Positions 1 through 64,000 of a DNA stretch of 64,000 nucleotides are shown in pieces. This DNA comes from Bradyrhizobium acaciae (GTDB taxonomy: Bacteria; Pseudomonadota; Alphaproteobacteria; Rhizobiales; Xanthobacteraceae), in contig NZ_JACMYK010000002.1 of assembly GCF_020889785.1 (NCBI RefSeq), forward strand, positions 124,001 to 188,000, written 5' to 3'. Every line of letters begins with the position of its first letter. Within the stretch, counting starts at the first letter, position 1. The notes under the pieces were generated by a model. It was not told the origin of the DNA and did not search any database. It saw only the letters and a program-made list of their open reading frames with translations. The translations under genes and the position numbers were made by a program.

Positions 1-1
1 G

Positions 2-271
2 GATCGCGCGCGCCTCACCAGCTCGAATGCCCATGTCCGTTTGCAGGCGGCGCTCGCCGGCCATGGCGTGCTGCGGGTCACCGCGAGCTACACCCGCGCC
101 GCGGTCGCGGCCGGCGAGTTGCGGCGGCTATTGCCGGACCATGCCTGCGAGCCGCTCAACGTGCACGCGCTGCTGCCCGCGCGGCAATTTGTCCCGGCCA
201 AGGTGCGCTGCTTCCTCGACGCGATGGAGGCGCACGCGCGCGGCGACCCGGAGGCCTATATCAGACCGTAG
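2..271 (+). CDS. LysR-family regulator, C-terminal fragment (cut by window edge)
   Basis: The reading frame is open from base 2 to the TAG at 269-271 and gives the last 89 residues of a protein. The segment ASYTRAAVAAGELRRLLPDH followed by a typical terminal helix (FVPAKVRCFLDAMEAHAR) resembles the end of the effector-binding domain of LysR-type transcriptional regulators. The DNA-binding domain lies outside the window, so the regulated genes cannot be named. The assignment rests on this tail only. Confidence 0.7.
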   Translation, partial: DRARLTSSNAHVRLQAALAGHGVLRVTASYTRAAVAAGELRRLLPDHACEPLNVHALLPARQFVPAKVRCFLDAMEAHARGDPEAYIRP

Positions 272-379
272 CCGGCGGCACCGTTCCGCACACGATGACG
301 TCAGAGGTAATCGATCGGCGCAAGCAAACCTTCGATAGTCCGGACCGCCGCACAGTCCGGCACATCGAAGGAGAGCACC

Positions 380-742
380 ATGACCGATCACGCCACCATC
401 GCCCGCCGTTATATCGAGCTCTGGAACGAGCGGACGCCGAGCCGGCGCCGCGAGATGCTGAGCGAGAACTGGACTGCCGACGCACGCTATATCGATCCGA
501 TGATGAGCGGCGACGGCCATGAAGGCGTCGACGCGCTGATCGCGGGCGTGCAGCAGAAGTTTCCGGATTTCACCTTCAAGCTGCTCGGCGAGCCGAACGG
601 CTTCGGCGACCATGTCCGCTTCTCCTCGGGCCTCGGGCCCGACGGCGTCGACAGCCCGATCAAGGGCACCGACTTCGCCATGCTGAAGGACGGCCGGATC
701 AGGAGCATCACCGGCTTCCTCGACCAGGTGCCGGGCGCTTAA
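380..742 (+). CDS. SnoaL/NTF2-like small protein
   Basis: A 120-residue protein with a good ribosome site (AAGGAGAGCACC before ATG). It begins with ARRYIELWNE and has DPMMSGDGHEGVDALIAG followed by FPDFTFKLLGEP, the usual order of helices and strands in the SnoaL-like branch of the NTF2 cone fold. Members are small isomerases, hydrolases or ligand binders; the exact role is unknown. It lies just downstream of the LysR gene fragment on the same strand, and a palindromic repeat follows it. Confidence 0.75.
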   Translation: MTDHATIARRYIELWNERTPSRRREMLSENWTADARYIDPMMSGDGHEGVDALIAGVQQKFPDFTFKLLGEPNGFGDHVRFSSGLGPDGVDSPIKGTDFAMLKDGRIRSITGFLDQVPGA

Positions 743-750
743 CCAGTTCC

Positions 751-877
751 GTCATTCCCCGGTGCGCAATTGCGCACCTGAGGGCAGCCCGAAGGGCTGA
801 GCCCGGAATCCATCGGGCCGCGAACTCAATGGTGAAATGGATTCCGGGCCCGACGCTGCGCGTCGCCCCGGAATGAC
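751..877. repeat. Intergenic nested palindrome
   Basis: The two ends are inverted copies (GTCATTCCCCGG and CCCCGGAATGAC), with a second inverted pair around GGAATCCAT / ATGGATTCC inside. Such long-stem repeats are scattered between genes in Bradyrhizobium. Similar elements occur in this window only outside the 7.4-50.2 kb element. Confidence 0.75.
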
Positions 878-975
878 GAGCGGATAGAGCTGCTCCTACC
901 CCAATAGCCAAGACCGCTGCCGCTTCCACGCCCGCGATGTCGCTGCTAGTCTTCCCGAAACACAGGGAGGACACC

Positions 976-1773
976 ATGAAGGCCGATTTCGCCTTCAAAA
1001 GCTCTGTCATCAGCGACATCACGCCGGCGCTGCTGGCGATCGGCCGCGACGGCTTTCCGCAGGCGCTGATCGGCGCGCTGCGCCGCGTCGCCGGTGTCGG
1101 TCACTGCATGGTGTTCTCGTTCACGGGCCCGCGATCCGCCGCTTGCCTGCTCGACGTCGGCAACATCCCGACCGGGCACGATCTCGGGGTCGCCTATTCC
1201 GAACATTTCCATCAGGCCGACCCGAACAGGGATGCGGTGTTCGAAGGGCAGGCGCAGGCGGCGCCGATCGTGCTGCCGACCTTCGCCCGCCGCATGTACA
1301 GCGACGGCTACCGCAAGATCTTCTTCGACGATTCCGACATCGTCGACAAATTCGCCTCCGCGATCTGGACCGGCGACACCTGCTTCTACGTCAATTTCTA
1401 CCAGATCACCGAGCAGGGCCGCTTCAGCCGCGAGCAGATCGCGCGCCTGACCGTGGTCGCGCCCGCGTTGACGGCGGCGGTGGCGCGACACTTCCAGCGC
1501 GAGCCGGCACTGGATGTCGACCCGATCGAACGGCTGAAGACCCTGTTTGCGACCACTGAGCCGCTCGCAAGACTGACCGGGCGCGAGCAGGAGGTCTGCC
1601 TGCGGATTCTGTCGGGCCTCAGCTCGGAAGCCATCGCGGCCGATCTCGGCATCGGGCTGCATTCCGCCCTCACCTATCGCAAGCGCGCCTATGACAAGCT
1701 CGGCATCTCCTCGCAGAACGAGCTGTTCGCGATCGCGCTGCGGCTGATGGCGTCCGGACGCCGGCTGAATTGA
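976..1773 (+). CDS. LuxR-type transcriptional regulator
   Basis: A 265-residue protein. I chose the ATG at 976 because AGGGAGGACACC precedes it; an upstream in-frame ATG at 937 has no such site. The last 65 residues form a GerE/LuxR helix-turn-helix (LTGREQEVCLRILSGLSSEAIAADLGI, then YRKRAYDKLGISSQNELF). The first 190 residues are a sensor region unlike the two-component receiver domain, so it probably responds to a small ligand. It ends about 110 bases before the start of the P450 gene on the same strand, which makes that gene a plausible target. The ligand is unknown. Confidence 0.85.
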   Translation: MKADFAFKSSVISDITPALLAIGRDGFPQALIGALRRVAGVGHCMVFSFTGPRSAACLLDVGNIPTGHDLGVAYSEHFHQADPNRDAVFEGQAQAAPIVLPTFARRMYSDGYRKIFFDDSDIVDKFASAIWTGDTCFYVNFYQITEQGRFSREQIARLTVVAPALTAAVARHFQREPALDVDPIERLKTLFATTEPLARLTGREQEVCLRILSGLSSEAIAADLGIGLHSALTYRKRAYDKLGISSQNELFAIALRLMASGRRLN

Positions 1774-1882
1774 GGGGGTGCCTTGAACGATGGGCCTGTC
1801 TGTCCCAAACGGTAGGGACAGACCGGCGACACTCGGGCGCCTATGCTTGGCCCGAAACCCGAGGCCACCCCGAGATCACGCC

Positions 1883-3052
1883 GTGAGCACCGCTCCCCAT
1901 TTCGACATCGACGTCCCTGCCTTCTGGCAGGACCCCTATCCGACGCTCGCACGCATGCGCAAGGAGGCGCCGATCGCCTTCGTGCCGCAGCTCGGCAGCA
2001 CGCTGCTGTGCAACCGCGACGACATCTTCGTCTCCGAAAAGCAGATCGACGTGTTCTCATCGCACCAGCCCGAAGGGCTGATGAACAGACTGATGGGCCA
2101 CAACATGATGCGCAAGGACGGCGATGCGCACATGAACGAGCGCAAGGCGATCTTCCCGGCGATCTCGCCGAAGACCGTCAGATCGCACTGGACCGCGCAA
2201 TTCGCCGGACACGCCACGCGCATCCTCGACGAGTTGAAGCCGGATGGGGTGGTCGATTTCGTGCAGGCCTTCGCGCTGCCGTTCTCGGCCGAATGCCTGA
2301 AATCGATCACCGGCCTCACCAACATGCGCTTCCAGGACATGAACGCCTGGTCGCAGGGCATGATCGACGGCATCGCCAACTACGTCGGCGATCCCGCGAT
2401 CGAGGCGCGCTGCCATGCCGCAACCTCGGGGATCGACGCTGCGATCGACGACATGGCGCCAAGGCTGCGCAAGAGGCCCGACCTCAGCCTGCTCGGGGTG
2501 CTGCTGCAAACCGACATGCCGATGGAGAGCGTGCGCGCCAACATCAAGCTCGCGATCTCGGGTGGCCAGAACGAGCCGCGCGACGCCATCGCCGGCACGG
2601 TGTGGGCGCTGTTGACCCATCCCGACCAGCTTGCGCTGGCTGTGAGCGGTGCGATCCCGTGGCTGCAGGTGTTCGAGGAATATGCGCGCTGGATCTCGCC
2701 GATCGGGATGTCGCCGCGGCGGATCGCAAAGCCATGGACGATCCGGGACGTCGCATTCGAGCCCAATGAACGGGTGTTCCTGATGTTCGGCTCGGCGAAC
2801 CGGGACGAGAAGCATTTCAGCGAGCCCGACCGGTTCGACGTCCGCCGCGACGCCAGCAAGAGCATCGCGTTCGGCGCCGGTCCGCATTTCTGCGCCGGCG
2901 CCTGGGCCTCGCGCGCCATGGTCGCCGACGTCGCGCTGCCCGCGATCTTCAACAGGCTAACCAACCTGCGCCTGATCGCGGACAAGCCGCCGCGGATCGG
3001 CGGCTGGGCGTTCCGCGGCCTGCTGGATTTGCCTGTGACGTGGGACGCGTAG
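1883..3052 (+). CDS. Cytochrome P450
   Basis: A 389-residue soluble bacterial P450, a heme-thiolate monooxygenase. The heme loop FGAGPHFCAGAW carries the cysteine ligand, EYAR gives the K-helix ExxR motif, and the I-helix segment ISGGQNEPRDAIAG replaces the usual AGxxT pattern, which is seen in some bacterial families. I prefer the GTG at 1883, which begins VSTAPHFDIDVPAFWQDPYP, a normal P450 start. An ATG at 1790 would add 31 residues of unlikely composition. It follows the LuxR-type gene. The substrate cannot be read from the sequence, and no dedicated ferredoxin is adjacent. Confidence 0.88.
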   Translation: MSTAPHFDIDVPAFWQDPYPTLARMRKEAPIAFVPQLGSTLLCNRDDIFVSEKQIDVFSSHQPEGLMNRLMGHNMMRKDGDAHMNERKAIFPAISPKTVRSHWTAQFAGHATRILDELKPDGVVDFVQAFALPFSAECLKSITGLTNMRFQDMNAWSQGMIDGIANYVGDPAIEARCHAATSGIDAAIDDMAPRLRKRPDLSLLGVLLQTDMPMESVRANIKLAISGGQNEPRDAIAGTVWALLTHPDQLALAVSGAIPWLQVFEEYARWISPIGMSPRRIAKPWTIRDVAFEPNERVFLMFGSANRDEKHFSEPDRFDVRRDASKSIAFGAGPHFCAGAWASRAMVADVALPAIFNRLTNLRLIADKPPRIGGWAFRGLLDLPVTWDA

Positions 3053-3058
3053 GGGCTA

Positions 3059-3988
3059 TTACCTCCCCCAGCGCAGCACGACCGGATCGAGTGTGCGCGC
3101 GATCTCGATCAGGCCTGCGCGCGTCGCCGGATGCAGCGGCTGCAACGGGTGGCGCACCGCGTCCGACTTGATGACGCCGCCCTCGCGCATCAGCACCTTG
3201 CAGGCCTGCAGCCCGCATTGCCGGTTCTCGTAATTGATCAGCGGCAGCCAGCGCGCATAGGCCTGCACGGCCTCGTCGCGGCGGCCGGCGAGGAACGGAT
3301 CCATGATCTGGCGAATGCCGTCGGGATAGCCGCCGCCGGTCATCGCCCCGGTGGCGCCGGCATCGAGATCGGCCATCAGCGTGATCGCCTCCTCGCCGTC
3401 CCACGGCCCCTCGATCACGCTGCCGCCCTTCTCGATCAGGCCGCGCAGCTTGTTCGCCGCCATCGGGACCTCGATCTTGAAATACCTGACATTGGCGAGT
3501 TCTTTCGCCATCCGGGCCAGGAAATCGACCGACAGCGGCGTGCCGGCGACCGGCGCGTCCTGGATCATGATCGGGATACGAATCGCGTCGGAGACCACGC
3601 GATAGAACTCATGGATCGCCGGCTCGCCGACGCGGAAGGTCGCACCGTGATAGGGCGGCATGATCATCACCATCGCAGCGCCGGCGGCCTCCGCCTCGCG
3701 GCTGCGCGCGGCACACACCGCGGAGGAGAAATGCGTCGTGGTGACGATCACGGGGATGCGGCCCGCGACGTGCTCGAGCACGGCATGCATCACGGTCTCG
3801 CGCTCGGCATCGGTCAGCACGAACTGCTCGGAGAAATTGGCGAGGATGCAGATGCCGTGCGAGCCGGCATCGATCATGAAATCGATGCAGCGGCGCTGCC
3901 CGTCGAGATCGAGGTTGCCGTTGGCGTCGAAGATGGTCGGCGCGACCGGGAAGACACCGCGATAGGGACGCTTTGCGACTGTTGCCAT
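3059..3988 (-). CDS. Dihydrodipicolinate synthase family aldolase
   Basis: A 309-residue class I aldolase of the DapA/NAL superfamily. It opens with the family pattern YRGVFPVAPTIFDANGNLD, and has MIMPPYHGA in the middle and VRYFKIE, whose lysine should form the Schiff base with a 2-oxo acid. The usual GTTGE substrate loop reads ILANFSEQF here, so it is probably not the lysine-pathway enzyme but a relative acting on another keto acid. It is convergent with the P450 gene, 6 bases apart, and lies downstream of the flavin oxidoreductase on the same strand, 36 bases away, so these two may be co-transcribed. Confidence 0.85.
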   Translation of the reverse strand: MATVAKRPYRGVFPVAPTIFDANGNLDLDGQRRCIDFMIDAGSHGICILANFSEQFVLTDAERETVMHAVLEHVAGRIPVIVTTTHFSSAVCAARSREAEAAGAAMVMIMPPYHGATFRVGEPAIHEFYRVVSDAIRIPIMIQDAPVAGTPLSVDFLARMAKELANVRYFKIEVPMAANKLRGLIEKGGSVIEGPWDGEEAITLMADLDAGATGAMTGGGYPDGIRQIMDPFLAGRRDEAVQAYARWLPLINYENRQCGLQACKVLMREGGVIKSDAVRHPLQPLHPATRAGLIEIARTLDPVVLRWGR

Positions 3989-4024
3989 ATGACGACCTCC
4001 CAGGTTTCCTGTCAGCTGTTCTCG

Positions 4025-5191
4025 TTAAACGCTGCGGAACGGCAGCGGCGGGCCTCCGAGCTTACGCAGGCCCGGCTCGCGCCGCTCCAGCCACCAGCCA
4101 TACTGCTTCGGCCAGGACGCGAACACTTCGCCGCTTCCGCCGCCAAGCGCAAGCTCGGCATGCAGCGGCCAGTTCGGATCGAACAACGCCTCGCGGCCGA
4201 TCGCGACCAGATCGGCCTGGCCGCCCGCCAGAATATCTTCCGCCTGCTGCGGATGCAGGATCAGGCCGACCGCGATGGTGGCGACCTCGGCGGAGCGGCG
4301 GATTTCATCCGCATAAGGCACCTGGAAGCTGTAGCCGCGCGGGATCCGCGCCGCTGTCGCCGAGCCGAGCAGGCCGCCCGACGAGCAATCGATCAGATCG
4401 GCGCCGCGCGCCTTGGCTTCGCGCGCGAACGCGATCTGGTCCTCGAGCGTCAGGCCGCCGTCGACACCGTCGACCGAGGAGATCCGCACCGACAGCGGCC
4501 GCTCCGCGGGCCAGGCGGCGCGCACGGTCTCGATGATCTCGAGCGGATAGCGCATCCGCCCGGCGCGATCGCCGCCATAGGCGTCGCTCCTGCGGTTCGA
4601 CAATGGCGAGAGGAATTCGTGCAGCAGATAGCCATGCGCGCAATGCACCTCGACGAACTCGAAGCCGGCCTCCACCGCGCGCAGCGTGGCGCGCCGCCAT
4701 TGCTCGCGCAACGCTGCGAGCTCATCGACCTCGAGCGCGTGCGGCATCAACCAGCCTTCCTCCATCGGGATCGCGCTCGGCGCCACCGTCCGCCACGGCA
4801 GATCGCCGCGGGCTTGGTCGGCCTCGTCGAGTGCGGCATTGCCGTACCAGGGGCGCTGCATGCTGGCCTTGCGGCCGGCATGCGCGAGCTGGATCGCGGG
4901 CACGGCGCCATTGTCCTTCAGGAAGGCGGCGATGCGCTCGAGCGGCGCGATCTGCTCGTCGTTCCAGATGCCGACATCGCCATGGGTGATGCGGCCCTCG
5001 GCGGCCACCGCCGCGGCCTCGACCATCACGAGCCCGGCGCCGCCCTGGGCAAATTTACCGAGATGAACAAGGTGCCAATCATTGGCGAGGCCGTCGGTCG
5101 CCGAATACTGGCACATCGGTGAAATCAGGATGCGGTTTCGGGAGGTCACGCCGCGAAGCGTGATCGGCTGAAACAGAAGCGGCTGCGACAT
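4025..5191 (-). CDS. NADH:flavin oxidoreductase, Old Yellow Enzyme family (YqjM-like)
   Basis: A 388-residue FMN-dependent ene-reductase. The N-terminus LFQPITLRGVTSRNRILISPMCQYSATDG has the cysteine found in the YqjM/xenobiotic reductase branch. IQLAHAGRKAS gives the substrate-binding histidine, VHCAHGYLLHEFLSP and RISSVDG are family signatures, and VAIGREALFDPNWP is the FMN phosphate end. The enzyme reduces activated C=C bonds with NAD(P)H. A long open frame on the opposite strand covers this gene and is a high-GC shadow. The physiological substrate is unknown. Confidence 0.9.
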   Translation of the reverse strand: MSQPLLFQPITLRGVTSRNRILISPMCQYSATDGLANDWHLVHLGKFAQGGAGLVMVEAAAVAAEGRITHGDVGIWNDEQIAPLERIAAFLKDNGAVPAIQLAHAGRKASMQRPWYGNAALDEADQARGDLPWRTVAPSAIPMEEGWLMPHALEVDELAALREQWRRATLRAVEAGFEFVEVHCAHGYLLHEFLSPLSNRRSDAYGGDRAGRMRYPLEIIETVRAAWPAERPLSVRISSVDGVDGGLTLEDQIAFAREAKARGADLIDCSSGGLLGSATAARIPRGYSFQVPYADEIRRSAEVATIAVGLILHPQQAEDILAGGQADLVAIGREALFDPNWPLHAELALGGGSGEVFASWPKQYGWWLERREPGLRKLGGPPLPFRSV

Positions 5192-5438
5192 CGGGACCTG
5201 CGGGAACGTGTTGGCTGGAGAAATCGTGGCGGAAAGCTAGGCGGCGCGCCGGGGGATCGCAAGTCGCACCGCGACGCAGGCGGCAAGACCTGCGCGCATG
5301 TGGCACGCACGCAGCGGCGCAATCGGCGAAACCCGCAACATTTGCTGCAGAAAATCATCGCGGCTGGTAAACACTTTCCGTCACCGTGGGGTCGAGCCAC
5401 GGTTCGCAATTCGCACCGGACATGCCTACATAGCCGTC

Positions 5439-6458
5439 ATGAAGAAAATCGGATTCCTCTCGTTCGGGCACTGGACGCCCTCGCCGCAATCCCAGGCCCG
5501 CTCGGCCGCAGATGTGCTCCTGCAATCGATCGACCTCGCGGTCGCCGCTGAAGAGCTGGGCGCGGATGGCGCGTATTTCCGCGTCCATCATTTCGCACGC
5601 CAGCTCGCCTCGCCCTTCCCGCTGCTGGCGGCGGTCGGTGCCAAGACCAGCCGGATCGAAATCGGCACCGCCGTGATCGATATGCGCTACGAAAATCCGA
5701 TGTACATGATCGAGGACGCCGGCGCCGCCGACCTGATCGCGAGGGGACGCCTGCAACTCGGCATCAGCCGCGGCTCGCCCGAGCAGGTGATCGATGGCTG
5801 GCGCTATTTCGGCTATCAGCCCGGCGAGGGCGAGACCGACGCCGACATGGGCCGCCGTCATGCCGAGATCTTCCTCGACATGCTGCGCGGACAAGGTTTT
5901 GCGCAGCCGAATCCACGGCCGATGTTTCCCAATCCGCCCGGGCTGCTGCGGCTCGAACCGCTCTCGGAAGGCCTGCGCGAGCGGATCTGGTGGGGCGCCG
6001 GCTCCAACGCCACCGCGGTCTGGGCAGCGAAGCTCGGGATGAACCTGCAGAGCTCGACGCTAAAGAGCGACGAGACCGGCGAAGCCTTCCATGTCCAGCA
6101 GGCCGCGCAGATCCGCGCATATCGTTCCGCCTGGAAGGAAGCGGGTCACACCCGCGAGCCGCGGGTCTCGGTGAGCCGCAGCATCTTCGCGCTGGTCGAC
6201 GATCGCGACCGCGCCTATTTCGGCAACGGGCAGGAGGAAGACCAGATCGGCTTCATCGACGAGCGGACGCGCGCGATCTTCGGCCGCGGCTACGCCGCCG
6301 AGCCGGAGAAGCTGATCGAGCAGTTGAAGACGGACGAGGCGATCGCCGAGGCCGACACCCTGCTCCTGACCGTCCCCAATCAGCTCGGCGTCGCCTACAA
6401 CGCACATGTGATCGAGACGATCCTGACCCAGATCGCACCAGCACTCGGCTGGCGCTGA
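5439..6458 (+). CDS. LLM-class flavin-dependent oxidoreductase (luciferase-like)
   Basis: A 339-residue bacterial-luciferase-fold monooxygenase. The ATG at 5439 begins MKKIGFLSFGHWTPSPQSQA, a typical first strand; the longer upstream frame is unlikely. ELGADGAYFRVHHFARQLASPFPLLAAVGAKTS and the TAVIDMRYENP segment match the family's flavin-binding region, and RLQLGISRGSP is the common central motif. Such enzymes use reduced FMN or F420 to oxidise diverse compounds. It is divergent from the Old Yellow Enzyme gene, and the region between them should hold both promoters. Confidence 0.88.
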   Translation: MKKIGFLSFGHWTPSPQSQARSAADVLLQSIDLAVAAEELGADGAYFRVHHFARQLASPFPLLAAVGAKTSRIEIGTAVIDMRYENPMYMIEDAGAADLIARGRLQLGISRGSPEQVIDGWRYFGYQPGEGETDADMGRRHAEIFLDMLRGQGFAQPNPRPMFPNPPGLLRLEPLSEGLRERIWWGAGSNATAVWAAKLGMNLQSSTLKSDETGEAFHVQQAAQIRAYRSAWKEAGHTREPRVSVSRSIFALVDDRDRAYFGNGQEEDQIGFIDERTRAIFGRGYAAEPEKLIEQLKTDEAIAEADTLLLTVPNQLGVAYNAHVIETILTQIAPALGWR

Positions 6459-6821
6459 ACGCCAGCTCTCTGATCCGTGAGAGAATGACCGCGGCAGGCG
6501 GTTCGTCGCGCGGAGCAGGATCAAGATCAAGGACCCGCGCCGACCGTCCTTCTAGGGGTGTGGTTGGGGGGCGAACGGCCAGCGCGGGCTTGAACCGACC
6601 GTTCTCTACCGGAGGCTGGCCGGTTCTACAGGGCCAATGCCGGAACCCGCGAGATCGTTCCGGCGGAACTCCGTTCTCAAACGCGGAGAACTACGGAAAC
6701 ATAACTGCGCGTTGTGAGAAGAACAGGTTGAGTACAGTTCGTTAGGCACGCACGTTGCGTGAACAGATCGCCGTAATATCCCGGACTAATCGCGGGAAGC
6801 CGGTCCGAGGATGTGCCCGAG
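6459..6821. other. Gene-free stretch
   Basis: No convincing coding frame, RNA gene or long palindrome is visible here. Open frames in this interval are short and have no ribosome sites. Confidence 0.5.
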
Positions 6822-7004
6822 TCAGGAATCCTGGTCGCGATCGAGATCACGGCGAGCGAGATCATCGCGGAGACGATCGACGCGTTCATCGAGTCGCCGG
6901 TTCAGTTCCTCATCTTCTTGCGAATTGCTGCTCCGACGGGCGCGTACGACAAATACGCATCCGACCAGAACGATCGCAAGGAGTGCGAAGTACCACCATT
7001 CCAT
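6822..7004 (-). CDS. Small single-span membrane protein (uncertain)
   Basis: A 60-residue frame beginning MEWWYFALLAIVLVGCVFVV, one clear transmembrane helix, then basic residues and a charged helix (ELNRRLDERVDRLRDDLARRDLD) likely to form a coiled coil. The hydrophobic-then-charged layout looks like a genuine small inner-membrane protein. It overlaps the 3' end of the DUF3551 frame by 103 bases on the same strand, so one of the two ends may be annotated wrongly. Function unknown. Confidence 0.45.
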   Translation of the reverse strand: MEWWYFALLAIVLVGCVFVVRARRSSNSQEDEELNRRLDERVDRLRDDLARRDLDRDQDS

Positions 7005-7297
7005 GCATTGATCTCAACTGGGCGCTCGCGATCGCGAGCCCAAAAGTTATCGTTCAAGCCTGTAACGGCGCGCGACCTTGGCGCGTAGTAGGGGTTGACC
7101 AGACAGGTCGCCGGCAGCCCGTTAGCGCCGGCCTGGCACGCATCCAGAGACGTGAAGACGCAGTCCATCCGCTCGCCGATCAACGCACCGTAAACGTGCA
7201 TGCAGACCGGGTAGCGCGGATCGTAGGTCTGTGCAGATGCCGGCCTTGTCATCCAAAGCACGCTCAGCGCAAGCAACAGCGCTCCCAGCAACTTCAC
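6902..7297 (-). CDS. DUF3551 domain secreted protein
   Basis: The frame encodes 131 residues: a signal peptide (MKLLGALLLALSVLWMTRPASAQ), then YPVCMHVYG, MDCVFTSLDACQAGANGLPATCLVNPYYA. The spaced cysteines and the terminal NPYY pattern are those of DUF3551, a family of short periplasmic proteins very common in Bradyrhizobium. Function is not established. The last 50 or so residues after NPYY are atypical for the family and overlap the small membrane-protein frame. The gene lies just past the 3' end of tRNA-Gly. Confidence 0.75.
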   Translation of the reverse strand: MKLLGALLLALSVLWMTRPASAQTYDPRYPVCMHVYGALIGERMDCVFTSLDACQAGANGLPATCLVNPYYAPRSRAVTGLNDNFWARDRERPVEINAWNGGTSHSLRSFWSDAYLSYAPVGAAIRKKMRN

Positions 7298-7341
7298 GTC
7301 AGGTCTCCTGCGATTGCCCGTAAAATACTGCGCCCAGAGAC

Positions 7342-7415
7342 TGGAGCGGGCGAAGGGAATCGAACCCTCGTATGCAGCTTGGGAAGCTGCCGTTCTACCA
7401 TTGAACTACGCCCGC
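7342..7415 (-). tRNA. tRNA-Gly (anticodon CCC)
   Basis: Read on the minus strand the sequence starts GCGGGCG, pairs with CGCCCGC at the 3' end, and is followed by T and an encoded CCA. The anticodon arm is GCAGC-TTCCCAA-GCTGC, giving anticodon CCC, and the T arm contains GGTTCGATTCC. The 5' end at 7415 touches the integrated element, and its first 41 bases are the left copy of the element's direct repeat. The gene is therefore a rebuilt hybrid: its 5' half is now joined to element DNA, and its original upstream region lies past 50241. Confidence 0.95.
7375..7415. repeat. attL: left 41-bp direct repeat in tRNA-Gly
   Basis: This segment is identical to 50201-50241. It covers the tRNA from nucleotide 1 to the 3' side of the anticodon stem, a usual crossover place for tyrosine recombinases because of the symmetric anticodon arm (GCAGCTT-GGGAAGCTGC on the plus strand). 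With the integrase at the far end it defines the element. Confidence 0.93.
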
Positions 7416-7450
7416 AAAATCAATGACTTCCTTGCAACCGGAGACTTCAA

Positions 7451-7470
7451 TTTGCTCGCTTTTTGCTCGG
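7451..7470. repeat. Candidate integrase arm site, left copy
   Basis: The 20 bases TTTGCTCGCTTTTTGCTCGG recur exactly at 50053-50072, just upstream of the integrase start. Each contains TTTGCTC twice, and another TTTGCTC is at 50190, next to attR. Repeats of this kind near both ends often bind the integrase N-terminal domain; that role is inferred. Confidence 0.5.
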
Positions 7471-7478
7471 CACCCTTT

Positions 7479-7507
7479 ATGTACGCTAAGGGGCGAGTCG
7501 GCGTCAA
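7479..7507 (-). promoter_or_regulatory. Possible sigma-70 promoter for tRNA-Gly inside the element
   Basis: On the minus strand TTGACG (7502-7507) lies 17 bases from GTACAT (7479-7484). It points toward the tRNA, whose 5' end is about 60 bases further. Since integration cut the tRNA from its old upstream region, some promoter inside the element must serve it; this is the best match I see. The -10 box is weak. Confidence 0.4.
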
Positions 7508-7617
7508 CAGTACAACAGCACACGCCTTGCAGACGATACTAAGAACGAAGCTGTAAAGAGATCGAGTCCACCCTTATAGCAAAATCACGTCGACAGTCCC
7601 ACCATGGGCCGTGCAAG

Positions 7618-10446
7618 CTAGAAACCGTATTTATCTTTGCGAAGCTTAAACGCATTTTCTCCGCCTTCCATGACCCGCTTAATGGCTTCGCAGATTTCCG
7701 GAATGTCGATCGCGCCAGTCGCGCTAATTTTACCTCCAGACTGCTCGCCTACGACCCGGTAGTCACACCAAGCAACCAGTTCGGCGTCTCCGTTGACGAC
7801 AAGATTAGCGTTGTGGCTCGCAATTATGATTTGACGCTCTCTTTTTGCCCTCCAGATCTGCTCCACGACCTCCAGAACAACTGGATTATCTAAATCCTCT
7901 TCAGGTTGATCGATTATGAGGGGCGGCCCCGACTGGTTCAGCAGCGCTTTCAAAAGAGCCGTTGCTTGCTGACCCGCGGACGCATTGGCAAACGGAATAT
8001 AATCCCCCTCTCTCACGCGGTACTCGAAAACGGGCTCATCTTCCAGGCGCGAAAGCGATAACTCCAGCCAAGCGTCAGCGTCTAACTTGCCGCCAATCTT
8101 TGCCAAATCGGACGCCCCGATTCCCGCAGCCACGAGCGCCGCGCACTTCGGAACGGTCTTTGCTCCGCCCTGAGGATCGTATGTCGCCAGTTGCTCAAGT
8201 TCGTTCAAGATTACCATCCAGTGCGCATTGGGATCCTTCGCGCTTTGAACAGCCCCTCCGATGGCATCAAATCTATCGCGTCTGACGCCAGACCCCGCGA
8301 CAACGTCCCGCAATCGCTTCATCACTTGGTCGACGCCCGCACCGACTTTGACCGTAGCGCGAATTTCTCCGGACGATAACTTTGTCAGCTTCGCACACTC
8401 CGCCGTAATTCGCTTCGCGCGGGCCGCTTTAGCAGCAAGCCATTTCTTCCGAACTGCCTCATACCGCTCTTGGGGCTTCCCCAACCCAGCAATTTCCTTG
8501 CGCGTATTTGCCAACGTATTCCGCAGCGCCGCAATGCGCTGCTCCATTTGAGCGAGTTGGGCTAACGTCGACTGATGCGTAGATGCGCGCTGTTTCGCTT
8601 TTTCATACCTCTCATTGAACGCCTCCAGCGCGGTTTGCCAGGCCTCAACGGATTTCTTGAGCTTGCCTACGTATTCGTCATCTTCGTTCTTAAATTCGCG
8701 CTCTACCGCCAACAACCGGTCTGCCGCATCTTTTGCTTTCCTTACAAAATCAGCCGCCGCATCTTGAATCTCTGTGATCACTCTTGTTTCGGGGAGCGCT
8801 GATGGCGCCACCTCGGCGTCTGATGGCAGCGGCTCCAGCGACATTTTGAAATTTCTAATCTCGGTAGAAATGGCGTCAACATCGCTGAGCCACACTGCGA
8901 CAGCCTCATTAGCCGTGTCGTAAAGCGGCTTTTGGTCGAGAGTTTTCGTGTCATCCTCAGATAAGCCGGTCAACGACGCTCGCATGTTGGCAGTCTGCTC
9001 GACCAGCGATGCGAGTAGCAGCTCATCGTTGGAAGCTTGTTGCTGAAGCTTTCGCAGCCGAGACACCGCGGCGTACTCCTGCCGGATTTCTGCAGAGGTC
9101 CGGTCAAACTGCTTCTCAAGATCGTCCAGATCTCCGCGAATTGGCGATTCTATAAACCTTGACAGCTCTTCGAGTCTGACACTCACGTTACTCAATTGCT
9201 TCTGGCTATATGCTTGGATCGGCAGCAACGTTCGGATATCGAGCTCCGTGCATGGGGCAAACGAACCCGTCCCAACTTTCAATAAGAGTTCATCAGTTTT
9301 GCTATTTCGGCGCACGACGTGCTCGATACCGTTGACGGTAAAACCGACTTGCACCGTAGCGTTCACGGCTTGCAGAGTTTTCTCAACCAGCACTCGCCTT
9401 CGGTGCTGATAGTTCGGCAATTCATCATCGGCTAACGGAGTCGGCACCTGGTCGCACAACCCCCATCGTAGATATTCCAAGATCGTTGACTTGCCGGTGC
9501 CCCGCCCACCGATCAGAGCGTTGTATTGTGGATTGAACTCGATCTGGATCGGTCCGAGGAACACGCTATTGGTGACATTTAGCGATGTAATGGCTACGGC
9601 TGGTATAGTCGGGCGTTCTTGCGCGATTCGCGATTCTTGAGCCAGGCAGGCTTGTCGCAACGCTTCGGCCGTTGGAGTGGCCCACTTAACCCAAGTGGTG
9701 TGTTTGCCTAGATCCGCATGATTTTCGCTTCGGTTATCAGACGTTTGAAAGAGCGCAATTCGCTTATTGCCGTAGCTACCCGCTTTTCCGTCCAAGATAT
9801 TTCGATTGCCCTTGCCGAGCTGAGTGACCGCACCATCAAGATAGCCGCCCACACAGGGCATCGCGGCGTATTTCCCCGCAGCTCCAGTTCGCAACAGCGT
9901 GTCTGAACCGCCTTCGCTCACATTTGGAAGAATCGTGTATTTGTTTTTTAGATATGTAAACTTGTCCAGTTCCTCTTTTAGTTTCACCAGGGTGGTGATG
10001 TGGTCCAGCCGTTTCGTTTCGATAGTCTTCGACTCGGTGTCAGCGCTTGGCACAATTCCTAAGGCATTAAGGACCAATCCGAATTGATCTTCCGGCAAAC
10101 TCGCATCAAGAATGAGCAGCGCTTGACAAGGAACTCCTAGTGTAAGTTCAATTCCGGGGAAGACGACGATCTGCTTTCCCGGAGCTACCGGCTTTCCGTG
10201 TTCGTCGCGCTCTGCACGTGCAGCATCGCGTATGAATTTCACAAAGCAAAGGTCGTGATGGTCAGTGATGGCGACAGCATCAAGCCCTTTTGCTCGACAG
10301 GCGGCTATTAGGGATGCGGCATATTGCTTGCGGTCTTCGGGCGTGATGCATTCTGAACCTTTCCAGTTGCGATCTCGCGGGGTATGTACCTGGAAATCAC
10401 ACTTATAAAAGTGAGCGCCGTTATCCACCTCAAATTCCTTTTCCAT
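7618..10446 (-). CDS. TrlF-type PHP domain / SMC-like ATPase
   Basis: A 942-residue protein. Residues 10-130 look like a PHP metallo-hydrolase domain (KCDFQVHTPRD, AITDHHDL, a histidine-rich metal site). An ATPase follows: Walker A IGGRGTGKST near residue 315, a long coiled-coil-rich middle, an ABC-like signature NASAGQQAT, and Walker B PLIIDQPEEDLD with a final ASHNANL switch histidine. This is the layout of proteins named TrlF-family AAA-like ATPases, related to SMC/RecF-type ATPases and often found in defence islands. It is the last gene of a minus-strand group with the NYN gene 105 bases upstream, so an ATPase-controlled nuclease function is likely but unproven. Confidence 0.85.
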   Translation of the reverse strand: MEKEFEVDNGAHFYKCDFQVHTPRDRNWKGSECITPEDRKQYAASLIAACRAKGLDAVAITDHHDLCFVKFIRDAARAERDEHGKPVAPGKQIVVFPGIELTLGVPCQALLILDASLPEDQFGLVLNALGIVPSADTESKTIETKRLDHITTLVKLKEELDKFTYLKNKYTILPNVSEGGSDTLLRTGAAGKYAAMPCVGGYLDGAVTQLGKGNRNILDGKAGSYGNKRIALFQTSDNRSENHADLGKHTTWVKWATPTAEALRQACLAQESRIAQERPTIPAVAITSLNVTNSVFLGPIQIEFNPQYNALIGGRGTGKSTILEYLRWGLCDQVPTPLADDELPNYQHRRRVLVEKTLQAVNATVQVGFTVNGIEHVVRRNSKTDELLLKVGTGSFAPCTELDIRTLLPIQAYSQKQLSNVSVRLEELSRFIESPIRGDLDDLEKQFDRTSAEIRQEYAAVSRLRKLQQQASNDELLLASLVEQTANMRASLTGLSEDDTKTLDQKPLYDTANEAVAVWLSDVDAISTEIRNFKMSLEPLPSDAEVAPSALPETRVITEIQDAAADFVRKAKDAADRLLAVEREFKNEDDEYVGKLKKSVEAWQTALEAFNERYEKAKQRASTHQSTLAQLAQMEQRIAALRNTLANTRKEIAGLGKPQERYEAVRKKWLAAKAARAKRITAECAKLTKLSSGEIRATVKVGAGVDQVMKRLRDVVAGSGVRRDRFDAIGGAVQSAKDPNAHWMVILNELEQLATYDPQGGAKTVPKCAALVAAGIGASDLAKIGGKLDADAWLELSLSRLEDEPVFEYRVREGDYIPFANASAGQQATALLKALLNQSGPPLIIDQPEEDLDNPVVLEVVEQIWRAKRERQIIIASHNANLVVNGDAELVAWCDYRVVGEQSGGKISATGAIDIPEICEAIKRVMEGGENAFKLRKDKYGF

Positions 10447-10551
10447 ATGCTGAAATGCGCAATGATTACAGTATAGTCTAGTTACGGAACGCCTTGCAAA
10501 GCACGTCTGGCGCGGCCAGAGGTTGTTAACGCACGCAACGTGGCGCCGGCC

Positions 10552-11187
10552 TTACGTCGATTTGTTCGGAGTGGCCGCTGCAGAACTTGCGGCGGGCATT
10601 TTGGCAGTCGGACGTCTGCGCATGTTGAGAGGTTTCACGTTCGTGACTCCTTGCTCGAAGACGATGCACTCCGCGTAGTCGTCGAGCCTGATGAAGCAGC
10701 CGACCTGTGCGGCCCAGGTCTTGAGGGCCTTCGCGCAGGTATCATCCCATGACAGCACTTCAATGGCCCAACCCTTGTTGTAGAGGCGCTGCAAGTCTGC
10801 GTGAAAGCCGACGCCGTCGGCATAGCCACGGCCGTCCCCAGTAAGAAGAACAGCGACCTGGGGCTGCGTCTCATCGATCGCAGCGCGCAACATCTGAACT
10901 TGTAAGGCTTGATCTACGGCCTGCTCTTTGCCGCTGGCGGCGCCTCTCTCGAACAACTCGGGCTTGATGCCAGTCTTTTTAGCCAGCTGTAACCAAACAG
11001 CCCAAACCTCCGGAGGGACAGAACCAACACAGTGTCCGCGCGCCAGCTGGCGGCCGCCGATGGCGAGCTTCAGCAGGTTCTCGAAGTCGATACGGGCGCC
11101 AGTTGTGCGACGTCCGAGTTTTTGTAGTACCGCTTGTGCACCAATGTAGATATTTGAATTGTCCCAAAACACGTGAACTTTTGCCAT
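10552..11187 (-). CDS. NYN/PIN-like ribonuclease domain protein
   Basis: A 211-residue protein with ribosome site GGAAGAAACTG before ATG. HVFWDNSNIYIG near the start, EQAVDQALQ in the middle and AVLLTGDGRGYADGVGFHADLQRLYNKGW give the acidic residues and the order of the NYN branch of PIN-fold nucleases, which use aspartates to bind Mg2+ and cut RNA. The last 30 residues are a basic, low-complexity tail. It sits between the AlpA-like gene and the TrlF-type gene on one strand, and may be a paired effector of the latter. The RNA target is unknown. Confidence 0.85.
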   Translation of the reverse strand: MAKVHVFWDNSNIYIGAQAVLQKLGRRTTGARIDFENLLKLAIGGRQLARGHCVGSVPPEVWAVWLQLAKKTGIKPELFERGAASGKEQAVDQALQVQMLRAAIDETQPQVAVLLTGDGRGYADGVGFHADLQRLYNKGWAIEVLSWDDTCAKALKTWAAQVGCFIRLDDYAECIVFEQGVTNVKPLNMRRRPTAKMPAASSAAATPNKST

Positions 11188-11279
11188 CAGTTTCTTCCGT
11201 AATAATGTTCCGACTCAGAAAAGTGGCGGCGAGTTTCGAACCTCGCCGCCCAAAGTACCCTTCAAAAAGTGTCTGCGAT

Positions 11280-11474
11280 TTATGCAGCGCGAGGACGTGA
11301 AGCGATCCAAGTCTCCACTTCGTCCGCGTACCATGCCACCCTGCAGGTGCCGAGGTTAATCCGGATAGGAAATTTCCCGGCCTTCTCAAGACGAGCAATG
11401 TGCGCGGGCGAGTACGGAATGCCGTAGATCGATTTCAGCTCCTTCTTCGTTACCAGCCTTCTCAACATGTTCAT
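11280..11474 (-). CDS. AlpA-like helix-turn-helix protein, candidate excisionase
   Basis: A 64-residue protein. I chose the ATG at 11474 because GGAG lies 6 bases upstream; the longer frame upstream is not protein-like. LVTKKELKSIYGIPYSPAHIARLEKAGKFPIRINLGTCRVAW followed by DEVETWIASR is the winged-helix pattern of AlpA/MerR-like excisionase proteins. Being near attL, it may act as recombination directionality factor for the integrase at the other end, or as an activator of element genes. It lies upstream of the NYN gene on the same strand, 92 bases away. Confidence 0.8.
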   Translation of the reverse strand: MNMLRRLVTKKELKSIYGIPYSPAHIARLEKAGKFPIRINLGTCRVAWYADEVETWIASRPRAA

Positions 11475-11904
11475 CGAACACTCCATGAAGAGCGTCGACG
11501 CCCATGGTTTGAGGAACCAGCTAGCGGGCGACCAAAACATACGTGCAGATAGCTGAATGTGCAACCAGAACATAGATGCGCATGGCTGCGTGCTCGGCGG
11601 ATCTCCAAGCCGCACTCTAGGAAGTTGGGATGTTCGACGTCTGGCGAAGAGCTGCAGAGCTCGGAGTCTGCATGTCTTGTGGCAAGTCAATTAATTCGAC
11701 GATCACGGGGGCGCGCAGTCAGATAAATCCGCCCGCCGCACGATGTCCAGATTACCGTCAGAAGCAGCCGAGAGAGGCGCGTTGCCCCAACACGTTCGTT
11801 GTCGAAAGCTCTCTCCAGAATGGCCGGGCATCGACAAGTATCAAAACTCAATGCTTCACCGCGACTGTCGGTTTGCTGCGACAGTCGCGGGGACAAAACA
11901 AATC
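11475..11904. other. Gene-free stretch
   Basis: Only short unsupported frames are seen on both strands. A pair of inverted segments (ATGCTTCACCGCGACTGTCGG near 11851 and CGACAGTCGCGG near 11878) can form a hairpin: CCGCGACTGTCG against CGACAGTCGCGG. It is not followed by a T run on either strand. Confidence 0.45.
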
Positions 11905-12282
11905 CTATAAGAAACGCAGCGCCGTCAGCAGTCGCTCCTTCAGCAAATCCCTAAAACGCAAATAGTTGCCATAATTGTCAGGGTCCCGACCGTGCTCGCC
12001 CCCTGAACAGCTCAAAGCGAGACTGTTGATTAATGTATCCCACTGCGTCAGAGCAGAAATGATCTGTTGTTTGGTATCCGGTATCCGGCCTTCTCCCAAA
12101 GCCGCCCTCGCAGCGCTGAACGCTTGTATCGCTGAGTTACCGGGTGCCTGCCTCGCTTGCCAATTCTCCGGGGGCACTCCGTGATCACCGCCCGAGCAAC
12201 CTTGGCTCATAGATGCCATTTGCTTTTGGAGTTCGGGGATTGCTTGGTCCAAGATCTCTTTTACAACGTCAACGGCACTCAT
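11905..12282 (-). CDS. Hypothetical protein with two CSGG(D/E)HG repeats
   Basis: A 125-residue protein with a strong ribosome site (AGGAGGATTTCTA before ATG). Two copies of one motif are visible: CSGGDHGVPPENW from residue 29 and CSGGEHGRDPDNY from residue 92. Each is followed or preceded by helical sequence, so the protein looks like a two-fold repeat. The conserved Cys and His in each copy could bind metal, but this is a guess. No signal peptide or membrane segment. I do not recognise the family. It stands alone between gene-free stretches. Confidence 0.7.
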   Translation of the reverse strand: MSAVDVVKEILDQAIPELQKQMASMSQGCSGGDHGVPPENWQARQAPGNSAIQAFSAARAALGEGRIPDTKQQIISALTQWDTLINSLALSCSGGEHGRDPDNYGNYLRFRDLLKERLLTALRFL

Positions 12283-13117
12283 TAGAAATCCTCCTTAGTT
12301 GCAATAATGAATTTCTTAGTGGTCGCGGTCATTCGCGTCGGCGAAAGCAATGTTCGCGAATGGAATCAAAAAGAGAAATCCACAAAGACTCGATATCGCG
12401 AGGCGCCCTAGATTATAACGAGCGTCGTCGTTTGGAGCGCGCTGCATAAATCCATCGCTCCATGTTTTGATTTGTTCGCAAACAACTCCACGGATCGAAT
12501 TATCGACGGTCTCTCCGAGGATCGGCGGACTATAACGGATGTGCGATCTGCAGTCTACAACCTATTCGTGCCGCCAGATTGACACCGCCTTGCCGCCATG
12601 GATCTTGGCTACGTAGAACACTGCGTCTGCAGCAACCGAAAAGATTTCATGCTGTGATCGAAGATTATTGCGTTCTCATCTCGTGAGGCGCGAAGGCATT
12701 TTGCTCGAATAGCAATGGCCGTCTGAACAAGCTGCGGCAAAGCACGTCGCTATACTGTATAGCGAAGCGCGAAACGCAACTTCTCCATGTATTTCAACAT
12801 CTTCCGCAAACGAGCCGTCGAGCATCACGCCGCGACTCCTAGTATCTTTGTTTGATCTCTCTTCTCGCGCGCGCCGCGTCCCGCGGACGCGCGCTCGATG
12901 AACTGCCGGCTCTTCCTGCCGCTAGCAATGTGGCTAAAGCAATGGACGTTCTACAAGCGCGACTAGGTGGGCTGCTACGAACTAGGACCCCTGCGCTAGA
13001 GATCTTGGACCGGGGAAGGTAACCGTGGGCCGCCCGCCCGTTTTTTCCTCGGCATGATGGTCGGGAGTAGACTTATGACCTCTCGACGCCGAGCCGTCTG
13101 ACGCGAGCTGCTTTTAG
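12283..13117. other. Long gene-free stretch with one operator-like palindrome
   Basis: More than 800 bases without a supported gene. The only notable structure is the palindrome at 12747-12765. A T run at 13041-13046 follows a GC-rich segment but no convincing stem. The region may be decayed coding DNA or regulatory DNA of the element. Confidence 0.5.
12747..12765. promoter_or_regulatory. Operator-like palindrome
   Basis: TCGCTATA-CTG-TATAGCGA is a perfect 8+8 inverted repeat with a 3-base centre, typical in size for a dimeric helix-turn-helix repressor site. No gene start is close by on either strand, so its target is unclear. Confidence 0.4.
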
Positions 13118-13363
13118 TTACCGACGCGGGCCATATGTGCTGTTGCAACTATTCTTGCAATTGTCATTCTGCTTTTCGCACGTCTGGGGAAGCGCGCTGT
13201 TGACACACACATTGTATGCAGCGCCACAACTATTGAGACAATTAGTCCATGCCTGCTCTGTCGCGGTGCCTGCAACGCGCAGCTTCGCCGCGCCCATATC
13301 GTCCGCCACAGCAGGCAGCGAAGCAGCAAGAGAAAACGCCCATGCCAATGTTATTGTTCTCAT
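13118..13363 (-). CDS. Small secreted cysteine-rich protein
   Basis: An 81-residue protein with ribosome site GGAGGATCGCA before ATG. The signal peptide is MRTITLAWAFSLAASLPAVA. The mature part of about 60 residues has four cysteines in the pattern CLNSCGAAYNVCVN ... CEKQNDNCKNSCNS, with CxxxCxxxxxxC spacing repeated, suggesting a two-helix hairpin held by disulfides in the periplasm. I do not recognise a named family. It has no operon partner. Confidence 0.75.
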   Translation of the reverse strand: MRTITLAWAFSLAASLPAVADDMGAAKLRVAGTATEQAWTNCLNSCGAAYNVCVNSALPQTCEKQNDNCKNSCNSTYGPRR

Positions 13364-13678
13364 TGCGATCCTCCATTTTTAGAGCGATGCCTACATCCAC
13401 TACCGTGCGTGCCCGAGAAAGCGGACATCCCGGATTTGTCAGTACGCGCCTAAAAAGCGTCAGCAACTCTCGGCGCTGGCAAATCAAACCTTTCTACAAA
13501 AACTGGTTTACAGTTTGATGGCGCCTTTGTTTGTTCATTCCGTACGAAGATCTCGCGGAAAACCATCGTCGCCGCAATCGTTGGAGCGCTTTAGGCAACA
13601 AACTTGAAAGTTTTCAATGCGACTTGAACGAGCACACCAATTGCGCCACACTTGAACTTTTCAATCTTTGAGGGACGA

Positions 13679-14056
13679 ATGTTTTTGATATTGCGGCGCG
13701 ACCAGCGCAGAAGCTTAACCGGGAAGGTCATCTTTAGGCTCGATGTCCACGCCGAGATCGAGCCGGCTGAAATGAAATGCATCGAACACTACCGGTTAAA
13801 GAGCACGGTCCTCTACACCAAACATATCGTGGTGGAGCGTGGTCGCGGGCTGCTTGGCCTCATCTCGCGGCTCCTCTTTCGCGCCCTCAACATCTCGATC
13901 TCGGTCGGCGACCTGGTACATGGCAAACGAGTGGAGTGCCGCAGCATAATCGAAATGCTAGCCGTGGAGGACCAAGTTCGGGAAGCCGCGAAAACCTTCA
14001 AGCTCGTCCTCAACGCAGCCACCCACTTCGGCGGAGAAGAGGCCATTGAACTCTGA
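13679..14056 (+). CDS. Hypothetical protein preceding the VirD4-like ATPase
   Basis: A 125-residue frame starting at the ATG at 13679, which follows GAGGGACGA; a TTG start at 13652 would add 9 residues. It has mixed strand and helix sequence, no signal peptide and no motif I recognise. Its last 11 bases overlap the start of the ATPase gene, which implies translational coupling and a shared role, for example as an accessory protein of DNA transfer. An opposite-strand frame at the left end is not better supported. Confidence 0.6.
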   Translation: MFLILRRDQRRSLTGKVIFRLDVHAEIEPAEMKCIEHYRLKSTVLYTKHIVVERGRGLLGLISRLLFRALNISISVGDLVHGKRVECRSIIEMLAVEDQVREAAKTFKLVLNAATHFGGEEAIEL

Positions 14057-16151
14057 GAACATTTTCCATTGGGTGTTCTCTAACGTTTTGCAATGGAGCA
14101 ACTTGCGCGCCTTTTTCGTCGGTTCAATGGCGAATCGCGACCGCAAAGAAGTTGCGCAATTGTACGCCCGCGTAGAGCGCCAATACGCGCGCTCAACATT
14201 CTCCAGCAAAGACGCTGCGCTCGATTTCGTTGATCGCGTTGTCGAAGGTGCCTTCCAGCGCGCGGACCGAGCGCCTCCAAGCGCGGTACGGACAGCGTTT
14301 TGCGAAGCGGTCTGGGAACTTCTGTTCACCGACCCCGTGATCTTTGGCATGCCCGAGCCCCCGGACTTCACCCATCTCTCCTTCGATGCTCTACGGCATT
14401 GGCGACGCCTTCTCACGGTCAAAGATCGTGTCCTGAACGATCCTGCTTTCTACACGGACCTTTGGCACGAGAAGACAACAAGCTTACTGGAAGCTCTCAT
14501 AGACCAGTTTCCGCGCTTTATCTTTGATCCCTCACTTGCAAGCGGCGAGCCGGGCTTTACGGTCTCTCTGATAGACGTTTTTCCGCGTCCAGCTGAGACA
14601 ATCGAACAAACTATGGCTACCGCCTACGACGACGATGCGGTGCGTGCCGAGCTCTTCTACGAAGTACGGAAGTCCTTTGAGGATAATCTCAGACGAGTTA
14701 GCAACATCAATCCCCAGGAAGCCAACCCACACAAGCCTGTAAAGACACCCACCACGATTACCGCCCAGACACCACGCGAACTGGTCGCCACCTTTCTCTC
14801 AGGCACGCCCTTCCCTCGACTTTTTCTCGCTGACGTTCCCTTCCCTATTCCAGAACAGATCCGCTTCGCACACCAATGGATCCTTGCGCCTCAAGGCGCG
14901 GGCAAGACACAGGCCATCCAATTTCAATTCTTGTGTGACCTTCCGAAAGTCGCCCGGAATGAGGGCAGTATTATCGTCATGGACAGCCAGGGCGATTTGA
15001 TCCGCAACATCGCGGGGCTGAAATGCTTTGCGCCCGGCGAAGTGCTTGAAGGTAAGCTCATCGTGATCGAACCCGATCCCGACTACCCATTGGCGTTGAA
15101 CATCTTCGATATGGGGAAAGAGCGGCTTGACGCGTATTCCAATCGCGATCGCGAACGGCTCATCAACAGCACCCTGGAACTTCTGACGTACGTCATCGGC
15201 GGACTCTCGGAAACCGAGATGACGCCGAAGCAGCAAACGCTCTTTCGATATGTCTTACGCGCCTGCATGCAGATTCCGGACGCAACTATCCACACGTTCG
15301 CCGAGGTCCTATCGGGCGACCCTAAACATCAGCCATACATCGACCAACTGGACGGACCGACGAAGCTCTTCTTCGCCACGCAATTCAACGACGTCCAATT
15401 CAAACAGACCAAGCAGGAAGTCGCCTGGCGGCTCATGTATCTATTGGAGAACCCGACCTTCGAGCGCATGTTTTCCAACCCGAGATCAAAGCTCGACCTC
15501 TTCACCGAACTTCAATCCTCCAAGGTCATCCTGATCAACACCGATAAGGATCTCCTCAAAGAGAAGCGGACTGAAATGTTCGGCCGCTTCTTCATCGCGA
15601 TGCTTCTGCAAAGCGCCCAGGAACGCGCATCGCTCGCCCGAGAAGAACGCAAGGCGACGTTCTGCTACATCGACGAGTGCCACGATTACATCGCGAAGGA
15701 TGCGAATATCACCACTTTGCTCGATCAGGCCCGCAAAATGAATATCGGGCTTGTTCTCGCGAACCAGCGATGTGCCCAAATATCCCCCAACGTGCTCGAC
15801 GCACTGTGTAACGTGGCCATTAAGCAGGCCCGCGCCCTCAGCGACAGCGATGCGCATACGCTTGCCCGCAATATGCAGACTACGCCAGAGTTTCTGACTC
15901 GTCAGCCGGAGCGCGCGTTTGCGACCAGCATCAGAGGCGTCACCGGCCATGCGCTCTCGCTGACAGTGCCCTTCTTCCAGTTGGAGGAGCGGCCCCGTAT
16001 GAGCGCGCCGGATCAGCAGGCGCTCCAAAACGAGATGCGCCTGAGATACTGTGTCTCGGCCGAGCCTTTGCAACTTCCGCCAACTCCAGAGGTAGCTCCC
16101 GCCTTGGAGCCCGAGGAGATAGATACGCGCCCATCAACCGACTGGGGTTAG
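14046..16151 (+). CDS. VirD4/TraG-type DNA-transfer ATPase
   Basis: A 701-residue protein. Walker A is APQGAGKT at residues 281-288, Walker B is FCYIDECHDYIAKD near residue 540, followed by LLDQARKMNIGLVLANQRCAQIS and ALCNVAIKQARALSDSDAHTLARNM, the arrangement of the TraG/TraD C-terminal part that recognises relaxosome proteins. No N-terminal transmembrane helices are evident; a 270-residue helical region comes first. The TTG at 14046 is preceded by GAGAAGAGG; an ATG at 14127 is the alternative. It is coupled to the gene before it and followed by a replication-relaxation protein, so it probably serves mobilisation of the element. Confidence 0.85.
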   Translation: MNSENIFHWVFSNVLQWSNLRAFFVGSMANRDRKEVAQLYARVERQYARSTFSSKDAALDFVDRVVEGAFQRADRAPPSAVRTAFCEAVWELLFTDPVIFGMPEPPDFTHLSFDALRHWRRLLTVKDRVLNDPAFYTDLWHEKTTSLLEALIDQFPRFIFDPSLASGEPGFTVSLIDVFPRPAETIEQTMATAYDDDAVRAELFYEVRKSFEDNLRRVSNINPQEANPHKPVKTPTTITAQTPRELVATFLSGTPFPRLFLADVPFPIPEQIRFAHQWILAPQGAGKTQAIQFQFLCDLPKVARNEGSIIVMDSQGDLIRNIAGLKCFAPGEVLEGKLIVIEPDPDYPLALNIFDMGKERLDAYSNRDRERLINSTLELLTYVIGGLSETEMTPKQQTLFRYVLRACMQIPDATIHTFAEVLSGDPKHQPYIDQLDGPTKLFFATQFNDVQFKQTKQEVAWRLMYLLENPTFERMFSNPRSKLDLFTELQSSKVILINTDKDLLKEKRTEMFGRFFIAMLLQSAQERASLAREERKATFCYIDECHDYIAKDANITTLLDQARKMNIGLVLANQRCAQISPNVLDALCNVAIKQARALSDSDAHTLARNMQTTPEFLTRQPERAFATSIRGVTGHALSLTVPFFQLEERPRMSAPDQQALQNEMRLRYCVSAEPLQLPPTPEVAPALEPEEIDTRPSTDWG

Positions 16152-16273
16152 TCGCGCTTTAATTTTCCGCAAAAGTTTATTCGGCACATTACGTATCGCC
16201 GGGGCGCACAGCCGCTCATAGCGGCACATCGCGACCGTTTCCAAACTCGCTGTTTTCGGCTTTGACTTCGCAC

Positions 16274-17230
16274 ATGACATCGGACCTCCACAAAGCGTGC
16301 CGCCGCTCGCGCCTCCACCGCAAATCTACTGGCCAGGCGATCGCACTGACGCCGCGCGATTTGGAAGTATTCAAGATCCTCAACCGGTATCGCTATCTCC
16401 GCTCAAACTTCATCCACGCTTTCGTCGGCGGCAACAAGATCGCGCTCATAAAACGCCTCGGCGTCCTTTATCACGAAGGCTATCTCGATAGACCCGCACA
16501 GCAGTGGCAAGCGATCAATGCGCGGTACATGCCCGCAGTATATGAACTCGGAACCAAAGCGACGCAGACGTTGCGCGCGAATGGGATCTCGGTCAGCTCG
16601 GTTCCGAGCAGGCTCTATCAACACTCGATCATGGTCTGCGACATCCTGGCGTCCATGGAGCTTGCCGTAAGGGCCGCTCCTTCGCTGCGTCTCGTCCCGT
16701 GGGAAGAAATCGCTGGGAAGTTGCCTGAAAGCACACGGAACCGAGACAATCCGCTCGAACTGCCCTGCTCTATCTCTTTCACGTTCTCGCGCAGCGCCAC
16801 CATCCATCACTCAACGAAGGCAGTCGTACCCGATGCCGTCTTCGGCATCGAATACATCCCCTCACGATCCTACCGGTTCTTTGCACTAGAGGCGGATCGA
16901 AACAACGAGCCGGTGTTTCGCAACGATCTGTCGCAGACGTCCTATCTTCGTAAAGTCCTCCAATATCGGGAGATCGCGAAGGGCGCCTACAAGACGCACT
17001 GGGGCTTGCCCAATTTGTTGGTGCTTACAGTCACGACCAGCAGCGCGCACATGGATAACATCCTAACGCTGGTTCGCGATCTCTGCGGCGAGAAGGGCGC
17101 GAGCTACCTGCTCTTCAAGACTATGCCATCCCTGGCGTCCCTCGAAAGGGCGCCCTCACCCGACACATACTTGCTAACCGCGCCGTGGCAGCGCGCGGGC
17201 CATGAACCATTCGAGATCCACAAGCCATAA
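16274..17230 (+). CDS. Replication-relaxation family protein
   Basis: A 318-residue protein. The N-terminus ALTPRDLEVFKILNRYRYLRSNFIHAFVGGN is the winged-helix start common to the replication-relaxation family, found on plasmids and integrative elements next to VirD4-like ATPases. The middle holds LYQHSIMVCDILASMELA and VVPDAVFGIEY ... FFALEADRNNEPV, which resembles an acidic nuclease-like core (D...E). Family members are thought to start transfer or replication; biochemical proof is thin. It follows the ATPase gene by about 120 bases and precedes the zinc-knuckle gene. Confidence 0.8.
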   Translation: MTSDLHKACRRSRLHRKSTGQAIALTPRDLEVFKILNRYRYLRSNFIHAFVGGNKIALIKRLGVLYHEGYLDRPAQQWQAINARYMPAVYELGTKATQTLRANGISVSSVPSRLYQHSIMVCDILASMELAVRAAPSLRLVPWEEIAGKLPESTRNRDNPLELPCSISFTFSRSATIHHSTKAVVPDAVFGIEYIPSRSYRFFALEADRNNEPVFRNDLSQTSYLRKVLQYREIAKGAYKTHWGLPNLLVLTVTTSSAHMDNILTLVRDLCGEKGASYLLFKTMPSLASLERAPSPDTYLLTAPWQRAGHEPFEIHKP

Positions 17231-17242
17231 AGGAGATTTGAA

Positions 17243-17437
17243 ATGAACTACGATATCGCGAAGGCTAAGGAACTGATCGAACAGCGTGAAGAAATTGATC
17301 GGCAACTTGTCGCCATTTTCTGCGGTGGCTTGACCAAACAACGAGTTGCGCAGAAATGCTCCAAATGCGGCAAGGAGGGGCATTCGGCCAGAACATGCAC
17401 TGAAAAGGAAACCGACCTGCCGGCCGCGTCGCTGTAA
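17243..17437 (+). CDS. Small CCHC zinc-knuckle protein
   Basis: A 64-residue protein with an ideal ribosome site (AAGGAGATTTGAA before ATG), 12 bases after the replication-relaxation gene. Residues 1-25 are a charged helix, then CSKCGKEGHSARTC matches exactly the C-x2-C-x4-H-x4-C zinc knuckle of retroviral nucleocapsid and eukaryotic RNA-binding proteins. Such knuckles bind single-stranded RNA or DNA and are uncommon in bacteria. In this operon it could hold single-stranded transfer DNA, but that is inference. Confidence 0.8.
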   Translation: MNYDIAKAKELIEQREEIDRQLVAIFCGGLTKQRVAQKCSKCGKEGHSARTCTEKETDLPAASL

Positions 17438-17537
17438 CGAGAAATCACGCAAGAACTGAGCCAGCCCGGCGCTTTCGGGAGCCTTTCGTATCCCGTTATC
17501 TTTCAACCGAAGGCTCCTACATCTTACCGTCAATGCA

Positions 17538-17566
17538 TTGACAACTTCTGCAACACAATTTATAGT
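17538..17566 (+). promoter_or_regulatory. Strong sigma-70 promoter
   Basis: TTGACA (17538-17543), 17 bases, TATAGT (17561-17566). This is close to the consensus and is the best promoter match seen in the element. It faces the hairpin at 17642 and the small gene at 17701. Confidence 0.7.
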
Positions 17567-17641
17567 TGCAACGCGCGACTCACCAGCGCGTTCCATGCTG
17601 CAAGAACCGGTCTATTGATCTTTCAATGACGTTCTCGCTCG

Positions 17642-17689
17642 TCGTGAACAGGCATCGCTGCAAAGCGTTACAGCGATGCCTGTTCACGA
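17642..17689 (+). promoter_or_regulatory. Perfect 19-bp inverted repeat in a 5' leader
   Basis: The arms 17642-17660 and 17671-17689 are exact inverted copies (TCGTGAACAGGCATCGCTG) around the loop CAAAGCGTTA. The right arm ends 11 bases before the ATG at 17701, next to its ribosome site. The outer half CCTGTTCACGAA occurs once more inside the gene at 17800-17811. It could be a protein operator, an RNA hairpin controlling translation, or a processed RNA. The stem is far more perfect than the nearby terminator-like structures. Confidence 0.8.
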
Positions 17690-17700
17690 AAGGCGCAACC

Positions 17701-17934
17701 ATGGGAAAGAAACGGCAACAAGCAAATGCTGCGGTCAATTTTCACTGCCAGCTCAATCGTCTGGAAGAAATCGCAATCCAAATCTGGTTCCGTACTCAAC
17801 CTGTTCACGAAGCAAGATGTGTACTCCGAACAGACCTTGCGGTGCAGCTTGAAGGTTTAGAGGGGGCTGCCGGAATTCTAAGAAGCGCAGCGGAAGATCT
17901 TCAGCAGAAAATCTCTCGTCTGAAATCAAAGTAG
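17701..17934 (+). CDS. Small hypothetical protein under a strong promoter and hairpin
   Basis: A 77-residue protein starting MGKKRQQANAAVNFHCQLN, preceded by AAAGGCGCAACC. It is basic at the start and then helical (LAVQLEGLEGAAGILRSAAEDLQQKISRLKSK), probably a coiled coil. It has its own promoter (17538), a long hairpin in the leader and its own terminator (17941), so it is a monocistronic and probably tightly controlled unit. I do not recognise the family. A small DNA- or RNA-binding protein of the element is one possibility. Confidence 0.7.
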   Translation: MGKKRQQANAAVNFHCQLNRLEEIAIQIWFRTQPVHEARCVLRTDLAVQLEGLEGAAGILRSAAEDLQQKISRLKSK

Positions 17935-17937
17935 TTC

Positions 17938-20547
17938 TTACCCCGGCGTCGCCGGGGTTTTTCTTGCGCCCGAGCGCTTTAGATCTGGGAAATCGGCATA
18001 CGCGCGAATGAATGACAGCCAACTGCCAGGATCTGCTCGGGAAGCTTTCACCAGTTCCATCACTCCTTGTGGCCAGCAATCCTCACCTTCAAAGTCCGAA
18101 CACCAGTCTCGCAATGTCGACTCGACAAGACCGCCAATTAACGTGCCCTTAATACCGGCAAATGCCGAATGCAGCGCGAAGGATGGATTCCGTTCTTGGA
18201 GCCTGTAAAGCTCGGCCCAGAACGCAGCGTATATCGATTGAATGGCGCTGATCGAACCGAAGCTAATACCACACAAGGGAAGCAACTTCTGTCCCCGCCC
18301 GCGGAATAGGTTCAGAATTGTCCGCAACAACTTTAATCTGCGCTCTCCCCAGACCTCATCGTTGGTCAAAAACTGCGAACGATCGATAACTCCAAGAAGC
18401 TCATCCATTTGCTTCGGACTACGCTTGTTCTTAAGCAGCAATGTCAGATAATCACAAGAGGAGTGGGTCGGCCTCATATTGCCGCGGAGCTCCTCCATCC
18501 TCTCCGCGATGGCAATCAAAGTCCTCCAGTCGACGATAGCAGCTTGGCCGTCTATCGAAAATTCGTGGGTGTAGCTAATCTCGATAGCCAGAGCTGCCGC
18601 GTTTCGAATAACTGCATAGTCCTTCTCGTCGAACGCGTTCGCGAGCGCCGCTGTAATATGTTCTTTTGCTCGAAGAATATCATCTTCGGACCGACCCCTA
18701 CCACTTTGAAGTAACGCGTCCGCCTCCACGAGGCTAATGCGTCTGGAAACCTCGCCTCCTTCCGGAATGTCCGCAGCGCACGTCGCCCTTATTGAACGTG
18801 CGGCTGCCAGAATCCAATCTCCAATTTTTGGATGTTCTTCGTCTACCAGTCGCCGCCCTAGTTCACCGCCAGATTTGCTATCCCAGCGAGTCGCTGAAAG
18901 CATTTGCAGGAGGATCGCATACGCCGTCCATCCGGCGGACGTCGAATTACCTTGATAGACTGTAAGCGCTACCGCCCCATAGAGCTGCCACTTCGGAAAT
19001 CGAAATTCACCCCAACTCTGCCTGGCGGCCCCGAAGCACCACCGAAATAGGCTCGCAGTCAAAGCCGGATGTCTAAACTCCAACCGGAAGTTATTAAGCT
19101 GGGACGCATGTGAACCTGAGAAGTCATTTCGCAGCTCGCCATCAAGAACTGACGGCAGCTCCTTCAGATGATGCCGACAAGCTACAATTGTGTCCTCATT
19201 CAAAGGCGGGTCCAGATAATTTAACAACGCGATGTACGTTCGCAGATCAGACGGGGGTTGATGTGTGGGCGTGTGATCTCGTAGAAACTGAACAAAGACC
19301 ACCAGAGACAAGGCTCGCTGACCGTTTTGATCGAGCTCGCTAAGTAGTCTGCCAAACCTCTGATCCAGTAAGACGCCGCGCGTTGCTTGATATTGTGCAG
19401 GCCAAAGGCCGGACAGTCCGCCACGAATGGTCAACCCACTCTTGAACAATTTCTCTAGATCACCTTTCGCGAGGTTCGGGGGCGCTACTCTATTGCTGAT
19501 GATCACGTCGACGAATTGTTGCGCTTCACTCGGACGCACTGGCGGCACGGCAATGTGCTTCTTTTCGCCAACTACACCTGAAAGTAAGTCCGCAACCTTC
19601 TTTCGGTAACGAGTTTGGGTGCCCAGCAGAAGGCAACCAAACGGCTCATCCGAAAATCGGTTTCGCAGCCACGATGGGATGGCAGCCAACCGGCCGGCGT
19701 CGTCGAAGACGATCAAAGCTCCTTCTCGAGGAAGCTCGTTACCCACCGCCTCGAGTGCTTCCGGTGTCGCGACGCGAAATACGCACCGTTTGAGCTTTAG
19801 CGCCTCGAAAGCAGATTGCAGCAATACCGTGCTGGTGCCTTCTCCGATAGGCCCATGAACAATTACAATATCGAACTGGGTCGAGGACTCCACTATTTCT
19901 GAAACGACCGGACGTCGCACGGCCGAATGGATCGCAGCAGCCGGAGTGGGTGCATGCCCCCTCAAAAACTCGGAAGCCCGCTCGGTGAAATCGACGCCCG
20001 CCTCGAAATCTGAGAGATACAGCCGCCTCACTCCTGGCGGCTGCGCAGTCCAATGATGAAACGGAGTAGCGTCGATTGACGATACCACGCCAGGAGCGTC
20101 GTACCTACTAAGCTCTATGGTTTTCAATTCATTCAGATAGTCCGTTAAACGTGGCACTATGATGTTTGACAGCCTCTCCCACGTTAGCTGCTGTGCGGAA
20201 TGTACAGCTTCAAAACTTTCCCAACTACCTTTTTGGCGCGCGCAAACTCGTCTGGCCTTTTTTTGCCATTCTGGGTGATATCCATCGTGCGCGAGCACCG
20301 CTAGTAGTTTTCTCGTTGAGGTGAGCTGAGGTTTTAGAGGATCTCTTTTTTTTCGATTCTTGTGCGCCGCCTTTCTCCAAGAACTCAATTCCGGCTGTGG
20401 AAATCCGATGCAATCATGGAAGAGCTCTTTCATTCGCTCGTGCCCCTTCAGTATCTCGGCATCCCCGTAGGCAAGGTAGGCCCAACCGAAAAAGTCGGCC
20501 ACCAGATCAATCAAAGGCTTGGGAGGAGGTGGTATTGCTTCGTCCAT
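17938..20547 (-). CDS. STAND-like P-loop protein with altered Walker A
   Basis: An 869-residue protein; I chose the ATG at 20547 over the TTG at 20598. Residues 1-200 are a helical domain. A P-loop core follows: VIVHGPIGEGTST at 228-240 and Walker B EGALIVFDDAG at 275-285, with FGCLLLGTQTRYRKK as sensor region. The C-terminal 450 residues are helical and TPR-like, as in STAND signalling ATPases used in immunity. The Walker A position normally held by lysine is threonine (GEGTST), so nucleotide hydrolysis may be lost or unusual. No effector domain is recognised. It is convergent with the small gene before it, and its last codons form the terminator stem. Confidence 0.7.
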   Translation of the reverse strand: MDEAIPPPPKPLIDLVADFFGWAYLAYGDAEILKGHERMKELFHDCIGFPQPELSSWRKAAHKNRKKRDPLKPQLTSTRKLLAVLAHDGYHPEWQKKARRVCARQKGSWESFEAVHSAQQLTWERLSNIIVPRLTDYLNELKTIELSRYDAPGVVSSIDATPFHHWTAQPPGVRRLYLSDFEAGVDFTERASEFLRGHAPTPAAAIHSAVRRPVVSEIVESSTQFDIVIVHGPIGEGTSTVLLQSAFEALKLKRCVFRVATPEALEAVGNELPREGALIVFDDAGRLAAIPSWLRNRFSDEPFGCLLLGTQTRYRKKVADLLSGVVGEKKHIAVPPVRPSEAQQFVDVIISNRVAPPNLAKGDLEKLFKSGLTIRGGLSGLWPAQYQATRGVLLDQRFGRLLSELDQNGQRALSLVVFVQFLRDHTPTHQPPSDLRTYIALLNYLDPPLNEDTIVACRHHLKELPSVLDGELRNDFSGSHASQLNNFRLEFRHPALTASLFRWCFGAARQSWGEFRFPKWQLYGAVALTVYQGNSTSAGWTAYAILLQMLSATRWDSKSGGELGRRLVDEEHPKIGDWILAAARSIRATCAADIPEGGEVSRRISLVEADALLQSGRGRSEDDILRAKEHITAALANAFDEKDYAVIRNAAALAIEISYTHEFSIDGQAAIVDWRTLIAIAERMEELRGNMRPTHSSCDYLTLLLKNKRSPKQMDELLGVIDRSQFLTNDEVWGERRLKLLRTILNLFRGRGQKLLPLCGISFGSISAIQSIYAAFWAELYRLQERNPSFALHSAFAGIKGTLIGGLVESTLRDWCSDFEGEDCWPQGVMELVKASRADPGSWLSFIRAYADFPDLKRSGARKTPATPG
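17941..17962 (+). terminator. Rho-independent terminator
   Basis: CCCCGGC-GTC-GCCGGGG followed by TTTTT. It ends the 17701 gene. The same bases encode the last residues of the convergent STAND-like gene. Confidence 0.85.
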
Positions 20548-20706
20548 GATACTCAGCCTGTCAGATGCCAGCCTTCCATGACCAAGTCTGACGCCCAAAA
20601 TGTTCGCCAGCTGGCTAACTCAAATCGGGGGTGGAGGATAATTCGTACAAACGGTCTTATTCCGCTCGTGGTCTTGCACCACAAGCATCAACCTCAGGAG
20701 ACTATC

Positions 20707-20859
20707 ATGGAAAATTCTGCAGTCGAACGCTTGGCGAAAGAACTTCTGAAAGACCGCGAAGATGCCCGTAGGTCAGAGGCAGCTCGAGAAAAGGAGTCTT
20801 ATCGAGAAATGTGGGAGCGGATCAAGGGCGACAAGTCGTACCTTGGTGACGATCTCTAG
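20707..20859 (+). CDS. Small charged helical protein
   Basis: A 50-residue protein (MENSAVERLAKELLKDREDA ... GDKSYLGDDL) with ribosome site CAGGAG 8 bases before the ATG. Almost the whole sequence is a charged amphipathic helix. It is divergent from the STAND-like gene, whose start is 160 bases away. A short stem GGCCCCGA-CGTTGC-TCGGGGCC at 20882-20903 follows and could end transcription, though it has no T run. Function unknown. Confidence 0.6.
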   Translation: MENSAVERLAKELLKDREDARRSEAAREKESYREMWERIKGDKSYLGDDL

Positions 20860-20964
20860 TATAAGGGCGCTTGGAAGAAGCGGCCCCGACGTTGCTCGGG
20901 GCCTGCTGCTCTTCAGTCCTTGACTGGACGCAGTATCCGCCGCGTTCGGCGAAGAAACACACCG

Positions 20965-21180
20965 TTAGGGTCGGCTCGTTGCATAGATCGGAATGGTCGG
21001 GTTGACCCAATGCGGACCGATCGTCCATTCGTCGAGCAGATAAGTGGTCGCGGAAAGCCCCGGATCTTCCGACGTGAGCATTAGACTTAACTCTTTGCCG
21101 AAGATCGCAAGCGCTTCGCAACGATCTTGCGCCGGGGTCGATAGCATCCTGTTGTTCTCGATTTGAAGGCTGAAATACAT
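20965..21180 (-). CDS. Small hypothetical protein, intact copy of a duplicated locus
   Basis: A 71-residue frame from ATG 21180 (a GTG at 21192 is also in frame). It contains TYLLDEWTIGPHWVNPTIPIYA. The piece TYLLDEWTIGPH and the DNA around it, plus the DNA just upstream of the start (21185-21243), recur at 26911-27019, where the middle of the gene is deleted. The conserved flanks make a real gene or element here more likely. No known domain is recognised. Confidence 0.45.
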   Translation of the reverse strand: MYFSLQIENNRMLSTPAQDRCEALAIFGKELSLMLTSEDPGLSATTYLLDEWTIGPHWVNPTIPIYATSRP

Positions 21181-21302
21181 AATGTTTTGCACTCAAGTTA
21201 ACCGAAGTCATCTAATGCGGGGATCGCGGCAAACATGCGTCTGCGCGAGGTACTGAACAAGCGTTATGATTGGTCTGAAGCCAGGGTAGCGATGGCGACC
21301 AG

Positions 21303-23165
21303 CTAGCTTTGTCGCAAGCCAAATCGCGCGCGCTTACCCTTCAAGCGGACGAGACCGAGCAACCGGTAGGCCTTGGATAGCTTTCCGAAATGATGAGCCA
21401 CAGTCGCCGACCATGGCAACTCGGGATCGTCATTAATCAATCGAGCGGAAATTGCGCCCTCTCGATCCACGAGGCGCTTGAGTCCCAGCAAAAGATCATC
21501 CGTGCGGTAGCCAAGGTTGGGACGCTGGCTGGGATGGCGGCGCTGGCGCCCGATTGTTTTGCCTTCACGCGCGCGCTGGCAGGCAGCCAGCATCATTTGC
21601 GAATGCGTTTCGAGCGGCAGCTTGGCCAAAGCCTTCGCCTGGGTAAGCGAACCAAACCGCTTCACGAAATAATAGGCGCCGGGCGTATCCTTGTCCCAGT
21701 CGAGAAGATTCTGCGTGACGTATCCATGCTTGTCGTGAAGGCAGCGCAAGGCCTGCAGAAGCTCCGCATTGCTCCAGTGGACGCCATGAATATAGTCGTC
21801 GCCGCCGCCATCTTTCCTGCGTTTCCATCCGTCGCGCTGTATTTCGCTGTGGTTCGGAGCGGGCAAGCCCGCCTTGCGCAGCGCATTCGCGAGAGAGCCG
21901 AACCGAAGACGGATATGCCTCGGACAAGGTAGGTCCGGGCAAAGCTCGATCAGCCTGTTCGAGATCCGGCCCCTCGTGGCTTGAAGCTGCTGTAGTCCTG
22001 TAATGACTGCAATCTCCGTCCAATATCTGCCGTTGTTCCCGAAAAACATCCTGGTCGTGGGATCGTAACCGACCGCGGCATAGGCCGCGCTAAGGGAGCC
22101 GAAATGGCGGTCGACGGTGTCCGCGGAAGGTGCGCCCTTGGTGCTGTTTAGCAGTCTTTGGGAGAGATGGCCTTTCGTTTCAAGCAGCCGCGTGAGTGAC
22201 GCGATGATTGCCTCTTTGTTCCATGGCCGGTTGCCAACGGCCAACCGCTCCTGCGCCTTGCGGAACTGTCCCGGCGGCACGATCGGCTCGAATGCTCGAA
22301 AGCGCGTCCATGTCGATTCCGGATTCTTTACGGTGCGCCCCTGTAACAGTTTGCTCGTGACGTTGTAAGTCATCTGGCCCACACAGAGTTCGCTGGCGAG
22401 GATCCTGTGAATGGTCGTCTCCGAAAGCGCCTTGCCCTCATGGCCCTTTACACCAGCCTTTGCCAGGCGCCGGGCTATCTCATAAATCGACAACTTGTCC
22501 CGCACGTAGAGCCTGAATATGCGCCGGATCACCTCAAGTTCTTCGGCTGGTCCAGGAACAACTACCACTTTGTCGTTGCTGAGCGCTTTGTACTCGCCTC
22601 TCTTCAGGAACTGTCGCGGGTTTCGCTTCGCATCCACAAGCAGCCGCCTGAAACCGTAGAGAAGACCACCGCCCTGGCGGAAACCAAGTAGCGCTTGCTG
22701 TCGATGCGCCCGCGACAGTTTTGCGGAAAGCTCGCGACTGTACTCGCTCGCCATAACCCGCTTCAGGTGCTTGACGATGGTTGTGATGGGAGCAACGTCG
22801 TCCCCGAATGGCTCGCCGCAGTAGACGACGCGCACGCCAGCCTGTCGGCACAGGAACTCATAGTGACCGGCTTGGTCGGGATTCTGAAACCGCCCCCAGC
22901 GGCTGACGTCAAGAACCAGGATGACATCGAAAGCGCGTGGTGTCGCAAGCGCATCGCTGAGCAACTGTTTCAGCGCGTCTCTGCCTGTTAGGGATAGACC
23001 ACTTTTCCCGGCGTCAATATAGGATGCGACCACGGCATAGCCATGCTGCCCCGCATACTCAGCAATCGCGTTCTGCTGGTTTTCGGTCGAATAGATTTGA
23101 TTTTCCGACGACATGCGAAGGTATTGTGCCGCGCGCGTCTGACCGTTGTGGGGATGTATGCTCAT
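21303..23165 (-). CDS. Large serine recombinase with four HNH-associated repeats
   Basis: A 620-residue site-specific recombinase. The resolvase domain has QYLRMSSENQ with the catalytic serine at 19 or 20, VILVLDVSRWGR at 81-92 and SREL near 143. A recombinase domain follows to about 310. The C-terminal half is unusual: four repeats each ending in a core like RHFGSLSAAYAAVG (353-366), RFGSLANALRKAG (421-433), RFGSLTQAKALAK (503-515) and HHFGKLSKAYRLLG (591-604). These match the homing-endonuclease-associated repeat and probably read DNA. No zinc ribbon is seen. It may have brought in part of the surrounding DNA. Confidence 0.88.
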   Translation of the reverse strand: MSIHPHNGQTRAAQYLRMSSENQIYSTENQQNAIAEYAGQHGYAVVASYIDAGKSGLSLTGRDALKQLLSDALATPRAFDVILVLDVSRWGRFQNPDQAGHYEFLCRQAGVRVVYCGEPFGDDVAPITTIVKHLKRVMASEYSRELSAKLSRAHRQQALLGFRQGGGLLYGFRRLLVDAKRNPRQFLKRGEYKALSNDKVVVVPGPAEELEVIRRIFRLYVRDKLSIYEIARRLAKAGVKGHEGKALSETTIHRILASELCVGQMTYNVTSKLLQGRTVKNPESTWTRFRAFEPIVPPGQFRKAQERLAVGNRPWNKEAIIASLTRLLETKGHLSQRLLNSTKGAPSADTVDRHFGSLSAAYAAVGYDPTTRMFFGNNGRYWTEIAVITGLQQLQATRGRISNRLIELCPDLPCPRHIRLRFGSLANALRKAGLPAPNHSEIQRDGWKRRKDGGGDDYIHGVHWSNAELLQALRCLHDKHGYVTQNLLDWDKDTPGAYYFVKRFGSLTQAKALAKLPLETHSQMMLAACQRAREGKTIGRQRRHPSQRPNLGYRTDDLLLGLKRLVDREGAISARLINDDPELPWSATVAHHFGKLSKAYRLLGLVRLKGKRARFGLRQS

Positions 23166-23471
23166 GATGCGTAACGACGGAGCATGGAGCTCGCCCGTTG
23201 GCGTGACTGTTGCTTACCGAGAGCAGAACTCGATCTCAACCGTGTTGCCGTCAAGGATGTTCGAGTGCAGACAAGGTAGCGCGGTGTTTCATCGCATAAA
23301 CCCGGTCATTCTCGCTCGGTCCGACGACTTGTCCCCTTAGGAAGCACGTGCCTGCGGAAGGGCGGTAGAAAGCTCTGGGTGAGGCACGCGCTAATAGCTT
23401 GGCAGCTTTGAGGCGGCTGGGTCGCGCGTATCTGCATTGCAAACCCGGCCGCCTATCTACCTCGTGCATTC
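23166..23471. other. Gene-free stretch
   Basis: Between the recombinase and the S1/P1 nuclease genes. I see no supported frame or clear structure. Confidence 0.5.
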
Positions 23472-24368
23472 TTACGGTTTGCGCAGCGCTTGATTTAAGA
23501 TCATTGCCAACCGCACGCCCGCTTTGCTTAGCTGGATTGCGACGTCATTTGTTGCGGTCGTCACATAGTCGTCTGGCAAACGAAAGCTTCCGCGTGCATT
23601 GGGGGTTGGAAGCTGACCGTACACGTCATCCTTGGACAAAGCGAATGCTTCCTTGGCCCAGTCGTCCGCGTTTCCCGCCTGCCACTGCGTTTGCTGTTCG
23701 TTCGTGATGTGCCCAATGAGATCGGAGGCAATCGTTCGAGGGTCTGGGCCCAACTGGTCTACGAACTCGGTGTCCCAGAAATGGTGAAGGTTGCCGGCGC
23801 TTAATCCAGCCGCCGATACCCGCTTGGCATTGCCGCCTCGATCGTGATCGTCGGAACTGTGCAATGGCTGGTGCACATCGCCGACGAAGTGAAGCAAGAA
23901 TTTGAGCGCGGCGACCTGCTCCTCGCTATCTGTCGCGGGATTGGCGAGCTCGGCCGCAAACTCCTGAATCTTGTCGACCACACAATCGGCCGGCGGCCCG
24001 TCAGAAGCGGGCGAGCCATTTGGCACGGCCGGATGATTGAAGCAGGCTTCGTCGAAATTCGGAGCAGCAATCTCAATATCAACAAAATGCCACTGCCGGG
24101 TTCGTTCGCGAGCATTGTTTACGTTCGCGTCCCGATACTTGTCTGCCCACGTAGCTGCCGACGCTATATCATGAGCGGTCAGAGGATCAGTATCTGCGGC
24201 CAGGAGAGCATTCACCCGTTTGCGCACATCCGCATCTAGAAAAGACTGCGCCACCAGAGCCACCACTTCATGGCCTTCATCGCCCCAAGCGAGGGCGCTC
24301 CTTATATTTGAGCAGCTGAGAACTACTCCACAGGCGAGGATAGCCAAGCTCGATACGACTCGGATCAA
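23472..24368 (-). CDS. Secreted S1/P1-type nuclease
   Basis: A 298-residue protein starting at a TTG that follows GGAGGT by 6 bases. After the signal peptide the mature protein begins WGDEGHEVV (W28), the N-terminal tryptophan that binds zinc in this family. Further zinc ligands lie in AATWADKYR, RQWHFVDIE, LLHFVGDVHQPLH and HHFWDTEF. S1/P1 enzymes hold three zinc ions and cut single-stranded DNA and RNA and 3'-nucleotides. As a periplasmic or secreted enzyme it may scavenge phosphate or nucleotides or degrade foreign nucleic acid. It stands alone. Confidence 0.92.
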   Translation of the reverse strand: MIRVVSSLAILACGVVLSCSNIRSALAWGDEGHEVVALVAQSFLDADVRKRVNALLAADTDPLTAHDIASAATWADKYRDANVNNARERTRQWHFVDIEIAAPNFDEACFNHPAVPNGSPASDGPPADCVVDKIQEFAAELANPATDSEEQVAALKFLLHFVGDVHQPLHSSDDHDRGGNAKRVSAAGLSAGNLHHFWDTEFVDQLGPDPRTIASDLIGHITNEQQTQWQAGNADDWAKEAFALSKDDVYGQLPTPNARGSFRLPDDYVTTATNDVAIQLSKAGVRLAMILNQALRKP

Positions 24369-24851
24369 AATTACCTCCTCAAATTAGCAACGGAACAGCG
24401 AAGTCTGCAAATACCCAGAGCCCTGGCGTCCTCACAGATAGTGCTCAACGTGGCTCGACTCTCGCAGAGATTGCGTGAATGTCAATCCGCAGCCTATCGA
24501 CTGAACCTTTCAGCACGTCGATCTTTCTTGCGAACGATGCTTGGCTGATCGTCCAGCGACGATGGCGGTTGGTAAAGCTTGCGGTAAACACGCGTGCGCG
24601 ACTGTGCGCCCCAAAAGAAGGTCAGGAGAGTACAAAATGCTATGAATGCAACATGACGCTCCGCGCGAAACGGACAGAGCTATTGCTTTCATAACCCCAC
24701 CTCAGAGTGATTTTCTTTCATGGGAGGCAATGTACGAAATGTACGATTTGCAGGTCACGCATCCTGTCTGAACCTTGATTCCGGCTAGCAGATCCCAAAC
24801 TTTAGGTCCTCGGGAAGCGCCGCGTTGAGCCTTATTCTGCAAGGACCTACC

Positions 24852-25043
24852 ATGCACAAGAGCGACATAACTTGCCCTAGTTGCGGGTCCGGCTTTCGGC
24901 GCATCCAGCTCACGTCAGAGCCCGGGACCAAGGGCGAATATCGCTGCCCGGTTTGCGATACCGCGCTCGAGCAATTCAGCGGAGACAAGTTCATTGCATA
25001 CCGGCTGACGGTCCAGCCGGAGTTGTCACGGGTTATGAAGTAG
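24852..25043 (+). CDS. Small zinc-ribbon protein
   Basis: A 63-residue protein; AAGGACCTACC precedes the ATG at 24852. CPSCGSGFRRIQL ... YRCPVCDTALEQFSGDKFIAYRL gives two CxxC pairs 20 or so residues apart, a rubredoxin-like zinc ribbon. The remainder is short, so this is probably a zinc-binding module that contacts protein or nucleic acid. Proteins of this kind are common in rhizobial mobile DNA; the role is unknown. Confidence 0.75.
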   Translation: MHKSDITCPSCGSGFRRIQLTSEPGTKGEYRCPVCDTALEQFSGDKFIAYRLTVQPELSRVMK

Positions 25044-25209
25044 AAAGACCGCCGGTCGTGGTATCGACGAGAACGAAATTCGAGGCGCCGGCAAGATGGA
25101 GCGAATGTCTCACCAAGGGGAAGACGTTCGGATTGGACCGTCTTGACTTACTCGACGCCCTTAGAGATCAATCAGTGAAACCTTCACGCGCGACTTGAAG
25201 ACTGTCATC

Positions 25210-26628
25210 ATGCGGGAATTTCTTTCTGAAAATATCTTCGACTACTTCAATAACGGACAAATGTCCGTCACCAAGAGTGAGTTGATTCAGACTCCGACAA
25301 CCCGCATCAGCCTACGTCGGAATGACGATCTCGATCTTATCTTCGAGTTCACGTCGCGGATGCCGATCATCGATCGACCGGAGCAATATCCAGCCGGAAC
25401 AGTGCGGTCTGCCGATGAGACGATCGAATTTCGTCATTCCGCTGGGCCGATTGCTTCAGCGCGAGGCGTGATCGATCGCGGCATTCGTTCATGCCGGGCT
25501 GCTGATGGGCAAACCGAAACGGTTCAAACATATTCCGCCCACTCGATTGAATTGGACCTTCAGAGGCCGGTCCAACCCGCTTATGTCGTTGAGTGGATTT
25601 TGAACATTCCCGATGGTTACATCTGGCCCGAGCCCGTTCGTTTTAAATCCATCGAGACCTCTACGAAATCCGTTGGCGCGGGTGAAGCCGAAATACAGAT
25701 GAACGCGTCTTCAGAAACCGGCGGAGGTGGCCTGGCGCTGCATCTGAGAATTTCCGGAGTCGATCTTTACGTGATGCCATCAATTGACAAGAGCGAGAGG
25801 GATAAAAAGCCGGGACAAATCGTTTATCGGGGCTGCCCCAGTCAAGAATTCCGCGACAAGGTGCGAACGTGCGTATCTTTTGTTTTGGGAAAGCCGATCG
25901 TTTACCTGGGGCACACGGAGTATTGTCACGACTGGCAGCCGACCTCTATGAGGTCAGTTGATGCACTTTCGTTTGGCGGCGCAGCGTTCAAATTGCCCGA
26001 TCTGCCTCCCTACCCGATCAGTGACCCGCGATATGAGAACGTCTTGGATCCCAAGCGCGTTGCCGACATGGTCGAGATACTGCTCAAGAATTTTGATGCC
26101 ATTAAATTCAACGAGGTGTCTTGGACTTATTGGCATGCAGTGCTCGCCCCCATTCACGCCGCTGCCGGTCAGTTTGGAAGCCTGATTGAACAATTGCAGA
26201 ATAACTACAACAAAGCTACCGGCGCGACTCGGGGGAAATTGCTGCCTGAGGAGACTTGGAACGCACTGAACTCCACGATCCAATGCTGGCTCAAGACGAC
26301 GCAACTTGAACTTGATGTCAGGACGATTCTGGAGGGCAAGGTTTCCTCGCTGAATCAGGCTCCACAAAATCTGATCCTCGAGCGATTGCTCGACACGCTG
26401 GGTCTTGCAATCGGCGAAGTCGAGACGAAGTCGTGGAAGCACCGCAATATGTCAGCACACGGCGGAATTTCCGATAGCCCGATCGACGCAATCCTTAACA
26501 GCAAAATACTCAAGATCCTCTTTCACCGAATGCTCGCCGGCATAACAAAGTGCAGCGACCGCTATATTGATTATTACAACTTACGGCTCCCCATACGGAG
26601 GCTTCCAGAATCAGTTCCCAGACGCTGA
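25210..26628 (+). CDS. HEPN-motif protein, candidate ribonuclease effector
   Basis: A 472-residue protein. The first 260 residues are beta-rich and not recognised, with a shape reminiscent of the ApeA-type sensor N-domain. Residues 290-470 are helical and include WKHRNMSAHGG, where R412-N-x3-H417 fits the RNxxxH active-site motif of HEPN ribonucleases. HEPN effectors cut tRNA or mRNA in anti-phage and toxin systems. It has no paired antitoxin or MNT gene beside it, which argues for a self-contained sensor-effector. The link to ApeA is from layout only. The ATG at 25210 is preferred to a TTG at 25195. Confidence 0.65.
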   Translation: MREFLSENIFDYFNNGQMSVTKSELIQTPTTRISLRRNDDLDLIFEFTSRMPIIDRPEQYPAGTVRSADETIEFRHSAGPIASARGVIDRGIRSCRAADGQTETVQTYSAHSIELDLQRPVQPAYVVEWILNIPDGYIWPEPVRFKSIETSTKSVGAGEAEIQMNASSETGGGGLALHLRISGVDLYVMPSIDKSERDKKPGQIVYRGCPSQEFRDKVRTCVSFVLGKPIVYLGHTEYCHDWQPTSMRSVDALSFGGAAFKLPDLPPYPISDPRYENVLDPKRVADMVEILLKNFDAIKFNEVSWTYWHAVLAPIHAAAGQFGSLIEQLQNNYNKATGATRGKLLPEETWNALNSTIQCWLKTTQLELDVRTILEGKVSSLNQAPQNLILERLLDTLGLAIGEVETKSWKHRNMSAHGGISDSPIDAILNSKILKILFHRMLAGITKCSDRYIDYYNLRLPIRRLPESVPRR

Positions 26629-26677
26629 CGGTCCGGGTGTATTCTCCGGTTATTGCGGTTGGCTGCCGTGGTGCGGC

Positions 26678-26760
26678 CTACGCGTCTTTCGAGACCTTGC
26701 TCGGGCTTAAGCTTGCCGTCATATTCACCACGTCAAATACGCGCCGGGCCTGAGCCATAT
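26678..26760 (-). pseudogene. Remnant of an XRE-family gene
   Basis: About 80 bases match the 3' end of the intact XRE gene at 28603-28830: both encode AQARRVFDVVN, and the DNA is clearly similar with scattered changes. The remnant has small indels that shift the frame after FDVVN, and nothing of the helix-turn-helix part remains. Confidence 0.7.
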
Positions 26761-26910
26761 AGTTGCGATGCTCCCGCAAACAATCGTAGCGAAGCGCGTC
26801 CGGCGCGCATGCACCTTGAAAATAAAGCCGCCGGGTTGAGATCCGCGACGGCGCGGGCTCGACACGCTGACCGGATGCAATGTCGCCGCACTCGGTGAAA
26901 AAGCGCACTA

Positions 26911-27019
26911 TGCGGACCGATCGTCCATTCGTCGAGTAGATAGGTGAGTGTCACGGAAAAATTTGCACCCAATTCAACAAAGCCATCTAATCCGGGGATC
27001 GCGGCAAACATGGGTCTGC
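26911..27019 (-). pseudogene. Internally deleted copy of the 20965-21243 locus
   Basis: 26911-26946 matches 21011-21046 nearly base for base, and 26962-27019 matches 21185-21243. The 138 bases between these blocks in the first copy are replaced by 15 bases here. The result is an in-frame fusion with no sign of function. Confidence 0.7.
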
Positions 27020-27352
27020 TCGTTTATGCTTGAGCATTCCGGAAGAACTCGGTCAGACTCGTATCCCGGGCGAGAGGAGCGTAGCGTGGGGAGGGCTTGG
27101 ACGAGTCAGGCTAGTGGGCAGTCTGCGATCCTGTCGCGCCTCGGCCGCGTGTGCACGCACGGCGCAGAGCAAAACTCCAACGTCTTCTATTCGATCCCAA
27201 CGTTGCCCTGAATGCCCCGGGAAGACGCAGGTCGATCAAGGCCGCACAGCACTACACGACCGTCTCTATGCGCGCTAAAGCAATCCTGGCCAAGATTATA
27301 ATCGCTGAAAACTATCGATGGGCGTCGCATGGGGCCGCCCGGGAGGGGTTTT
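27020..27352. other. Gene-free stretch
   Basis: It lies between the remnant cluster and the PD-(D/E)XK-like gene. No supported gene is seen; short frames have no ribosome sites. Confidence 0.45.
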
Positions 27353-28360
27353 ATGTTGAACTTGATCGATACGACGATAGAGAAGATCTTTGCACAAGAG
27401 AAGCTGGAGGCTCGGCTTCAAACGGCATGGCGGAAGCAGGAAAAACGCGTCGTGGTCTGGCGTCCCGACAGCCGGCGCATCACAGTGCACCACAACGGTA
27501 GATACTGGTATGGATCGGTACCGCTCAGCGCAAAAGAAGTTTCGATCCCCCGCCATTGGTACCCGTTTGGAGAATATCGAGAAAGCGGCGATCTTGATGC
27601 CGCCGTCGAGCTCAACATTCCATGGTCTAACGACAAGCGCGTGTCCGGCTTCTTTGCAAGAGACGCTGAGACGGGCGCCGTCTACCTTATGCACGACGGC
27701 GGAGTAGGTGGCGGCCGAAAGGGCGTTGGCCGCATTCCGTTTCTAGCGTGGTCAAATCCAGAACTAGTTCCGGTTGCCGGCGGAGATGGTACCCGACCGG
27801 CGGTGGTTGTCGCGCCGGTTGATGGGAGCAGCACAGTCGCTGACGTTGCACGCTTCGTACAATTGGCCATCGACTTCAAGGAAGCCGCCGCGAGAGGAGA
27901 AACGACGACGCCGCAGGCGCTCACCGCACAGCGTCGATTCGGACAGTATTTCGACGAGTTCTCGGGCAAGAAGCGGAGGCGTCGTCTCGAAGAGGTCGAA
28001 TACATCTCCCGGCATGGCGATATCGTTCGCGCCGTGCATGACTGGCGAGAGCGCACGCTTCGAAGCAACGAAGCGATCTTCAAGGATGGCTATGTTGATC
28101 TCGGAGTGCAGGCCGGCGGCGTCTTGCGTGAAATCTATGAAGTCAAGTCAAGCTGTGAGCGACAAGCGCTCTACACCGCGATCGGTCAAGTCGTGGTTCA
28201 CGACGATACCAGGAATGGTGCTTGCAAGCGCTTCCTTGTTCTGCCCGATGGCGAAGCCATCCCTGCCGACGTGGCGCGCGCTCTCGCCCGCGCGGACATA
28301 TCCCTCATCCGGTTCACGCTTCATGGGGAGAAGGTCCGCCTGTCTCAGCCAAAGCTTTAA
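27353..28360 (+). CDS. PD-(D/E)XK-like nuclease domain protein
   Basis: A 335-residue protein with ribosome site GGAGGGG just before the ATG at 27353. The C-terminal part contains YVDLGVQ (D249), REIYEVKSS (E263 and K265) and AIGQVVVH (Q279), the order D...ExK...Q of the restriction-endonuclease-like fold. A strand FLVLPDG and a final strand-helix pair complete the core. The N-terminal 130 residues (WRPDSRRITVHHNGRYWYGS, SGFFARDAETGAVYLMHDGG) look like a substrate-recognition domain. It may cut modified or invading DNA. No partner methylase or ATPase is adjacent. Confidence 0.6.
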   Translation: MLNLIDTTIEKIFAQEKLEARLQTAWRKQEKRVVVWRPDSRRITVHHNGRYWYGSVPLSAKEVSIPRHWYPFGEYRESGDLDAAVELNIPWSNDKRVSGFFARDAETGAVYLMHDGGVGGGRKGVGRIPFLAWSNPELVPVAGGDGTRPAVVVAPVDGSSTVADVARFVQLAIDFKEAAARGETTTPQALTAQRRFGQYFDEFSGKKRRRRLEEVEYISRHGDIVRAVHDWRERTLRSNEAIFKDGYVDLGVQAGGVLREIYEVKSSCERQALYTAIGQVVVHDDTRNGACKRFLVLPDGEAIPADVARALARADISLIRFTLHGEKVRLSQPKL

Positions 28361-28602
28361 TCAGGACCAAGCTTCATCGCTTGTCAGACTATCCACCCGT
28401 AGCGGCACGCCGAATATCGCAGCTCGCTTAGACGCATTGTGCGGCAGTGGTTTCCGCCCCTGCCTGCCCGGCTACAACCGGGGCTGCGCCTCTATGGAGG
28501 CCCGAGCGGCGGCAAAGACGTAGGCTGCCATGGAGCAAGCTTGGACACTCTCGCGAGTGTAGTTGCATACCATGTGCAAAGTTTTGCCCGGCTTTAGCGG
28601 GG

Positions 28603-28830
28603 CTAAGCGTCTTCGAGCTCCTGCTCGGGCTTAAGCTTGCCGTCAATGTTCACCACGTCAAACACACGACGGGCCTGAGCCACACGAATAGCCTGCCCCT
28701 GTTCGAGACGGTAGATAGAGGCGATGCTCGGCTTCCCGCCGAGCTTTGCAGCAATATCTGCAACCTCAAGCCCCAAGTCTTCTCGAATCTGGCGCAACCG
28801 TTTGAAGGTTGCCTTTCGGACAACGCGCAT
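28603..28830 (-). CDS. XRE-family helix-turn-helix regulator
   Basis: A 75-residue protein made almost only of a Cro/CI-type domain: LRQIREDLGLEVADIAAKLGGKPSIASIYRLEQG. It could be a phage-like repressor or an antitoxin without a visible toxin. A damaged copy of its 3' end lies at 26678-26760, so the locus has been duplicated. It is divergent from the lipoprotein gene at 28965, and may control it. Confidence 0.8.
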   Translation of the reverse strand: MRVVRKATFKRLRQIREDLGLEVADIAAKLGGKPSIASIYRLEQGQAIRVAQARRVFDVVNIDGKLKPEQELEDA

Positions 28831-28964
28831 GGGCGTTGAGTAAGAGATTCCCTTTTAACGCACAACCTATTGAAATCCTTACGCTTCGTTGATCCTTGTT
28901 GGTTTTCATTGACAATCAATGATAATCCATGCGAATTTCGACGGCATTCTTTGGGAAGCTTTTT

Positions 28965-29462
28965 ATGCGAACCATATTGCCCCTTTGCCTCCTGCTTGCC
29001 GCCTGCCAAACCGACCAGCCCACCGTACAGAATCCCGCCGCGCTCCAGGCCGCGCGTGAAGGCCGTTGCGCCAATGTCGGCCTCAGGCGGGGCTCGCCGG
29101 AGTTTCTAAATTGTGTTGCGGGGTATGAGGCTGCTGATCAGCACGCAGCCATCATCCAAAAGCAACAGGCAGACTCGCAGACCATTCAAGGAGGCATGGC
29201 CGGCGCGGGCGCAGCCCTCACAGCTCTCAGTCTCTTTGCCGCCTTCTCAGATGAACGTCTCAAGCGCGACATCGTCCCCTATGGCGTCGAGAACGGGTTT
29301 CAGACCTACCGCTTCCGGTATCTCTGGAGCGATGACGAATACGTTGGCGTCTTGGCCCAGGAAGTCAGGCGCACACGACCCGATGCCGTGATCCACGATC
29401 GTACCGGCTATCTCAAAGTCAACTACCACGCGATTGGCGTCTCATTCAGGCGGCTGCAATAG
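28965..29462 (+). CDS. Lipoprotein with S74-type (tail-fibre chaperone-like) domain
   Basis: A 165-residue protein. The start at 28965 (after GGGAAG) gives MRTILPLCLLLAAC, a lipoprotein signal with the lipidated cysteine. After a GRCANVGLRRGSPEFLNCVAGYEAAD segment and a hydrophobic stretch (GGMAGAGAALTALSLFAAF), SDERLKRDI begins the domain, followed by YRFRYLWSDDEYVGVLAQEV and VNYHAIG. This is the peptidase S74 intramolecular chaperone domain known from phage tail fibres, here in a small cell-envelope lipoprotein. Its self-cleavage residues cannot be confirmed. Confidence 0.75.
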   Translation: MRTILPLCLLLAACQTDQPTVQNPAALQAAREGRCANVGLRRGSPEFLNCVAGYEAADQHAAIIQKQQADSQTIQGGMAGAGAALTALSLFAAFSDERLKRDIVPYGVENGFQTYRFRYLWSDDEYVGVLAQEVRRTRPDAVIHDRTGYLKVNYHAIGVSFRRLQ

Positions 29463-29532
29463 CGGAGCTGACATCGAGTACCACACTCGCCTCAGTCACC
29501 CTGCGTATCAACCCCGGAAGAGGAAAAAGACC

Positions 29533-29736
29533 ATGACACAGTATTGGAATGCGGCGCGAGCTGGTGCACATCACGGCGCGAGCGGGCGCGAACCGGCCCC
29601 GCCGTCGCCGTCGATCTCCGACCGCATCGACGATGCCCTGTTTGGCACGAGCAAAGTCGAGGAACGGGCGAAAGAGGCACAGGAGTATCATCAGGCGTAT
29701 GCGTCCGCGACGTTGCACCGTATCGCCGACAAGTAG
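29533..29736 (+). CDS. Small hypothetical protein
   Basis: A 67-residue frame (MTQYWNAARAGAHHGASGRE ... LHRIADK) preceded by GGAAGAGGAAAAAG. It is proline- and alanine-rich at the start and helical at the end, with no signal peptide. It follows the lipoprotein gene by 70 bases on the same strand, so it may share its transcript. Function unknown. Confidence 0.5.
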   Translation: MTQYWNAARAGAHHGASGREPAPPSPSISDRIDDALFGTSKVEERAKEAQEYHQAYASATLHRIADK

Positions 29737-29906
29737 CGCTTGCGACGCCACGATATCGCGATAGCGAGATCGGCTTGCAGCGTGAACAAGGCTCGATCAC
29801 TTCCGGCCCTTCACGCTTCAATTCTTGTCCGCAAGCTGCTCACAGCTCTCCCGGTAGAACGGCTCGATCAGCTCATCGATCTGCGTTGCCACAAGGATGT
29901 AATTCG

Positions 29907-30701
29907 ATGCGGCTGATCGGCATAATTACGGCACTTCTCTTCCTCTCCAATTCGGCGGCAGTAGCCCAACAACCACCATCATACAGGCTTGGGCTGGCCT
30001 GTAACGCTGTCGATCAGGAGTATCCGCTCGGTCATTGGGTTTGCAATGACGCCGAGGCCGCGCAGCTATCCCAGCAACTGAACGCAGCTTACCATGCGGC
30101 ACAAATGAAGACTGACGAAGCCGGGCGAGCGCAACTCCAACAAGCGAATGCCGCCTGGCTAAGCGAGATCGACCAACGGTGTCAGGAAGATCGCAGTAAG
30201 AGCTGCGTCACAAACGCGCTCAAGGCGCGCCTCAGGGAGTTCGGGATCTCCGTGTCCACAGCCCCTGTGGCGGCAAATGCGCCGCCCTCGATTAGCAATG
30301 TCGACGTGTTTGCCTTCTGCAAAGCAGTGAAGAATTTGGATGATCCTCAAAATGTGCAACTGGACGCCAGCAGCGACGAAGCGCTGGCCGCAGCCGCGGT
30401 TACGAATAACTATGCTTGGCGCTGCATGGATAGTGATGTGTTGGTCTGCGGTATGGGCGCCAGCGGCAGCGCGTGCCAAAAGATGAGCTCTAGCGCGGCA
30501 CCTACCAAGGCGATACTCGCCTTCTGTGCGCGATCGCCGAATACGAAGTTTGTCCCGATGTCAGTGATTGGCAACTCGCCGGCATCGTGGAAATGCTCTG
30601 GGACCACCCCAAAGGTTTTGGATGCGATGCGGCTGGATAAACGCCAGTTCATGGCGGACACTTGGATTAGGGTCGAACAATCACATCCTGCGTCTAAGTA
30701 A
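29907..30701 (+). CDS. Secreted protein with LprI-like domain
   Basis: A 264-residue protein; AAGGA lies 9 bases before the ATG at 29907. Signal peptide MRLIGIITALLFLSNSAAVAQ. Residues 25-105 (ACNAVDQEYPLGHWVCNDAEAAQLSQQLNAAYH ... QANAAWLSEIDQRC) match the lysozyme-inhibitor LprI N-terminal pattern, with paired cysteines and a W..C.D.EL-like start. The second half carries four more cysteine pairs and no known domain. It is likely periplasmic and may protect the wall from lytic enzymes. Confidence 0.75.
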   Translation: MRLIGIITALLFLSNSAAVAQQPPSYRLGLACNAVDQEYPLGHWVCNDAEAAQLSQQLNAAYHAAQMKTDEAGRAQLQQANAAWLSEIDQRCQEDRSKSCVTNALKARLREFGISVSTAPVAANAPPSISNVDVFAFCKAVKNLDDPQNVQLDASSDEALAAAAVTNNYAWRCMDSDVLVCGMGASGSACQKMSSSAAPTKAILAFCARSPNTKFVPMSVIGNSPASWKCSGTTPKVLDAMRLDKRQFMADTWIRVEQSHPASK

Positions 30702-31255
30702 AGCGCTGCAGCTCCCTCTCTCGCGCTCTCGCAAAGTGGGTTTGACGTTGGAGTCGTTGGTGACCACCTCCCCGCCCCTCCGCCATCGAATCTCAAGCCG
30801 AAGCAAGACGGAAGGTCGTTGATGTGTCCAGTCTTCATATGGTCGACTAATAGAACGCTGATGCGCCATCTACCAAACCAACGCACGCCCACAACGCTTC
30901 TGTCCAGGTCAAAACGCTCGTAGTGTTTCGAAGCTCCCGTAAGAATACCGGGACAAGTCTGCACTGTCGGTAAGCATACGTGCAAAATCCGTCACACCTG
31001 ATAGTTGAAATTTGGCCAATTTTTTGCCAGATGTTGAAGGTGGAGTGTCGAGAGACGACGCGATCGATTTTAGATCGCCGACCGCCTGCACAGCACGGGG
31101 CGATTCCCGCGCAAATACATATTGGAGATCATTCCACGATTATTTGGATTTCTAGCTCAGACGACGAACTGACGATCTACTCGGGCTTCGCGCAGATGAA
31201 AGTGTCCCTGGTCCAACGGGGCTAGGATCCTCGATTTAAAGGACGGATCACGGAA
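30702..31255. other. Stretch without a firm gene
   Basis: Two overlapping frames on opposite strands compete here: 30909-31091 minus, whose open frame extends back to about 31145 without an ATG (reading ..WNDLQYVFARESPRAVQAVGD.. ) and looks like the tail of a lost gene, and 30980-31225 plus, which ends in TIIWISSSDDELTIYSGFA. Neither has a ribosome site. I cannot choose between them. Confidence 0.4.
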
Positions 31256-31651
31256 ATGAACAGATCAGCAGCAAAGAAGATGAAGCAGCGCAGCGCCGGC
31301 AAGCCGGATATCGAGTTGGGCAAACGGATTCGTCTGCGCCGTGTCGAGCAGAACATCTCGCAGTCGGAGCTCGGCGACAAGCTCGGCATCAGTTTCCAGC
31401 AGGTTCAGAAATACGAGAAGGGCGTGAACCGCGTGGGTGCAGCCCGTCTTCAGCAGATCGCCACCGTGCTCGACGTACCGGTCACCTTCTTCTACGACGG
31501 CGACAACAAGACACGCGAAGTCGACAGCTTGCTGTTCCTCGATAGCGCGTTCAGCCTGCGGCTGCTGCGCGCCTATAGCAACATCAAAGATCAGGCAGTC
31601 CAACGCCAGCTAGTCACCTTGATGGAGTCGATTGCAGCCAACGAAGATTGA
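31256..31651 (+). CDS. XRE-family transcriptional regulator (alphaproteobacterial type)
   Basis: A 131-residue protein with a Cro/CI helix-turn-helix: ELGKRIRLRRVEQNISQSELGDKLGISFQQVQKYEKGVNRVGAARLQQIATVLDVPVTFFYDG. This close variant of the domain, with a 50-residue helical tail, is common in rhizobia. It has its own start after GGACGGATCACGGAA. It may control the unrecognised gene and the tryptophan-related genes downstream, but gaps of more than 200 bases separate them. Confidence 0.88.
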   Translation: MNRSAAKKMKQRSAGKPDIELGKRIRLRRVEQNISQSELGDKLGISFQQVQKYEKGVNRVGAARLQQIATVLDVPVTFFYDGDNKTREVDSLLFLDSAFSLRLLRAYSNIKDQAVQRQLVTLMESIAANED

Positions 31652-31915
31652 AATGGCTTAGCTAAGAACCACACGACATCAACTCGTCTGAGTCCGTCGT
31701 TCATCCTGCGATGGACAAGGTTTTGCAGGTGCTCGAGTCGAAGAGAGCTCGACAACTCGATGGCTGGGGCGAGGACCTATAGCGTAACTTCCCGACTCTG
31801 CTCCGGCCCAAGAGCGCTGTCCTGGCCTGTTCTGCAAGGGCGCAGCCACTAAGGAATGGGTAGATTGTAGCCAGGACCTTTGATCTCGATACTCGAATCC
31901 AAAGAATGGAAATAC
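31652..31915. other. Gene-free stretch
   Basis: No supported frame is seen between the XRE regulator and the 126-residue hypothetical gene. Confidence 0.45.
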
Positions 31916-32296
31916 ATGACCAAAGGACGCCAACGCGCGAAGGCCAATAATTTAGCCGATCCGATTTTCAAAGTGATCGCGCGCCACCGGGACGTATCAA
32001 AGGACTACGATGACGCCGGCGCCATATGGTCAAAATTTATCTCAGGGCCCGAATATGAGGCCGCAGGGAAGATTGTCGACAAAAAGCACGCTCCTCTCGA
32101 GAGGCAAACAAAGCTCCTTATGCGCTCAAAGCCGACCACAATGGCCGGCACAATCGCTCTGACCCGCTACGTCGCTGGCTTGCGGTTGTGGCAGATGCCT
32201 AACGAGGAAGATTGGTATGCAAGCTTCTTGGGCGGCTTGGCGGATGTGCTGGGGGCAATTGCAAGCGAGGCTGCCATCCGACAAGTCAGATCGTGA
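31916..32296 (+). CDS. Hypothetical protein
   Basis: A 126-residue protein from ATG 31916 (GGAA lies upstream). It begins MTKGRQRAKANNLADPIFKVIARHRDVSKDYDDAG and is mostly helical, with a hydrophobic patch TIALTRYVAGLRLW and a final LGGLADVLGAIASEAAI. Such short helical proteins are frequent hypotheticals in Bradyrhizobium. No function can be given. Confidence 0.6.
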   Translation: MTKGRQRAKANNLADPIFKVIARHRDVSKDYDDAGAIWSKFISGPEYEAAGKIVDKKHAPLERQTKLLMRSKPTTMAGTIALTRYVAGLRLWQMPNEEDWYASFLGGLADVLGAIASEAAIRQVRS

Positions 32297-32573
32297 GCCG
32301 ACTGAACAACAATCAACCGTCCCGATTTTTGCGCCCGTGCCCAACCGGTCCAGTCGCGCTGACCGCGCCAGCGACGTTGGCAGGGATACTTGGCCGAATG
32401 ACTGAGAAATTCAGGCTCCAACTCACACGCTCTACAGGTGTACTCCGATTACATCACAAGGGCGCGATCCGTACCAATTGATGAGGGTCGAAACAAACTG
32501 GTTGCTAGAGCAGCACCGATCGCCTTATGGTTGGATGATTTATTGAAGCCATTTGCTCACCCTCCGACCGCGC
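32297..32573. other. Leader before the tryptophan-related operon
   Basis: About 280 bases without a firm gene. A frame at 32438-32701 (GTG start, MYSDYITRARSVPIDEG) runs into the next gene in another frame and has no ribosome site. I see no tRNA, T-box or trp-codon leader peptide. Confidence 0.4.
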
Positions 32574-34520
32574 ATGATTTCAAAGCCCATTATCGAACTG
32601 CTAAGCACAGTGAGTCTGAGCGACTACATTCGAGTATGTCGGGAAACGGGCCGGGGAAAGGTCGACCGATCCGCACGGATGGAGTTGGTTACTACACTTG
32701 AGCGTGTCTCGTCGGCATATGCGACGGCCGCAAACCTCAGTCACGAAGAAGAGCGCTTGTCGAGCTTAGTGAGTGACATTCTGAGCTCAGAGCGCGCACT
32801 TCTGGATCATCCGATACCGCGATATCCCATCTATACAAATCTTGCGATCCTCAACCGGTTCATCGGCGTCTATTCACATCCGAGCATCCAAGATACATGG
32901 GCGCGATGTCGAAAGGCCCTAGCCGTACTGTGCGATGATTGGCTGTCTTTCGAGCGACACGCCTTGGAGTGTTTCGAACGGGCGAAGACGGGCGCGACTG
33001 AAACACCAGGGCGAAATTTTCCGGAGAACGCCGTTCGCAAGCGGATCGAGGCTCTTGAGCTCCTCTGTTCATTCCTGGCGAGCGTGGATCGGCCAACCAT
33101 TGCGTCGATTCACAACGGTGTACCTGCTAAACACCCAATCGATTGGATCTACTACGCGCTCGAACATGATGGTGCCGTTGGATTGGCCCACCTGAGCGCC
33201 TTACCTCAATCCGACTTTCACGACGAATATCTATTTCTGCGAACGCTGCATCTTACGGAAGTATGTTTTTGGGCAATCATTACTGGAATCCGTGCAGCTA
33301 CCCAAACATACGCGAGAGACGAGCTGGGCGTAACGCTGCTTGCTTTAAAGGAATGTAAATTCTTCGCCGAATTCATTGTGCGCGCTCTATCAGTATTTCA
33401 CACCATGCCCTATGAGAGTTTTTTCGATGGATTTCGAGTGGCTACGGGCGATTCGAGCGCTGTCCAATCTGAAAAGTTCCAACATCTTGAAATCATCAGT
33501 CGCGGCATCTCGGAAGAAAAGCGGTCCGCTCTACGAACCAAAAAAGAGTTGTCGTGGCTTGCCGACTGGAGACCGGGACCTGAAGCTACCCTGCAAGGTC
33601 TACTTTCATCAGTAGAACGCTCCAGCGTGGGGCTCGCATCGAGTCTCCGCGCCGAACTCTTTGGGCTCGACCGCAGCTTGCAGAGCTGGCGCAACCTTCA
33701 TCTCGGTATCGCCCGCCGCTACCTTCCTGAGGGTACAGTTGGCACCGGAGAGGAAGGTGTGACGTACCTCGAAAAACACTTTCAAAATCCGGGGCTCTTT
33801 ACGCAAGTCGATGCAAAAAAAGCGCCTCCAACGGGACGAGCCGTATCGGAAAACGCTTTCGTCACATCTGTCGATCTCTTGGGAATAAGGATAGGGTTTA
33901 TTATTGCGCGCGACGTTCCAGGTACCGCATTTGCCGAAGCAATCGAGAGTCTCGCCGATCAAACCAAGGATCGGTTGAAAGATTTGTCTCGCGACGCAAA
34001 CTATGCATTGAGCAAATTGTTCAGCTACTACGACCCGATTTTCGCGAGGCACGGAAAGCCGTTTCCGCTTAAGAAGCAGCTTAAAGAAGCCATGAAAAAC
34101 GGCCTCCCCGAGAGACCGGTTTCGAGATTGTTGCTATCGCTAGAGCTGTCTACCGGGCTTCTTATGGGTTTGCACGATGGAAGCGGGCTTAGGTATCCCC
34201 TTCGGGTAACTACAGCGTCGGAAGGACAACACTTTGAAAGTATGAATGGCAAGACGGTGGCCTTGAAATCTGAAGAACTGATTCTCGCCGACGAGGTCCG
34301 CGCGTTTGCCTCTTATGTGCAAGGCTCCGATCGACGCACCTCGGTTGCGGAGACGAATGGAAATAACTTCAAAGAACTCTTGTTTGTGGTCTTCGGAGCT
34401 CCAAAGCTACCCGAAGGAGATTTCGAAGCCGCTTTGGATTTCGTGCAAACGGCAGCGTTTTCAATGACGGGGCGAAAGCCCGATGTCCAGTTGGTGACCA
34501 CGAAGCTTGCCCATGCCTGA
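32574..34520 (+). CDS. Tryptophan-2,3-dioxygenase-like / B3-B4 fusion protein
   Basis: A 648-residue protein (ATG 32574). Residues 1-205 are helical and unassigned. Residues 210-415 follow the tryptophan dioxygenase family: HDEYLFLRTLHLTEVCF (216-232), FFDGFRVATGDSSAVQS..F..LE (283-306) and SWRNLH (371-376) ending in VGTGEEGVTYL (389-399). H376 aligns with the proximal heme ligand. The distal histidine position reads Leu225, with His226 one step later, and the arginine of the family's FQSxQFR segment, which holds the substrate carboxylate, reads Gln303. Residues 425-648 resemble the B3/B4 domain of phenylalanyl-tRNA synthetase (ELILADEVRAFASY, RRTSVAETNGNNF). It overlaps the next gene by 8 bases. 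A heme protein acting on an unusual tryptophan form is inferred. Confidence 0.72.
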   Translation: MISKPIIELLSTVSLSDYIRVCRETGRGKVDRSARMELVTTLERVSSAYATAANLSHEEERLSSLVSDILSSERALLDHPIPRYPIYTNLAILNRFIGVYSHPSIQDTWARCRKALAVLCDDWLSFERHALECFERAKTGATETPGRNFPENAVRKRIEALELLCSFLASVDRPTIASIHNGVPAKHPIDWIYYALEHDGAVGLAHLSALPQSDFHDEYLFLRTLHLTEVCFWAIITGIRAATQTYARDELGVTLLALKECKFFAEFIVRALSVFHTMPYESFFDGFRVATGDSSAVQSEKFQHLEIISRGISEEKRSALRTKKELSWLADWRPGPEATLQGLLSSVERSSVGLASSLRAELFGLDRSLQSWRNLHLGIARRYLPEGTVGTGEEGVTYLEKHFQNPGLFTQVDAKKAPPTGRAVSENAFVTSVDLLGIRIGFIIARDVPGTAFAEAIESLADQTKDRLKDLSRDANYALSKLFSYYDPIFARHGKPFPLKKQLKEAMKNGLPERPVSRLLLSLELSTGLLMGLHDGSGLRYPLRVTTASEGQHFESMNGKTVALKSEELILADEVRAFASYVQGSDRRTSVAETNGNNFKELLFVVFGAPKLPEGDFEAALDFVQTAAFSMTGRKPDVQLVTTKLAHA

Positions 34521-35517
34521 TTCAGTATTCCTGGAACGTGGTATTTCTGCGCTGAAGAGCGATGCAGTTGTGCATCTTGGAAATTTCTTCGGAGCGTTGA
34601 AGGGCTCACTCAACGGACAAGATATTTACGCTCGAAACAATTTTCTCTTCATCGCGGATCGTCACTATCTGGTGGACTTTGACGCGGATGTCGACCTGAT
34701 CGGACAGAATTACGCTCTCGTTAGAGAGTTTCTCGCCCTTGGATTTAACCCGCAGCGCACAGTCATTTATCGACAATCCGATATTCGCGAGCTGTTTACG
34801 ATTATGTGGCTGCTAAATTGCCACACGCCTGCCAAGGAACTGCTGGACAGGAAGGATTACACGGGAGCCATCGACCCTTCGCTCGCTCGCGTTCTGTACC
34901 CTCAGTTGATGGCGGCGGACGTGTTGGGTTTGCGTGCGAGTCAGGTCTATGTGGGACCTGACGAGGCTGATCACGTATCATATTGTCAGGAAATTGCCGG
35001 ATTCATCAACTCCGCGGCGAAGAAGCTTGCTCTTCCTGTTCCCCGGTGGAGCTGCGTAACGTCCAACGTAATTTCCGGTCCAGGCGGGCTTACGATGTCT
35101 CGCACCAACAAGAACATTATCCCAATCTTCGGAGACGACCGAGCCATTAGAAGATGCTTTCAGCAGATACCCGTTGCCAAGGTTCGCCGACGCGAAGCGA
35201 TAAACCCCGATACCGATATTTGCTTTCAACTTTTCCAACTCATGTCAACGGCGGAAGACGCCGCCGATGTCAGCGCGAAGTATCGTGAGGCAGAGGTCGA
35301 TCAAGACGATGCCCGCAAGCTCGTCGAGACGCAGTTCTTCAAATACTTTGATAAGGCCCGCGAACGAAAGAAGGAGAATTCGATGTCAGACTCAGACATC
35401 GAAGAAATCCTTCAAGCCGGACAACAGCGGGTAAGGAGAGAGATGCGCGACACCCTCGCCATTCTTGAGGATATGTTATATTATAACGTAGGAACCAGAT
35501 CTTCTCGAAGTTTCTGA
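34513..35517 (+). CDS. Divergent tryptophanyl-tRNA synthetase paralogue
   Basis: A 334-residue class I synthetase-like protein, the usual length of bacterial TrpRS. Its start ATG overlaps the stop of the fusion gene (ATGCCTGA). SDAVVHLGNFFGALKG (16-31) is the HIGH region. FLFIADRHYLV, TIMWLLNCHTP, LYPQLMAADVLGLRASQVYVGPDEADHVSYCQEIAGFIN follow the TrpRS core. The KMSKS loop is GGLTMSRTNKN (190-200), so both lysines are changed (Thr, Arg). It may charge tRNA slowly, make tryptophanyl-adenylate, or bind Trp-tRNA. Housekeeping TrpRS would not be on a mobile element in this form, so a dedicated role with the fusion protein is likely. Confidence 0.82.
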   Translation: MPDSVFLERGISALKSDAVVHLGNFFGALKGSLNGQDIYARNNFLFIADRHYLVDFDADVDLIGQNYALVREFLALGFNPQRTVIYRQSDIRELFTIMWLLNCHTPAKELLDRKDYTGAIDPSLARVLYPQLMAADVLGLRASQVYVGPDEADHVSYCQEIAGFINSAAKKLALPVPRWSCVTSNVISGPGGLTMSRTNKNIIPIFGDDRAIRRCFQQIPVAKVRRREAINPDTDICFQLFQLMSTAEDAADVSAKYREAEVDQDDARKLVETQFFKYFDKARERKKENSMSDSDIEEILQAGQQRVRREMRDTLAILEDMLYYNVGTRSSRSF

Positions 35518-35533
35518 CAGCGGAGCCTACTCA

Positions 35534-35806
35534 ATGCACATCTCGACACCGAGCCAAGCACTCGAGCTTCCAAAAGGAACGCTTGAGGTGGTAAGTAAGA
35601 CAGAGCGCGGTCGCATCTGCCAGCTCTATAAGTTCACGAGTGCCGAAGTCATCGATGCTGCAGGCGCTCTTCTCAGTGAAAAAGTGGAGCTAACTGGCTT
35701 CACCGTTCAAGCAGAAATACTCGCATTCCGTGCCAATCACCTCGGATGGAAGGATTTTGAAGAGGCATTTGCCTTGCACGGATCTCGCAGCTCTCGTTCT
35801 GGTTAG
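35534..35806 (+). CDS. Third gene of the TDO-like/TrpRS-like operon, unknown
   Basis: A 90-residue protein 16 bases after the TrpRS-like gene, with GGAG 9 bases before its ATG. Sequence MHISTPSQALELPKGTLEVVSKTERGRICQLYKF, then VEVQAEILAFRANHLGWKDFEEAFALHG-like strands and a helix; a compact alpha-beta domain is likely. No signal peptide and no metal motif. A strong terminator follows directly, which fixes the operon as three genes. I do not recognise the family; a tRNA- or peptide-carrier role would be speculation. Confidence 0.7.
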   Translation: MHISTPSQALELPKGTLEVVSKTERGRICQLYKFTSAEVIDAAGALLSEKVELTGFTVQAEILAFRANHLGWKDFEEAFALHGSRSSRSG

Positions 35807-35815
35807 ACTTAAAAT

Positions 35816-35843
35816 GGGTTTCCTTGCGGAGGCCCTTTTTTTT
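35816..35843 (+). terminator. Terminator of the TDO-like/TrpRS-like operon
   Basis: GGGTTTCC-TTGC-GGAGGCCC pairs over 8 positions with two G-U pairs and is followed by eight T. It lies 10 bases after the stop of the third gene. Confidence 0.88.
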
Positions 35844-35928
35844 GTGAAGCAGCGCGCCTGCAGCTCCGAAAACGGCGCCGTTGTCGATAATAATGCGAAT
35901 CGCCATGAGACGAGGCCGTTATACAAAA

Positions 35929-35956
35929 CGGGAGCCTCGCCGTAACGAGGCTCCCG
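35929..35956 (-). terminator. Terminator for the DUF3768 gene side
   Basis: CGGGAGCCTCG-CCGTAA-CGAGGCTCCCG is a perfect 11-bp stem. Read on the minus strand it is followed by TTTTG, so it most likely ends minus-strand transcription from 36457. Confidence 0.7.
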
Positions 35957-36121
35957 CGTGACCGCACCGGTGGGAGCACAGAAGCCCATGCAGAAGCGCT
36001 TCCATGGCAAGTCTCCAGACGTAGCCCGCGAACAGCACTTGCCCTGCCAAAGTGGAAATCTGCTCGCGTCGCGATGGCTGGCGATCACATTCCCTGCTTG
36101 CGCAGAGCTCTACGCAATCGC

Positions 36122-36457
36122 TCAGTATTCACTCGCGAGCATCAACGTGAGCACACGGGTTGTCTTGGTGGGGTCGGTCGGATCTTCTGAGCCAGACTCA
36201 CACCTCTGATCGTAGTAGTCGATCTTCCAAAAGAACTTTCGCTGACACAGTTCGAAGGTCCCAAAATCATGTTCCCCATGCGGGTCATTATCCGCCGAGA
36301 AATCACTGAACTCGGTCACCTTTAGTATCACCGCCGCCACGACCATGGGTGGAAGCCCACATACGCCGGGCGTCATCAACACCTGCCCTCCAGAAAGCGA
36401 TTTCCGGAACGCGTCGTTGAGTGCGGCGATCTTCTTTGCTGTCTCGATCTTGGACAT
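36122..36457 (-). CDS. DUF3768 family protein
   Basis: A 111-residue protein. IAALNDAFRKSLSGGQVLMTPGVCGLP, EFSDFSADNDPHGEHDFGTFEL and FFWKIDYYDQ ... SEDPTDPTKTTRVLTLMLASEY are the hallmark segments of DUF3768, a family restricted mainly to rhizobial and other alphaproteobacterial plasmids and islands. No activity is known. GAGGAGAAGCGC precedes its ATG. It lies downstream of the RuvC-like gene, 67 bases away, on the same strand. Confidence 0.88.
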   Translation of the reverse strand: MSKIETAKKIAALNDAFRKSLSGGQVLMTPGVCGLPPMVVAAVILKVTEFSDFSADNDPHGEHDFGTFELCQRKFFWKIDYYDQRCESGSEDPTDPTKTTRVLTLMLASEY

Positions 36458-36524
36458 GCGCTTCTCCTCGCTACCGGCCCCCGAGGAATTCGGGCGCTGG
36501 ATAGCGAGGGGAAGCGTCGGACGA

Positions 36525-37043
36525 TCATCCGACTTTGTGCCGGCTCTCGCCCGCCTCTCTAAAGAACGTCAGCGCAAGCGCCGCCGCATCAAAGAGACCC
36601 ATGCGGTCGTCTTCACTCATCCAAGGCCGACGGCGCGGCGGCACGTAACGTTCGAAGGCTGGAATTCGCTTGGCGATCGCTTCGGCAATGGCGTGCTTGG
36701 TGATCTGCCCCATAGTTACGAACGTCGCATGCACCCGTTCCTGGGTGAAGGCACAGACCGGAATATCATTGTCGTCCGCGAGCTCAAAGAATGCGGCATT
36801 GAGCGCTGTAGTGCGCTGGGAGCGGCGAGTACCGGTCCATGAGGTATCCTGCAACACGATACAATCGGGCCGGCAGCGCTCGATGAGCGCTTTCGCCGCT
36901 TTGATGCATCGCCGGTTCTTGTTCGGCTCGCCGCGCCGGATGATACCCCAATCAAGGGGCGCCAACGCACCTTCGAACAGGGCAAATGCGAAGCCGTGTC
37001 GCGTAACGTAGACCGCCATGATGAGGTCGTAACGTTTCAGCAT
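36525..37043 (-). CDS. RuvC-like RNase H-fold protein
   Basis: A 172-residue protein. It starts with a strand carrying RHGFAFALFEGALAPLDWG, then CRPDCIVLQDTS, DDNDIPVCAFTQERVHATF and WMSEDDRMGLFDAAALALTFF; these place acidic residues as in RuvC-type Holliday junction resolvases. The family occurs next to XRE genes on alphaproteobacterial islands. It may process branched DNA during element replication or transfer. Its ATG overlaps the stop of the XRE gene before it (ATGCTGA), so translation is coupled; a second ATG eight codons on is possible. Confidence 0.7.
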   Translation of the reverse strand: MLKRYDLIMAVYVTRHGFAFALFEGALAPLDWGIIRRGEPNKNRRCIKAAKALIERCRPDCIVLQDTSWTGTRRSQRTTALNAAFFELADDNDIPVCAFTQERVHATFVTMGQITKHAIAEAIAKRIPAFERYVPPRRRPWMSEDDRMGLFDAAALALTFFREAGESRHKVG

Positions 37044-37399
37044 ATGATGCGTTTTTGTCTATTCTTCCTTTCCTCCACTCGTTTGAACATCGCTTCAAGG
37101 CAATCCAGCTTCGCTGGAGTGGCTTGCAACGGTATGCCCTGCAGTCGTTCATACAGGTCGTTTCCGCGCGAGAGTATTGCTCCCTCAATTTCAGCAAAGA
37201 ATGCGGGAAACAGCTCAACAACCTCCGTGCCAAAGAGGATGTAGAGGGAAAGCATCTCGGCAAGGGTTGGCTCTCGCACTCCCCTTTCCAGATCCGAGAC
37301 GCGGTTTCGGCCCTTGCATCCGATGAGATACGCAAGTTCGGCCTGGCTTAACGCAAATCGCAGGCGATACGAGCGGAGATATCTTTTTCTAATCTTCAT
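37037..37399 (-). CDS. XRE-family regulator coupled to the RuvC-like gene
   Basis: A 120-residue protein from ATG 37399 (another ATG nine bases upstream is possible). YRLRFALSQAELAYLIGCKGRNRVSDLERGVREPTLAEMLSLYILFG is a Cro/CI helix-turn-helix; the rest is helical and basic (VEERKNRQKR). It overlaps the RuvC-like gene by 7 bases and probably regulates the minus-strand group 36122-39013. Confidence 0.85.
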   Translation of the reverse strand: MKIRKRYLRSYRLRFALSQAELAYLIGCKGRNRVSDLERGVREPTLAEMLSLYILFGTEVVELFPAFFAEIEGAILSRGNDLYERLQGIPLQATPAKLDCLEAMFKRVEERKNRQKRIIC

Positions 37400-37565
37400 A
37401 ATGTGCATGCCGGTATCGACCGATCGGCACACGCGCTATCTTCACCTGTCGCTTGCGTTCCTCGAAGAGGGCAGAATGCATCGTTTTGATGCAGCAAGTG
37501 GAATATTGAAAAGCGGTCCTTACAAGCGACCAGACGATCGCGGTGAGTTACCGAAGGACCGATCC

Positions 37566-37699
37566 GGGGACGTGGGGACGTAGGGACTTAGAAAATGGTA
37601 ATGTCACGCCGATTGGCGTGCGCTATATCGACCTTACAGCGCTACAACCGGCCAGCAAAAAGACGTCCGCTAAGACGTCCCCCATGTCCCCACGTCCCC
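37566..37699. repeat. Separated 14-bp inverted repeat
   Basis: GGGGACGTGGGGAC at 37566-37579 is the exact inverse of GTCCCCACGTCCCC at 37686-37699, 106 bases away. The right copy encodes the last residues of the ATPase gene. It could be a long-range terminator stem or a replication protein site. Confidence 0.55.
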
Positions 37700-39013
37700 C
37701 AATTGTACGTGAGACTGCACATCGCTGCGCGTGCGCTGCACGCCGTAGCGGTCACAAAGTTGTCTGATGCGCTCCTTCTCCATCCCCGGGACCACGTAGA
37801 TGCCGTGACTCTTGTGCGTCTTGATATGCAGTCGCCGCCGAAGGATGCCGCCAATCCAGCGATTCGTGATCGGGTGACCGTACTCGGCACCGAAACGGTC
37901 TATAAACGCGGCGGTAATGTCGGCAAGCGAGATTGTCGCGTGTTCCCCGGCGGCCAACATCTTGCCGGCCAGAATCTCTAATACCTGCGCTTCCGTATGG
38001 AGCCCGCGCTCTGCGACGATACCCTCCTGCGTGTTGAGCGCGATCAAACGAAGCTCATCGCGCAGCGCTGGGTCTTTGACGATACTTAATAGCGGCAGCA
38101 GTATCTGATTGGCGCGCGGATGGAGCTTTGCGTCAGCGAGCGACGGATCGATCACAGTATCGAACCTGCGATTAAACCGGAACAGCAAGAGCTTGTTGCG
38201 TAGCTCCCGCGCTTCTTCGTGCATCTCGTCGGGCAGGTTGATCGGCACGTCGCTACGCAGCGGACGCCCGCCCATGTCTTCGGTAAGGAAGCGGCTTTCA
38301 AGGGCTTTATCTTCGTAGATGCCGCGCGTCGCCACTATCTTGGGGCCAAAGACCTGAAACGCCCGCGGGTTAAATTCGCGCTGCCGGTTCATCATAGTAC
38401 GCAGAACCGGCAGGCCCCGGACGTTGCCGTTATTCAATATTTTTGTGATCTCCGCCCGCTCGTCGCTGAACCGGAAATCCGCCTCATCGAATATCATAGT
38501 TCCACGAAATGCGTCCAACGTATGGAAGAGCGGTGAGACCGTGGAGGCGCCGCTCGCGAAGAAGGGCTTGTAGCAAATCGAGCCGATCACCAGAAGCGCG
38601 CGAGTCTTGCCAGTGCCGAAATCACCGCGCAATCGCAAATACGGCAACTCGGCGAAGGCGTCGTATAGCCAAGAGAGGATGACATAATAGGTGGCTAGGT
38701 GTTCGAACGTCGAGGAGAGGTCGACATACCGGTGAATGAACTGGCGGATATCGGAGACGAGGCGCTCTTCGGTGTCATAGGCGGCGGGTTCCGAAGGCAA
38801 CAGGACGACATTGTTCTTGATCAGGTTGTTCTCAGGCGAGAATGGAACGAGCCGCCGACCCGTAGCAAGATCGATGTGCGGCAGGAGCGTCCACTGAGTG
38901 GATTGGTAGAGCGCGAGCAAGGTTTTGCGTTCTTGGGGATTATACAACAGCTCGACTATTGAACCGTCGTCGAAACACTCGGAGACCGTCGGTATCCCCT
39001 GCTCTGGTCGCAT
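37670..39013 (-). CDS. Mobile-element P-loop ATPase
   Basis: A 447-residue protein counted from ATG 39013, which follows GGGGAAGAAAGG; two earlier ATGs exist. Walker A is RGDFGTGKT at 129-137 and Walker B GTMIFDEADF about 60 residues later, with HTLDAF and VFGPKIVATRG (sensor) after it. The order resembles helicase-like ATPases of plasmids, satellites and phages that act in replication. The C-terminal 110 residues hold a winged-helix-like region (ITAAFIDRFGAEYGHPITNRWIGGILRRRL). It is the first gene of the minus-strand group with XRE, RuvC-like and DUF3768 genes. Confidence 0.75.
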   Translation of the reverse strand: MRPEQGIPTVSECFDDGSIVELLYNPQERKTLLALYQSTQWTLLPHIDLATGRRLVPFSPENNLIKNNVVLLPSEPAAYDTEERLVSDIRQFIHRYVDLSSTFEHLATYYVILSWLYDAFAELPYLRLRGDFGTGKTRALLVIGSICYKPFFASGASTVSPLFHTLDAFRGTMIFDEADFRFSDERAEITKILNNGNVRGLPVLRTMMNRQREFNPRAFQVFGPKIVATRGIYEDKALESRFLTEDMGGRPLRSDVPINLPDEMHEEARELRNKLLLFRFNRRFDTVIDPSLADAKLHPRANQILLPLLSIVKDPALRDELRLIALNTQEGIVAERGLHTEAQVLEILAGKMLAAGEHATISLADITAAFIDRFGAEYGHPITNRWIGGILRRRLHIKTHKSHGIYVVPGMEKERIRQLCDRYGVQRTRSDVQSHVQLGDVGTWGTS

Positions 39014-39215
39014 CCTTTCTTCCCCATGCGCTCGTTCCATTACGAGCACTATGTGGCAACACGACGCTCCCACCTAGAGGGTCGTAGGCATCACATCAAG
39101 GCACCCTACCCGCTCCCCTCGAAACGTTCTCTTACGCTACACTGAAGCACAAGCCTGACAGAACGCGGGGCGATTCGCGTCAAGCGCGTTTCGGTGTTAG
39201 ATTCACACTTGTCGT

Positions 39216-40805
39216 ATGAGATACTTCGTATATTGCCGAAAGTCGTCCGAATCTGAAGACAGACAAGTCCTTTCGATCGAGTCTCAACTCAGAGAAATCG
39301 AAAAACATTTCGGACGCGCTGCCAGCGTCGAGATTGTTCACATATATCAAGAATCAATGAGCGCAAAATCTCCTGGCCGTCCACTGTTCGGGCAGATGCT
39401 CATGAGAATTGAACAGGGCGAAGCTGAGGGCGTCATTGCTTGGCACCCCGACCGCCTTGCCCGCAACTCCATCGACGGCGGCCGCCTCATTTATCTGCTC
39501 GATCAAGCCGTCCTTAAAGACCTTCGGTTCGCGACGTTCACGTTCGAGAACAATCCGCAAGGCAAATTCATGCTGCAGATCATGTTTGGGCAGTCGAAGT
39601 ACTACTCCGATGCTCTCTCAGAGAATGTCAAACGTGGCCTGCGCACCAAACTGGAGCGCGGCGAATGGCCGAACAAAGCTCCCATAGGATATCGCCTCGA
39701 CCCAGCGACAAGGTCTTTGGTCCCCGACCCCGACCAGTTTCCGATCGTCCGACAAATGTGGCAGTTTATGCTTTCGGGCGCATATAGACCACCGCGTATC
39801 TGGCAGTTATCGCACGAGTGGGGCCTTCGAACCGCCCAGCACAAAGTCCTCGGCGGCAAGCCGTTGACACTCAGCGCTACGTACCACTTACTGACAAACC
39901 CGTTTTATGCGGGCGTTCTTCCTTGGCAGGGGCGGATTTATCCCGGGAAGCATCAGGCGATGATCACTCTCGACGAATTTCAGCGAGTGCAGGCCCTGCT
40001 CGGTAGGCCAGGTCGACCTCGACCTCAGAAGCACAGGTTTGCCTTTACGGGCCTCATTCGCTGCGGCAGGTGTGGTTTATTTGTAACCGCTGAGGACAAG
40101 AAGAAACCTTCAGGGAGACGCTACGTCTACTATCACTGCACGAGAAGGCTCAGGCCGCGCTGCCAAGAGCCGTCAGTTGAAGTAGCGGCGCTTGAAGATC
40201 AAATTGTTTGCTTTCTGCGCAGTATTGAAATGCCGGGAGCATTTCACGAATGGGGATTGGCTCACCTGCATGAATCGCGGGACAACCATCATAGGTCACG
40301 AGCCATGCGCCTCGAAACTCTCCACAAAACCGCAACAGATGTGGACAGGCAGCTACAGACTCTCACTGACCTCCGTATCCGGAGCATCATAGACGACGCC
40401 GAGTTCATTGCAAAACGCACTGAGCTCCAGGCCGAATTGCTTCGATTGCGGCAAACGCTTCATCAAGAGAATAATGGGAGCAACGATTGGTTCGAACCAG
40501 CGCGCTCGCTGATTTCGTTTAGCAACAGAGCCATTTCTTGGTTCGAGACTGGTGACATCGATACAAAACGTCTCATTCTTGAAACCGTCGGTTCGAACTA
40601 CACGTTAACTGACAAAATATTCAACGGTGAAGCCAGAAAACCGTTCGCCCGTTTTCCAAAAAACACACAGATTCCTGAAATGCTGGCGTTCATGGAGAAC
40701 GTTCGCACCATGCTCCACGATACCGAGCTTGGAATAATGCTACGAAACATCAAACAGCTGGAGGAGAGGATGGAGGGCCATTCGACATTGCAGGACGCTG
40801 CTTGA
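39216..40805 (+). CDS. Large serine recombinase with zinc ribbon
   Basis: A 529-residue site-specific recombinase. Resolvase domain: FVYCRKSSESEDRQVLSIESQ with the catalytic serine near 10, GVIAWHPDRLARNSIDGG, and the long helix. Recombinase domain: KAPIGYRLDPATRSLVPD and LTNPFYAGVLPWQGRIYPGKHQAMI. Zinc ribbon: GLIRCGRCGLFVTAEDKKK ... YYHCTRRLRPRC. A coiled coil follows (380-430), as in phage serine integrases. It is a different subfamily from the one at 21303, so the element has three unrelated integrases. It may have inserted a block on either side. Confidence 0.93.
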   Translation: MRYFVYCRKSSESEDRQVLSIESQLREIEKHFGRAASVEIVHIYQESMSAKSPGRPLFGQMLMRIEQGEAEGVIAWHPDRLARNSIDGGRLIYLLDQAVLKDLRFATFTFENNPQGKFMLQIMFGQSKYYSDALSENVKRGLRTKLERGEWPNKAPIGYRLDPATRSLVPDPDQFPIVRQMWQFMLSGAYRPPRIWQLSHEWGLRTAQHKVLGGKPLTLSATYHLLTNPFYAGVLPWQGRIYPGKHQAMITLDEFQRVQALLGRPGRPRPQKHRFAFTGLIRCGRCGLFVTAEDKKKPSGRRYVYYHCTRRLRPRCQEPSVEVAALEDQIVCFLRSIEMPGAFHEWGLAHLHESRDNHHRSRAMRLETLHKTATDVDRQLQTLTDLRIRSIIDDAEFIAKRTELQAELLRLRQTLHQENNGSNDWFEPARSLISFSNRAISWFETGDIDTKRLILETVGSNYTLTDKIFNGEARKPFARFPKNTQIPEMLAFMENVRTMLHDTELGIMLRNIKQLEERMEGHSTLQDAA

Positions 40806-40962
40806 GTGCTTCCTGCTCTTCAGGGAGCGGACGGGCAAGATGCTCATAGAGAAACGCCAACCTTCCTGCCATCGCGCGGGCCTCATCCTCCCCTATCTCT
40901 TCATCGAACGACTCTTTATATGCGGCCATGAAGCGTCGCAGGCTTTCATCGCTGATGGTCAT
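40750..40962 (-). CDS. Small helical protein convergent with the recombinase
   Basis: A 70-residue protein. RRFMAAYKESFDEEIGEDEARAMAGRLAFLYEHLARPLP is a compact helical pattern that I know from many short hypothetical proteins beside recombinases in mobile DNA. Its last 56 bases overlap the 3' end of the recombinase on the other strand. Function unknown; a recombination accessory protein is possible. Confidence 0.65.
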   Translation of the reverse strand: MTISDESLRRFMAAYKESFDEEIGEDEARAMAGRLAFLYEHLARPLPEEQEALKQRPAMSNGPPSSPPAV

Positions 40963-41256
40963 ACGATTTTGCTGTTAGCAAATCGATCTCGCGAATGAGT
41001 TCGGAGCGCGAGAGGCGCTACTGTCTTGCAAGGCATGACCCAATTCTCTTCGGACGCACAAGGATTGCTAGGGGGAACATTGCGTATGATTAGTGCAAAG
41101 TTCGTGGACCAGCCGTTGGCTCAATCCTGAGTCCAAGCCGCTAAAAAGCGTCCGAAATGCTAGTTGAGCCATGCTCTCCATCGGTCACGCAACGTATGAC
41201 GAAGTAGTACCAGGCGGACCGCATCGCGACTGGCGGCCTGAAGAAATCAGCATCTC
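40963..41256. other. Gene-free stretch
   Basis: No supported frame or long palindrome is visible in this 294-base interval. Confidence 0.45.
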
Positions 41257-41970
41257 TTACTTAGCAGTAATCCCTTCAACGATCTTAAGAAGAACGTTTG
41301 CAACATGGATTGCGTCTGCAGCCTCGCGAGGGTCTTTAACATCTACATAGCGGTGGCTCGACGGGTTCTTGAACATTCCCATCGCGCCGGCAAAGAACTC
41401 CATGCGCGCGACCTGCTCGCCGCCATCGACGCTCTTGTCCGTTAGCGGCCCGTCTTTGCCAAATGCTTTCCGCATGAGCGACGCACCAATATCGCTGTCG
41501 GTATATCCTCCTCTGCTGCGCACACGCACTTCTACTTCCTTGAAGGCCTGAAAGATTGCCGTGTCGTAGTCTCCGCGGATGAAGGACTGCTTCACTTTTT
41601 GCACGAGCACAGGATCAAGACCCTCCGATGGTAAGAGATAGCCCTGACGGTATGCGCTGAAATCCTGAGACTCGAGAACTTTTTCGCCCCGAGGCGTGAT
41701 GAACATCCAGTCATTGTTGCCAGGCTGGGGCGCAATGAGCATCTCCCGCTCCAGCCACATCCATGCGGGTGAAAGGCGCTGCAGCACTTTCTCCGCCTGT
41801 TGGTACGACCCTGCCCAGTCGATCAATTCGCGGTCAGTATTGATAAGGAAGTTGTGGCGGTTGAGCTTGCTTTGACCTGCTTTGCTCAAATGCTTGAGCA
41901 CGAATGGCGCCAGATCCTCCGGCTCCATCTCAAGCACCGCTTCCGGTAGCGGATAAATCTGAGAATACAT
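41257..41970 (-). CDS. TIGR02391 (Ymh-like) family protein
   Basis: A 237-residue protein. The ATG at 41970 lies 6 bases after GGAGGT; other ATGs upstream fit worse. The C-terminal 120 residues (DYDTAIFQAFKEVEVRVRSRGGYTDSDIGASLMRKAFGKDGPLTD ... FFAGAMGMFKNPSSHRYVDVKDPREAADAIHVANVLLKIV) are the TIGR02391 domain, HEPN-like in shape, found near restriction and abortive-infection genes. KNPSSHR stands where HEPN proteins have their RxxxxH motif, but the order differs. The preceding remnant of a Doc/Fic gene suggests an old toxin-related pair. Confidence 0.85.
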   Translation of the reverse strand: MYSQIYPLPEAVLEMEPEDLAPFVLKHLSKAGQSKLNRHNFLINTDRELIDWAGSYQQAEKVLQRLSPAWMWLEREMLIAPQPGNNDWMFITPRGEKVLESQDFSAYRQGYLLPSEGLDPVLVQKVKQSFIRGDYDTAIFQAFKEVEVRVRSRGGYTDSDIGASLMRKAFGKDGPLTDKSVDGGEQVARMEFFAGAMGMFKNPSSHRYVDVKDPREAADAIHVANVLLKIVEGITAK

Positions 41971-41990
41971 GGTCATACCTCCATCATACT

Positions 41991-42173
41991 CTAGCGGCCC
42001 CTCGCGTGCTTGCACAAACTCCCCATGCGCTTATTGTCGTTGGGGAAGATCTGCCGCTTGTTAATGGTGTAGAAGATGATGACCACCTTCTCCCCAAGCG
42101 TCGCATAGGCTTCGATGCCGAAGAGCGGTGCTGCGCCGCTGCCAGGAAACTGGCTAGTGGATACCAAAGACCA
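41991..42173 (-). pseudogene. C-terminal remnant of a Doc/Fic-type gene
   Basis: In one minus-strand frame the 60 codons before TAG 41991-41993 read ..FGIEAYATLGEKVVIIFYTINKRQIFPNDNKRMGSLC.., the end of a death-on-curing/Fic domain, whose motif is (H/Q)xFPxGNKR. The frame is open only back to 42173, exactly where the FkbM gene ends (stop 42174-42176), so the 5' part was lost at that junction. It lies 20 bases upstream of the TIGR02391 gene on the same strand. Confidence 0.75.
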
Positions 42174-42938
42174 TCAGTTCGGTTTACAAACAAAATCCTC
42201 TTCGGCTTCGGTATGAAGTACACAAGTGTAGGGTGCAATGCTGTTTAATATGGCAGGAAGTTCGGTCTTGTCCTCCGGCTTGTGATAAGCAGACATGCTT
42301 ATGATCGGTTTGTATTTCCTTATTGTCTCTTTTGCTCCCATGAGCAGTTTTGACTCAAAACCCTCGACATCCATTTTTATGAAATCAACTTGCGGCAGAT
42401 TTAGCGAGTCCAGAGTTTTTATTTCACAGGGAGTCTCGCCTATTATTGTGTACTCACTAGCGGCCGCAGTCTTCACGGGGCCTGGAGCACCCTTTTTGCC
42501 GATGTAATTGCCCGCAGCATTGTTCGTCTCCACGATTGAAGTTGTTTCATTTTTGTCCCCGAGACCATAGTTGAAACAATGAATATTTGGGCGACCTTCG
42601 GTGTTCTCTTTTAGGTATTTGAACGTCGATGGCGTTGGTTCAAAGGCATAGATTTTTGCATCTGGGTTCATCTCTGCAACAAAGAGGGAGAAAACGCCTA
42701 CATGTGCTCCCGCATCTACTACGACACCACCCTTTTTGATCAACTCGATATGGTACTGGTTGCCGACAACGACGTCGTTTATCACCTTACCCAACAATTT
42801 GTGATTTCCGGAAAGTGACGTGCCAAAAAGAGTTACCGAAGGCGGGAAAAGGGGGAACTTGTCGGACAAAACCCAGATGATCCTCCTAAATAACAACGAT
42901 GCGCCTCCCTCTCGTAGTGCCTTAAATATTTTCTCCAT
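42174..42938 (-). CDS. FkbM-family methyltransferase
   Basis: A 254-residue protein counted from ATG 42938; an upstream ATG would add 11 residues. GGVVVDAGAHVGVFSLFVA is the S-adenosylmethionine-binding motif, IYAFEPTPSTFKYLKEN follows, and VDFIKMDVEGFESKLLMGA is the FkbM signature. Members methylate hydroxyls of sugars or polyketides, often for surface glycans. The gene is visibly richer in A and T than its neighbours and its 3' end cuts the Doc/Fic remnant, so it arrived later. It is downstream of the glycine-rich gene, about 80 bases apart. Confidence 0.88.
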   Translation of the reverse strand: MEKIFKALREGGASLLFRRIIWVLSDKFPLFPPSVTLFGTSLSGNHKLLGKVINDVVVGNQYHIELIKKGGVVVDAGAHVGVFSLFVAEMNPDAKIYAFEPTPSTFKYLKENTEGRPNIHCFNYGLGDKNETTSIVETNNAAGNYIGKKGAPGPVKTAAASEYTIIGETPCEIKTLDSLNLPQVDFIKMDVEGFESKLLMGAKETIRKYKPIISMSAYHKPEDKTELPAILNSIAPYTCVLHTEAEEDFVCKPN

Positions 42939-43019
42939 TGGTCGATTGTAGCACATCGTAAATCGATACAAAAAGCCGCCCCGAAAGAGGCAGCTTTTTG
43001 CTTCGTCCGAATTAGAAAG

Positions 43020-44576
43020 CTAAATATTCGTGACAGTGAACGTGCCGCTACTCGTGAAGGTATGCACGGTATATCCGCCCGATGTGGTGACCGTTCCACC
43101 GGTTGCAGTCAGTGAACCGGTTGGATAGGAAATAATGACAACACCTGACGCACCATCACCACCGACGTGATACCCCCAGCCAGCACCACCGCCGCCACCG
43201 CCAGTGTTGGCTGTAGCGTTCGAGCCATTTGCTTGAAGTCCACCATTCCCGCCGCCGCCACTGCCGCCAATACCCGCGCTCGTTCCATTGTTGCCGCCGG
43301 CGCCAGTACCGCCGCCTCCACCGCCGCCATAGGTCGACGTCGTGCCGCTTATTGCGGAGGACACGCCGTCACCGCCATTGCCGCCGTTGAAGTTTAATTG
43401 GCCATCTTGACCTACCGTGCTGGCTCCTCCTCCTCCGCCGCCGCCAGTAACGTTCGCGATATTCATGCCACCATTGTTGCCTTGGCCCGTGGTCGCTGTA
43501 CCACCTTGGCTACTATAAGCTCCGCTGCCCCCCGAACCGCCACCGCTGCCTCCAGCGCCTGCAGGTGCACCTGACGGATTGCCGCCACCATTATATGAAC
43601 CGTAGCCGCCTCCAATAGCCGTATAAGACAGAGCTGATGAATTACCTCCCTGTGTACCATTGCTCGGATCACCCGTAGTAGTCGACGGACCACCGGTACC
43701 GCCCGCACCAACCACAATTGTGTAGCTGCCCACTCCGACATTCGCGGTGCTGATTATTACACCACCCGATCCACCACCTCCGCCGCTATCGTTAGGACCA
43801 CTACCGCCACCGCCGCCGCCGCCGGCTGCGACGAGTAGTGACACATCAGCCCTGTTTTGCATTTTCACCGCAATGGTTTGTGCAGCCCAATCGTGCTGGG
43901 GGCCACTGCTGAACGTGGACGACATCGATCCCACTGTTCCTGCCACAGCCTGGGCCCGATCTTGTTCAGCTGCAGTTGGACCAAATGGAGTATTCTTAAC
44001 GCCATACCGCGTCGTCATGCCTGTCGACGTACTGAAGAGCGGGCTATTGTTTGTGCCGGTATCGGCTGCAAAGAGCGCGATTACGGTATCGCTCGCCTGG
44101 CTAGTTGTTATTGAAGGCGCAGTAGCACTGATCCCTCTTCCTGTGGAACTGGCCACCACATCAATCGGAGAACCCGAGTCGACGCCCGTGTACCGCGTAA
44201 TTCCGCCTACAGCTCTGGTCTGCGGGCTGATGGTCCACGTGTACGAAGAAGGCTCGGATGAACCGACGAATTTGTAGTACGATGCAATACCGACATTCGA
44301 ATCGTTGTCGGTCCTTGCGATCAGCGTCCAACCGCTTGGAGCGGTCACTACTGCCGGCGCGCCACCGTTGACCGATATGCTGGCAATCAACATGTCGCCT
44401 GCGACGGCGTCCCTTGGCTTACTGAGGCTGACTTGCGTGTACGCAACGTCTTGCGAGAGGCTCGTATTCGAAGATCCCGGCATTATGTCGGCAATAGCGA
44501 GCGTCGCAAATAGAAGGCTTCCTATTAAGAGCACACCGACAGCACTAAAACGCTTAACCCTGGTGAATTGTCTCAT
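43020..44576 (-). CDS. Secreted glycine-rich repeat protein
   Basis: A 518-residue protein. Signal peptide MRQFTRVKRFSAVGVLLIGSLLFATLAIA. Residues 35-240 form a beta-rich domain (AVAGDMLIASISVNGG, APSGWTLIARTDN, VVASSTGRGISATAPSITTSQASDTVIALFAADTG). Residues 245-480 are glycine-rich with repeated GGGGGSGG, GGNGG and GAGGTGG runs, broken by GSYTIVVGAGG. The end VIISYPTGS ... GGYTVHTFTSSGTFTV is the tail seen in glycine-rich surface and phage tail proteins. Similar proteins are frequent in Patescibacteria and phages. Likely exported to the surface; it may pair with the FkbM gene. Confidence 0.8.
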   Translation of the reverse strand: MRQFTRVKRFSAVGVLLIGSLLFATLAIADIMPGSSNTSLSQDVAYTQVSLSKPRDAVAGDMLIASISVNGGAPAVVTAPSGWTLIARTDNDSNVGIASYYKFVGSSEPSSYTWTISPQTRAVGGITRYTGVDSGSPIDVVASSTGRGISATAPSITTSQASDTVIALFAADTGTNNSPLFSTSTGMTTRYGVKNTPFGPTAAEQDRAQAVAGTVGSMSSTFSSGPQHDWAAQTIAVKMQNRADVSLLVAAGGGGGGGSGPNDSGGGGGSGGVIISTANVGVGSYTIVVGAGGTGGPSTTTGDPSNGTQGGNSSALSYTAIGGGYGSYNGGGNPSGAPAGAGGSGGGSGGSGAYSSQGGTATTGQGNNGGMNIANVTGGGGGGGASTVGQDGQLNFNGGNGGDGVSSAISGTTSTYGGGGGGGTGAGGNNGTSAGIGGSGGGGNGGLQANGSNATANTGGGGGGAGWGYHVGGDGASGVVIISYPTGSLTATGGTVTTSGGYTVHTFTSSGTFTVTNI

Positions 44577-44818
44577 GTATAAATAATGTACAGCTCATAA
44601 TACCTTCAGTGTATGTTGTCGCGACGATACTAACAAAGTCCGCGTGTTGATAAGCCCCGCACCTCCGATCAAAATAGCAAGTGACCCGTCTTGGGCCGGA
44701 ACGAAATAGATCGCGACTGCTGTCGATTTCGAAGGCAGGTTGGTGTGCGAAGGGACGATAATAGATCGGTTAGCTGCGACTGCTTTTGGATGGGCCTGTG
44801 CCACCGACGGGGATTTGG

Positions 44819-45247
44819 ATGAAGAACGCGTTCGAGAAAACGGTGAGTGTCTTACGCGCAGGCACCCTCTGTCTGGTTGCTTGCTGCATTTCTTACAGCA
44901 GCGCGGAAGCGTGCATGGGGCCGCACTATCCAGGCATCATATTCGACCATGTACCGCCCGATATAGACGCCCCGGTAATAATCGAAGCGACAATCTACGA
45001 CAAATCGTTCGTGATCGATGCAGGTGTTGTTATGTGGATAATGAACGCTCGGGTAGATAAGGTCATTAAGGGCTCCATCGATACGAAGTCGTTGAAGATT
45101 TTTATGTACCCGACGAGCTGCTCACACGTCGCGACCGGGCATGGGATTGTGCTTGGAACACTCCGAGATGTGCCACGGCGCGGGCTCATGTTGGAAGCCA
45201 TTGAAAGAGATTTCGGCTTTAGGCCTTTCCAAGGAAAAGGCTTATGA
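44819..45247 (+). CDS. Secreted protein, first gene of a coupled three-gene cassette
   Basis: A 142-residue protein from ATG 44819 (GGGGATTTGG upstream). Signal peptide within the first 32 residues (VLRAGTLCLVACCISYSSAEA). The mature part begins CMGPHYPGIIFDHVPPDIDAPVIIEATI and shows beta strands (VVMWIMNARVDKVIKGSID), with a C..H-type spacing near CSHVATGHGIVLG. Similar layouts occur in small envelope proteins that bind a partner; I do not recognise the family. Its TGA overlaps the next ATG (ATGA). Confidence 0.65.
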   Translation: MKNAFEKTVSVLRAGTLCLVACCISYSSAEACMGPHYPGIIFDHVPPDIDAPVIIEATIYDKSFVIDAGVVMWIMNARVDKVIKGSIDTKSLKIFMYPTSCSHVATGHGIVLGTLRDVPRRGLMLEAIERDFGFRPFQGKGL

Positions 45248-45504
45248 AGATTATATCAATGACGCGGTTCGCTCCAGTCATGATGTTGGCATTGTTTCTC
45301 GGCTTCTGGCTTTCGAGTGAAAATGCCGTGGCCGACGATGAACCATCTGGCTCCGCAACGGTGTCTCACCCTAGCGATGAAGCACCTGTCGAGTTTCGAG
45401 ATGACGGCATTTCATTCGAGCCAAGACCGCCGGACGAGCATCCAAATGATTGGGAAACGCTCCCACCAGAGACCGCGAACGATCCGAAAGAGGATCCGAA
45501 GTGA
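45244..45504 (+). CDS. Small secreted acidic protein, second cassette gene
   Basis: An 86-residue protein. Signal peptide MKIISMTRFAPVMMLALFLGFWLSSENAVA, then about 55 acidic, proline-rich, unstructured residues (EPRPPDEHPNDWETLPPET). It overlaps the genes on both sides by 4 bases, so all three must be made together. It could be a linker or an inhibitor of the downstream enzyme in the periplasm. Confidence 0.65.
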   Translation: MKIISMTRFAPVMMLALFLGFWLSSENAVADDEPSGSATVSHPSDEAPVEFRDDGISFEPRPPDEHPNDWETLPPETANDPKEDPK

Positions 45505-46148
45505 CCGTTCAGCTTAAGTGCAGATTCGTTACCGCTCTATTCGCTGCGGTGGTGGGCCTGACTTCGCCGACGCCAGCACTAAGTGCCACCAAGGAACAGT
45601 CCGCGGCAATGGCGGCATTGTGGTGGGCAAACAAAACTCGTTGGGAGGCTCACCTTACGGACACCGTGCGCCAGCTGTTTGTTTGTAAAGCAGCGGAACC
45701 AGCAAATGACCGCTCACCGTGTAACTTTCTAGTAGGACATGTCCTACACGAAGTGTTTGAGATCGATGATTTCAGATCAACGGATGGATTTCTGAGCGCA
45801 GATGATATTGCTGTTGCACTCCGCGGCAAAGCATCTTTGTGGTCAGAGATAGGATCAGCAGCTCAACAATCCAACCTAGCGGTTGCCCAGGAAAAAGCGA
45901 ACCTAGGTTATGCTGTGATTGCGGTTTATCCGTCTGTTGATCGTCACCCTGGACACGTAGCGCTGATTTTGCCAGGAAAGCTCCTGCCGTCTGCTACATG
46001 GGCTCTCCGTGTACCCAATTCAGCTAGCTTCTTTCTAGGTCGCCCCGAGCAGTCCTACGTAGGACGAGGGCTGTCCGCCGCCTTCGGGTCGACGAAGAAG
46101 GCGGACGTGCGATTGTTCTTTAGACGGGGATCGGAAATTCATCTCTAG
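45501..46148 (+). CDS. Secreted cysteine amidase-like protein, third cassette gene
   Basis: A 215-residue protein starting at GTG 45501 (GTGA overlap, GAGG 7 bases upstream). Signal peptide ends at ALSA. SPCNFLVGHVLHEVF supplies a cysteine at the start of a helix and RHPGHVALILPG a histidine on a strand, the catalytic pair of papain-like NlpC/P60 and Tae-type peptidoglycan amidases. The spacing of about 80 residues between them fits. It probably cuts cell-wall peptides in the periplasm or in a target cell; the two small secreted partners could be its immunity or escort proteins. Confidence 0.65.
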   Translation: MTVQLKCRFVTALFAAVVGLTSPTPALSATKEQSAAMAALWWANKTRWEAHLTDTVRQLFVCKAAEPANDRSPCNFLVGHVLHEVFEIDDFRSTDGFLSADDIAVALRGKASLWSEIGSAAQQSNLAVAQEKANLGYAVIAVYPSVDRHPGHVALILPGKLLPSATWALRVPNSASFFLGRPEQSYVGRGLSAAFGSTKKADVRLFFRRGSEIHL

Positions 46149-46486
46149 AAATTTCACGCACAGGAACTCGCTCAACTGAGGCAAATTAGCTCATGCTGCA
46201 CCTCGAAGAGCTTCATTCTTCCCAAATCGTGAAAGATGTCTCACCGAGGACGGAGAGTAGCCGGGTCTCCCGTGATGACAGTGCAAGAACACAAAGCCGC
46301 TTCCTACTATTGGCCCATCTACTTCCTCGGAGAATGTATGCTCTTGGGCTGCTAATGAGGTAGACCGGAGATCAGCCAGGCCGCCGCTTAATTTGTACGT
46401 TCTGGACAGTCGCAGAGGCGAGATGTGCATCAAATAGATGCAACAGCGCCTCGTTCAGAACACGGCGACGCTGTCATACTGAAGCC
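46149..46486. other. Stretch without a firm gene
   Basis: A minus-strand frame 46191-46433 exists but has no ribosome site or recognisable motif. I see no terminator after the cassette. Confidence 0.4.
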
Positions 46487-47659
46487 ATGCTATCCGATCA
46501 GATCGTTCGACTTGGCAGAGTCGACTACCGAGATGATCAGCGCGCGTTCGGCATCAAACGCGAAGATCGCTTTTCTCATACCTACATTATTGGCAAGACC
46601 GGCGTCGGCAAATCCACGCTTTTGGAGAGCATGGCTCGTCAAGATCTGGAGTACGGCAACGGTTTCGCCCTCATCGATCCGCACGGCGATCTAGCTGAGC
46701 GCGTTTTCGAAAGCGTGCCGGCTTCTCGGCGGAATGAAGTGATTTACCTCAACGCCGCCGATCCATCGCAGCCATGGGGGTATAATCCGCTGCGGCACGT
46801 TGCTCCCCAGTACACCGCGCTGGCTGCTTCAGGTCTCATGGAAGTATTCAAAAAGATGTGGCCGGACGCCTGGGGCGTTCGTATGGAGCACATCTTGCGT
46901 AACGTGCTCATGGCCCTCCTGGAGCAACCTTCTGCAACGATGCACGACGTATTAAAAGTCATTTCGAATAAAGCGTTCAGGCGGCGATTAACGCAATCAC
47001 TGCAGAACGAAACAGTGCGCCATTTCCTTGAGACCGAATTCGAACGATTTTCCTCGGGGTACCGCGCGGACGGCATCGCGCCCATCCAAAACAAGATCGG
47101 CGCTTTTCTAACGGACCCCCTACTCAACCGTATCCTAACTGCCCCGCAGCAGGACTTGCGCCTTAGGCAGGCCATGGATGAAGGTAAGGTCCTCATCGTA
47201 AATCTCGCAAAGGGTCGAATCGGAGACGACAGCTCTTCCCTGCTTGGTGGGCTCCTTGTCACCATGATCGGGCTCGCAGCGTACACGCGTGCTGACCTTC
47301 CTCCGACTCGACGGCGCGATTTTTTCGTATACATCGACGAATTTCAGAGCTTCACGACGCTCGCGCTCGCGAACATGCTCTCGGAATTACGCAAGTACCG
47401 GGTTGGATTTGCGGTCGCCCATCAGTACCTGCATCAATTGGAGCCAAGTATTCGGCATGCCGTTCTCGGCAACGTCGGGACAATCATTTCCTTCCGAGTC
47501 GGCGCCGAGGACGCGCCGTACCTTGCCCGCGAGTTTCAGTCCCGCTTTGAAGCGGTGGATCTCCTCAATCTCGAAAATCATCACATGTATCTCAAGCTCA
47601 TGATCGATGGCATGCCGAGCCGGCCATTCAGCGCGGTAACGCTGTTGCGTGGAAAATAA
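46487..47659 (+). CDS. VirD4/HerA-like DNA-translocation ATPase
   Basis: A 390-residue protein. FSHTYIIGKTGVGKSTLLESMARQDLE gives Walker A near residue 36, GFALIDPHGDLAERV follows, and RRRDFFVYIDEFQSFTTLALANMLSELRKYRVGFAVAHQYLHQL is Walker B plus the TraG-like hexamer region. It ends in RFEAVDLLNLENHHMYLKLMIDGMPSRPF, common to small VirD4-like ATPases of integrative elements. It is distinct from the 14046 gene. No mating-pair genes are near, so it may serve DNA transfer by a resident system. Confidence 0.85.
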   Translation: MLSDQIVRLGRVDYRDDQRAFGIKREDRFSHTYIIGKTGVGKSTLLESMARQDLEYGNGFALIDPHGDLAERVFESVPASRRNEVIYLNAADPSQPWGYNPLRHVAPQYTALAASGLMEVFKKMWPDAWGVRMEHILRNVLMALLEQPSATMHDVLKVISNKAFRRRLTQSLQNETVRHFLETEFERFSSGYRADGIAPIQNKIGAFLTDPLLNRILTAPQQDLRLRQAMDEGKVLIVNLAKGRIGDDSSSLLGGLLVTMIGLAAYTRADLPPTRRRDFFVYIDEFQSFTTLALANMLSELRKYRVGFAVAHQYLHQLEPSIRHAVLGNVGTIISFRVGAEDAPYLAREFQSRFEAVDLLNLENHHMYLKLMIDGMPSRPFSAVTLLRGK

Positions 47660-47853
47660 GTCGACGAGAGTGCATTGCACACAGGCGATCCGCCTCGCTG
47701 CATCCGTCGAAAATGATCCGGAACGGACATGTGGGCGTGCCATGGACCAAGCATAAGCCATGACAGTATTCGAAATGGACGTTGACCTAACCAGATTGAT
47801 GTCGCAGCTTGCGGTTCGATTTTCAGTCGTACATTTAATTCGAGCGTTCAGAG

Positions 47854-48525
47854 ATGATCGAGCTGATAAAGGCACTAACACCGCTCGCATGGCCACTGAT
47901 GGTAGCCATTCTCCTGTGGAAGCTGTTTCCAATTTTAAGAGGAATCGTTACGTCGCGAAGCTTCTCAGTGAAGATCGCCGGCATGGAAGTAAGCGTCCAA
48001 GATGCAACTGAGCAATTTCAAACCCAAATTTCGGACCTTCAAAAGCAAGTGTTGCTCTTGCGCTCTAACAAGCAGCCAGCCGGATCAGGCCTGGACTTCA
48101 CCGAGCCTCCTGTACCGAGCGCGGTTGCCAAAAAGTCTCCAAGAATCCTTTGGGTTGACGACAAGCCGACCGGTAACGCGCTCGAGATAGCTCAGCTGAG
48201 GCAACGGGGGATTGACGTTACTCAGGCGGAGTCTACAGACGATGCGATGGCTATCCTAAACAATGATCTTTCATTTGATGCTATCGTTTCTGACATGGGG
48301 CGGCGCGAACATGGTACATACCGATCGCAAGCCGGTCTTATGTTCCTAAACGCTTTGAGGCGCGCCGGATACAATGTTCCTTTTCTTGTATACTCGTCGC
48401 AAAAATACGCTGCGCGGAATAGCGCGGAAGTTAGATCTGCAGGCGGAGATGGAGCAACAGCTTCGCCCGTTGAGCTGCTAGAGTGGATAGATCGCAAAGT
48501 AAAATCAGCCGCCGACGGCGCATAA
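47854..48525 (+). CDS. Membrane-anchored receiver-domain protein
   Basis: A 223-residue protein. Residues 5-27 are a transmembrane helix (LIKALTPLAWPLMVAILLWKLFPIL), 48-75 a coiled coil, and 95-215 a response-regulator receiver fold. The acidic pair is D102/D103 (LWVDDKP) and the likely phosphate acceptor D147 (IVSDMG). The strand-4 serine is present (VYSS), but the invariant lysine of strand 5 is Ser204 (ATASP). There is no DNA-binding output and no histidine kinase nearby. It may act as a non-phosphorylated sensor or effector, as in some defence-linked receiver proteins. Confidence 0.7.
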   Translation: MIELIKALTPLAWPLMVAILLWKLFPILRGIVTSRSFSVKIAGMEVSVQDATEQFQTQISDLQKQVLLLRSNKQPAGSGLDFTEPPVPSAVAKKSPRILWVDDKPTGNALEIAQLRQRGIDVTQAESTDDAMAILNNDLSFDAIVSDMGRREHGTYRSQAGLMFLNALRRAGYNVPFLVYSSQKYAARNSAEVRSAGGDGATASPVELLEWIDRKVKSAADGA

Positions 48526-48803
48526 CAGTCCGTGCCTGTCCGGCAAATGAATAGTGGCTGCTCATGTGCAGGTTTTCGGATGCCGGGATGGCGGGACTAT
48601 CCACGCGCTCCTCGTGGCCGGCGTCCGAACAGCGGCCAAGGCACGAATGTTCGACGCCTAAGGAGGTCGGTATTTGCTTTGTGCATCCTGATGAGTCCCA
48701 TCAGGATCTCGATCCCGAAAATGCACAAACAAAGGGGTGCCAGTTGGACCTGACACCCCGCCCCCACTCGGGACTATTTCGCCCTAAAGCGGGGCTGTGC
48801 AAT

Positions 48804-50051
48804 CTAATCTACTATCTCACGCTCGATAGCTCGACCCGGGATCTGGGACCTTCGCCAGGTCCGTACACGGTTGGAGAATTTGCCAGCATCTTCAAGCTCG
48901 GCTCCATGCACATGAGAATAGGGAGTGAGGCTCTCACTTCGTTCTTGGATAGCAGTTTCAGTTTCATTACAAGCGTTTTCAAGCTCGGGAAGCGCTTCGA
49001 TACTTCGGGTTAGCTCCGAAGCGAGTAGCTGCTTTATAAACCCTTCGTATTTATCAACGGCGTCTCGCATTTCAGCTTGATACTTGTAGTTCTGGTAGAT
49101 GCCGACGATGCCGCTGCGCGTACCCGACACGTGATTTAAGAGTTGCTCGGTCACTTCGAGCGGGACACCAAGCCGCTGCATGATTGTCGCGTAGGTGCGC
49201 CTCAGATCATGGTGCGTCCAGTTGGTAACGCCACAGAGCTTGTCGAGCTTCGGCTTGTACCGCTGCCAATTTGTCGATGGCCGTACCCTACTTATGAAAG
49301 CAGCAGCCATGTTCGGTATCGGCACCGTGTGCTCGTACCCATTCTTGGTGCCGTCAGCAGGAATGGTGACGCACCCGTTCTCAAACTTATATTCGGGAAA
49401 ATGCGAACTCTCGGTGAGACGCTGGCCGCAGAGTGCCAAAAGCCATATGAGCGCCTTGTACGGTTCGTAATCGAGTTTATTTGCCCCGAGGAGCACCGTT
49501 TTCAGCTCCGCATCACTGAGGACGCGTCGGCGAGGTATATAGCTGTACGGGCTCTCTAGCCCCGTGCAAGGACTGCTTTTGAGATACCGAGGAGTGCACC
49601 AATTGAAGAACGTGCGGATGTCGTTGAAGGCGTGTGCCGCTTCCGACTTTGCTTTGACGGCTTTGATGGCGTCCTGCACATCCTTGTGCGTGATCTTGTC
49701 GATGGTCTTTGTCCAAGAGAAGTATTTTTTGAGGAGCCTGTTAGTCTCGTAGCTCTCGCGCTCGCTCCACTCCCCTTGCTCTAGGTACTCGTCGCGAGCG
49801 TCCTCGAAGGATGGCGCTTTCGAGGGTTCGTAGGAGGTCCCCAAGGCAATAAGTGCACGTTTGCGCGCATCCGCCAAACTTAGTTCTGGCCAGAAACCTA
49901 TACTCACCTTGGTGCGCGACGGCTGCTTGACGACGTGCCACGTCTTGCGTTTCTTGCCGATGCGGATGCCGAAGCCTGGGGTTTTGTCGTCGTAGAAGTT
50001 GCCCTCTTTGAGGGAGCGAATGGTGATATCGGTGAAATGAATGGTCGCCAT
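48804..50051 (-). CDS. Tyrosine integrase of the element
   Basis: A 415-residue phage-type integrase. Catalytic residues are visible: ALCGQRLTESS (Arg), THHDLRRTYA (His-x-x-Arg), LLNHVSG (His) and GIYQNYKY (nucleophile Tyr). N-terminal DUF4102-like arm-binding region FTDITIRSLKEGNFYDDKTPGFGIRIGKKRKTW. It adds a C-terminal tail of about 85 residues after the tyrosine. It lies 150 bases from attR and reads away from it, the normal layout for a tRNA-site integrase. Confidence 0.95.
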   Translation of the reverse strand: MATIHFTDITIRSLKEGNFYDDKTPGFGIRIGKKRKTWHVVKQPSRTKVSIGFWPELSLADARKRALIALGTSYEPSKAPSFEDARDEYLEQGEWSERESYETNRLLKKYFSWTKTIDKITHKDVQDAIKAVKAKSEAAHAFNDIRTFFNWCTPRYLKSSPCTGLESPYSYIPRRRVLSDAELKTVLLGANKLDYEPYKALIWLLALCGQRLTESSHFPEYKFENGCVTIPADGTKNGYEHTVPIPNMAAAFISRVRPSTNWQRYKPKLDKLCGVTNWTHHDLRRTYATIMQRLGVPLEVTEQLLNHVSGTRSGIVGIYQNYKYQAEMRDAVDKYEGFIKQLLASELTRSIEALPELENACNETETAIQERSESLTPYSHVHGAELEDAGKFSNRVRTWRRSQIPGRAIEREIVD

Positions 50052-50052
50052 T

Positions 50053-50072
50053 TTTGCTCGCTTTTTGCTCGG
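50053..50072. repeat. Candidate integrase arm site, right copy
   Basis: Exact copy of 7451-7470, lying directly before the integrase start codon, so binding here could also repress the integrase gene. Confidence 0.5.
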
Positions 50073-50200
50073 GAATGCGTTGCGTAGTGCCGAGAAAATA
50101 CGAGCAGGTATGGAGTACAGATTTTCCGGAAATTCAAGAAGGGTCAGTGACTTACGGTCGCTATGGGTAGAGATGAGCAGCTAAGATTTTTTGCTCAATT

Positions 50201-50241
50201 CAGCTTGGGAAGCTGCCGTTCTACCATTGAACTACGCCCGC
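50201..50241. repeat. attR: right 41-bp direct repeat (5' half of tRNA-Gly)
   Basis: Identical to 7375-7415 and in the same orientation. It holds tRNA-Gly nucleotides 1-41 but not the 3' half, so it cannot make a tRNA. The DNA past 50241 should be the original upstream region of the tRNA-Gly gene. Confidence 0.93.
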
Positions 50242-50350
50242 GATCTCAATTGCTTGAGGTCGACCCGCTCGGATACGACCGGCCGGACCATAGCCCGGGC
50301 GGAGGCAGAGGATCAAGCGTACATTCTGGCGGATCGCCTTGCTATCGCCG

Positions 50351-51868
50351 CTAGTGGCCCATTCTCACAAGCGCGTCATTGATGACGAAGGGTGCAGCGG
50401 CAGACGCGTCGCAACTACCGCTACGCGCGTAGATGCAGGCATCGGCGATGCCGACATGGGCGCAGCTCTGCCGTGAAAAGTCCGCCGGCAAGTCGCCCGC
50501 CGCCTCGGGCCGCGCAAGGATGCGGTTGAAGGCCGGCTTGGTCGCCTGCAACAGCGGCGGCAGGATGAGCTCGGCGAGCGGATCGGCCGGCGCAAGCACA
50601 TAGAGCGGCACCGGGCCGACCAAGCGTTCCCGCCCCGGCAACAGCTGGAAACGAACGTTGTAGAGCGCAAGGCCGCACATCTGCGGATCGCTGCGCAATT
50701 TGGCGGCGAGCTCCGCCGCGCCGACGCCGCGCGTCCAGTAGTCGCGCATCTCCTCGCTGGCGCCGGCGAGCGCCACCGAGAGCATCGCCCAGCCGCCGAG
50801 GACGACCGGCAACGCCGCGCGGCGCCATTTGTCGTTGGTGCGCAGCGATTGCACCCAATCCGCCGACCCCAGGGCCGCGACGATGATGAACAGCACCACC
50901 GACAGGAAGACGAAGCGGTCTTCCTTGTGTGCGATCAGGCTGTGGAAGACGAGGTTGGCGAGCGCTGTCGCCAGCAGCAGCGGTGCGTGCCGCCAGCCGC
51001 GCCAGATCGCCGCGAGCGGCAGCACGATCGCAGCCGACCATACGATCAGGAAATTGACGAGATACGCCGCAGGCGGGGTCACACCGAATCCGGTGGCGCG
51101 ATCGTGCACAAGGTTTTCCTTGATATTCGCGATCAACCAGGCGAACGGCACCGCACCGTGGGCAAGATCGATTGCGGCGGCAAGCAACAGCGCAACGAGC
51201 CCGCCGGCGACCAGCGGAATCAGGTTTCGCCAACGCGTCCAGCAGGCACCGACGGCAAGCACGGCGATCGCGGGCGCATGTTGAAAACGGCAGACAAAGG
51301 CGAACGCAAGCAAGGCACCGCCGATTGCAAGGCGCCGCTGCGACGGATGATCGGTCACCAACAACGCCGCCGGCACGATCAGCGCTGTCGCCAACGGCTC
51401 GCCCAGCGTATGCGGCGCGAGCATGATCAATTCGAACCAGACCGCAGTGGCGAAGCCTGCGACGACGGCATGGGTTCGCGAGACCCGCGCGCCGAAGAAC
51501 CAGGCGCTGACGACGATCGATAGCGACGCACACGCGGCGACCAGACGCGGCACCAGAAACGCACCAGCACCATGAGGCGCAATCGCATCACCGAGGGCGA
51601 CCGGCCCGGCCAGCAATGTCGGCAGGAACCAGCCGCGAATACCGTCGCGCCATTCCCACGTCAGGATGCCGTCATGGCCAAGCATCCGCCACGCTGGCTC
51701 GAGATATTGAAAGATCTCGTCGGGATACATCACGTTGGGCCAGGCGGCGGCCCCAACGCGTATGACCAGCGCCAACAACAGCACCGCAACGAGCGGGTGA
51801 ACACGCCCGCTCGCGCGCCCGACCATTCCCGCACTGCCGGGCGCGGGCTCGACGCTCGTGCCCGTCAT
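50351..51868 (-). CDS. GT22-like (Alg9/PIG-B type) mannosyltransferase
   Basis: A 505-residue multi-span membrane enzyme; I chose ATG 51868, which follows GGCGGAACG. After the first helix comes NVMYPDEIFQYLEPAWRMLGHDGILTWEW, the acidic loop typical of lipid-linked-sugar glycosyltransferases, and HKEDRFVFL matches the HKE.RF motif of GT22. About ten hydrophobic helices follow. It transfers a sugar from a polyprenyl phosphate at the periplasmic face. The acceptor is unknown. It is the first complete gene right of the element and faces attR. Confidence 0.85.
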   Translation of the reverse strand: MTGTSVEPAPGSAGMVGRASGRVHPLVAVLLLALVIRVGAAAWPNVMYPDEIFQYLEPAWRMLGHDGILTWEWRDGIRGWFLPTLLAGPVALGDAIAPHGAGAFLVPRLVAACASLSIVVSAWFFGARVSRTHAVVAGFATAVWFELIMLAPHTLGEPLATALIVPAALLVTDHPSQRRLAIGGALLAFAFVCRFQHAPAIAVLAVGACWTRWRNLIPLVAGGLVALLLAAAIDLAHGAVPFAWLIANIKENLVHDRATGFGVTPPAAYLVNFLIVWSAAIVLPLAAIWRGWRHAPLLLATALANLVFHSLIAHKEDRFVFLSVVLFIIVAALGSADWVQSLRTNDKWRRAALPVVLGGWAMLSVALAGASEEMRDYWTRGVGAAELAAKLRSDPQMCGLALYNVRFQLLPGRERLVGPVPLYVLAPADPLAELILPPLLQATKPAFNRILARPEAAGDLPADFSRQSCAHVGIADACIYARSGSCDASAAAPFVINDALVRMGH

Positions 51869-52067
51869 CGTTCCGCCGATCGTCTTTTGGAGCAGCATGC
51901 TGGCGTCCAGATAGCGGGCAAAGCCTTTAAGATGCGTGACCGCAAGTCCGTGACCGGACGTTGTCGAGGTCACACAGCACCGGCCGCGACATGCTTAACT
52001 AAACGTGAAGATTCCGGATGCGCCGAACCGCGGCGATGTTATGGTCGAGCTGGGGGTTGGTGGCGTC

Positions 52068-52646
52068 ATGACGGGGCGTGGGTACACCATTTTCGACACG
52101 GCAATCGGCCGATGCGGCATCGCATGGGGCGATGGTGGCGTCGCCGGTGTCCAGCTTCCCGAGCTCCGCGAAATCGAGACCCGCAAACGGCTGTTCCAGC
52201 TTCACCCCGACGCGCGCGAAATGCGGCCTCCCGAGGAGGTCGATGTCGCGATCGAGGGCATCGCGGCCACCTTGCGTGGCGGCAATGGCGATCTCGGCGG
52301 CGTTGCGCTCGACATGAGCGGCATCTCCGCCTTCGACCAGCGCGTCTATCAGATTGTCCGCGCCATTCCCCGCGGCGAGACCCGGACCTATGACGAGGTC
52401 GCGAGCGCCCTGCGCACGTCCGGCGCGGTCTATTCGATAGCGCAGGCGCTCGGCCGCAACCCCTTCATGATCATCGTGCCCTGCCACCGCGTGCTCGAGG
52501 CCGGCCACTACGCCGACCGGATCTCGCCAAACGGCGGCAGCGTCTCCAAGCGGCGGCTGCTCTCGATCGAAGGCGCCCAGCCGACCACCAGCAAGACCCT
52601 GTTTGACGTGCTGCTGCCCGTTGCGCGGCCCCGGCCGCAAGCCTAG
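52068..52646 (+). CDS. ogt: Methylated-DNA-protein-cysteine methyltransferase
   Basis: A 192-residue protein; I chose ATG 52068, as [20 protein letters not shown] is a normal family start. The active site is [16 protein letters not shown], with the acceptor cysteine, and [31 protein letters not shown] is the helix-turn-helix that flips the base. The protein removes methyl groups from O6-methylguanine once per molecule. An AraC-family gene follows 10 bases downstream, so the two probably share a transcript. Confidence 0.93.
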
Positions 52647-52656
52647 ATCACAGGGC

Positions 52657-53496
52657 ATGACCCACACCACGCTGTTGCAGCGCGATCGCATCACGGTGAA
52701 CCAGTTTCGCTGCACGGCGGAGCCCGGCGACAAACCATTCGTCGAGCAGTTCGCATGTCACTCCGTGTCCTATGTGCGCAGCGGCAGCTTCGGCTGTCAT
52801 TGCCGCGGCCGCTTCCATGAGCTGGTGGCAGGCTCGATCCTGGTCGGTCACCCCGGCGACGAATACACCTGCACGCACGACCATGTGGTCGGCGACGAAT
52901 GCCTGTCGTTCTTCCTGGACCCGGAGCTGGTCGAGACGATCGGCGACCGCATGTCGGTCTGGCAGGTCGGCTCGGTGCCGCCGCTGCCGGAATTGATGGT
53001 GATCGGAGAGCTCGCCCAAACGGCGGCAGATGGCAATAGCGATGTCGGGCTCGACGAGGTCGGCCACCTCCTCGCCAGCCGCCTTGTCGAACTGGTGTCC
53101 GACCGCAAGGCAAGGCCCCTCACCGCGAGCCTGCGCGATCGCCGCCGCGCCGTCGAGGCTGCGCTGTGGATCGACGGCAATTCGCATCATCAGATCGATC
53201 TCGACGATGCCGCCGAGCAGGTGGGCTTAAGCACATTCCATTTCCTGCGGCTGTTCTCCGCGGTGCTCGGCGTCACTCCGCATCAATACCTCGTGCGCTC
53301 GCGGCTGCGCCATGCGGCGCGGCGGCTCGTCGACGACGACAGCGCGATCACCGACATCGCCTATGACGTCGGCTTCGGCGATCTCTCCAACTTCGTGCGC
53401 AGCTTCCACCGCGCCGCCGGTGCCTCGCCGCTGAAGTTCCGGCAGGCCTCGCGCGGCGACCGCAAGATTCTCCAAGAACGCCTTGCGCTGCAATAG
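52657..53496 (+). CDS. AraC-family transcriptional regulator
   Basis: A 279-residue protein starting at ATG 52657. The first 170 residues are a cupin-like sensor ([20 protein letters not shown] ... [19 protein letters not shown]). The last 100 hold two helix-turn-helix units: [41 protein letters not shown] and [32 protein letters not shown], an AraC/XylS pattern. It lies 10 bases after ogt and 58 bases before the VOC gene. The inducer is unknown. Confidence 0.92.
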
Positions 53497-53553
53497 CTAG
53501 GGTTCGTCCGGTCCGCGCGTTGATCGACGCGCCCATCGACTGGAGACCCCATC

Positions 53554-53913
53554 ATGTACGACCACATCGGATTGCGCGTTAGCGACCTCGACGCCAGCGT
53601 GCGCTTCTACACTGCGGTGCTGGCGCCGCTCGGCTTCGTGCTCTGCTCGCGTGACGACAGCGGCGCGGGTTTCGGCCCAAAGGGCGAGCCCGCGCTCTGG
53701 CTGCATGTGCACAAGGGCAAGAGCCAAGGCGGCGCACATATCGCGTTCCGCGCACCGAGCCACGACGCGATCAAGACATTCCACACCGAGGGCCTGAAGG
53801 CCGGCGGCAAGGACAACGGCGCGGCGGGCCATCGCAAGGACTACAGCCCGACCTACTACGCGGCGTTCCTGCTCGACCCCGACGGCAACAATATCGAGGC
53901 GGTGTCGACGTAA
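53554..53913 (+). CDS. VOC-family (glyoxalase-like) protein
   Basis: A 119-residue protein. MYDHIGLRVSDLDASVRFYTAVLAPLGFV and HIAFRAPSHDAIKTFHTEGLKAGG then YYAAFLLDPDGNNIEAV are the paired beta-alpha-beta modules of the vicinal-oxygen-chelate fold, with metal ligands H4, H70-region and E115. Members are glyoxalases, dioxygenases and resistance proteins. The substrate is unknown. It follows the AraC gene on the same strand. Confidence 0.88.
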   Translation: MYDHIGLRVSDLDASVRFYTAVLAPLGFVLCSRDDSGAGFGPKGEPALWLHVHKGKSQGGAHIAFRAPSHDAIKTFHTEGLKAGGKDNGAAGHRKDYSPTYYAAFLLDPDGNNIEAVST

Positions 53914-53922
53914 GCCCCAATC

Positions 53923-54005
53923 GTCATTGCGAGGAGCGAAGCGACGAAGCAATCCACGCCTTCATGCCGCTGTGAGATGGATTGCTTCGCTTCGCTCGCA
54001 ATGAC
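53923..54005. repeat. Intergenic palindrome
   Basis: GTCATTGCGAG...AAGCAATCCA is answered by TGGATTGCTT...CTCGCAATGAC. This is a typical rhizobial long-stem repeat. Confidence 0.8.
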
Positions 54006-54040
54006 GGTCTTTCAATCCCAAATAGCAAGGACCAAACTCC

Positions 54041-54457
54041 ATAGCTTCCATCCACAAGGACATCCCGATCGACGCGCCGGCCGACCACGTCTGGGACGCG
54101 CTGCGCGATTTCGGCGCGCTGCATACCCGGCTGGTGCCGGGCTTCGTCACCGACACGCAGCTCGACGGCGACGTCCGCACCGTCACGTTCAGCAACGGCT
54201 CCGTGGCGCGCGAAACGCTGGTCGATTGCGACGACAAGCGGCGACGGCTGGTCTACGCGATCACCAGCGAGCGGCTGAAGCAGCATTCCGCCTCGGTGCA
54301 GGTGTATGCCGAAGGCAACGCGCGCTGCCGGGTGGTGTGGATCGCCGACGTGCTGCCGCACGAGATCGCGCCCTATATGTCGGCGCAGATGGACCTCGGC
54401 GCGGCCGCGATGCAGGCCGCGCAGGCCCGATCGGCCAGGGGAGAGGACGCGGCGTAA
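54041..54457 (+). CDS. SRPBCC-family protein with ATA in place of the start codon
   Basis: The frame is coherent from 54041: ATA-A-S-I-H-K-D-I-P-I-D-A-P-A-D-H-V-W-D-A-L, a textbook start of the START/Bet v1-like (SRPBCC) fold, then RDFGALHTRLVPGFVTDTQ, VTFSNGSVARETLV and the final long helix. The position that should hold ATG reads ATA, and AAGGA lies 10 bases upstream. The next possible start is GTG 54134, which would remove the first strand and two helices. Either ATA is used weakly, the gene is dead, or there is a sequence error. 138 codons are present if ATA counts. Confidence 0.7.
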   Translation: MASIHKDIPIDAPADHVWDALRDFGALHTRLVPGFVTDTQLDGDVRTVTFSNGSVARETLVDCDDKRRRLVYAITSERLKQHSASVQVYAEGNARCRVVWIADVLPHEIAPYMSAQMDLGAAAMQAAQARSARGEDAA

Positions 54458-54499
54458 GCTGTTGGGTTGCACGACCGGCCACGCAATCGGACCGTGCCC

Positions 54500-54627
54500 G
54501 TCACCCTGAGGAGGTCGCGAAGCGGCCGTCTCGAAGGGCGACAGCCCGGCTGCTTCCAGGAGCGAGCGCCGAAGCAGCGGGGCCGCCGATCCTTCGAGAC
54601 GCCGCTTCGCGGCTCCTCAGGATGACG
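54500..54627. repeat. Intergenic palindrome
   Basis: GTCACCCTGAGGAG and CTCCTCAGGATGAC are the inverted ends, with CGAAGCGGCCGTCTCGAAGG against CCTTCGAGACGCCGCTTCG inside. Confidence 0.8.
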
Positions 54628-54639
54628 GGTCTAATAGGC

Positions 54640-56082
54640 TCACGACAGCGCCGGCTGCACTTCTGCGACCGGTGCTGACTTGCCCCAGCGCGTCAGGATC
54701 ACGCTGAGGCAGGACAGCACGCCGAGCACACCCATCGAGGCAGCGGCGAGTGTGAAGAAGTTTTGCGCACTCGCCTCATGGGTCGAGAGCCACCAGCCGC
54801 CGGTGCCGATGAAGATCAGCCGCGCGGTCTGTGCCAGCACTGGGCCCAGCACCTTCGCCGCGCCCTGCGAGGAGAAATACATCGACATCGCGAGGCCGAT
54901 GAAGGCGTACATCGGCGCGGCGGTCGACAGATATTGATGGCTGGTCGCCCGCACATGCGGATCGCTGGTGAACAGATTGACCCAGAGATCGGGGAACACG
55001 GCGATGAAGCTGCCGACGATGCCGACCGAAAGGAACGACAGCGTGCCGGCGGTCCAGGCGATGCGCCGGGCACGCGCAACGCGGTCGGCGCCGACCGCCA
55101 TGCCGATCATCGGCACCGAGGCGATGCCGACCGCGAACGCGACCGAGGTCAGCATGAATTCGAGCCGCGCGCCGATGCCGTAGCCGGCGAGCACCGCGGT
55201 GCCGAACTGCGCCAGCATGTGGGTGAAGATCGAGATCGTCAAAACCGATTGCAGCGGCGAGAAGCAGGAGACCGCGCCGACCCTGAGGATGTCGATGAAC
55301 ATCGCCCACTGCACGCGCAGCCCCTTCAATTTCGGCTTCACGCGGGCGCGGCCCGAGAACAGATACCAGCCCATCACGCTGATGCTGATCGAATAGGCGA
55401 TCAGCGAACCCGCGGCGACGCCGCGCATGCCGAACTGTGGCACCGGACCAAGACCGAGCCCGAGCGTGCCGCCGAGAATGATCTGGCACACCGCCGAGGA
55501 CAGGATCATGGTCGACGGCAGCTTCATGTTGCCGGTGCCGCGCAGGATGCCGGCCATCGTGTTCATCAGCCAGGGCAGGATCGCGCCGCCGAAGAAGATC
55601 TGCGAATAGGCGATCGCCTGCGCCAGCACGTTGCCGCGGCCGCCGAGCAATTCGAGCAGGCGCGGACCGAAGATCAGCATGCCGAACATGAACGTCAAAC
55701 CGAAGGTCAGGCCGATCATCAGCGCATGCATCGCAAGCGTCGAGGCACGGTCGATCTCGCCGGCACCGAGCGCACGCGCAATCGCGGATGCGACGCCGCC
55801 GCCCATCGCGCCGCCGGACATCGTCATGGTCAGGATCACGCAGGGAAACAGCAGCGCCATCGCCGCGAGCGACTCGACGCCGAGCCGGCCGATATAGGAC
55901 GTCTCCGCGATCACCACGCAGGTGCCGGCGGACAGCGCGATCACGTTCGGCCACGCCAGCCACAACAGCGTGCGCAGGATCGGCCCGTCGAGCAGTGCGT
56001 TGCGCGCCGGTCTGGTGACCGGCGGCGGCAGCGGCCGCTCTTGTTCGTCGACAGGTATTTCGGCGAGGCCGAGGTCGGACAT
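54640..56082 (-). CDS. MATE-family efflux transporter
   Basis: A 480-residue inner-membrane protein; GGAG lies 5 bases before ATG 56082. Twelve hydrophobic helices are visible in two halves, each starting with a related segment (LLWLAWPNVIALSAGTCV; LRVGAVSCFSPLQSVLTI). GGAMGGGVASAIARALGAG and GIGARLEFMLTSVAFAVGIASVPMIGMAVGA are the common MATE helix-4 and helix-8 segments. It exports organic cations or drugs in exchange for H+ or Na+. It stands alone. Confidence 0.92.
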   Translation of the reverse strand: MSDLGLAEIPVDEQERPLPPPVTRPARNALLDGPILRTLLWLAWPNVIALSAGTCVVIAETSYIGRLGVESLAAMALLFPCVILTMTMSGGAMGGGVASAIARALGAGEIDRASTLAMHALMIGLTFGLTFMFGMLIFGPRLLELLGGRGNVLAQAIAYSQIFFGGAILPWLMNTMAGILRGTGNMKLPSTMILSSAVCQIILGGTLGLGLGPVPQFGMRGVAAGSLIAYSISISVMGWYLFSGRARVKPKLKGLRVQWAMFIDILRVGAVSCFSPLQSVLTISIFTHMLAQFGTAVLAGYGIGARLEFMLTSVAFAVGIASVPMIGMAVGADRVARARRIAWTAGTLSFLSVGIVGSFIAVFPDLWVNLFTSDPHVRATSHQYLSTAAPMYAFIGLAMSMYFSSQGAAKVLGPVLAQTARLIFIGTGGWWLSTHEASAQNFFTLAAASMGVLGVLSCLSVILTRWGKSAPVAEVQPALS

Positions 56083-56156
56083 TTCTGCTCCACGGCGCAT
56101 GACCCGCCAAAGTGTGGGCGGTTTGGCGAAGAGGTCATGCGCCTAAATTTATGATT

Positions 56157-56208
56157 CAGAGCGCGATCAGGCGCAAAACCGGTACCCACTTTTGCTGATC
56201 GCGCTCTG
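56157..56208. repeat. Short rhizobial palindrome with ACCGGTACCCACTTTT core
   Basis: Perfect arms CAGAGCGCGATCAG (56157-56170) and CTGATCGCGCTCTG (56195-56208) enclose a core with ACCGGTACCCACTTTT, a motif repeated in many Rhizobiales genomes. Confidence 0.8.
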
Positions 56209-56323
56209 CGCAGTCTGGGAGCCGCGCCATGGTGTTTCCCTACCATGGCAGCGGCGGAATCCACGTGCGCGGGACGCAAGGGGGGCCTGCGCGATTGCAG
56301 GTGAACCCAGATGAACCTCTGAT

Positions 56324-57373
56324 CTAGCCGACCGACCAGACGAACGGCGCGCCGGCGCTGCTATTCGGCTTCAGATGCACCGGAATATGCCGCCCGCAGC
56401 CGGCCGCCAGCCCTTCAAGCAGACCTGTCAGCACGCTGGCGCAGGCCGGATGATAATCGGCGACGTCGGCCATCAGCTTCCAGCCCTGCTGGCGGATTTC
56501 GAACTGGCCCTCGGACTCGCTGATCTCGGCGACGTCGTCCTGCGACTCGAACAGCGTGCGCAGGAATGCGGCAAATTCCGTGGCGCGGCCAGGACTACCG
56601 CCGAGCGCCTGCGCGACCTCATCGAAATACTGCATGCCAATCAGCTTGCCGGCGAGATGCAACAGATAGCTCGCATCCTCGGGCCCGAACACCTGCACGA
56701 TGACGGGCGCGGCCGTCTTCACATATTCCATCGCGTAGTTGCGATAGGCCTTCTCGAGCCGCGGCTTAGGCCAGCTGTCGACCGGCAACGCCGGCGCGGT
56801 CCTGGTATCGAACAGCGGCGCCTCGAGATGGCGCGCGAACACCAGGCGCTGGTCGAGTTCGAGCGGATGATCGTATTCGCAGTAATAGCCCTCGAGCCCG
56901 TCCTGGCCGTCGACGCTCTGCTTGGTGCAGACGAAGCCGAGCCTGAGATCGCCGAGGGCTGCACCATTGTTGGCGTGCCAGCCACGCAGCATCGCGCGCG
57001 AGACCTCGCCGGGCACGCCGCAGATCGCCGTGCCCTTCCAGATCCAGCGCGGCGGCGGATAGCGGATCCAGGCCTTGCGGTCGGTCTCGTACATGTATTC
57101 GACATGCACGCCGCCGATCCAGTTGGAGAGATAATGATACTGCGCGGCGGCGACCGCCGGCGGCAGGCCGTCGAGGCCAAGCTTCTTCAGACCGGGCAGG
57201 AAGCGCTCCTGCTGCTGGCGGCGAAACACGCGGAAGACGAATTCGGCGGCGTCAGCCGTGTCGCGCCGCGTGACCACGGTGAGGATCAGCCCGGTGAAAA
57301 AGGCGTGATAGAGATCGGCGACGCTGCGCCACTTCCGCCACTGCGCCTCGCGCGCGTTTTGCTCTCCGGTCAT
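56324..57373 (-). CDS. Hypothetical protein
   Basis: A 349-residue protein; GGGAGCAGAC precedes ATG 57373. It is helical, with repeated aromatic segments (WRKWRSVADLYHAFFTGLIL, YHYLSNWIGGVHVEYMYETDRKAWIRYPPPRW) and AICGVPGEVSRAMLRGWHANNGAALGDLRLGFVCTKQSVDGQDG. The C-terminal half resembles substrate-binding helical proteins that act on small organic acids, but no firm family can be given. No signal peptide. It stands alone between repeats. Confidence 0.75.
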   Translation of the reverse strand: MTGEQNAREAQWRKWRSVADLYHAFFTGLILTVVTRRDTADAAEFVFRVFRRQQQERFLPGLKKLGLDGLPPAVAAAQYHYLSNWIGGVHVEYMYETDRKAWIRYPPPRWIWKGTAICGVPGEVSRAMLRGWHANNGAALGDLRLGFVCTKQSVDGQDGLEGYYCEYDHPLELDQRLVFARHLEAPLFDTRTAPALPVDSWPKPRLEKAYRNYAMEYVKTAAPVIVQVFGPEDASYLLHLAGKLIGMQYFDEVAQALGGSPGRATEFAAFLRTLFESQDDVAEISESEGQFEIRQQGWKLMADVADYHPACASVLTGLLEGLAAGCGRHIPVHLKPNSSAGAPFVWSVG

Positions 57374-57450
57374 GTCTGCTCCCGTTTGTTGTTGTTGTTC
57401 GCCGGAATGTGTCATCGCCAGCGAGACGACGCAACCAGCACACACTCGGT

Positions 57451-57551
57451 GTCATCGCCCGACTTGATCGGGCGATCCAGTATTCCAGAGACGGTCGTTA
57501 TCGATCGAGAGGCCGCGGCGTACTGGATTCCCCGCTTTCGCGGGGAATGAC
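57451..57551. repeat. Intergenic palindrome
   Basis: GTCATCGCCCGACTTGATCGGGCGATCCAGTA on the left, and TACTGGATTCCCCGCTTTCGCGGGGAATGACA on the right: each half is a hairpin and the ends are inverted copies. Confidence 0.8.
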
Positions 57552-57566
57552 AGCCGAGGAATTCCG

Positions 57567-58673
57567 CTACACGCGAAAATGCTTGGAGAGCTTCAGGCCC
57601 TGCGCCTGATAGTTCGAGCCGATGCGCTGGCCGTAGAGCGCGTCGGGACGCTCGAGCATGCGCTCATAGACGAGACGGCCGACGATCTGGCCATGCTCGA
57701 GAATGAACGGCACCTCGCGCGAGCGCACTTCGAGCACGGCGCGCGCGCCCTTTCCGCCGGCGCCGGCATAGCCGAAGCCGGGATCGAAGAAGCCGGCATA
57801 ATGGACGCGGAATTCGCCGACCAGCGGGTCGAACGGCACCATCTCCGCGGCGTAATCCGGCGGCACCTGCACGGCCTCTTTCGACGCCAGGATGTAGAAC
57901 TCGCCGGGATCCAGGATGAGGCTGCCGTCGGAGCGCGCCTTGATCGGCTCCCAGAATTCGTCGACCGAATAGCCGCCGCGGCGATCGACATCGACCACGC
58001 CGGTGTGGCGCTTGGCGCGATAGCCGACGAAGCCGCCCGAACTCTCGCCGGAGAGATCGACCGACAGCGCGACGCCATGGGTGAGATCGGCATTGTCGGC
58101 ATCGACCAGCCGCTCGGCAGCATGCAGCGCATCGAGCTCGTCGGCGGTCAACGTTGCTTCACCGATCCGGAAGCGGACCTGGCTGAGCCGCGAACCCTCG
58201 CGCAGCAGGACGGGAAACGTCTTCGGTGAGATCTCGGCGTAGAGCGGACCGTGATAGCCGGCGCCGATCATGTCGAAGCGGCGGGTGCCGTCGGCGATCA
58301 CGCGGGTGAAGACGTCGAGCCGTCCGGTCGAGCTCTTCGGGTTGGCGGCAGCCACGATCTCCGGCGGCAGCGCCAGGCTCTCCAGCAACGGGACGATGTA
58401 GACGCAATTGGTCTCCAGCACCGCGCCGTCGGAGAGATCGATCTCATGCAGCTTGAGCTGGTCGATCCGCTCGGCAACGGTGGCATCGGGCCCCGGCAGG
58501 AAGCTGGCGCGGACGCGGTAGGCGATGTCGCCGAGGCGCAGGTCGAGGCTCGCCGGCTGGATCTGGCTCTCGACGAAGTCGTAGGCGGGCAGAATGAGGC
58601 CGGCCTCCGCCATCTCCGCGATCATGCGGTCGGGCAGGATTCCGTTGGATTCATCTTCCAGCGTGAACGACAC
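57567..58673 (-). CDS. 2'-deoxycytidine 5'-triphosphate deaminase
   Basis: A 368-residue protein from GTG 58673 (VSFTLEDESNGILPDRMIAEM). The first half follows the Dcd/dUTPase fold: QPASLDLRLGDIAYRVRASF, LALPPEIVAAANPKSSTGRLDVFTRVIADG and PLYAEISPKTFPVLLREGSRLSQVRFR. The second half repeats the fold (AGFFDPGFGYAGAGGKGARAVLEVRSREVPFILEHGQIVGRLVYERM). This double-length form is typical of alphaproteobacteria. It converts dCTP to dUTP for thymidylate synthesis. It is divergent from metZ. Confidence 0.9.
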   Translation of the reverse strand: MSFTLEDESNGILPDRMIAEMAEAGLILPAYDFVESQIQPASLDLRLGDIAYRVRASFLPGPDATVAERIDQLKLHEIDLSDGAVLETNCVYIVPLLESLALPPEIVAAANPKSSTGRLDVFTRVIADGTRRFDMIGAGYHGPLYAEISPKTFPVLLREGSRLSQVRFRIGEATLTADELDALHAAERLVDADNADLTHGVALSVDLSGESSGGFVGYRAKRHTGVVDVDRRGGYSVDEFWEPIKARSDGSLILDPGEFYILASKEAVQVPPDYAAEMVPFDPLVGEFRVHYAGFFDPGFGYAGAGGKGARAVLEVRSREVPFILEHGQIVGRLVYERMLERPDALYGQRIGSNYQAQGLKLSKHFRV

Positions 58674-58800
58674 GGCACGGTCCCTCGGGATGGCCCAAAA
58701 TCTCCAGGCGGCCATCAAGCCCCAAAATATGGGCTTTTACGGGTTATCCGATGACCGTCTTGACGGAAAGGGCGCGAGGGAATATCAGCTGCACTTATCC

Positions 58801-58851
58801 CGTGGTGATTTGAGCCGGCCGGCTTGCAGCCACGTTAAATAAGTCGCTAAA
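58801..58851 (+). promoter_or_regulatory. SAM-II riboswitch
   Basis: CGTGG-TGATTTGAGCCGG ... GCAGCCACG-TTAAATAAGTCGCTAAA fits the SAM-II aptamer: stem CGTGG/CCACG (58801-58805, 58831-58835), loop A-rich region and the conserved GCTAAA end that forms the pseudoknot. These aptamers are found in alphaproteobacteria before methionine genes and shut expression when S-adenosylmethionine is plentiful. It lies 98 bases before the metZ start. Confidence 0.9.
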
Positions 58852-58872
58852 CAGGCCGGGGACAGTGTGATC

Positions 58873-58907
58873 CCGGCTTGTGGAGGTTTCTCCAGGCCGG
58901 TTTTTTT
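58873..58907 (+). terminator. Attenuator terminator after the SAM-II aptamer
   Basis: CCGGC-TTG-TGGAG-GTTT-CTCCA-G-GCCGG followed by seven T, between the aptamer and metZ. The left CCCGGC can instead pair with GCCGGG at 58855-58860, just after the aptamer, which would prevent the terminator. The aptamer may therefore act on transcription. Confidence 0.8.
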
Positions 58908-58948
58908 GTGGCCGTTTTCGAAAGGAAAATGGCCACTTCGGAGGTCAC

Positions 58949-60142
58949 ATGTCTGAATCTGAAGGTACCGCCCGCTTCCGTCCCGAAACCCGCCTGGTCC
59001 ATGGCGGCACGCTGCGCTCGCAGTTCGGGGAGACGTCGGAAGGGCTGTTTCTCACCCAGGGTTACGTCTACGACACCGCCGAGCAATGCGAGGCGCGCTT
59101 CAAGGGCCAGGACCCCGGCTTCATCTATTCGCGCTATTCCAACCCGACGATTGCGATGTTCGAGCGCCGCATGATCGAGCTCGAGGGCGCGGAAGCCGCG
59201 CGCTCGACTGCGACCGGCATGGCCGCGGTGACCACTGCGATCCTCGCGCCGCTGAAGGCCGGCGATCACGTGGTGGCGTCGAAGGCCCTGTTCGGCTCCT
59301 GCCTTTACGTCGTGCAGGACCTGCTGCCGCGTTACGGCATCGAGACGACGCTGGTCGACGGCCTCGATCTCGACCAGTGGCAGCGCGCCTTGCGGCCGAA
59401 CACCAAGACCTTCTTCCTGGAGAGCCCGACCAACCCGACGCTCGACGTGCTCGATATCGCTGCGATCGCAGAGATCGCGCATAGCGGCGGCGCCCGGCTG
59501 ATCGTCGACAACGTGTTCGCGACGCCGATCTGGCAGAGCCCGCTGTCGCTCGGCGCCGACGTCGTGGTCTATTCCGCGACCAAGCACATCGACGGTCAGG
59601 GCCGCTGTCTCGGCGGCGTCATCCTGTCGTCGGAGGCCTTCATCGCCGAGCACATCCACAATTTCATGCGCCAGACCGGCCCGTCGCTGTCGCCGTTCAA
59701 CGCCTGGGTGCTGCTGAAGGGGCTGGAGACGCTTGGCGTCCGCGTTCGCGCGCAGACCGAGAACGCGGCGAAGATCGCCGAGGCGCTCGCGAAACATCCG
59801 AAGATCACGCGGCTGGTCTATCCCGGCCGCCCCGATCATCCGCAGGCCGCGACGGTGAAGAAGCAGATGGGCGCCGGCTCGACGCTGGTCGGCTTCGAGG
59901 TCAAGGACGGCAAGGCCGGCGCCTTCCGCTGCCTCAACGCGCTGAAGATCTCGCGCATCTCCAACAATCTCGGCGATGCCAAGAGCCTGGTCACGCATCC
60001 CGCCACCACGACGCATCAGCGCCTGGCGCCGGAGGCCCGCGCCGAGCTCGGCATCAGCGAAGGCTTCATTCGCTTCTCGGCCGGGCTCGAGCATCCCGAC
60101 GATTTGATCGAGGATTTCCAGCGCGCGCTGGAGCAGGTGTGA
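58949..60142 (+). CDS. metZ: O-succinylhomoserine sulfhydrylase
   Basis: A 397-residue PLP enzyme; GGAGGT lies 3 bases before ATG 58949. ETRLVHGGTLRSQFGETSEGLFLTQGYVYDTAEQCEARF and GFIYSRYSNPTIAMFERRMIELEGAE are the Cys/Met metabolism family start. VVYSATKHIDGQGRCLGG holds the PLP lysine, and LESPTNPTLDVLDI the cofactor ring contact. It makes homocysteine from O-succinylhomoserine and sulfide. Its SAM-II leader confirms a methionine-pathway role. The name metZ is by homology and context. Confidence 0.9.
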   Translation: MSESEGTARFRPETRLVHGGTLRSQFGETSEGLFLTQGYVYDTAEQCEARFKGQDPGFIYSRYSNPTIAMFERRMIELEGAEAARSTATGMAAVTTAILAPLKAGDHVVASKALFGSCLYVVQDLLPRYGIETTLVDGLDLDQWQRALRPNTKTFFLESPTNPTLDVLDIAAIAEIAHSGGARLIVDNVFATPIWQSPLSLGADVVVYSATKHIDGQGRCLGGVILSSEAFIAEHIHNFMRQTGPSLSPFNAWVLLKGLETLGVRVRAQTENAAKIAEALAKHPKITRLVYPGRPDHPQAATVKKQMGAGSTLVGFEVKDGKAGAFRCLNALKISRISNNLGDAKSLVTHPATTTHQRLAPEARAELGISEGFIRFSAGLEHPDDLIEDFQRALEQV

Positions 60143-60196
60143 GGCGGGCTGAGCTCCCCTCTCGCTTGCGCAGGAAAGCTATCGCATATGCCCCTT

Positions 60197-60298
60197 GTCA
60201 TCGCCCGGCTCGACCGGGCGATCCAGTACGCCGCGGCCCTTCGGCTCAAGCACTGCGGTCTCTGGGATACTGGATCACCCGCATGCGCGGGTGATGAC
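60197..60298. repeat. Intergenic palindrome
   Basis: GTCATCGCCCGGCTCGACCGGGCGATCCAGTA is answered by TACTGGATCACCCGCATGCGCGGGTGATGAC. Same type as 57451-57551. Confidence 0.8.
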
Positions 60299-60344
60299 AC
60301 TGAGCAAGCTGAGCAATCACCGCGTCATCCCGAGGGAACAGCGC

Positions 60345-61118
60345 TTACGTCGCCGCCGTCGTCACACCGCCGTCGACCACGATGGTCTGGCCGGTCATGA
60401 AGGTCGAGGCGTCGGAGGCGAGATAGGCGACTGCGCCCGCGATCTCGTCGGGCTCGCCGATGCGGCGGAGCGGCGTCGAGGCGGTGCGACGCTTCAGATT
60501 GTCCGGATCTTCCCACAGCGCGCGGGCGAAATCGGTTTTCACGAGGCCCGGCGCCACGCAATTGACCCGCACGCCCTTCGGTCCCCATTCGCCGGCGAGG
60601 CTGCGGCACAGCGCGAAGTCCGCCGCCTTGGAGATGCCGTAGGCGCCGATCACGGTCGAGCCGCGCAAGCCGCCGATCGAGGAGATGATGACGACCGAGC
60701 CCTTGCCGCGTTCAGCCATCTGCGGGATCGCCAGTGCGGAAAGCCAGATGTTGCTCTTGACGTTCGAGCCCATGATCTTGTCGAAGGCTTCATCGGTGAT
60801 GTCGAGCAGCGGTCCGTAATAGGGATTCACCGCGGCGTTGCAGACCAGGATGTCGATCTTGCCGTAATGCTTGATGGTGCCCGAGACCAGTGCCTCGACC
60901 TCCGCGCGGCGAGCGATGTTGCAGGGAATGACGAGCGCATCGCCGCCCGCCTTCTTGATGCCGTCGGCGACCTCCTGGCAGGCATCCGCCTTGCGCGAGG
61001 AGACCACGACCTTGGCGCCGAGTTTTGCCAAAAGCTCCGCCGAGGAGCGGCCGATGCCGCGGCTCGAGCCGGTGATGACCGCAACCTGGCCGGTGAGATC
61101 GAACGGGGTGTTTTTCAT
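60345..61118 (-). CDS. SDR-family oxidoreductase
   Basis: A 257-residue short-chain dehydrogenase. VAVITGSSRGIGRSSAELLAKLGAKVVVSSR is the NAD(P) Rossmann loop, LVCNAAVNPYYG the NNAG-type motif, and IISSIGG ... YGISKAAD supplies Ser, Tyr and Lys of the active site. The C-terminal IVVDGGVTTAAT is usual. It lies 138 bases downstream of pimD on the same strand, so it may act in the same acyl-CoA pathway. The substrate is unknown. Confidence 0.9.
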   Translation of the reverse strand: MKNTPFDLTGQVAVITGSSRGIGRSSAELLAKLGAKVVVSSRKADACQEVADGIKKAGGDALVIPCNIARRAEVEALVSGTIKHYGKIDILVCNAAVNPYYGPLLDITDEAFDKIMGSNVKSNIWLSALAIPQMAERGKGSVVIISSIGGLRGSTVIGAYGISKAADFALCRSLAGEWGPKGVRVNCVAPGLVKTDFARALWEDPDNLKRRTASTPLRRIGEPDEIAGAVAYLASDASTFMTGQTIVVDGGVTTAAT

Positions 61119-61145
61119 TTGACGTGCTCCCTTGTGTTCTTGTTC

Positions 61146-61226
61146 CCGTCATGGCCGGGCTCGTCCGGCCATCCACGTCTTTTGTCCCGCCAAGACATGG
61201 ATGCCCGGGACAAGCCCGGGCATGAC
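61146..61226. repeat. Intergenic palindrome
   Basis: GTCATGGCCGGGCTCGTCCGGCCATCCA pairs as a hairpin, and ATGGATGCCCGGGACAAGCCCGGGCATGAC is its inverted partner. It separates pimD and the SDR gene. Confidence 0.8.
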
Positions 61227-61256
61227 GATCTTGGTGCAGGTGCAGTCTCGCGTAGT

Positions 61257-62402
61257 TTACGCCAACAGGCCGCCGCCTTCGCTGACGCGACGGAGGTGGT
61301 AGTCGGTGTCGCCGAGCGTGTTCTCGATCATGGTCAGCCGCTTGAAGTAGTGGCCGATCTTGGCTTCCATGGTCATGCCGATGCCGCCGTGCAGCTGGAT
61401 CGACTGCTGGCCGACGAACTTCAGCGACTTGCCGACCTGCACCTTGGCGGCCGCGACCGCGGACGAACGCTCCTTGGCATCGGTGAAGTCGGACGCCATG
61501 GTCGCGAACATCGACATGCTGCGGGCCTGCTCCAGCGCCACGAACATGTCGGCGGCACGGTGCTGCAGGCTCTGGAACGAGCCGATCGCAACGCCGAACT
61601 GCTTGCGGGTCTTGATGTACTCGACGGTCTCCTTCAGCGACTCGTCCATCGCGCCGACGGCTTCCGCGCACAGCGCAATGCGGGCTTCGTCCGCGACGCG
61701 CTCGATCAACGGCAGGCCGTTCTCGGGATCGCCGATCGCAGCATCCGCACCGACCTCGACATTGGTGAAGGTGATGTCGGCCGCGTGCAGGCCGTCCTGC
61801 GTCGGATAGCCCTTCCTGGTGACGCCCTTGGCGTCCGACGGGACGAGAAATACGCCGATGCCGGCCTTGTCGCGCTGGCCGCCTTTGGTGCGTGCGGTCA
61901 CGACAAGCGTGTCGGCGTTCTCGCCGTTGAGCACGACGAACTTCTCGCCGTCGATCACCCAGCCGTCGCCCTTTTTCTTGGCCGTGGTCACGACGTCGAA
62001 CAGGTCATAGCGCGAGTTCTTCTCGAGCTGGGCAAAGCCGAAGGTCTTGCTGCCGTCGATGATGCCCGGGATGTACTTGGCCTTCTGCTCGGCCGAGCCG
62101 CCATGGCGCAGGAAGCCGCCGGCGACCACGACGGTGGCCAGATACGGCTCGACCACCAGCGCCTTGCCGAGTGCTTCCATCACGATCATGGTCTCGACCG
62201 CGCCCGCGCCGAAGCCGCCATCGGTCTCCGCAAAGGGCAGACCAAGCAGGCCCTGCTCGGCGAGCTTGTCCCAGAGCGCTTTGCTCCAGCCGCCCTTCTC
62301 CTTCATGTACTTCTTGCGCGCATCGAAGTCGTAGGCATCCGCCAGCAACCCGTCGACGCTTTCCTTGAGAAGCCGCTGCTCCTCGGACAGATCAAAATCC
62401 AT
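61257..62402 (-). CDS. pimD: Pimeloyl-CoA dehydrogenase, small subunit
   Basis: A 381-residue acyl-CoA dehydrogenase. MDFDLSEEQRLLKESVDGLLADAYDFDARKKY is characteristic of the small subunit, which usually has no complete catalytic base site, while the partner PimC has it. GFAQLEKNSRYDLFDV, FVVLNGENADTLVVTAR and IQLHGGIGMTMEAKIGHYFKRLTMIE are FAD and family motifs. With PimC it oxidises dicarboxylyl-CoA (pimeloyl-CoA) in Rhodopseudomonas-type beta-oxidation. It follows pimC on the same strand, 160 bases away. Confidence 0.88.
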   Translation of the reverse strand: MDFDLSEEQRLLKESVDGLLADAYDFDARKKYMKEKGGWSKALWDKLAEQGLLGLPFAETDGGFGAGAVETMIVMEALGKALVVEPYLATVVVAGGFLRHGGSAEQKAKYIPGIIDGSKTFGFAQLEKNSRYDLFDVVTTAKKKGDGWVIDGEKFVVLNGENADTLVVTARTKGGQRDKAGIGVFLVPSDAKGVTRKGYPTQDGLHAADITFTNVEVGADAAIGDPENGLPLIERVADEARIALCAEAVGAMDESLKETVEYIKTRKQFGVAIGSFQSLQHRAADMFVALEQARSMSMFATMASDFTDAKERSSAVAAAKVQVGKSLKFVGQQSIQLHGGIGMTMEAKIGHYFKRLTMIENTLGDTDYHLRRVSEGGGLLA

Positions 62403-62450
62403 TTTACCATCTCTCCAAAATCACGCGGGCGCCTGCCCTGATCTCCACTC

Positions 62451-62548
62451 GTCATCCCCGCGAAAGCGGGGATCCAGTACGCCGCGGCGCTCATTGGGAA
62501 TCATGACCGCCTCGGCGTACTGGGTCCCCCGCATGCGCGGGGGACGAC
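62451..62548. repeat. Intergenic palindrome
   Basis: GTCATCCCCGCGAAAGCGGGGATCCAGTACGCC against GGCGTACTGGGTCCCCCGCATGCGCGGGGGACGAC. It lies between pimC and pimD. Confidence 0.8.
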
Positions 62549-62562
62549 ACCGAACTTGTGGC

Positions 62563-63753
62563 CTACAGCCCCAGCACCGCCTTGCTGATGATGTTGCGCT
62601 GGATCTCATTGGAGCCGCCGTAGATCGAAACCTTGCGGTTGTTGAAGTAGCTCGGCGCGATCTGCGCGGTCCAATCCATGCTCTCGTTCGAGCCGGCGTC
62701 GCCGTGCTCGTCATAGGGCGCGGCGAACGGACCGATGATCTCCATCAGCAGCTCGGTTGTGGTCTGCTGGATCTCCGAGCCCTTGATCTTGAGCACCGAG
62801 GACGCCGGGTTGGGCTTGCCCTTGCCGTGCTTGCCCTCGTCGGCGACGACGCGGAGCTGGGTGAGTTCCAGCGCCTTCAGCTCGATCTCGCAGGCCGTGA
62901 GCTTCTCGCGGAACGCCGGATCCTCGATGACGGGACGGCCGCCGGACTCGACCTTGGAGGCGAGTGCACGGATGCGGCGCAGCCGTTCCTTCGACACGCC
63001 GACCCGGGCGATGCCGGTGCGCTCATTGCCGAGCAGGAATTTCGCGTAATCCCAGCCCTTGTTCTCTTCGCCGATCAGGTTCTCGTAGGGCACCTCGACG
63101 TCGTCGAAGAACACTTCGTTGACCTCGTGGCCACCGTCGATGGTCTGGATCGGGCGCACGGTGACGCCCTTCGACTTCATCGAGAACACGATGAAGGAGA
63201 TGCCCATCTGCTTCTTCGCGTTCTTGTCGGTGCGGCAGAGACAGAAGATCATGTCGGCGTGCTGGGCGAGCGTCGTCCAGGTCTTCTGGCCGTTGATGAT
63301 CCACTTGTCGCCTTTGCGCTCGGCCGTGGTTTTCAGCGAAGCGAGGTCCGAACCGGAGCCCGGCTCCGAGAAGCCCTGACACCACCAGTCGTCGACATTA
63401 GCGATGCGCGGCAGATATTCCTTCTTCTGCTTCTCGTTGCCGAAGGTGTAGATGACCGGGCCGACCATGCTGACGCCGAAGGCGAGCGGCTGCGGCGCGG
63501 GATAGGATTGCAGCTCTTCATTGAAGATGTAGTGCTGCACGGTGGTCCAGCCGGTGCCGCCATATTCCTTCGGCCAGTGGGTGACGCCCCAGCCCTTCTT
63601 GTTGAGGATGCGCCACCAGGTGACCATCTCGTCCTTCGACAGATGACGGCCTTCCTGCAGCTTGCGCCGGATCTCCGGCGGCACGTTGTTCTTGAAGAAC
63701 TCCCGTACCTCCTCGCGAAACGCTATCTCTTCCTTGGTGAAAGCGAGATCCAT
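62563..63753 (-). CDS. pimC: Pimeloyl-CoA dehydrogenase, large subunit
   Basis: A 396-residue acyl-CoA dehydrogenase. FTKEEIAFREEVREFFKNNVPPEIRRKL, WPKEYGGTGWTTVQHYIFNEEL, CQGFSEPGSGSDLASLKTTA (flavin site), INGQKTWTTLAQ and IYGGSNEIQRNIISKAVLGL are the conserved segments. AGGAGG lies upstream of the ATG. It pairs with pimD to oxidise dicarboxylic acyl-CoA; pim genes serve degradation of dicarboxylic acids and lignin-derived aromatics. A repeat at 63795 lies upstream, so the rest of the operon, if present, is beyond the window. Confidence 0.92.
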   Translation of the reverse strand: MDLAFTKEEIAFREEVREFFKNNVPPEIRRKLQEGRHLSKDEMVTWWRILNKKGWGVTHWPKEYGGTGWTTVQHYIFNEELQSYPAPQPLAFGVSMVGPVIYTFGNEKQKKEYLPRIANVDDWWCQGFSEPGSGSDLASLKTTAERKGDKWIINGQKTWTTLAQHADMIFCLCRTDKNAKKQMGISFIVFSMKSKGVTVRPIQTIDGGHEVNEVFFDDVEVPYENLIGEENKGWDYAKFLLGNERTGIARVGVSKERLRRIRALASKVESGGRPVIEDPAFREKLTACEIELKALELTQLRVVADEGKHGKGKPNPASSVLKIKGSEIQQTTTELLMEIIGPFAAPYDEHGDAGSNESMDWTAQIAPSYFNNRKVSIYGGSNEIQRNIISKAVLGL

Positions 63754-63794
63754 CGGATCCTCCTTTTGAAGTTCAATGCTTCGTCAATCTCGAT

Positions 63795-63913
63795 GTCGTC
63801 CCGGCGAAAGCCGGGACCCATAACCACCGGCCGTCGGGATTGGCGAAGCCGGCTGCCGCTTGTGCCCCTTGCAAGAGCCGCGGCGTATGGGTCCCGGCTT
63901 TCGCCGGGACGAC
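63795..63913. repeat. Intergenic palindrome near window edge
   Basis: GTCGTCCCGGCGAAAGCCGGGACCCATA is answered by TATGGGTCCCGGCTTTCGCCGGGACGAC. The bases after it to 64000 hold no supported gene. Confidence 0.8.
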
Positions 63914-64000
63914 GATATTACGTTACGATGCGCCGCACCGGTCATGAGCGGGATCCTGATGCAGTCTGTTGTTGTGTGCCTTGAGATGTTTTCGGCTGCT

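What the first reader, a model, noticed from the sequence alone, without database searches (positions are those of the whole stretch)
32574..35843. Three-gene operon: TDO-like/B3-B4 fusion, TrpRS paralogue and a 90-residue partner
Three tightly packed genes (8-base overlap, then 16 bases, then a strong terminator) join a heme tryptophan-dioxygenase fold, a B3/B4 domain of the kind that handles tRNA in phenylalanyl-tRNA synthetase, and a tryptophanyl-tRNA synthetase paralogue. All three activities point at tryptophan and tRNA. The dioxygenase fold keeps the proximal heme histidine (H376) and the GTG loop, but the carboxylate-binding arginine of the family reads Gln303 and the distal histidine position reads Leu225. 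A substrate whose carboxylate is esterified, such as Trp-tRNA or Trp-AMP made by the paralogue, would fit these changes. The operon could modify or destroy charged tRNA-Trp, as an immune or toxic act, or make a tryptophan-derived product. I know of no described system with this combination.
Basis: partly seen in the sequence, partly recalled or inferred. Interest (0 to 1): 0.95.

Follow-up and report, generated by a model that had tools for sequence, protein, structure and literature searches.

The report
Tryptophan oxygenase fused to tRNA editor
A likely mobile DNA island in a Bradyrhizobium-like bacterium carries three adjacent genes, for a protein predicted to join a heme tryptophan-oxygenase fold to a tRNA-editing fold, for a remodelled tryptophan-tRNA synthetase and for a small partner, which would together likely strip a wrong tryptophan look-alike off its tRNA and oxidise it, a combination for which our literature searches found no description.

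Summary
The operon is real and conserved. A 648-residue fusion is predicted to join an IDO/TDO-like heme-oxygenase part (residues ~10-411) to a B3/4 domain (~421-644) whose best structural match is CtdA, the canavanyl-tRNAArg deacylase. A TrpRS paralogue and a 90-residue protein follow. dN is far below dS for all three genes. A gammaproteobacterial relative encodes oxygenase, B3/4 and TrpRS as three adjacent genes. Oxygenase and TrpRS distances match (r = 0.96, 14 pairs). The distal histidine is indeed lost (L225). The TrpRS keeps its Trp pocket and HIGH motif but has a remodelled ATP loop. The operon sits in a 43-kb island bounded by a tRNA-Gly repeat; three relatives lie near conflict-type genes. 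Best reading (0.35): a tRNA-Trp editing module that strips and oxidises a toxic Trp analogue, as CtdA plus canavanine catabolism does for arginine. Rivals: Trp-starvation immunity; analogue biosynthesis with self-protection. No activity was tested.

The parts
32574..34520 (+). Gene 1: 648-aa fusion of an IDO/TDO-like heme-oxygenase part and a CtdA-like B3/4 editing domain (folds predicted)
   Evidence: dN 0.139 / dS 3.64 against B. valentinum
32574..33806 (+). IDO/TDO-like part (residues 1-411); R223, L225, H226, R288, S295, H376 and the GTG of 390-392 mark the predicted heme pocket
33834..34505 (+). B3/4 editing domain (residues 421-644); D535, E568, D573 and R588 shared with standalone B3/4 proteins
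34513..35517 (+). Gene 2: TrpRS paralogue; HLGN and Trp pocket kept, KMSKS reads TMSRT, GxDQ reads GPDE
35534..35806 (+). Gene 3: 90-aa protein without Pfam or NCBIfam match; relatives seen only in Bradyrhizobium
35816..35843 (+). Intrinsic terminator-like stem and T-run after gene 3
   Evidence: 7 such sites found in 32200-36000 against 4.1 expected, so not significant alone; its place after the last gene fits
7375..7415 (.). Left 41-bp direct repeat, part of the tRNA-Gly gene (7342-7415): proposed left end of the island
50201..50241 (.). Right 41-bp direct repeat: proposed right end of the island
   Evidence: GC goes here from 54% (48-50 kb) to 64% (50-52 kb)
48804..50051 (-). Tyrosine integrase beside the right repeat
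   Evidence: Phage_integrase, Arm-DNA-bind_3

Best explanation
The operon is likely a strip-and-oxidise editing module for tRNA-Trp: the B3/4 domain would hydrolyse a wrong, tryptophan-like amino acid off tRNA-Trp and the fused heme-oxygenase domain would then oxidise the freed amino acid. Housekeeping TrpRS has no editing domain and accepts tryptophan look-alikes (recalled), so a toxic analogue would be charged onto tRNA-Trp. The TrpRS paralogue, which keeps its tryptophan pocket, HIGH motif and whole predicted fold but has a remodelled ATP loop, would present tRNA-Trp or the analogue to the editor rather than act as an ordinary synthetase. The 90-residue protein would be a Bradyrhizobium-specific helper. 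Shown here: the gene order, conservation, low dN against dS, conserved residues and the island-like setting. Predicted: both folds. Inferred: heme binding, deacylation, oxidation, the analogue and the order of steps.
Against: No substrate, transporter or regulator points to a tryptophan analogue. The CRR of the standalone proteins reads ASY in the fusions, so the pocket differs. Two relatives (L010, L052) have oxygenase plus TrpRS without a B3/4 hit in the fetched DNA, and two (L011, L012) have the fusion without a TrpRS hit. Conflict-type neighbours fit an immune role better. The distal histidine is lost, so the oxygenase reaction may not be TDO-like.
Confidence: 0.35

Rival explanations
1. 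Immune or abortive system: on phage infection the oxygenase destroys tryptophan and the B3/4 domain strips tRNA-Trp (or removes Phe/Tyr mischarged onto it), so that translation stalls at Trp codons; the TrpRS-like protein is sensor or guard.
For: The operon is cargo of a 43-kb island that also holds a protein matching PADLOC's Ppl (E 3.5e-45) and a STAND NTPase domain. In L090 a GAP1-N1 / DO-GTPase1 / GASH / GAAD-phosphoesterase cassette lies about 5-12 kb from the fusion (its reading as a conflict system is recalled); DO-GTPase1 occurs in 8 of 98 genus genomes, G238 (the source of L090) among them. L007 has a Schlafen-like ORF, a KAP/QatA-like protein and two SoFic-like proteins; L008 has Nmad2 and Nmad3. 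Sporadic: 3 of 265 genus genomes, the window's own included. In human cells IDO1 and TrpRS act together under interferon-gamma (PMC7760169, start of abstract in a listing; co-induction recalled).
Against: None of the three proteins matches a PADLOC model, nor do the STAND protein, Nmad2 and Nmad3 or three of the four L090 cassette proteins. A genome search with the Ppl model at E 1e-30 did not list even the window's copy. No relative of the fusion in viral contigs, phages or plasmids. Islands carry many kinds of cargo, and which neighbours count as defence was decided after seeing them. The Rheinheimera relatives sit beside an NRPS-sized gene, annotated as NRPS in L011.
Confidence: 0.25
2. Biosynthesis with built-in self-protection: the oxygenase makes a non-protein tryptophan derivative, the TrpRS paralogue resists or activates it, and the B3/4 domain clears it from tRNA-Trp.
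For: The wider family (73 of the 80 loci, without B3/4 or TrpRS hits) often lies with kynurenine-type genes: an Aminotran_5 cluster in 43, FAD monooxygenase in 23, cyclase in 22 of 80 loci (only the Photorhabdus proteins were annotated, the rest by clustering with them). The Rheinheimera L011 fusion follows a three-module NRPS and precedes HlyD and ABC-transporter genes. TrpRS copies give indolmycin resistance, and TrpRS II works with NO synthase to nitrate Trp (PMC9437257 passages).
Against: No biosynthetic or export gene turned up among the Bradyrhizobium neighbours that I scanned, though not every neighbour was scanned. The KMSKS loop is lost in the window's clade (10 of 10), against a working resistant synthetase there. 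The wider family carries Gln, not His, at the residue after L225 (73 of 73).
Confidence: 0.2
3. The oxygenase acts on the amino acid while still esterified to tRNA, and the B3/4 domain only docks the tRNA.
For: Fusion of an oxygenase to a tRNA-handling domain; loss of the distal His; TrpRS II is listed as nitrating Trp on Trp-tRNA (PMC9437257 table passage).
Against: The arginine that binds the free carboxylate is Arg in 98 of 98, the Thr of the GTG motif is kept in 19 of 19 rows of A1 though not in the two Rheinheimera rows, and oxygenase and B3/4 are separate polypeptides in L009.
Confidence: 0.1

Closest known systems
CtdA, standalone canavanyl-tRNAArg deacylase (B3/4 family; 9mkl, 9f7e; PMC10018355)
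   Different: Here fused to a heme-oxygenase fold and linked to a TrpRS relative; CRR of the standalone proteins reads ASY; no activity tested
IDO / TDO / PrnB / MarE heme-dependent aromatic oxygenases
   Different: Distal His position is Leu/Ile/Val, with a His next to it in 23 of 25 fusion-type rows; C-terminal tRNA-editing domain
TrpRS II with NO synthase (Deinococcus radiodurans)
   Same: A second TrpRS working with an oxidative heme enzyme on tryptophan
   Different: Other heme-enzyme fold, no editing domain (recalled); TrpRS II keeps aminoacylation (PMC9437257 passage), whereas here the ATP loop is degenerate
Indolmycin-resistant TrpRS1 and other self-resistance synthetases
   Same: Extra TrpRS gene of a distinct lineage
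   Different: KMSKS lost in the window's clade; no antibiotic genes among the neighbours scanned
IDO1 plus TrpRS of interferon-treated human cells
   Same: Pairing of a Trp-degrading heme oxygenase with a TrpRS
   Different: Analogy only; unrelated regulation, no fused editing domain

Membership tests
Tryptophan 2,3-dioxygenase (TIGR03036 equivalog) | Score over the curated equivalog cut-off (390.7 bits) | tested here: not met
   52.1 bits
Tryptophan 2,3-dioxygenase (TIGR03036 equivalog) | Distal histidine (XcTDO H55) | tested here: not met
   Leu225; L, I or V in 98 of 98 family sequences
IDO/TDO-type heme-dependent aromatic oxygenase superfamily | Fold with proximal heme histidine (XcTDO H240) | tested here: met
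IDO/TDO-type heme-dependent aromatic oxygenase superfamily | Arginine binding the substrate carboxylate (XcTDO R117, MarE Arg118) | tested here: met
   R288; 98 of 98; MarE Arg118 role from passages; XcTDO R117 role recalled
IDO/TDO-type heme-dependent aromatic oxygenase superfamily | Bound heme and oxygenase activity | not testable with these tools
   Needs purified protein
B3/4 aminoacyl-tRNA editing domain (CtdA/PheRS beta) | B3/4 fold | tested here: met
B3/4 aminoacyl-tRNA editing domain (CtdA/PheRS beta) | Pfam B3_4 gathering score (29.3 bits) | tested here: not met
   21.3 bits; 23.3 bits in the genome search
B3/4 aminoacyl-tRNA editing domain (CtdA/PheRS beta) | Deacylation of a mischarged tRNA | not testable with these tools
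   Needs an assay
Tryptophan--tRNA ligase (TrpRS) | HIGH-type motif and Trp pocket | tested here: met
   HLGN; YPQLMAAD with M132 and D135 invariant in 19 of 19 rows of A2; role of these residues recalled from B. stearothermophilus TrpRS
Tryptophan--tRNA ligase (TrpRS) | KMSKS loop | tested here: not met
   TMSRT; first Lys lost in 10 of 10 of the window's clade; of the other 49 rows it is kept in 48, the exception (L052) having lost the motif
Tryptophan--tRNA ligase (TrpRS) | NCBIfam equivalog cut-off (TIGR00233, 176.75 bits) | tested here: not met
   105.7 bits
Known anti-phage defence family (PADLOC-DB 2.0.0) | Match of an operon protein to a PADLOC model | tested here: not met
   0 families at E 0.01 for each of the three proteins

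The most novel reading that the evidence does not exclude
A bacterial counterpart of the human IDO1/TrpRS response: an island-borne immune operon that starves an invaded cell of tryptophan. The oxygenase burns tryptophan, and the fused editing domain removes Phe or other residues mischarged onto the emptied tRNA-Trp (tryptophan-starved human cells read Trp codons with Phe; PMC8942854, start of abstract in the listing), so that ribosomes cannot slip past Trp codons, while the ATP-loop-less TrpRS holds tRNA-Trp.
Probability: 0.15. Interest if true: 0.97.

Novelty: new variant of a known kind. Interest (0 to 1): 0.8.

Why it matters
No described enzyme that I know of or found joins a heme oxygenase to an aminoacyl-tRNA editing domain. 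If right, proofreading of tRNA and destruction of the offending amino acid are coupled in one protein, TrpRS (which lacks editing of its own, recalled) gains a trans-editor, and a synthetase with a dismantled ATP loop gains a selected role. If the immune reading is right, amino-acid starvation becomes a bacterial defence strategy. Either is directly testable with three small genes.

Tried and rejected
Gln303 as carboxylate site: rejected by alignment to XcTDO. Plain TDO or plain TrpRS: rejected by equivalog cut-offs and motifs. Pseudogene for the TrpRS: rejected by dN/dS (NG86 on the window/L007 pair, dS high; for the farther pairs dS could not be computed, and YN00 worked for one pair only, the small gene, at 0.243/0.951). 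RNA switch upstream: no Rfam match to E 1; one sRNA family match in L008, not followed up. Conserved promoter region: alignment of three upstream regions shows no clear block. Viral, phage or plasmid carriage: none found. The 90-aa protein as a peptide substrate (pearlin-like): its C-terminus is not conserved, so dropped. NRPS substrate of Rheinheimera: positions were recalled, the script found two of three A-domain regions and gave a partial code for one; neither looked like the Trp type as I recall it; inconclusive. Prevalence of Ppl in the genus: the search rang nowhere, not even on the window's own copy, so no rarity is claimed. The fold list covers residues 9-449 best; families absent from it are not excluded. 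DNA context of most metagenomic relatives (e.g. P0005, P0008, P0012) could not be fetched (metagenome scans capped at 0). Eight of the 14 oxygenase/TrpRS pairs (and the same operon labels in the tree) rest on equal contig length; for one of them (P0004/P0024) DNA of a contig of that length was read in L090. Pocket geometry in the models was not measured.

Papers: PMC10018355 outline and sections 17, 18, 22; PMC11904535, PMC12945691 and PMC9437257 passages only; PMC7760169 and PMC8942854 start of abstract in a listing only. Searches behind 'no description found': (open-licence PMC papers only).
Full report
What is there. The window lies in an 8.47-Mb assembly whose nearest named relatives are Bradyrhizobium. 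Three + strand genes at 32574-35806 overlap by 8 bases and then stand 16 bases apart, followed by a terminator-like stem. Gene 1 encodes 648 residues, gene 2 a TrpRS relative, gene 3 90 residues without any Pfam or NCBIfam match. The own genome holds a canonical TDO on another contig and two other tRNA-synt_1b genes, one of which is the TrpRS used as 'canonical' below.

Active sites. In XcTDO numbering F51, H55, R117, S124 and H240 correspond to window F221, L225, R288, S295 and H376; the GTG motif is 390-392. R117 is Arg in 98 of 98 family sequences (25 of the fusion-type lineage, the window included, and 73 of the wider family). H55 is Leu, Ile or Val throughout. The next residue is His in 23 of 25 fusion-type rows (Gln in the two Rheinheimera rows) and Gln in 73 of 73 wider-family rows. 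Gln303 aligns with XcTDO R132. The MarE paper (passages) reports His55 and Arg118 as its substrate contacts, Arg118 to the carboxylate. In the B3/4 part D535 (16 of 19), E568 (16 of 19), D573 (19 of 19) and R588 (19 of 19) are shared with the standalone proteins (15, 15, 15 and 14 of 15), but the standalone CRR reads ASY.

The TrpRS paralogue. On a tree of 59 TrpRS sequences the 14 operon-linked rows plus 5 rows of unknown context (P0028, P0034, P0036, P0038, P0051) are split from the other 40, the canonical one included, with support 99 (quick method; Streptomyces L052 and the canonical row are long branches). In the window's clade of 10 (9 operon-linked and P0028; support 91), the first Lys of KMSKS is lost in 10 and HLGN/T stays in 10. 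GxDQ reads GxDE in these 10; of the 12 other rows printed, 11 keep GxDQ and L052 reads GxDP. dN/dS against B. valentinum is 0.148/2.13 for TrpRS, 0.139/3.64 for the fusion and 0.194/1.82 for the small gene (NG86, dS near saturation). This is a remodelled, selected protein, not decay.

Who has it. The protein search gave 19 hits, one of them the window's own protein. A scan of a collection of 84,980 species genomes gave 102 relatives, 80 kept. Of nine loci of the fusion-type lineage whose DNA I could read (window, L007, L008, L009, L010, L011, L012, L052, L090), TrpRS is adjacent in 7, B3/4 is present (fused or next gene) in 7, and all three modules in 5. L009 encodes them as three genes, with an intact KMSKS. 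The small gene is in the window, L007 and L090 only. In the genus 3 of 265 genomes have the fusion, the window's own included. Samples of 391 family and 337 class genomes, with a stricter limit and few candidates scored per genome, found only the window's own. Oxygenase and TrpRS distance matrices correlate at r 0.96 over 14 pairs, 0.95 without L052 and 0.81 over the 9 pairs left when five near Bradyrhizobium-type rows are dropped; 0 of 5000 permutations reached any of these.

Setting. GC is about 51-59% from 7 to 50 kb against about 62-68% outside. A 41-bp direct repeat joins the tRNA-Gly gene (7375-7415) and 50201-50241, with a tyrosine integrase at 48804-50051 beside the second copy. The island also holds two genes with TrwB-like matches (one just under Pfam's cut-off), a Replic_Relax protein, a protein matching PADLOC's Ppl, a STAND NTPase domain and two serine recombinases. 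Of the four other proteobacterial TrpRS-linked loci, L090 has a GTPase-associated cassette 5-12 kb from the fusion, L007 has Schlafen-like, KAP/QatA-like and SoFic-like genes, and L008 has Nmad2 and Nmad3. For L009 I read neighbours as conjugation genes from their sequences only, without a family search. Island cargo is mixed by nature, my choice of 'conflict' neighbours was made after the fact, and no background rate was measured beyond DO-GTPase1 (8 of 98 genomes).

Reading. The B3/4 part predicts removal of an amino acid from tRNA; the kept carboxylate arginine predicts oxidation of a free amino acid; the TrpRS relative predicts that the tRNA is tRNA-Trp. The closest published logic is CtdA: an editor placed beside the degradation genes of the antimetabolite that it clears, in rhizosphere bacteria (PMC10018355, sections 17, 18, 22). 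I therefore commit to a strip-and-oxidise editor against a tryptophan analogue, at 0.35. Starvation immunity (0.25) explains the neighbours better. Biosynthesis with self-protection (0.2) explains the wider family, in which an Aminotran_5 cluster occurs in 43 of 80 loci, and the NRPS-linked Rheinheimera fusion. Nothing here measures activity.

Noticed in passing
window 7342-50241: A 43-kb low-GC element bounded by a 41-bp repeat of tRNA-Gly(ccc), with tyrosine integrase, Replic_Relax and coupling-protein-like genes; the operon is its cargo.
   Followed up: yes
window 7618-10446 (-): 942-aa AAA protein with a PADLOC Ppl match (E 3.5e-45; not listed by the genome search), next to a NYN-domain gene (10552-11187).
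   Followed up: partly
window 17938-20598 (-): 886-aa protein with a novel STAND NTPase domain (nSTAND_NTPase5); no PADLOC match.
   Followed up: no
L022:3919-11769 (Photorhabdus) and clustered genes in many of the 80 loci: A kynurenine-type cluster holding both a TDO relative and a second, distal-His-less TDO-like protein with Aminotran_5, FAD monooxygenase, Aminotran_4, cyclase and ATP-grasp genes.
   Followed up: partly
L011:1-13624 (Rheinheimera; L012 similar by ORF size): TDO-like/B3/4 fusion directly after a three-module NRPS and before HlyD and ABC-transporter genes, without a TrpRS hit.
   Followed up: partly
L052:9668-11997 (Streptomyces sp. PR69): TDO-like gene overlapping a TrpRS relative that has lost both HIGH and KMSKS.
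   Followed up: partly
L010:10001-14909 (Ktedonobacteraceae MAG): TDO-like plus TrpRS followed by a heme-NO-binding (H-NOX) protein and a PLP-dependent decarboxylase.
   Followed up: no
window 23472-24368 (-) and L090 upstream of the fusion: S1/P1 nuclease gene in the window (Pfam) and a similar-looking gene about 2 kb upstream of the fusion in L090 (by eye); possibly coincidence.
   Followed up: no
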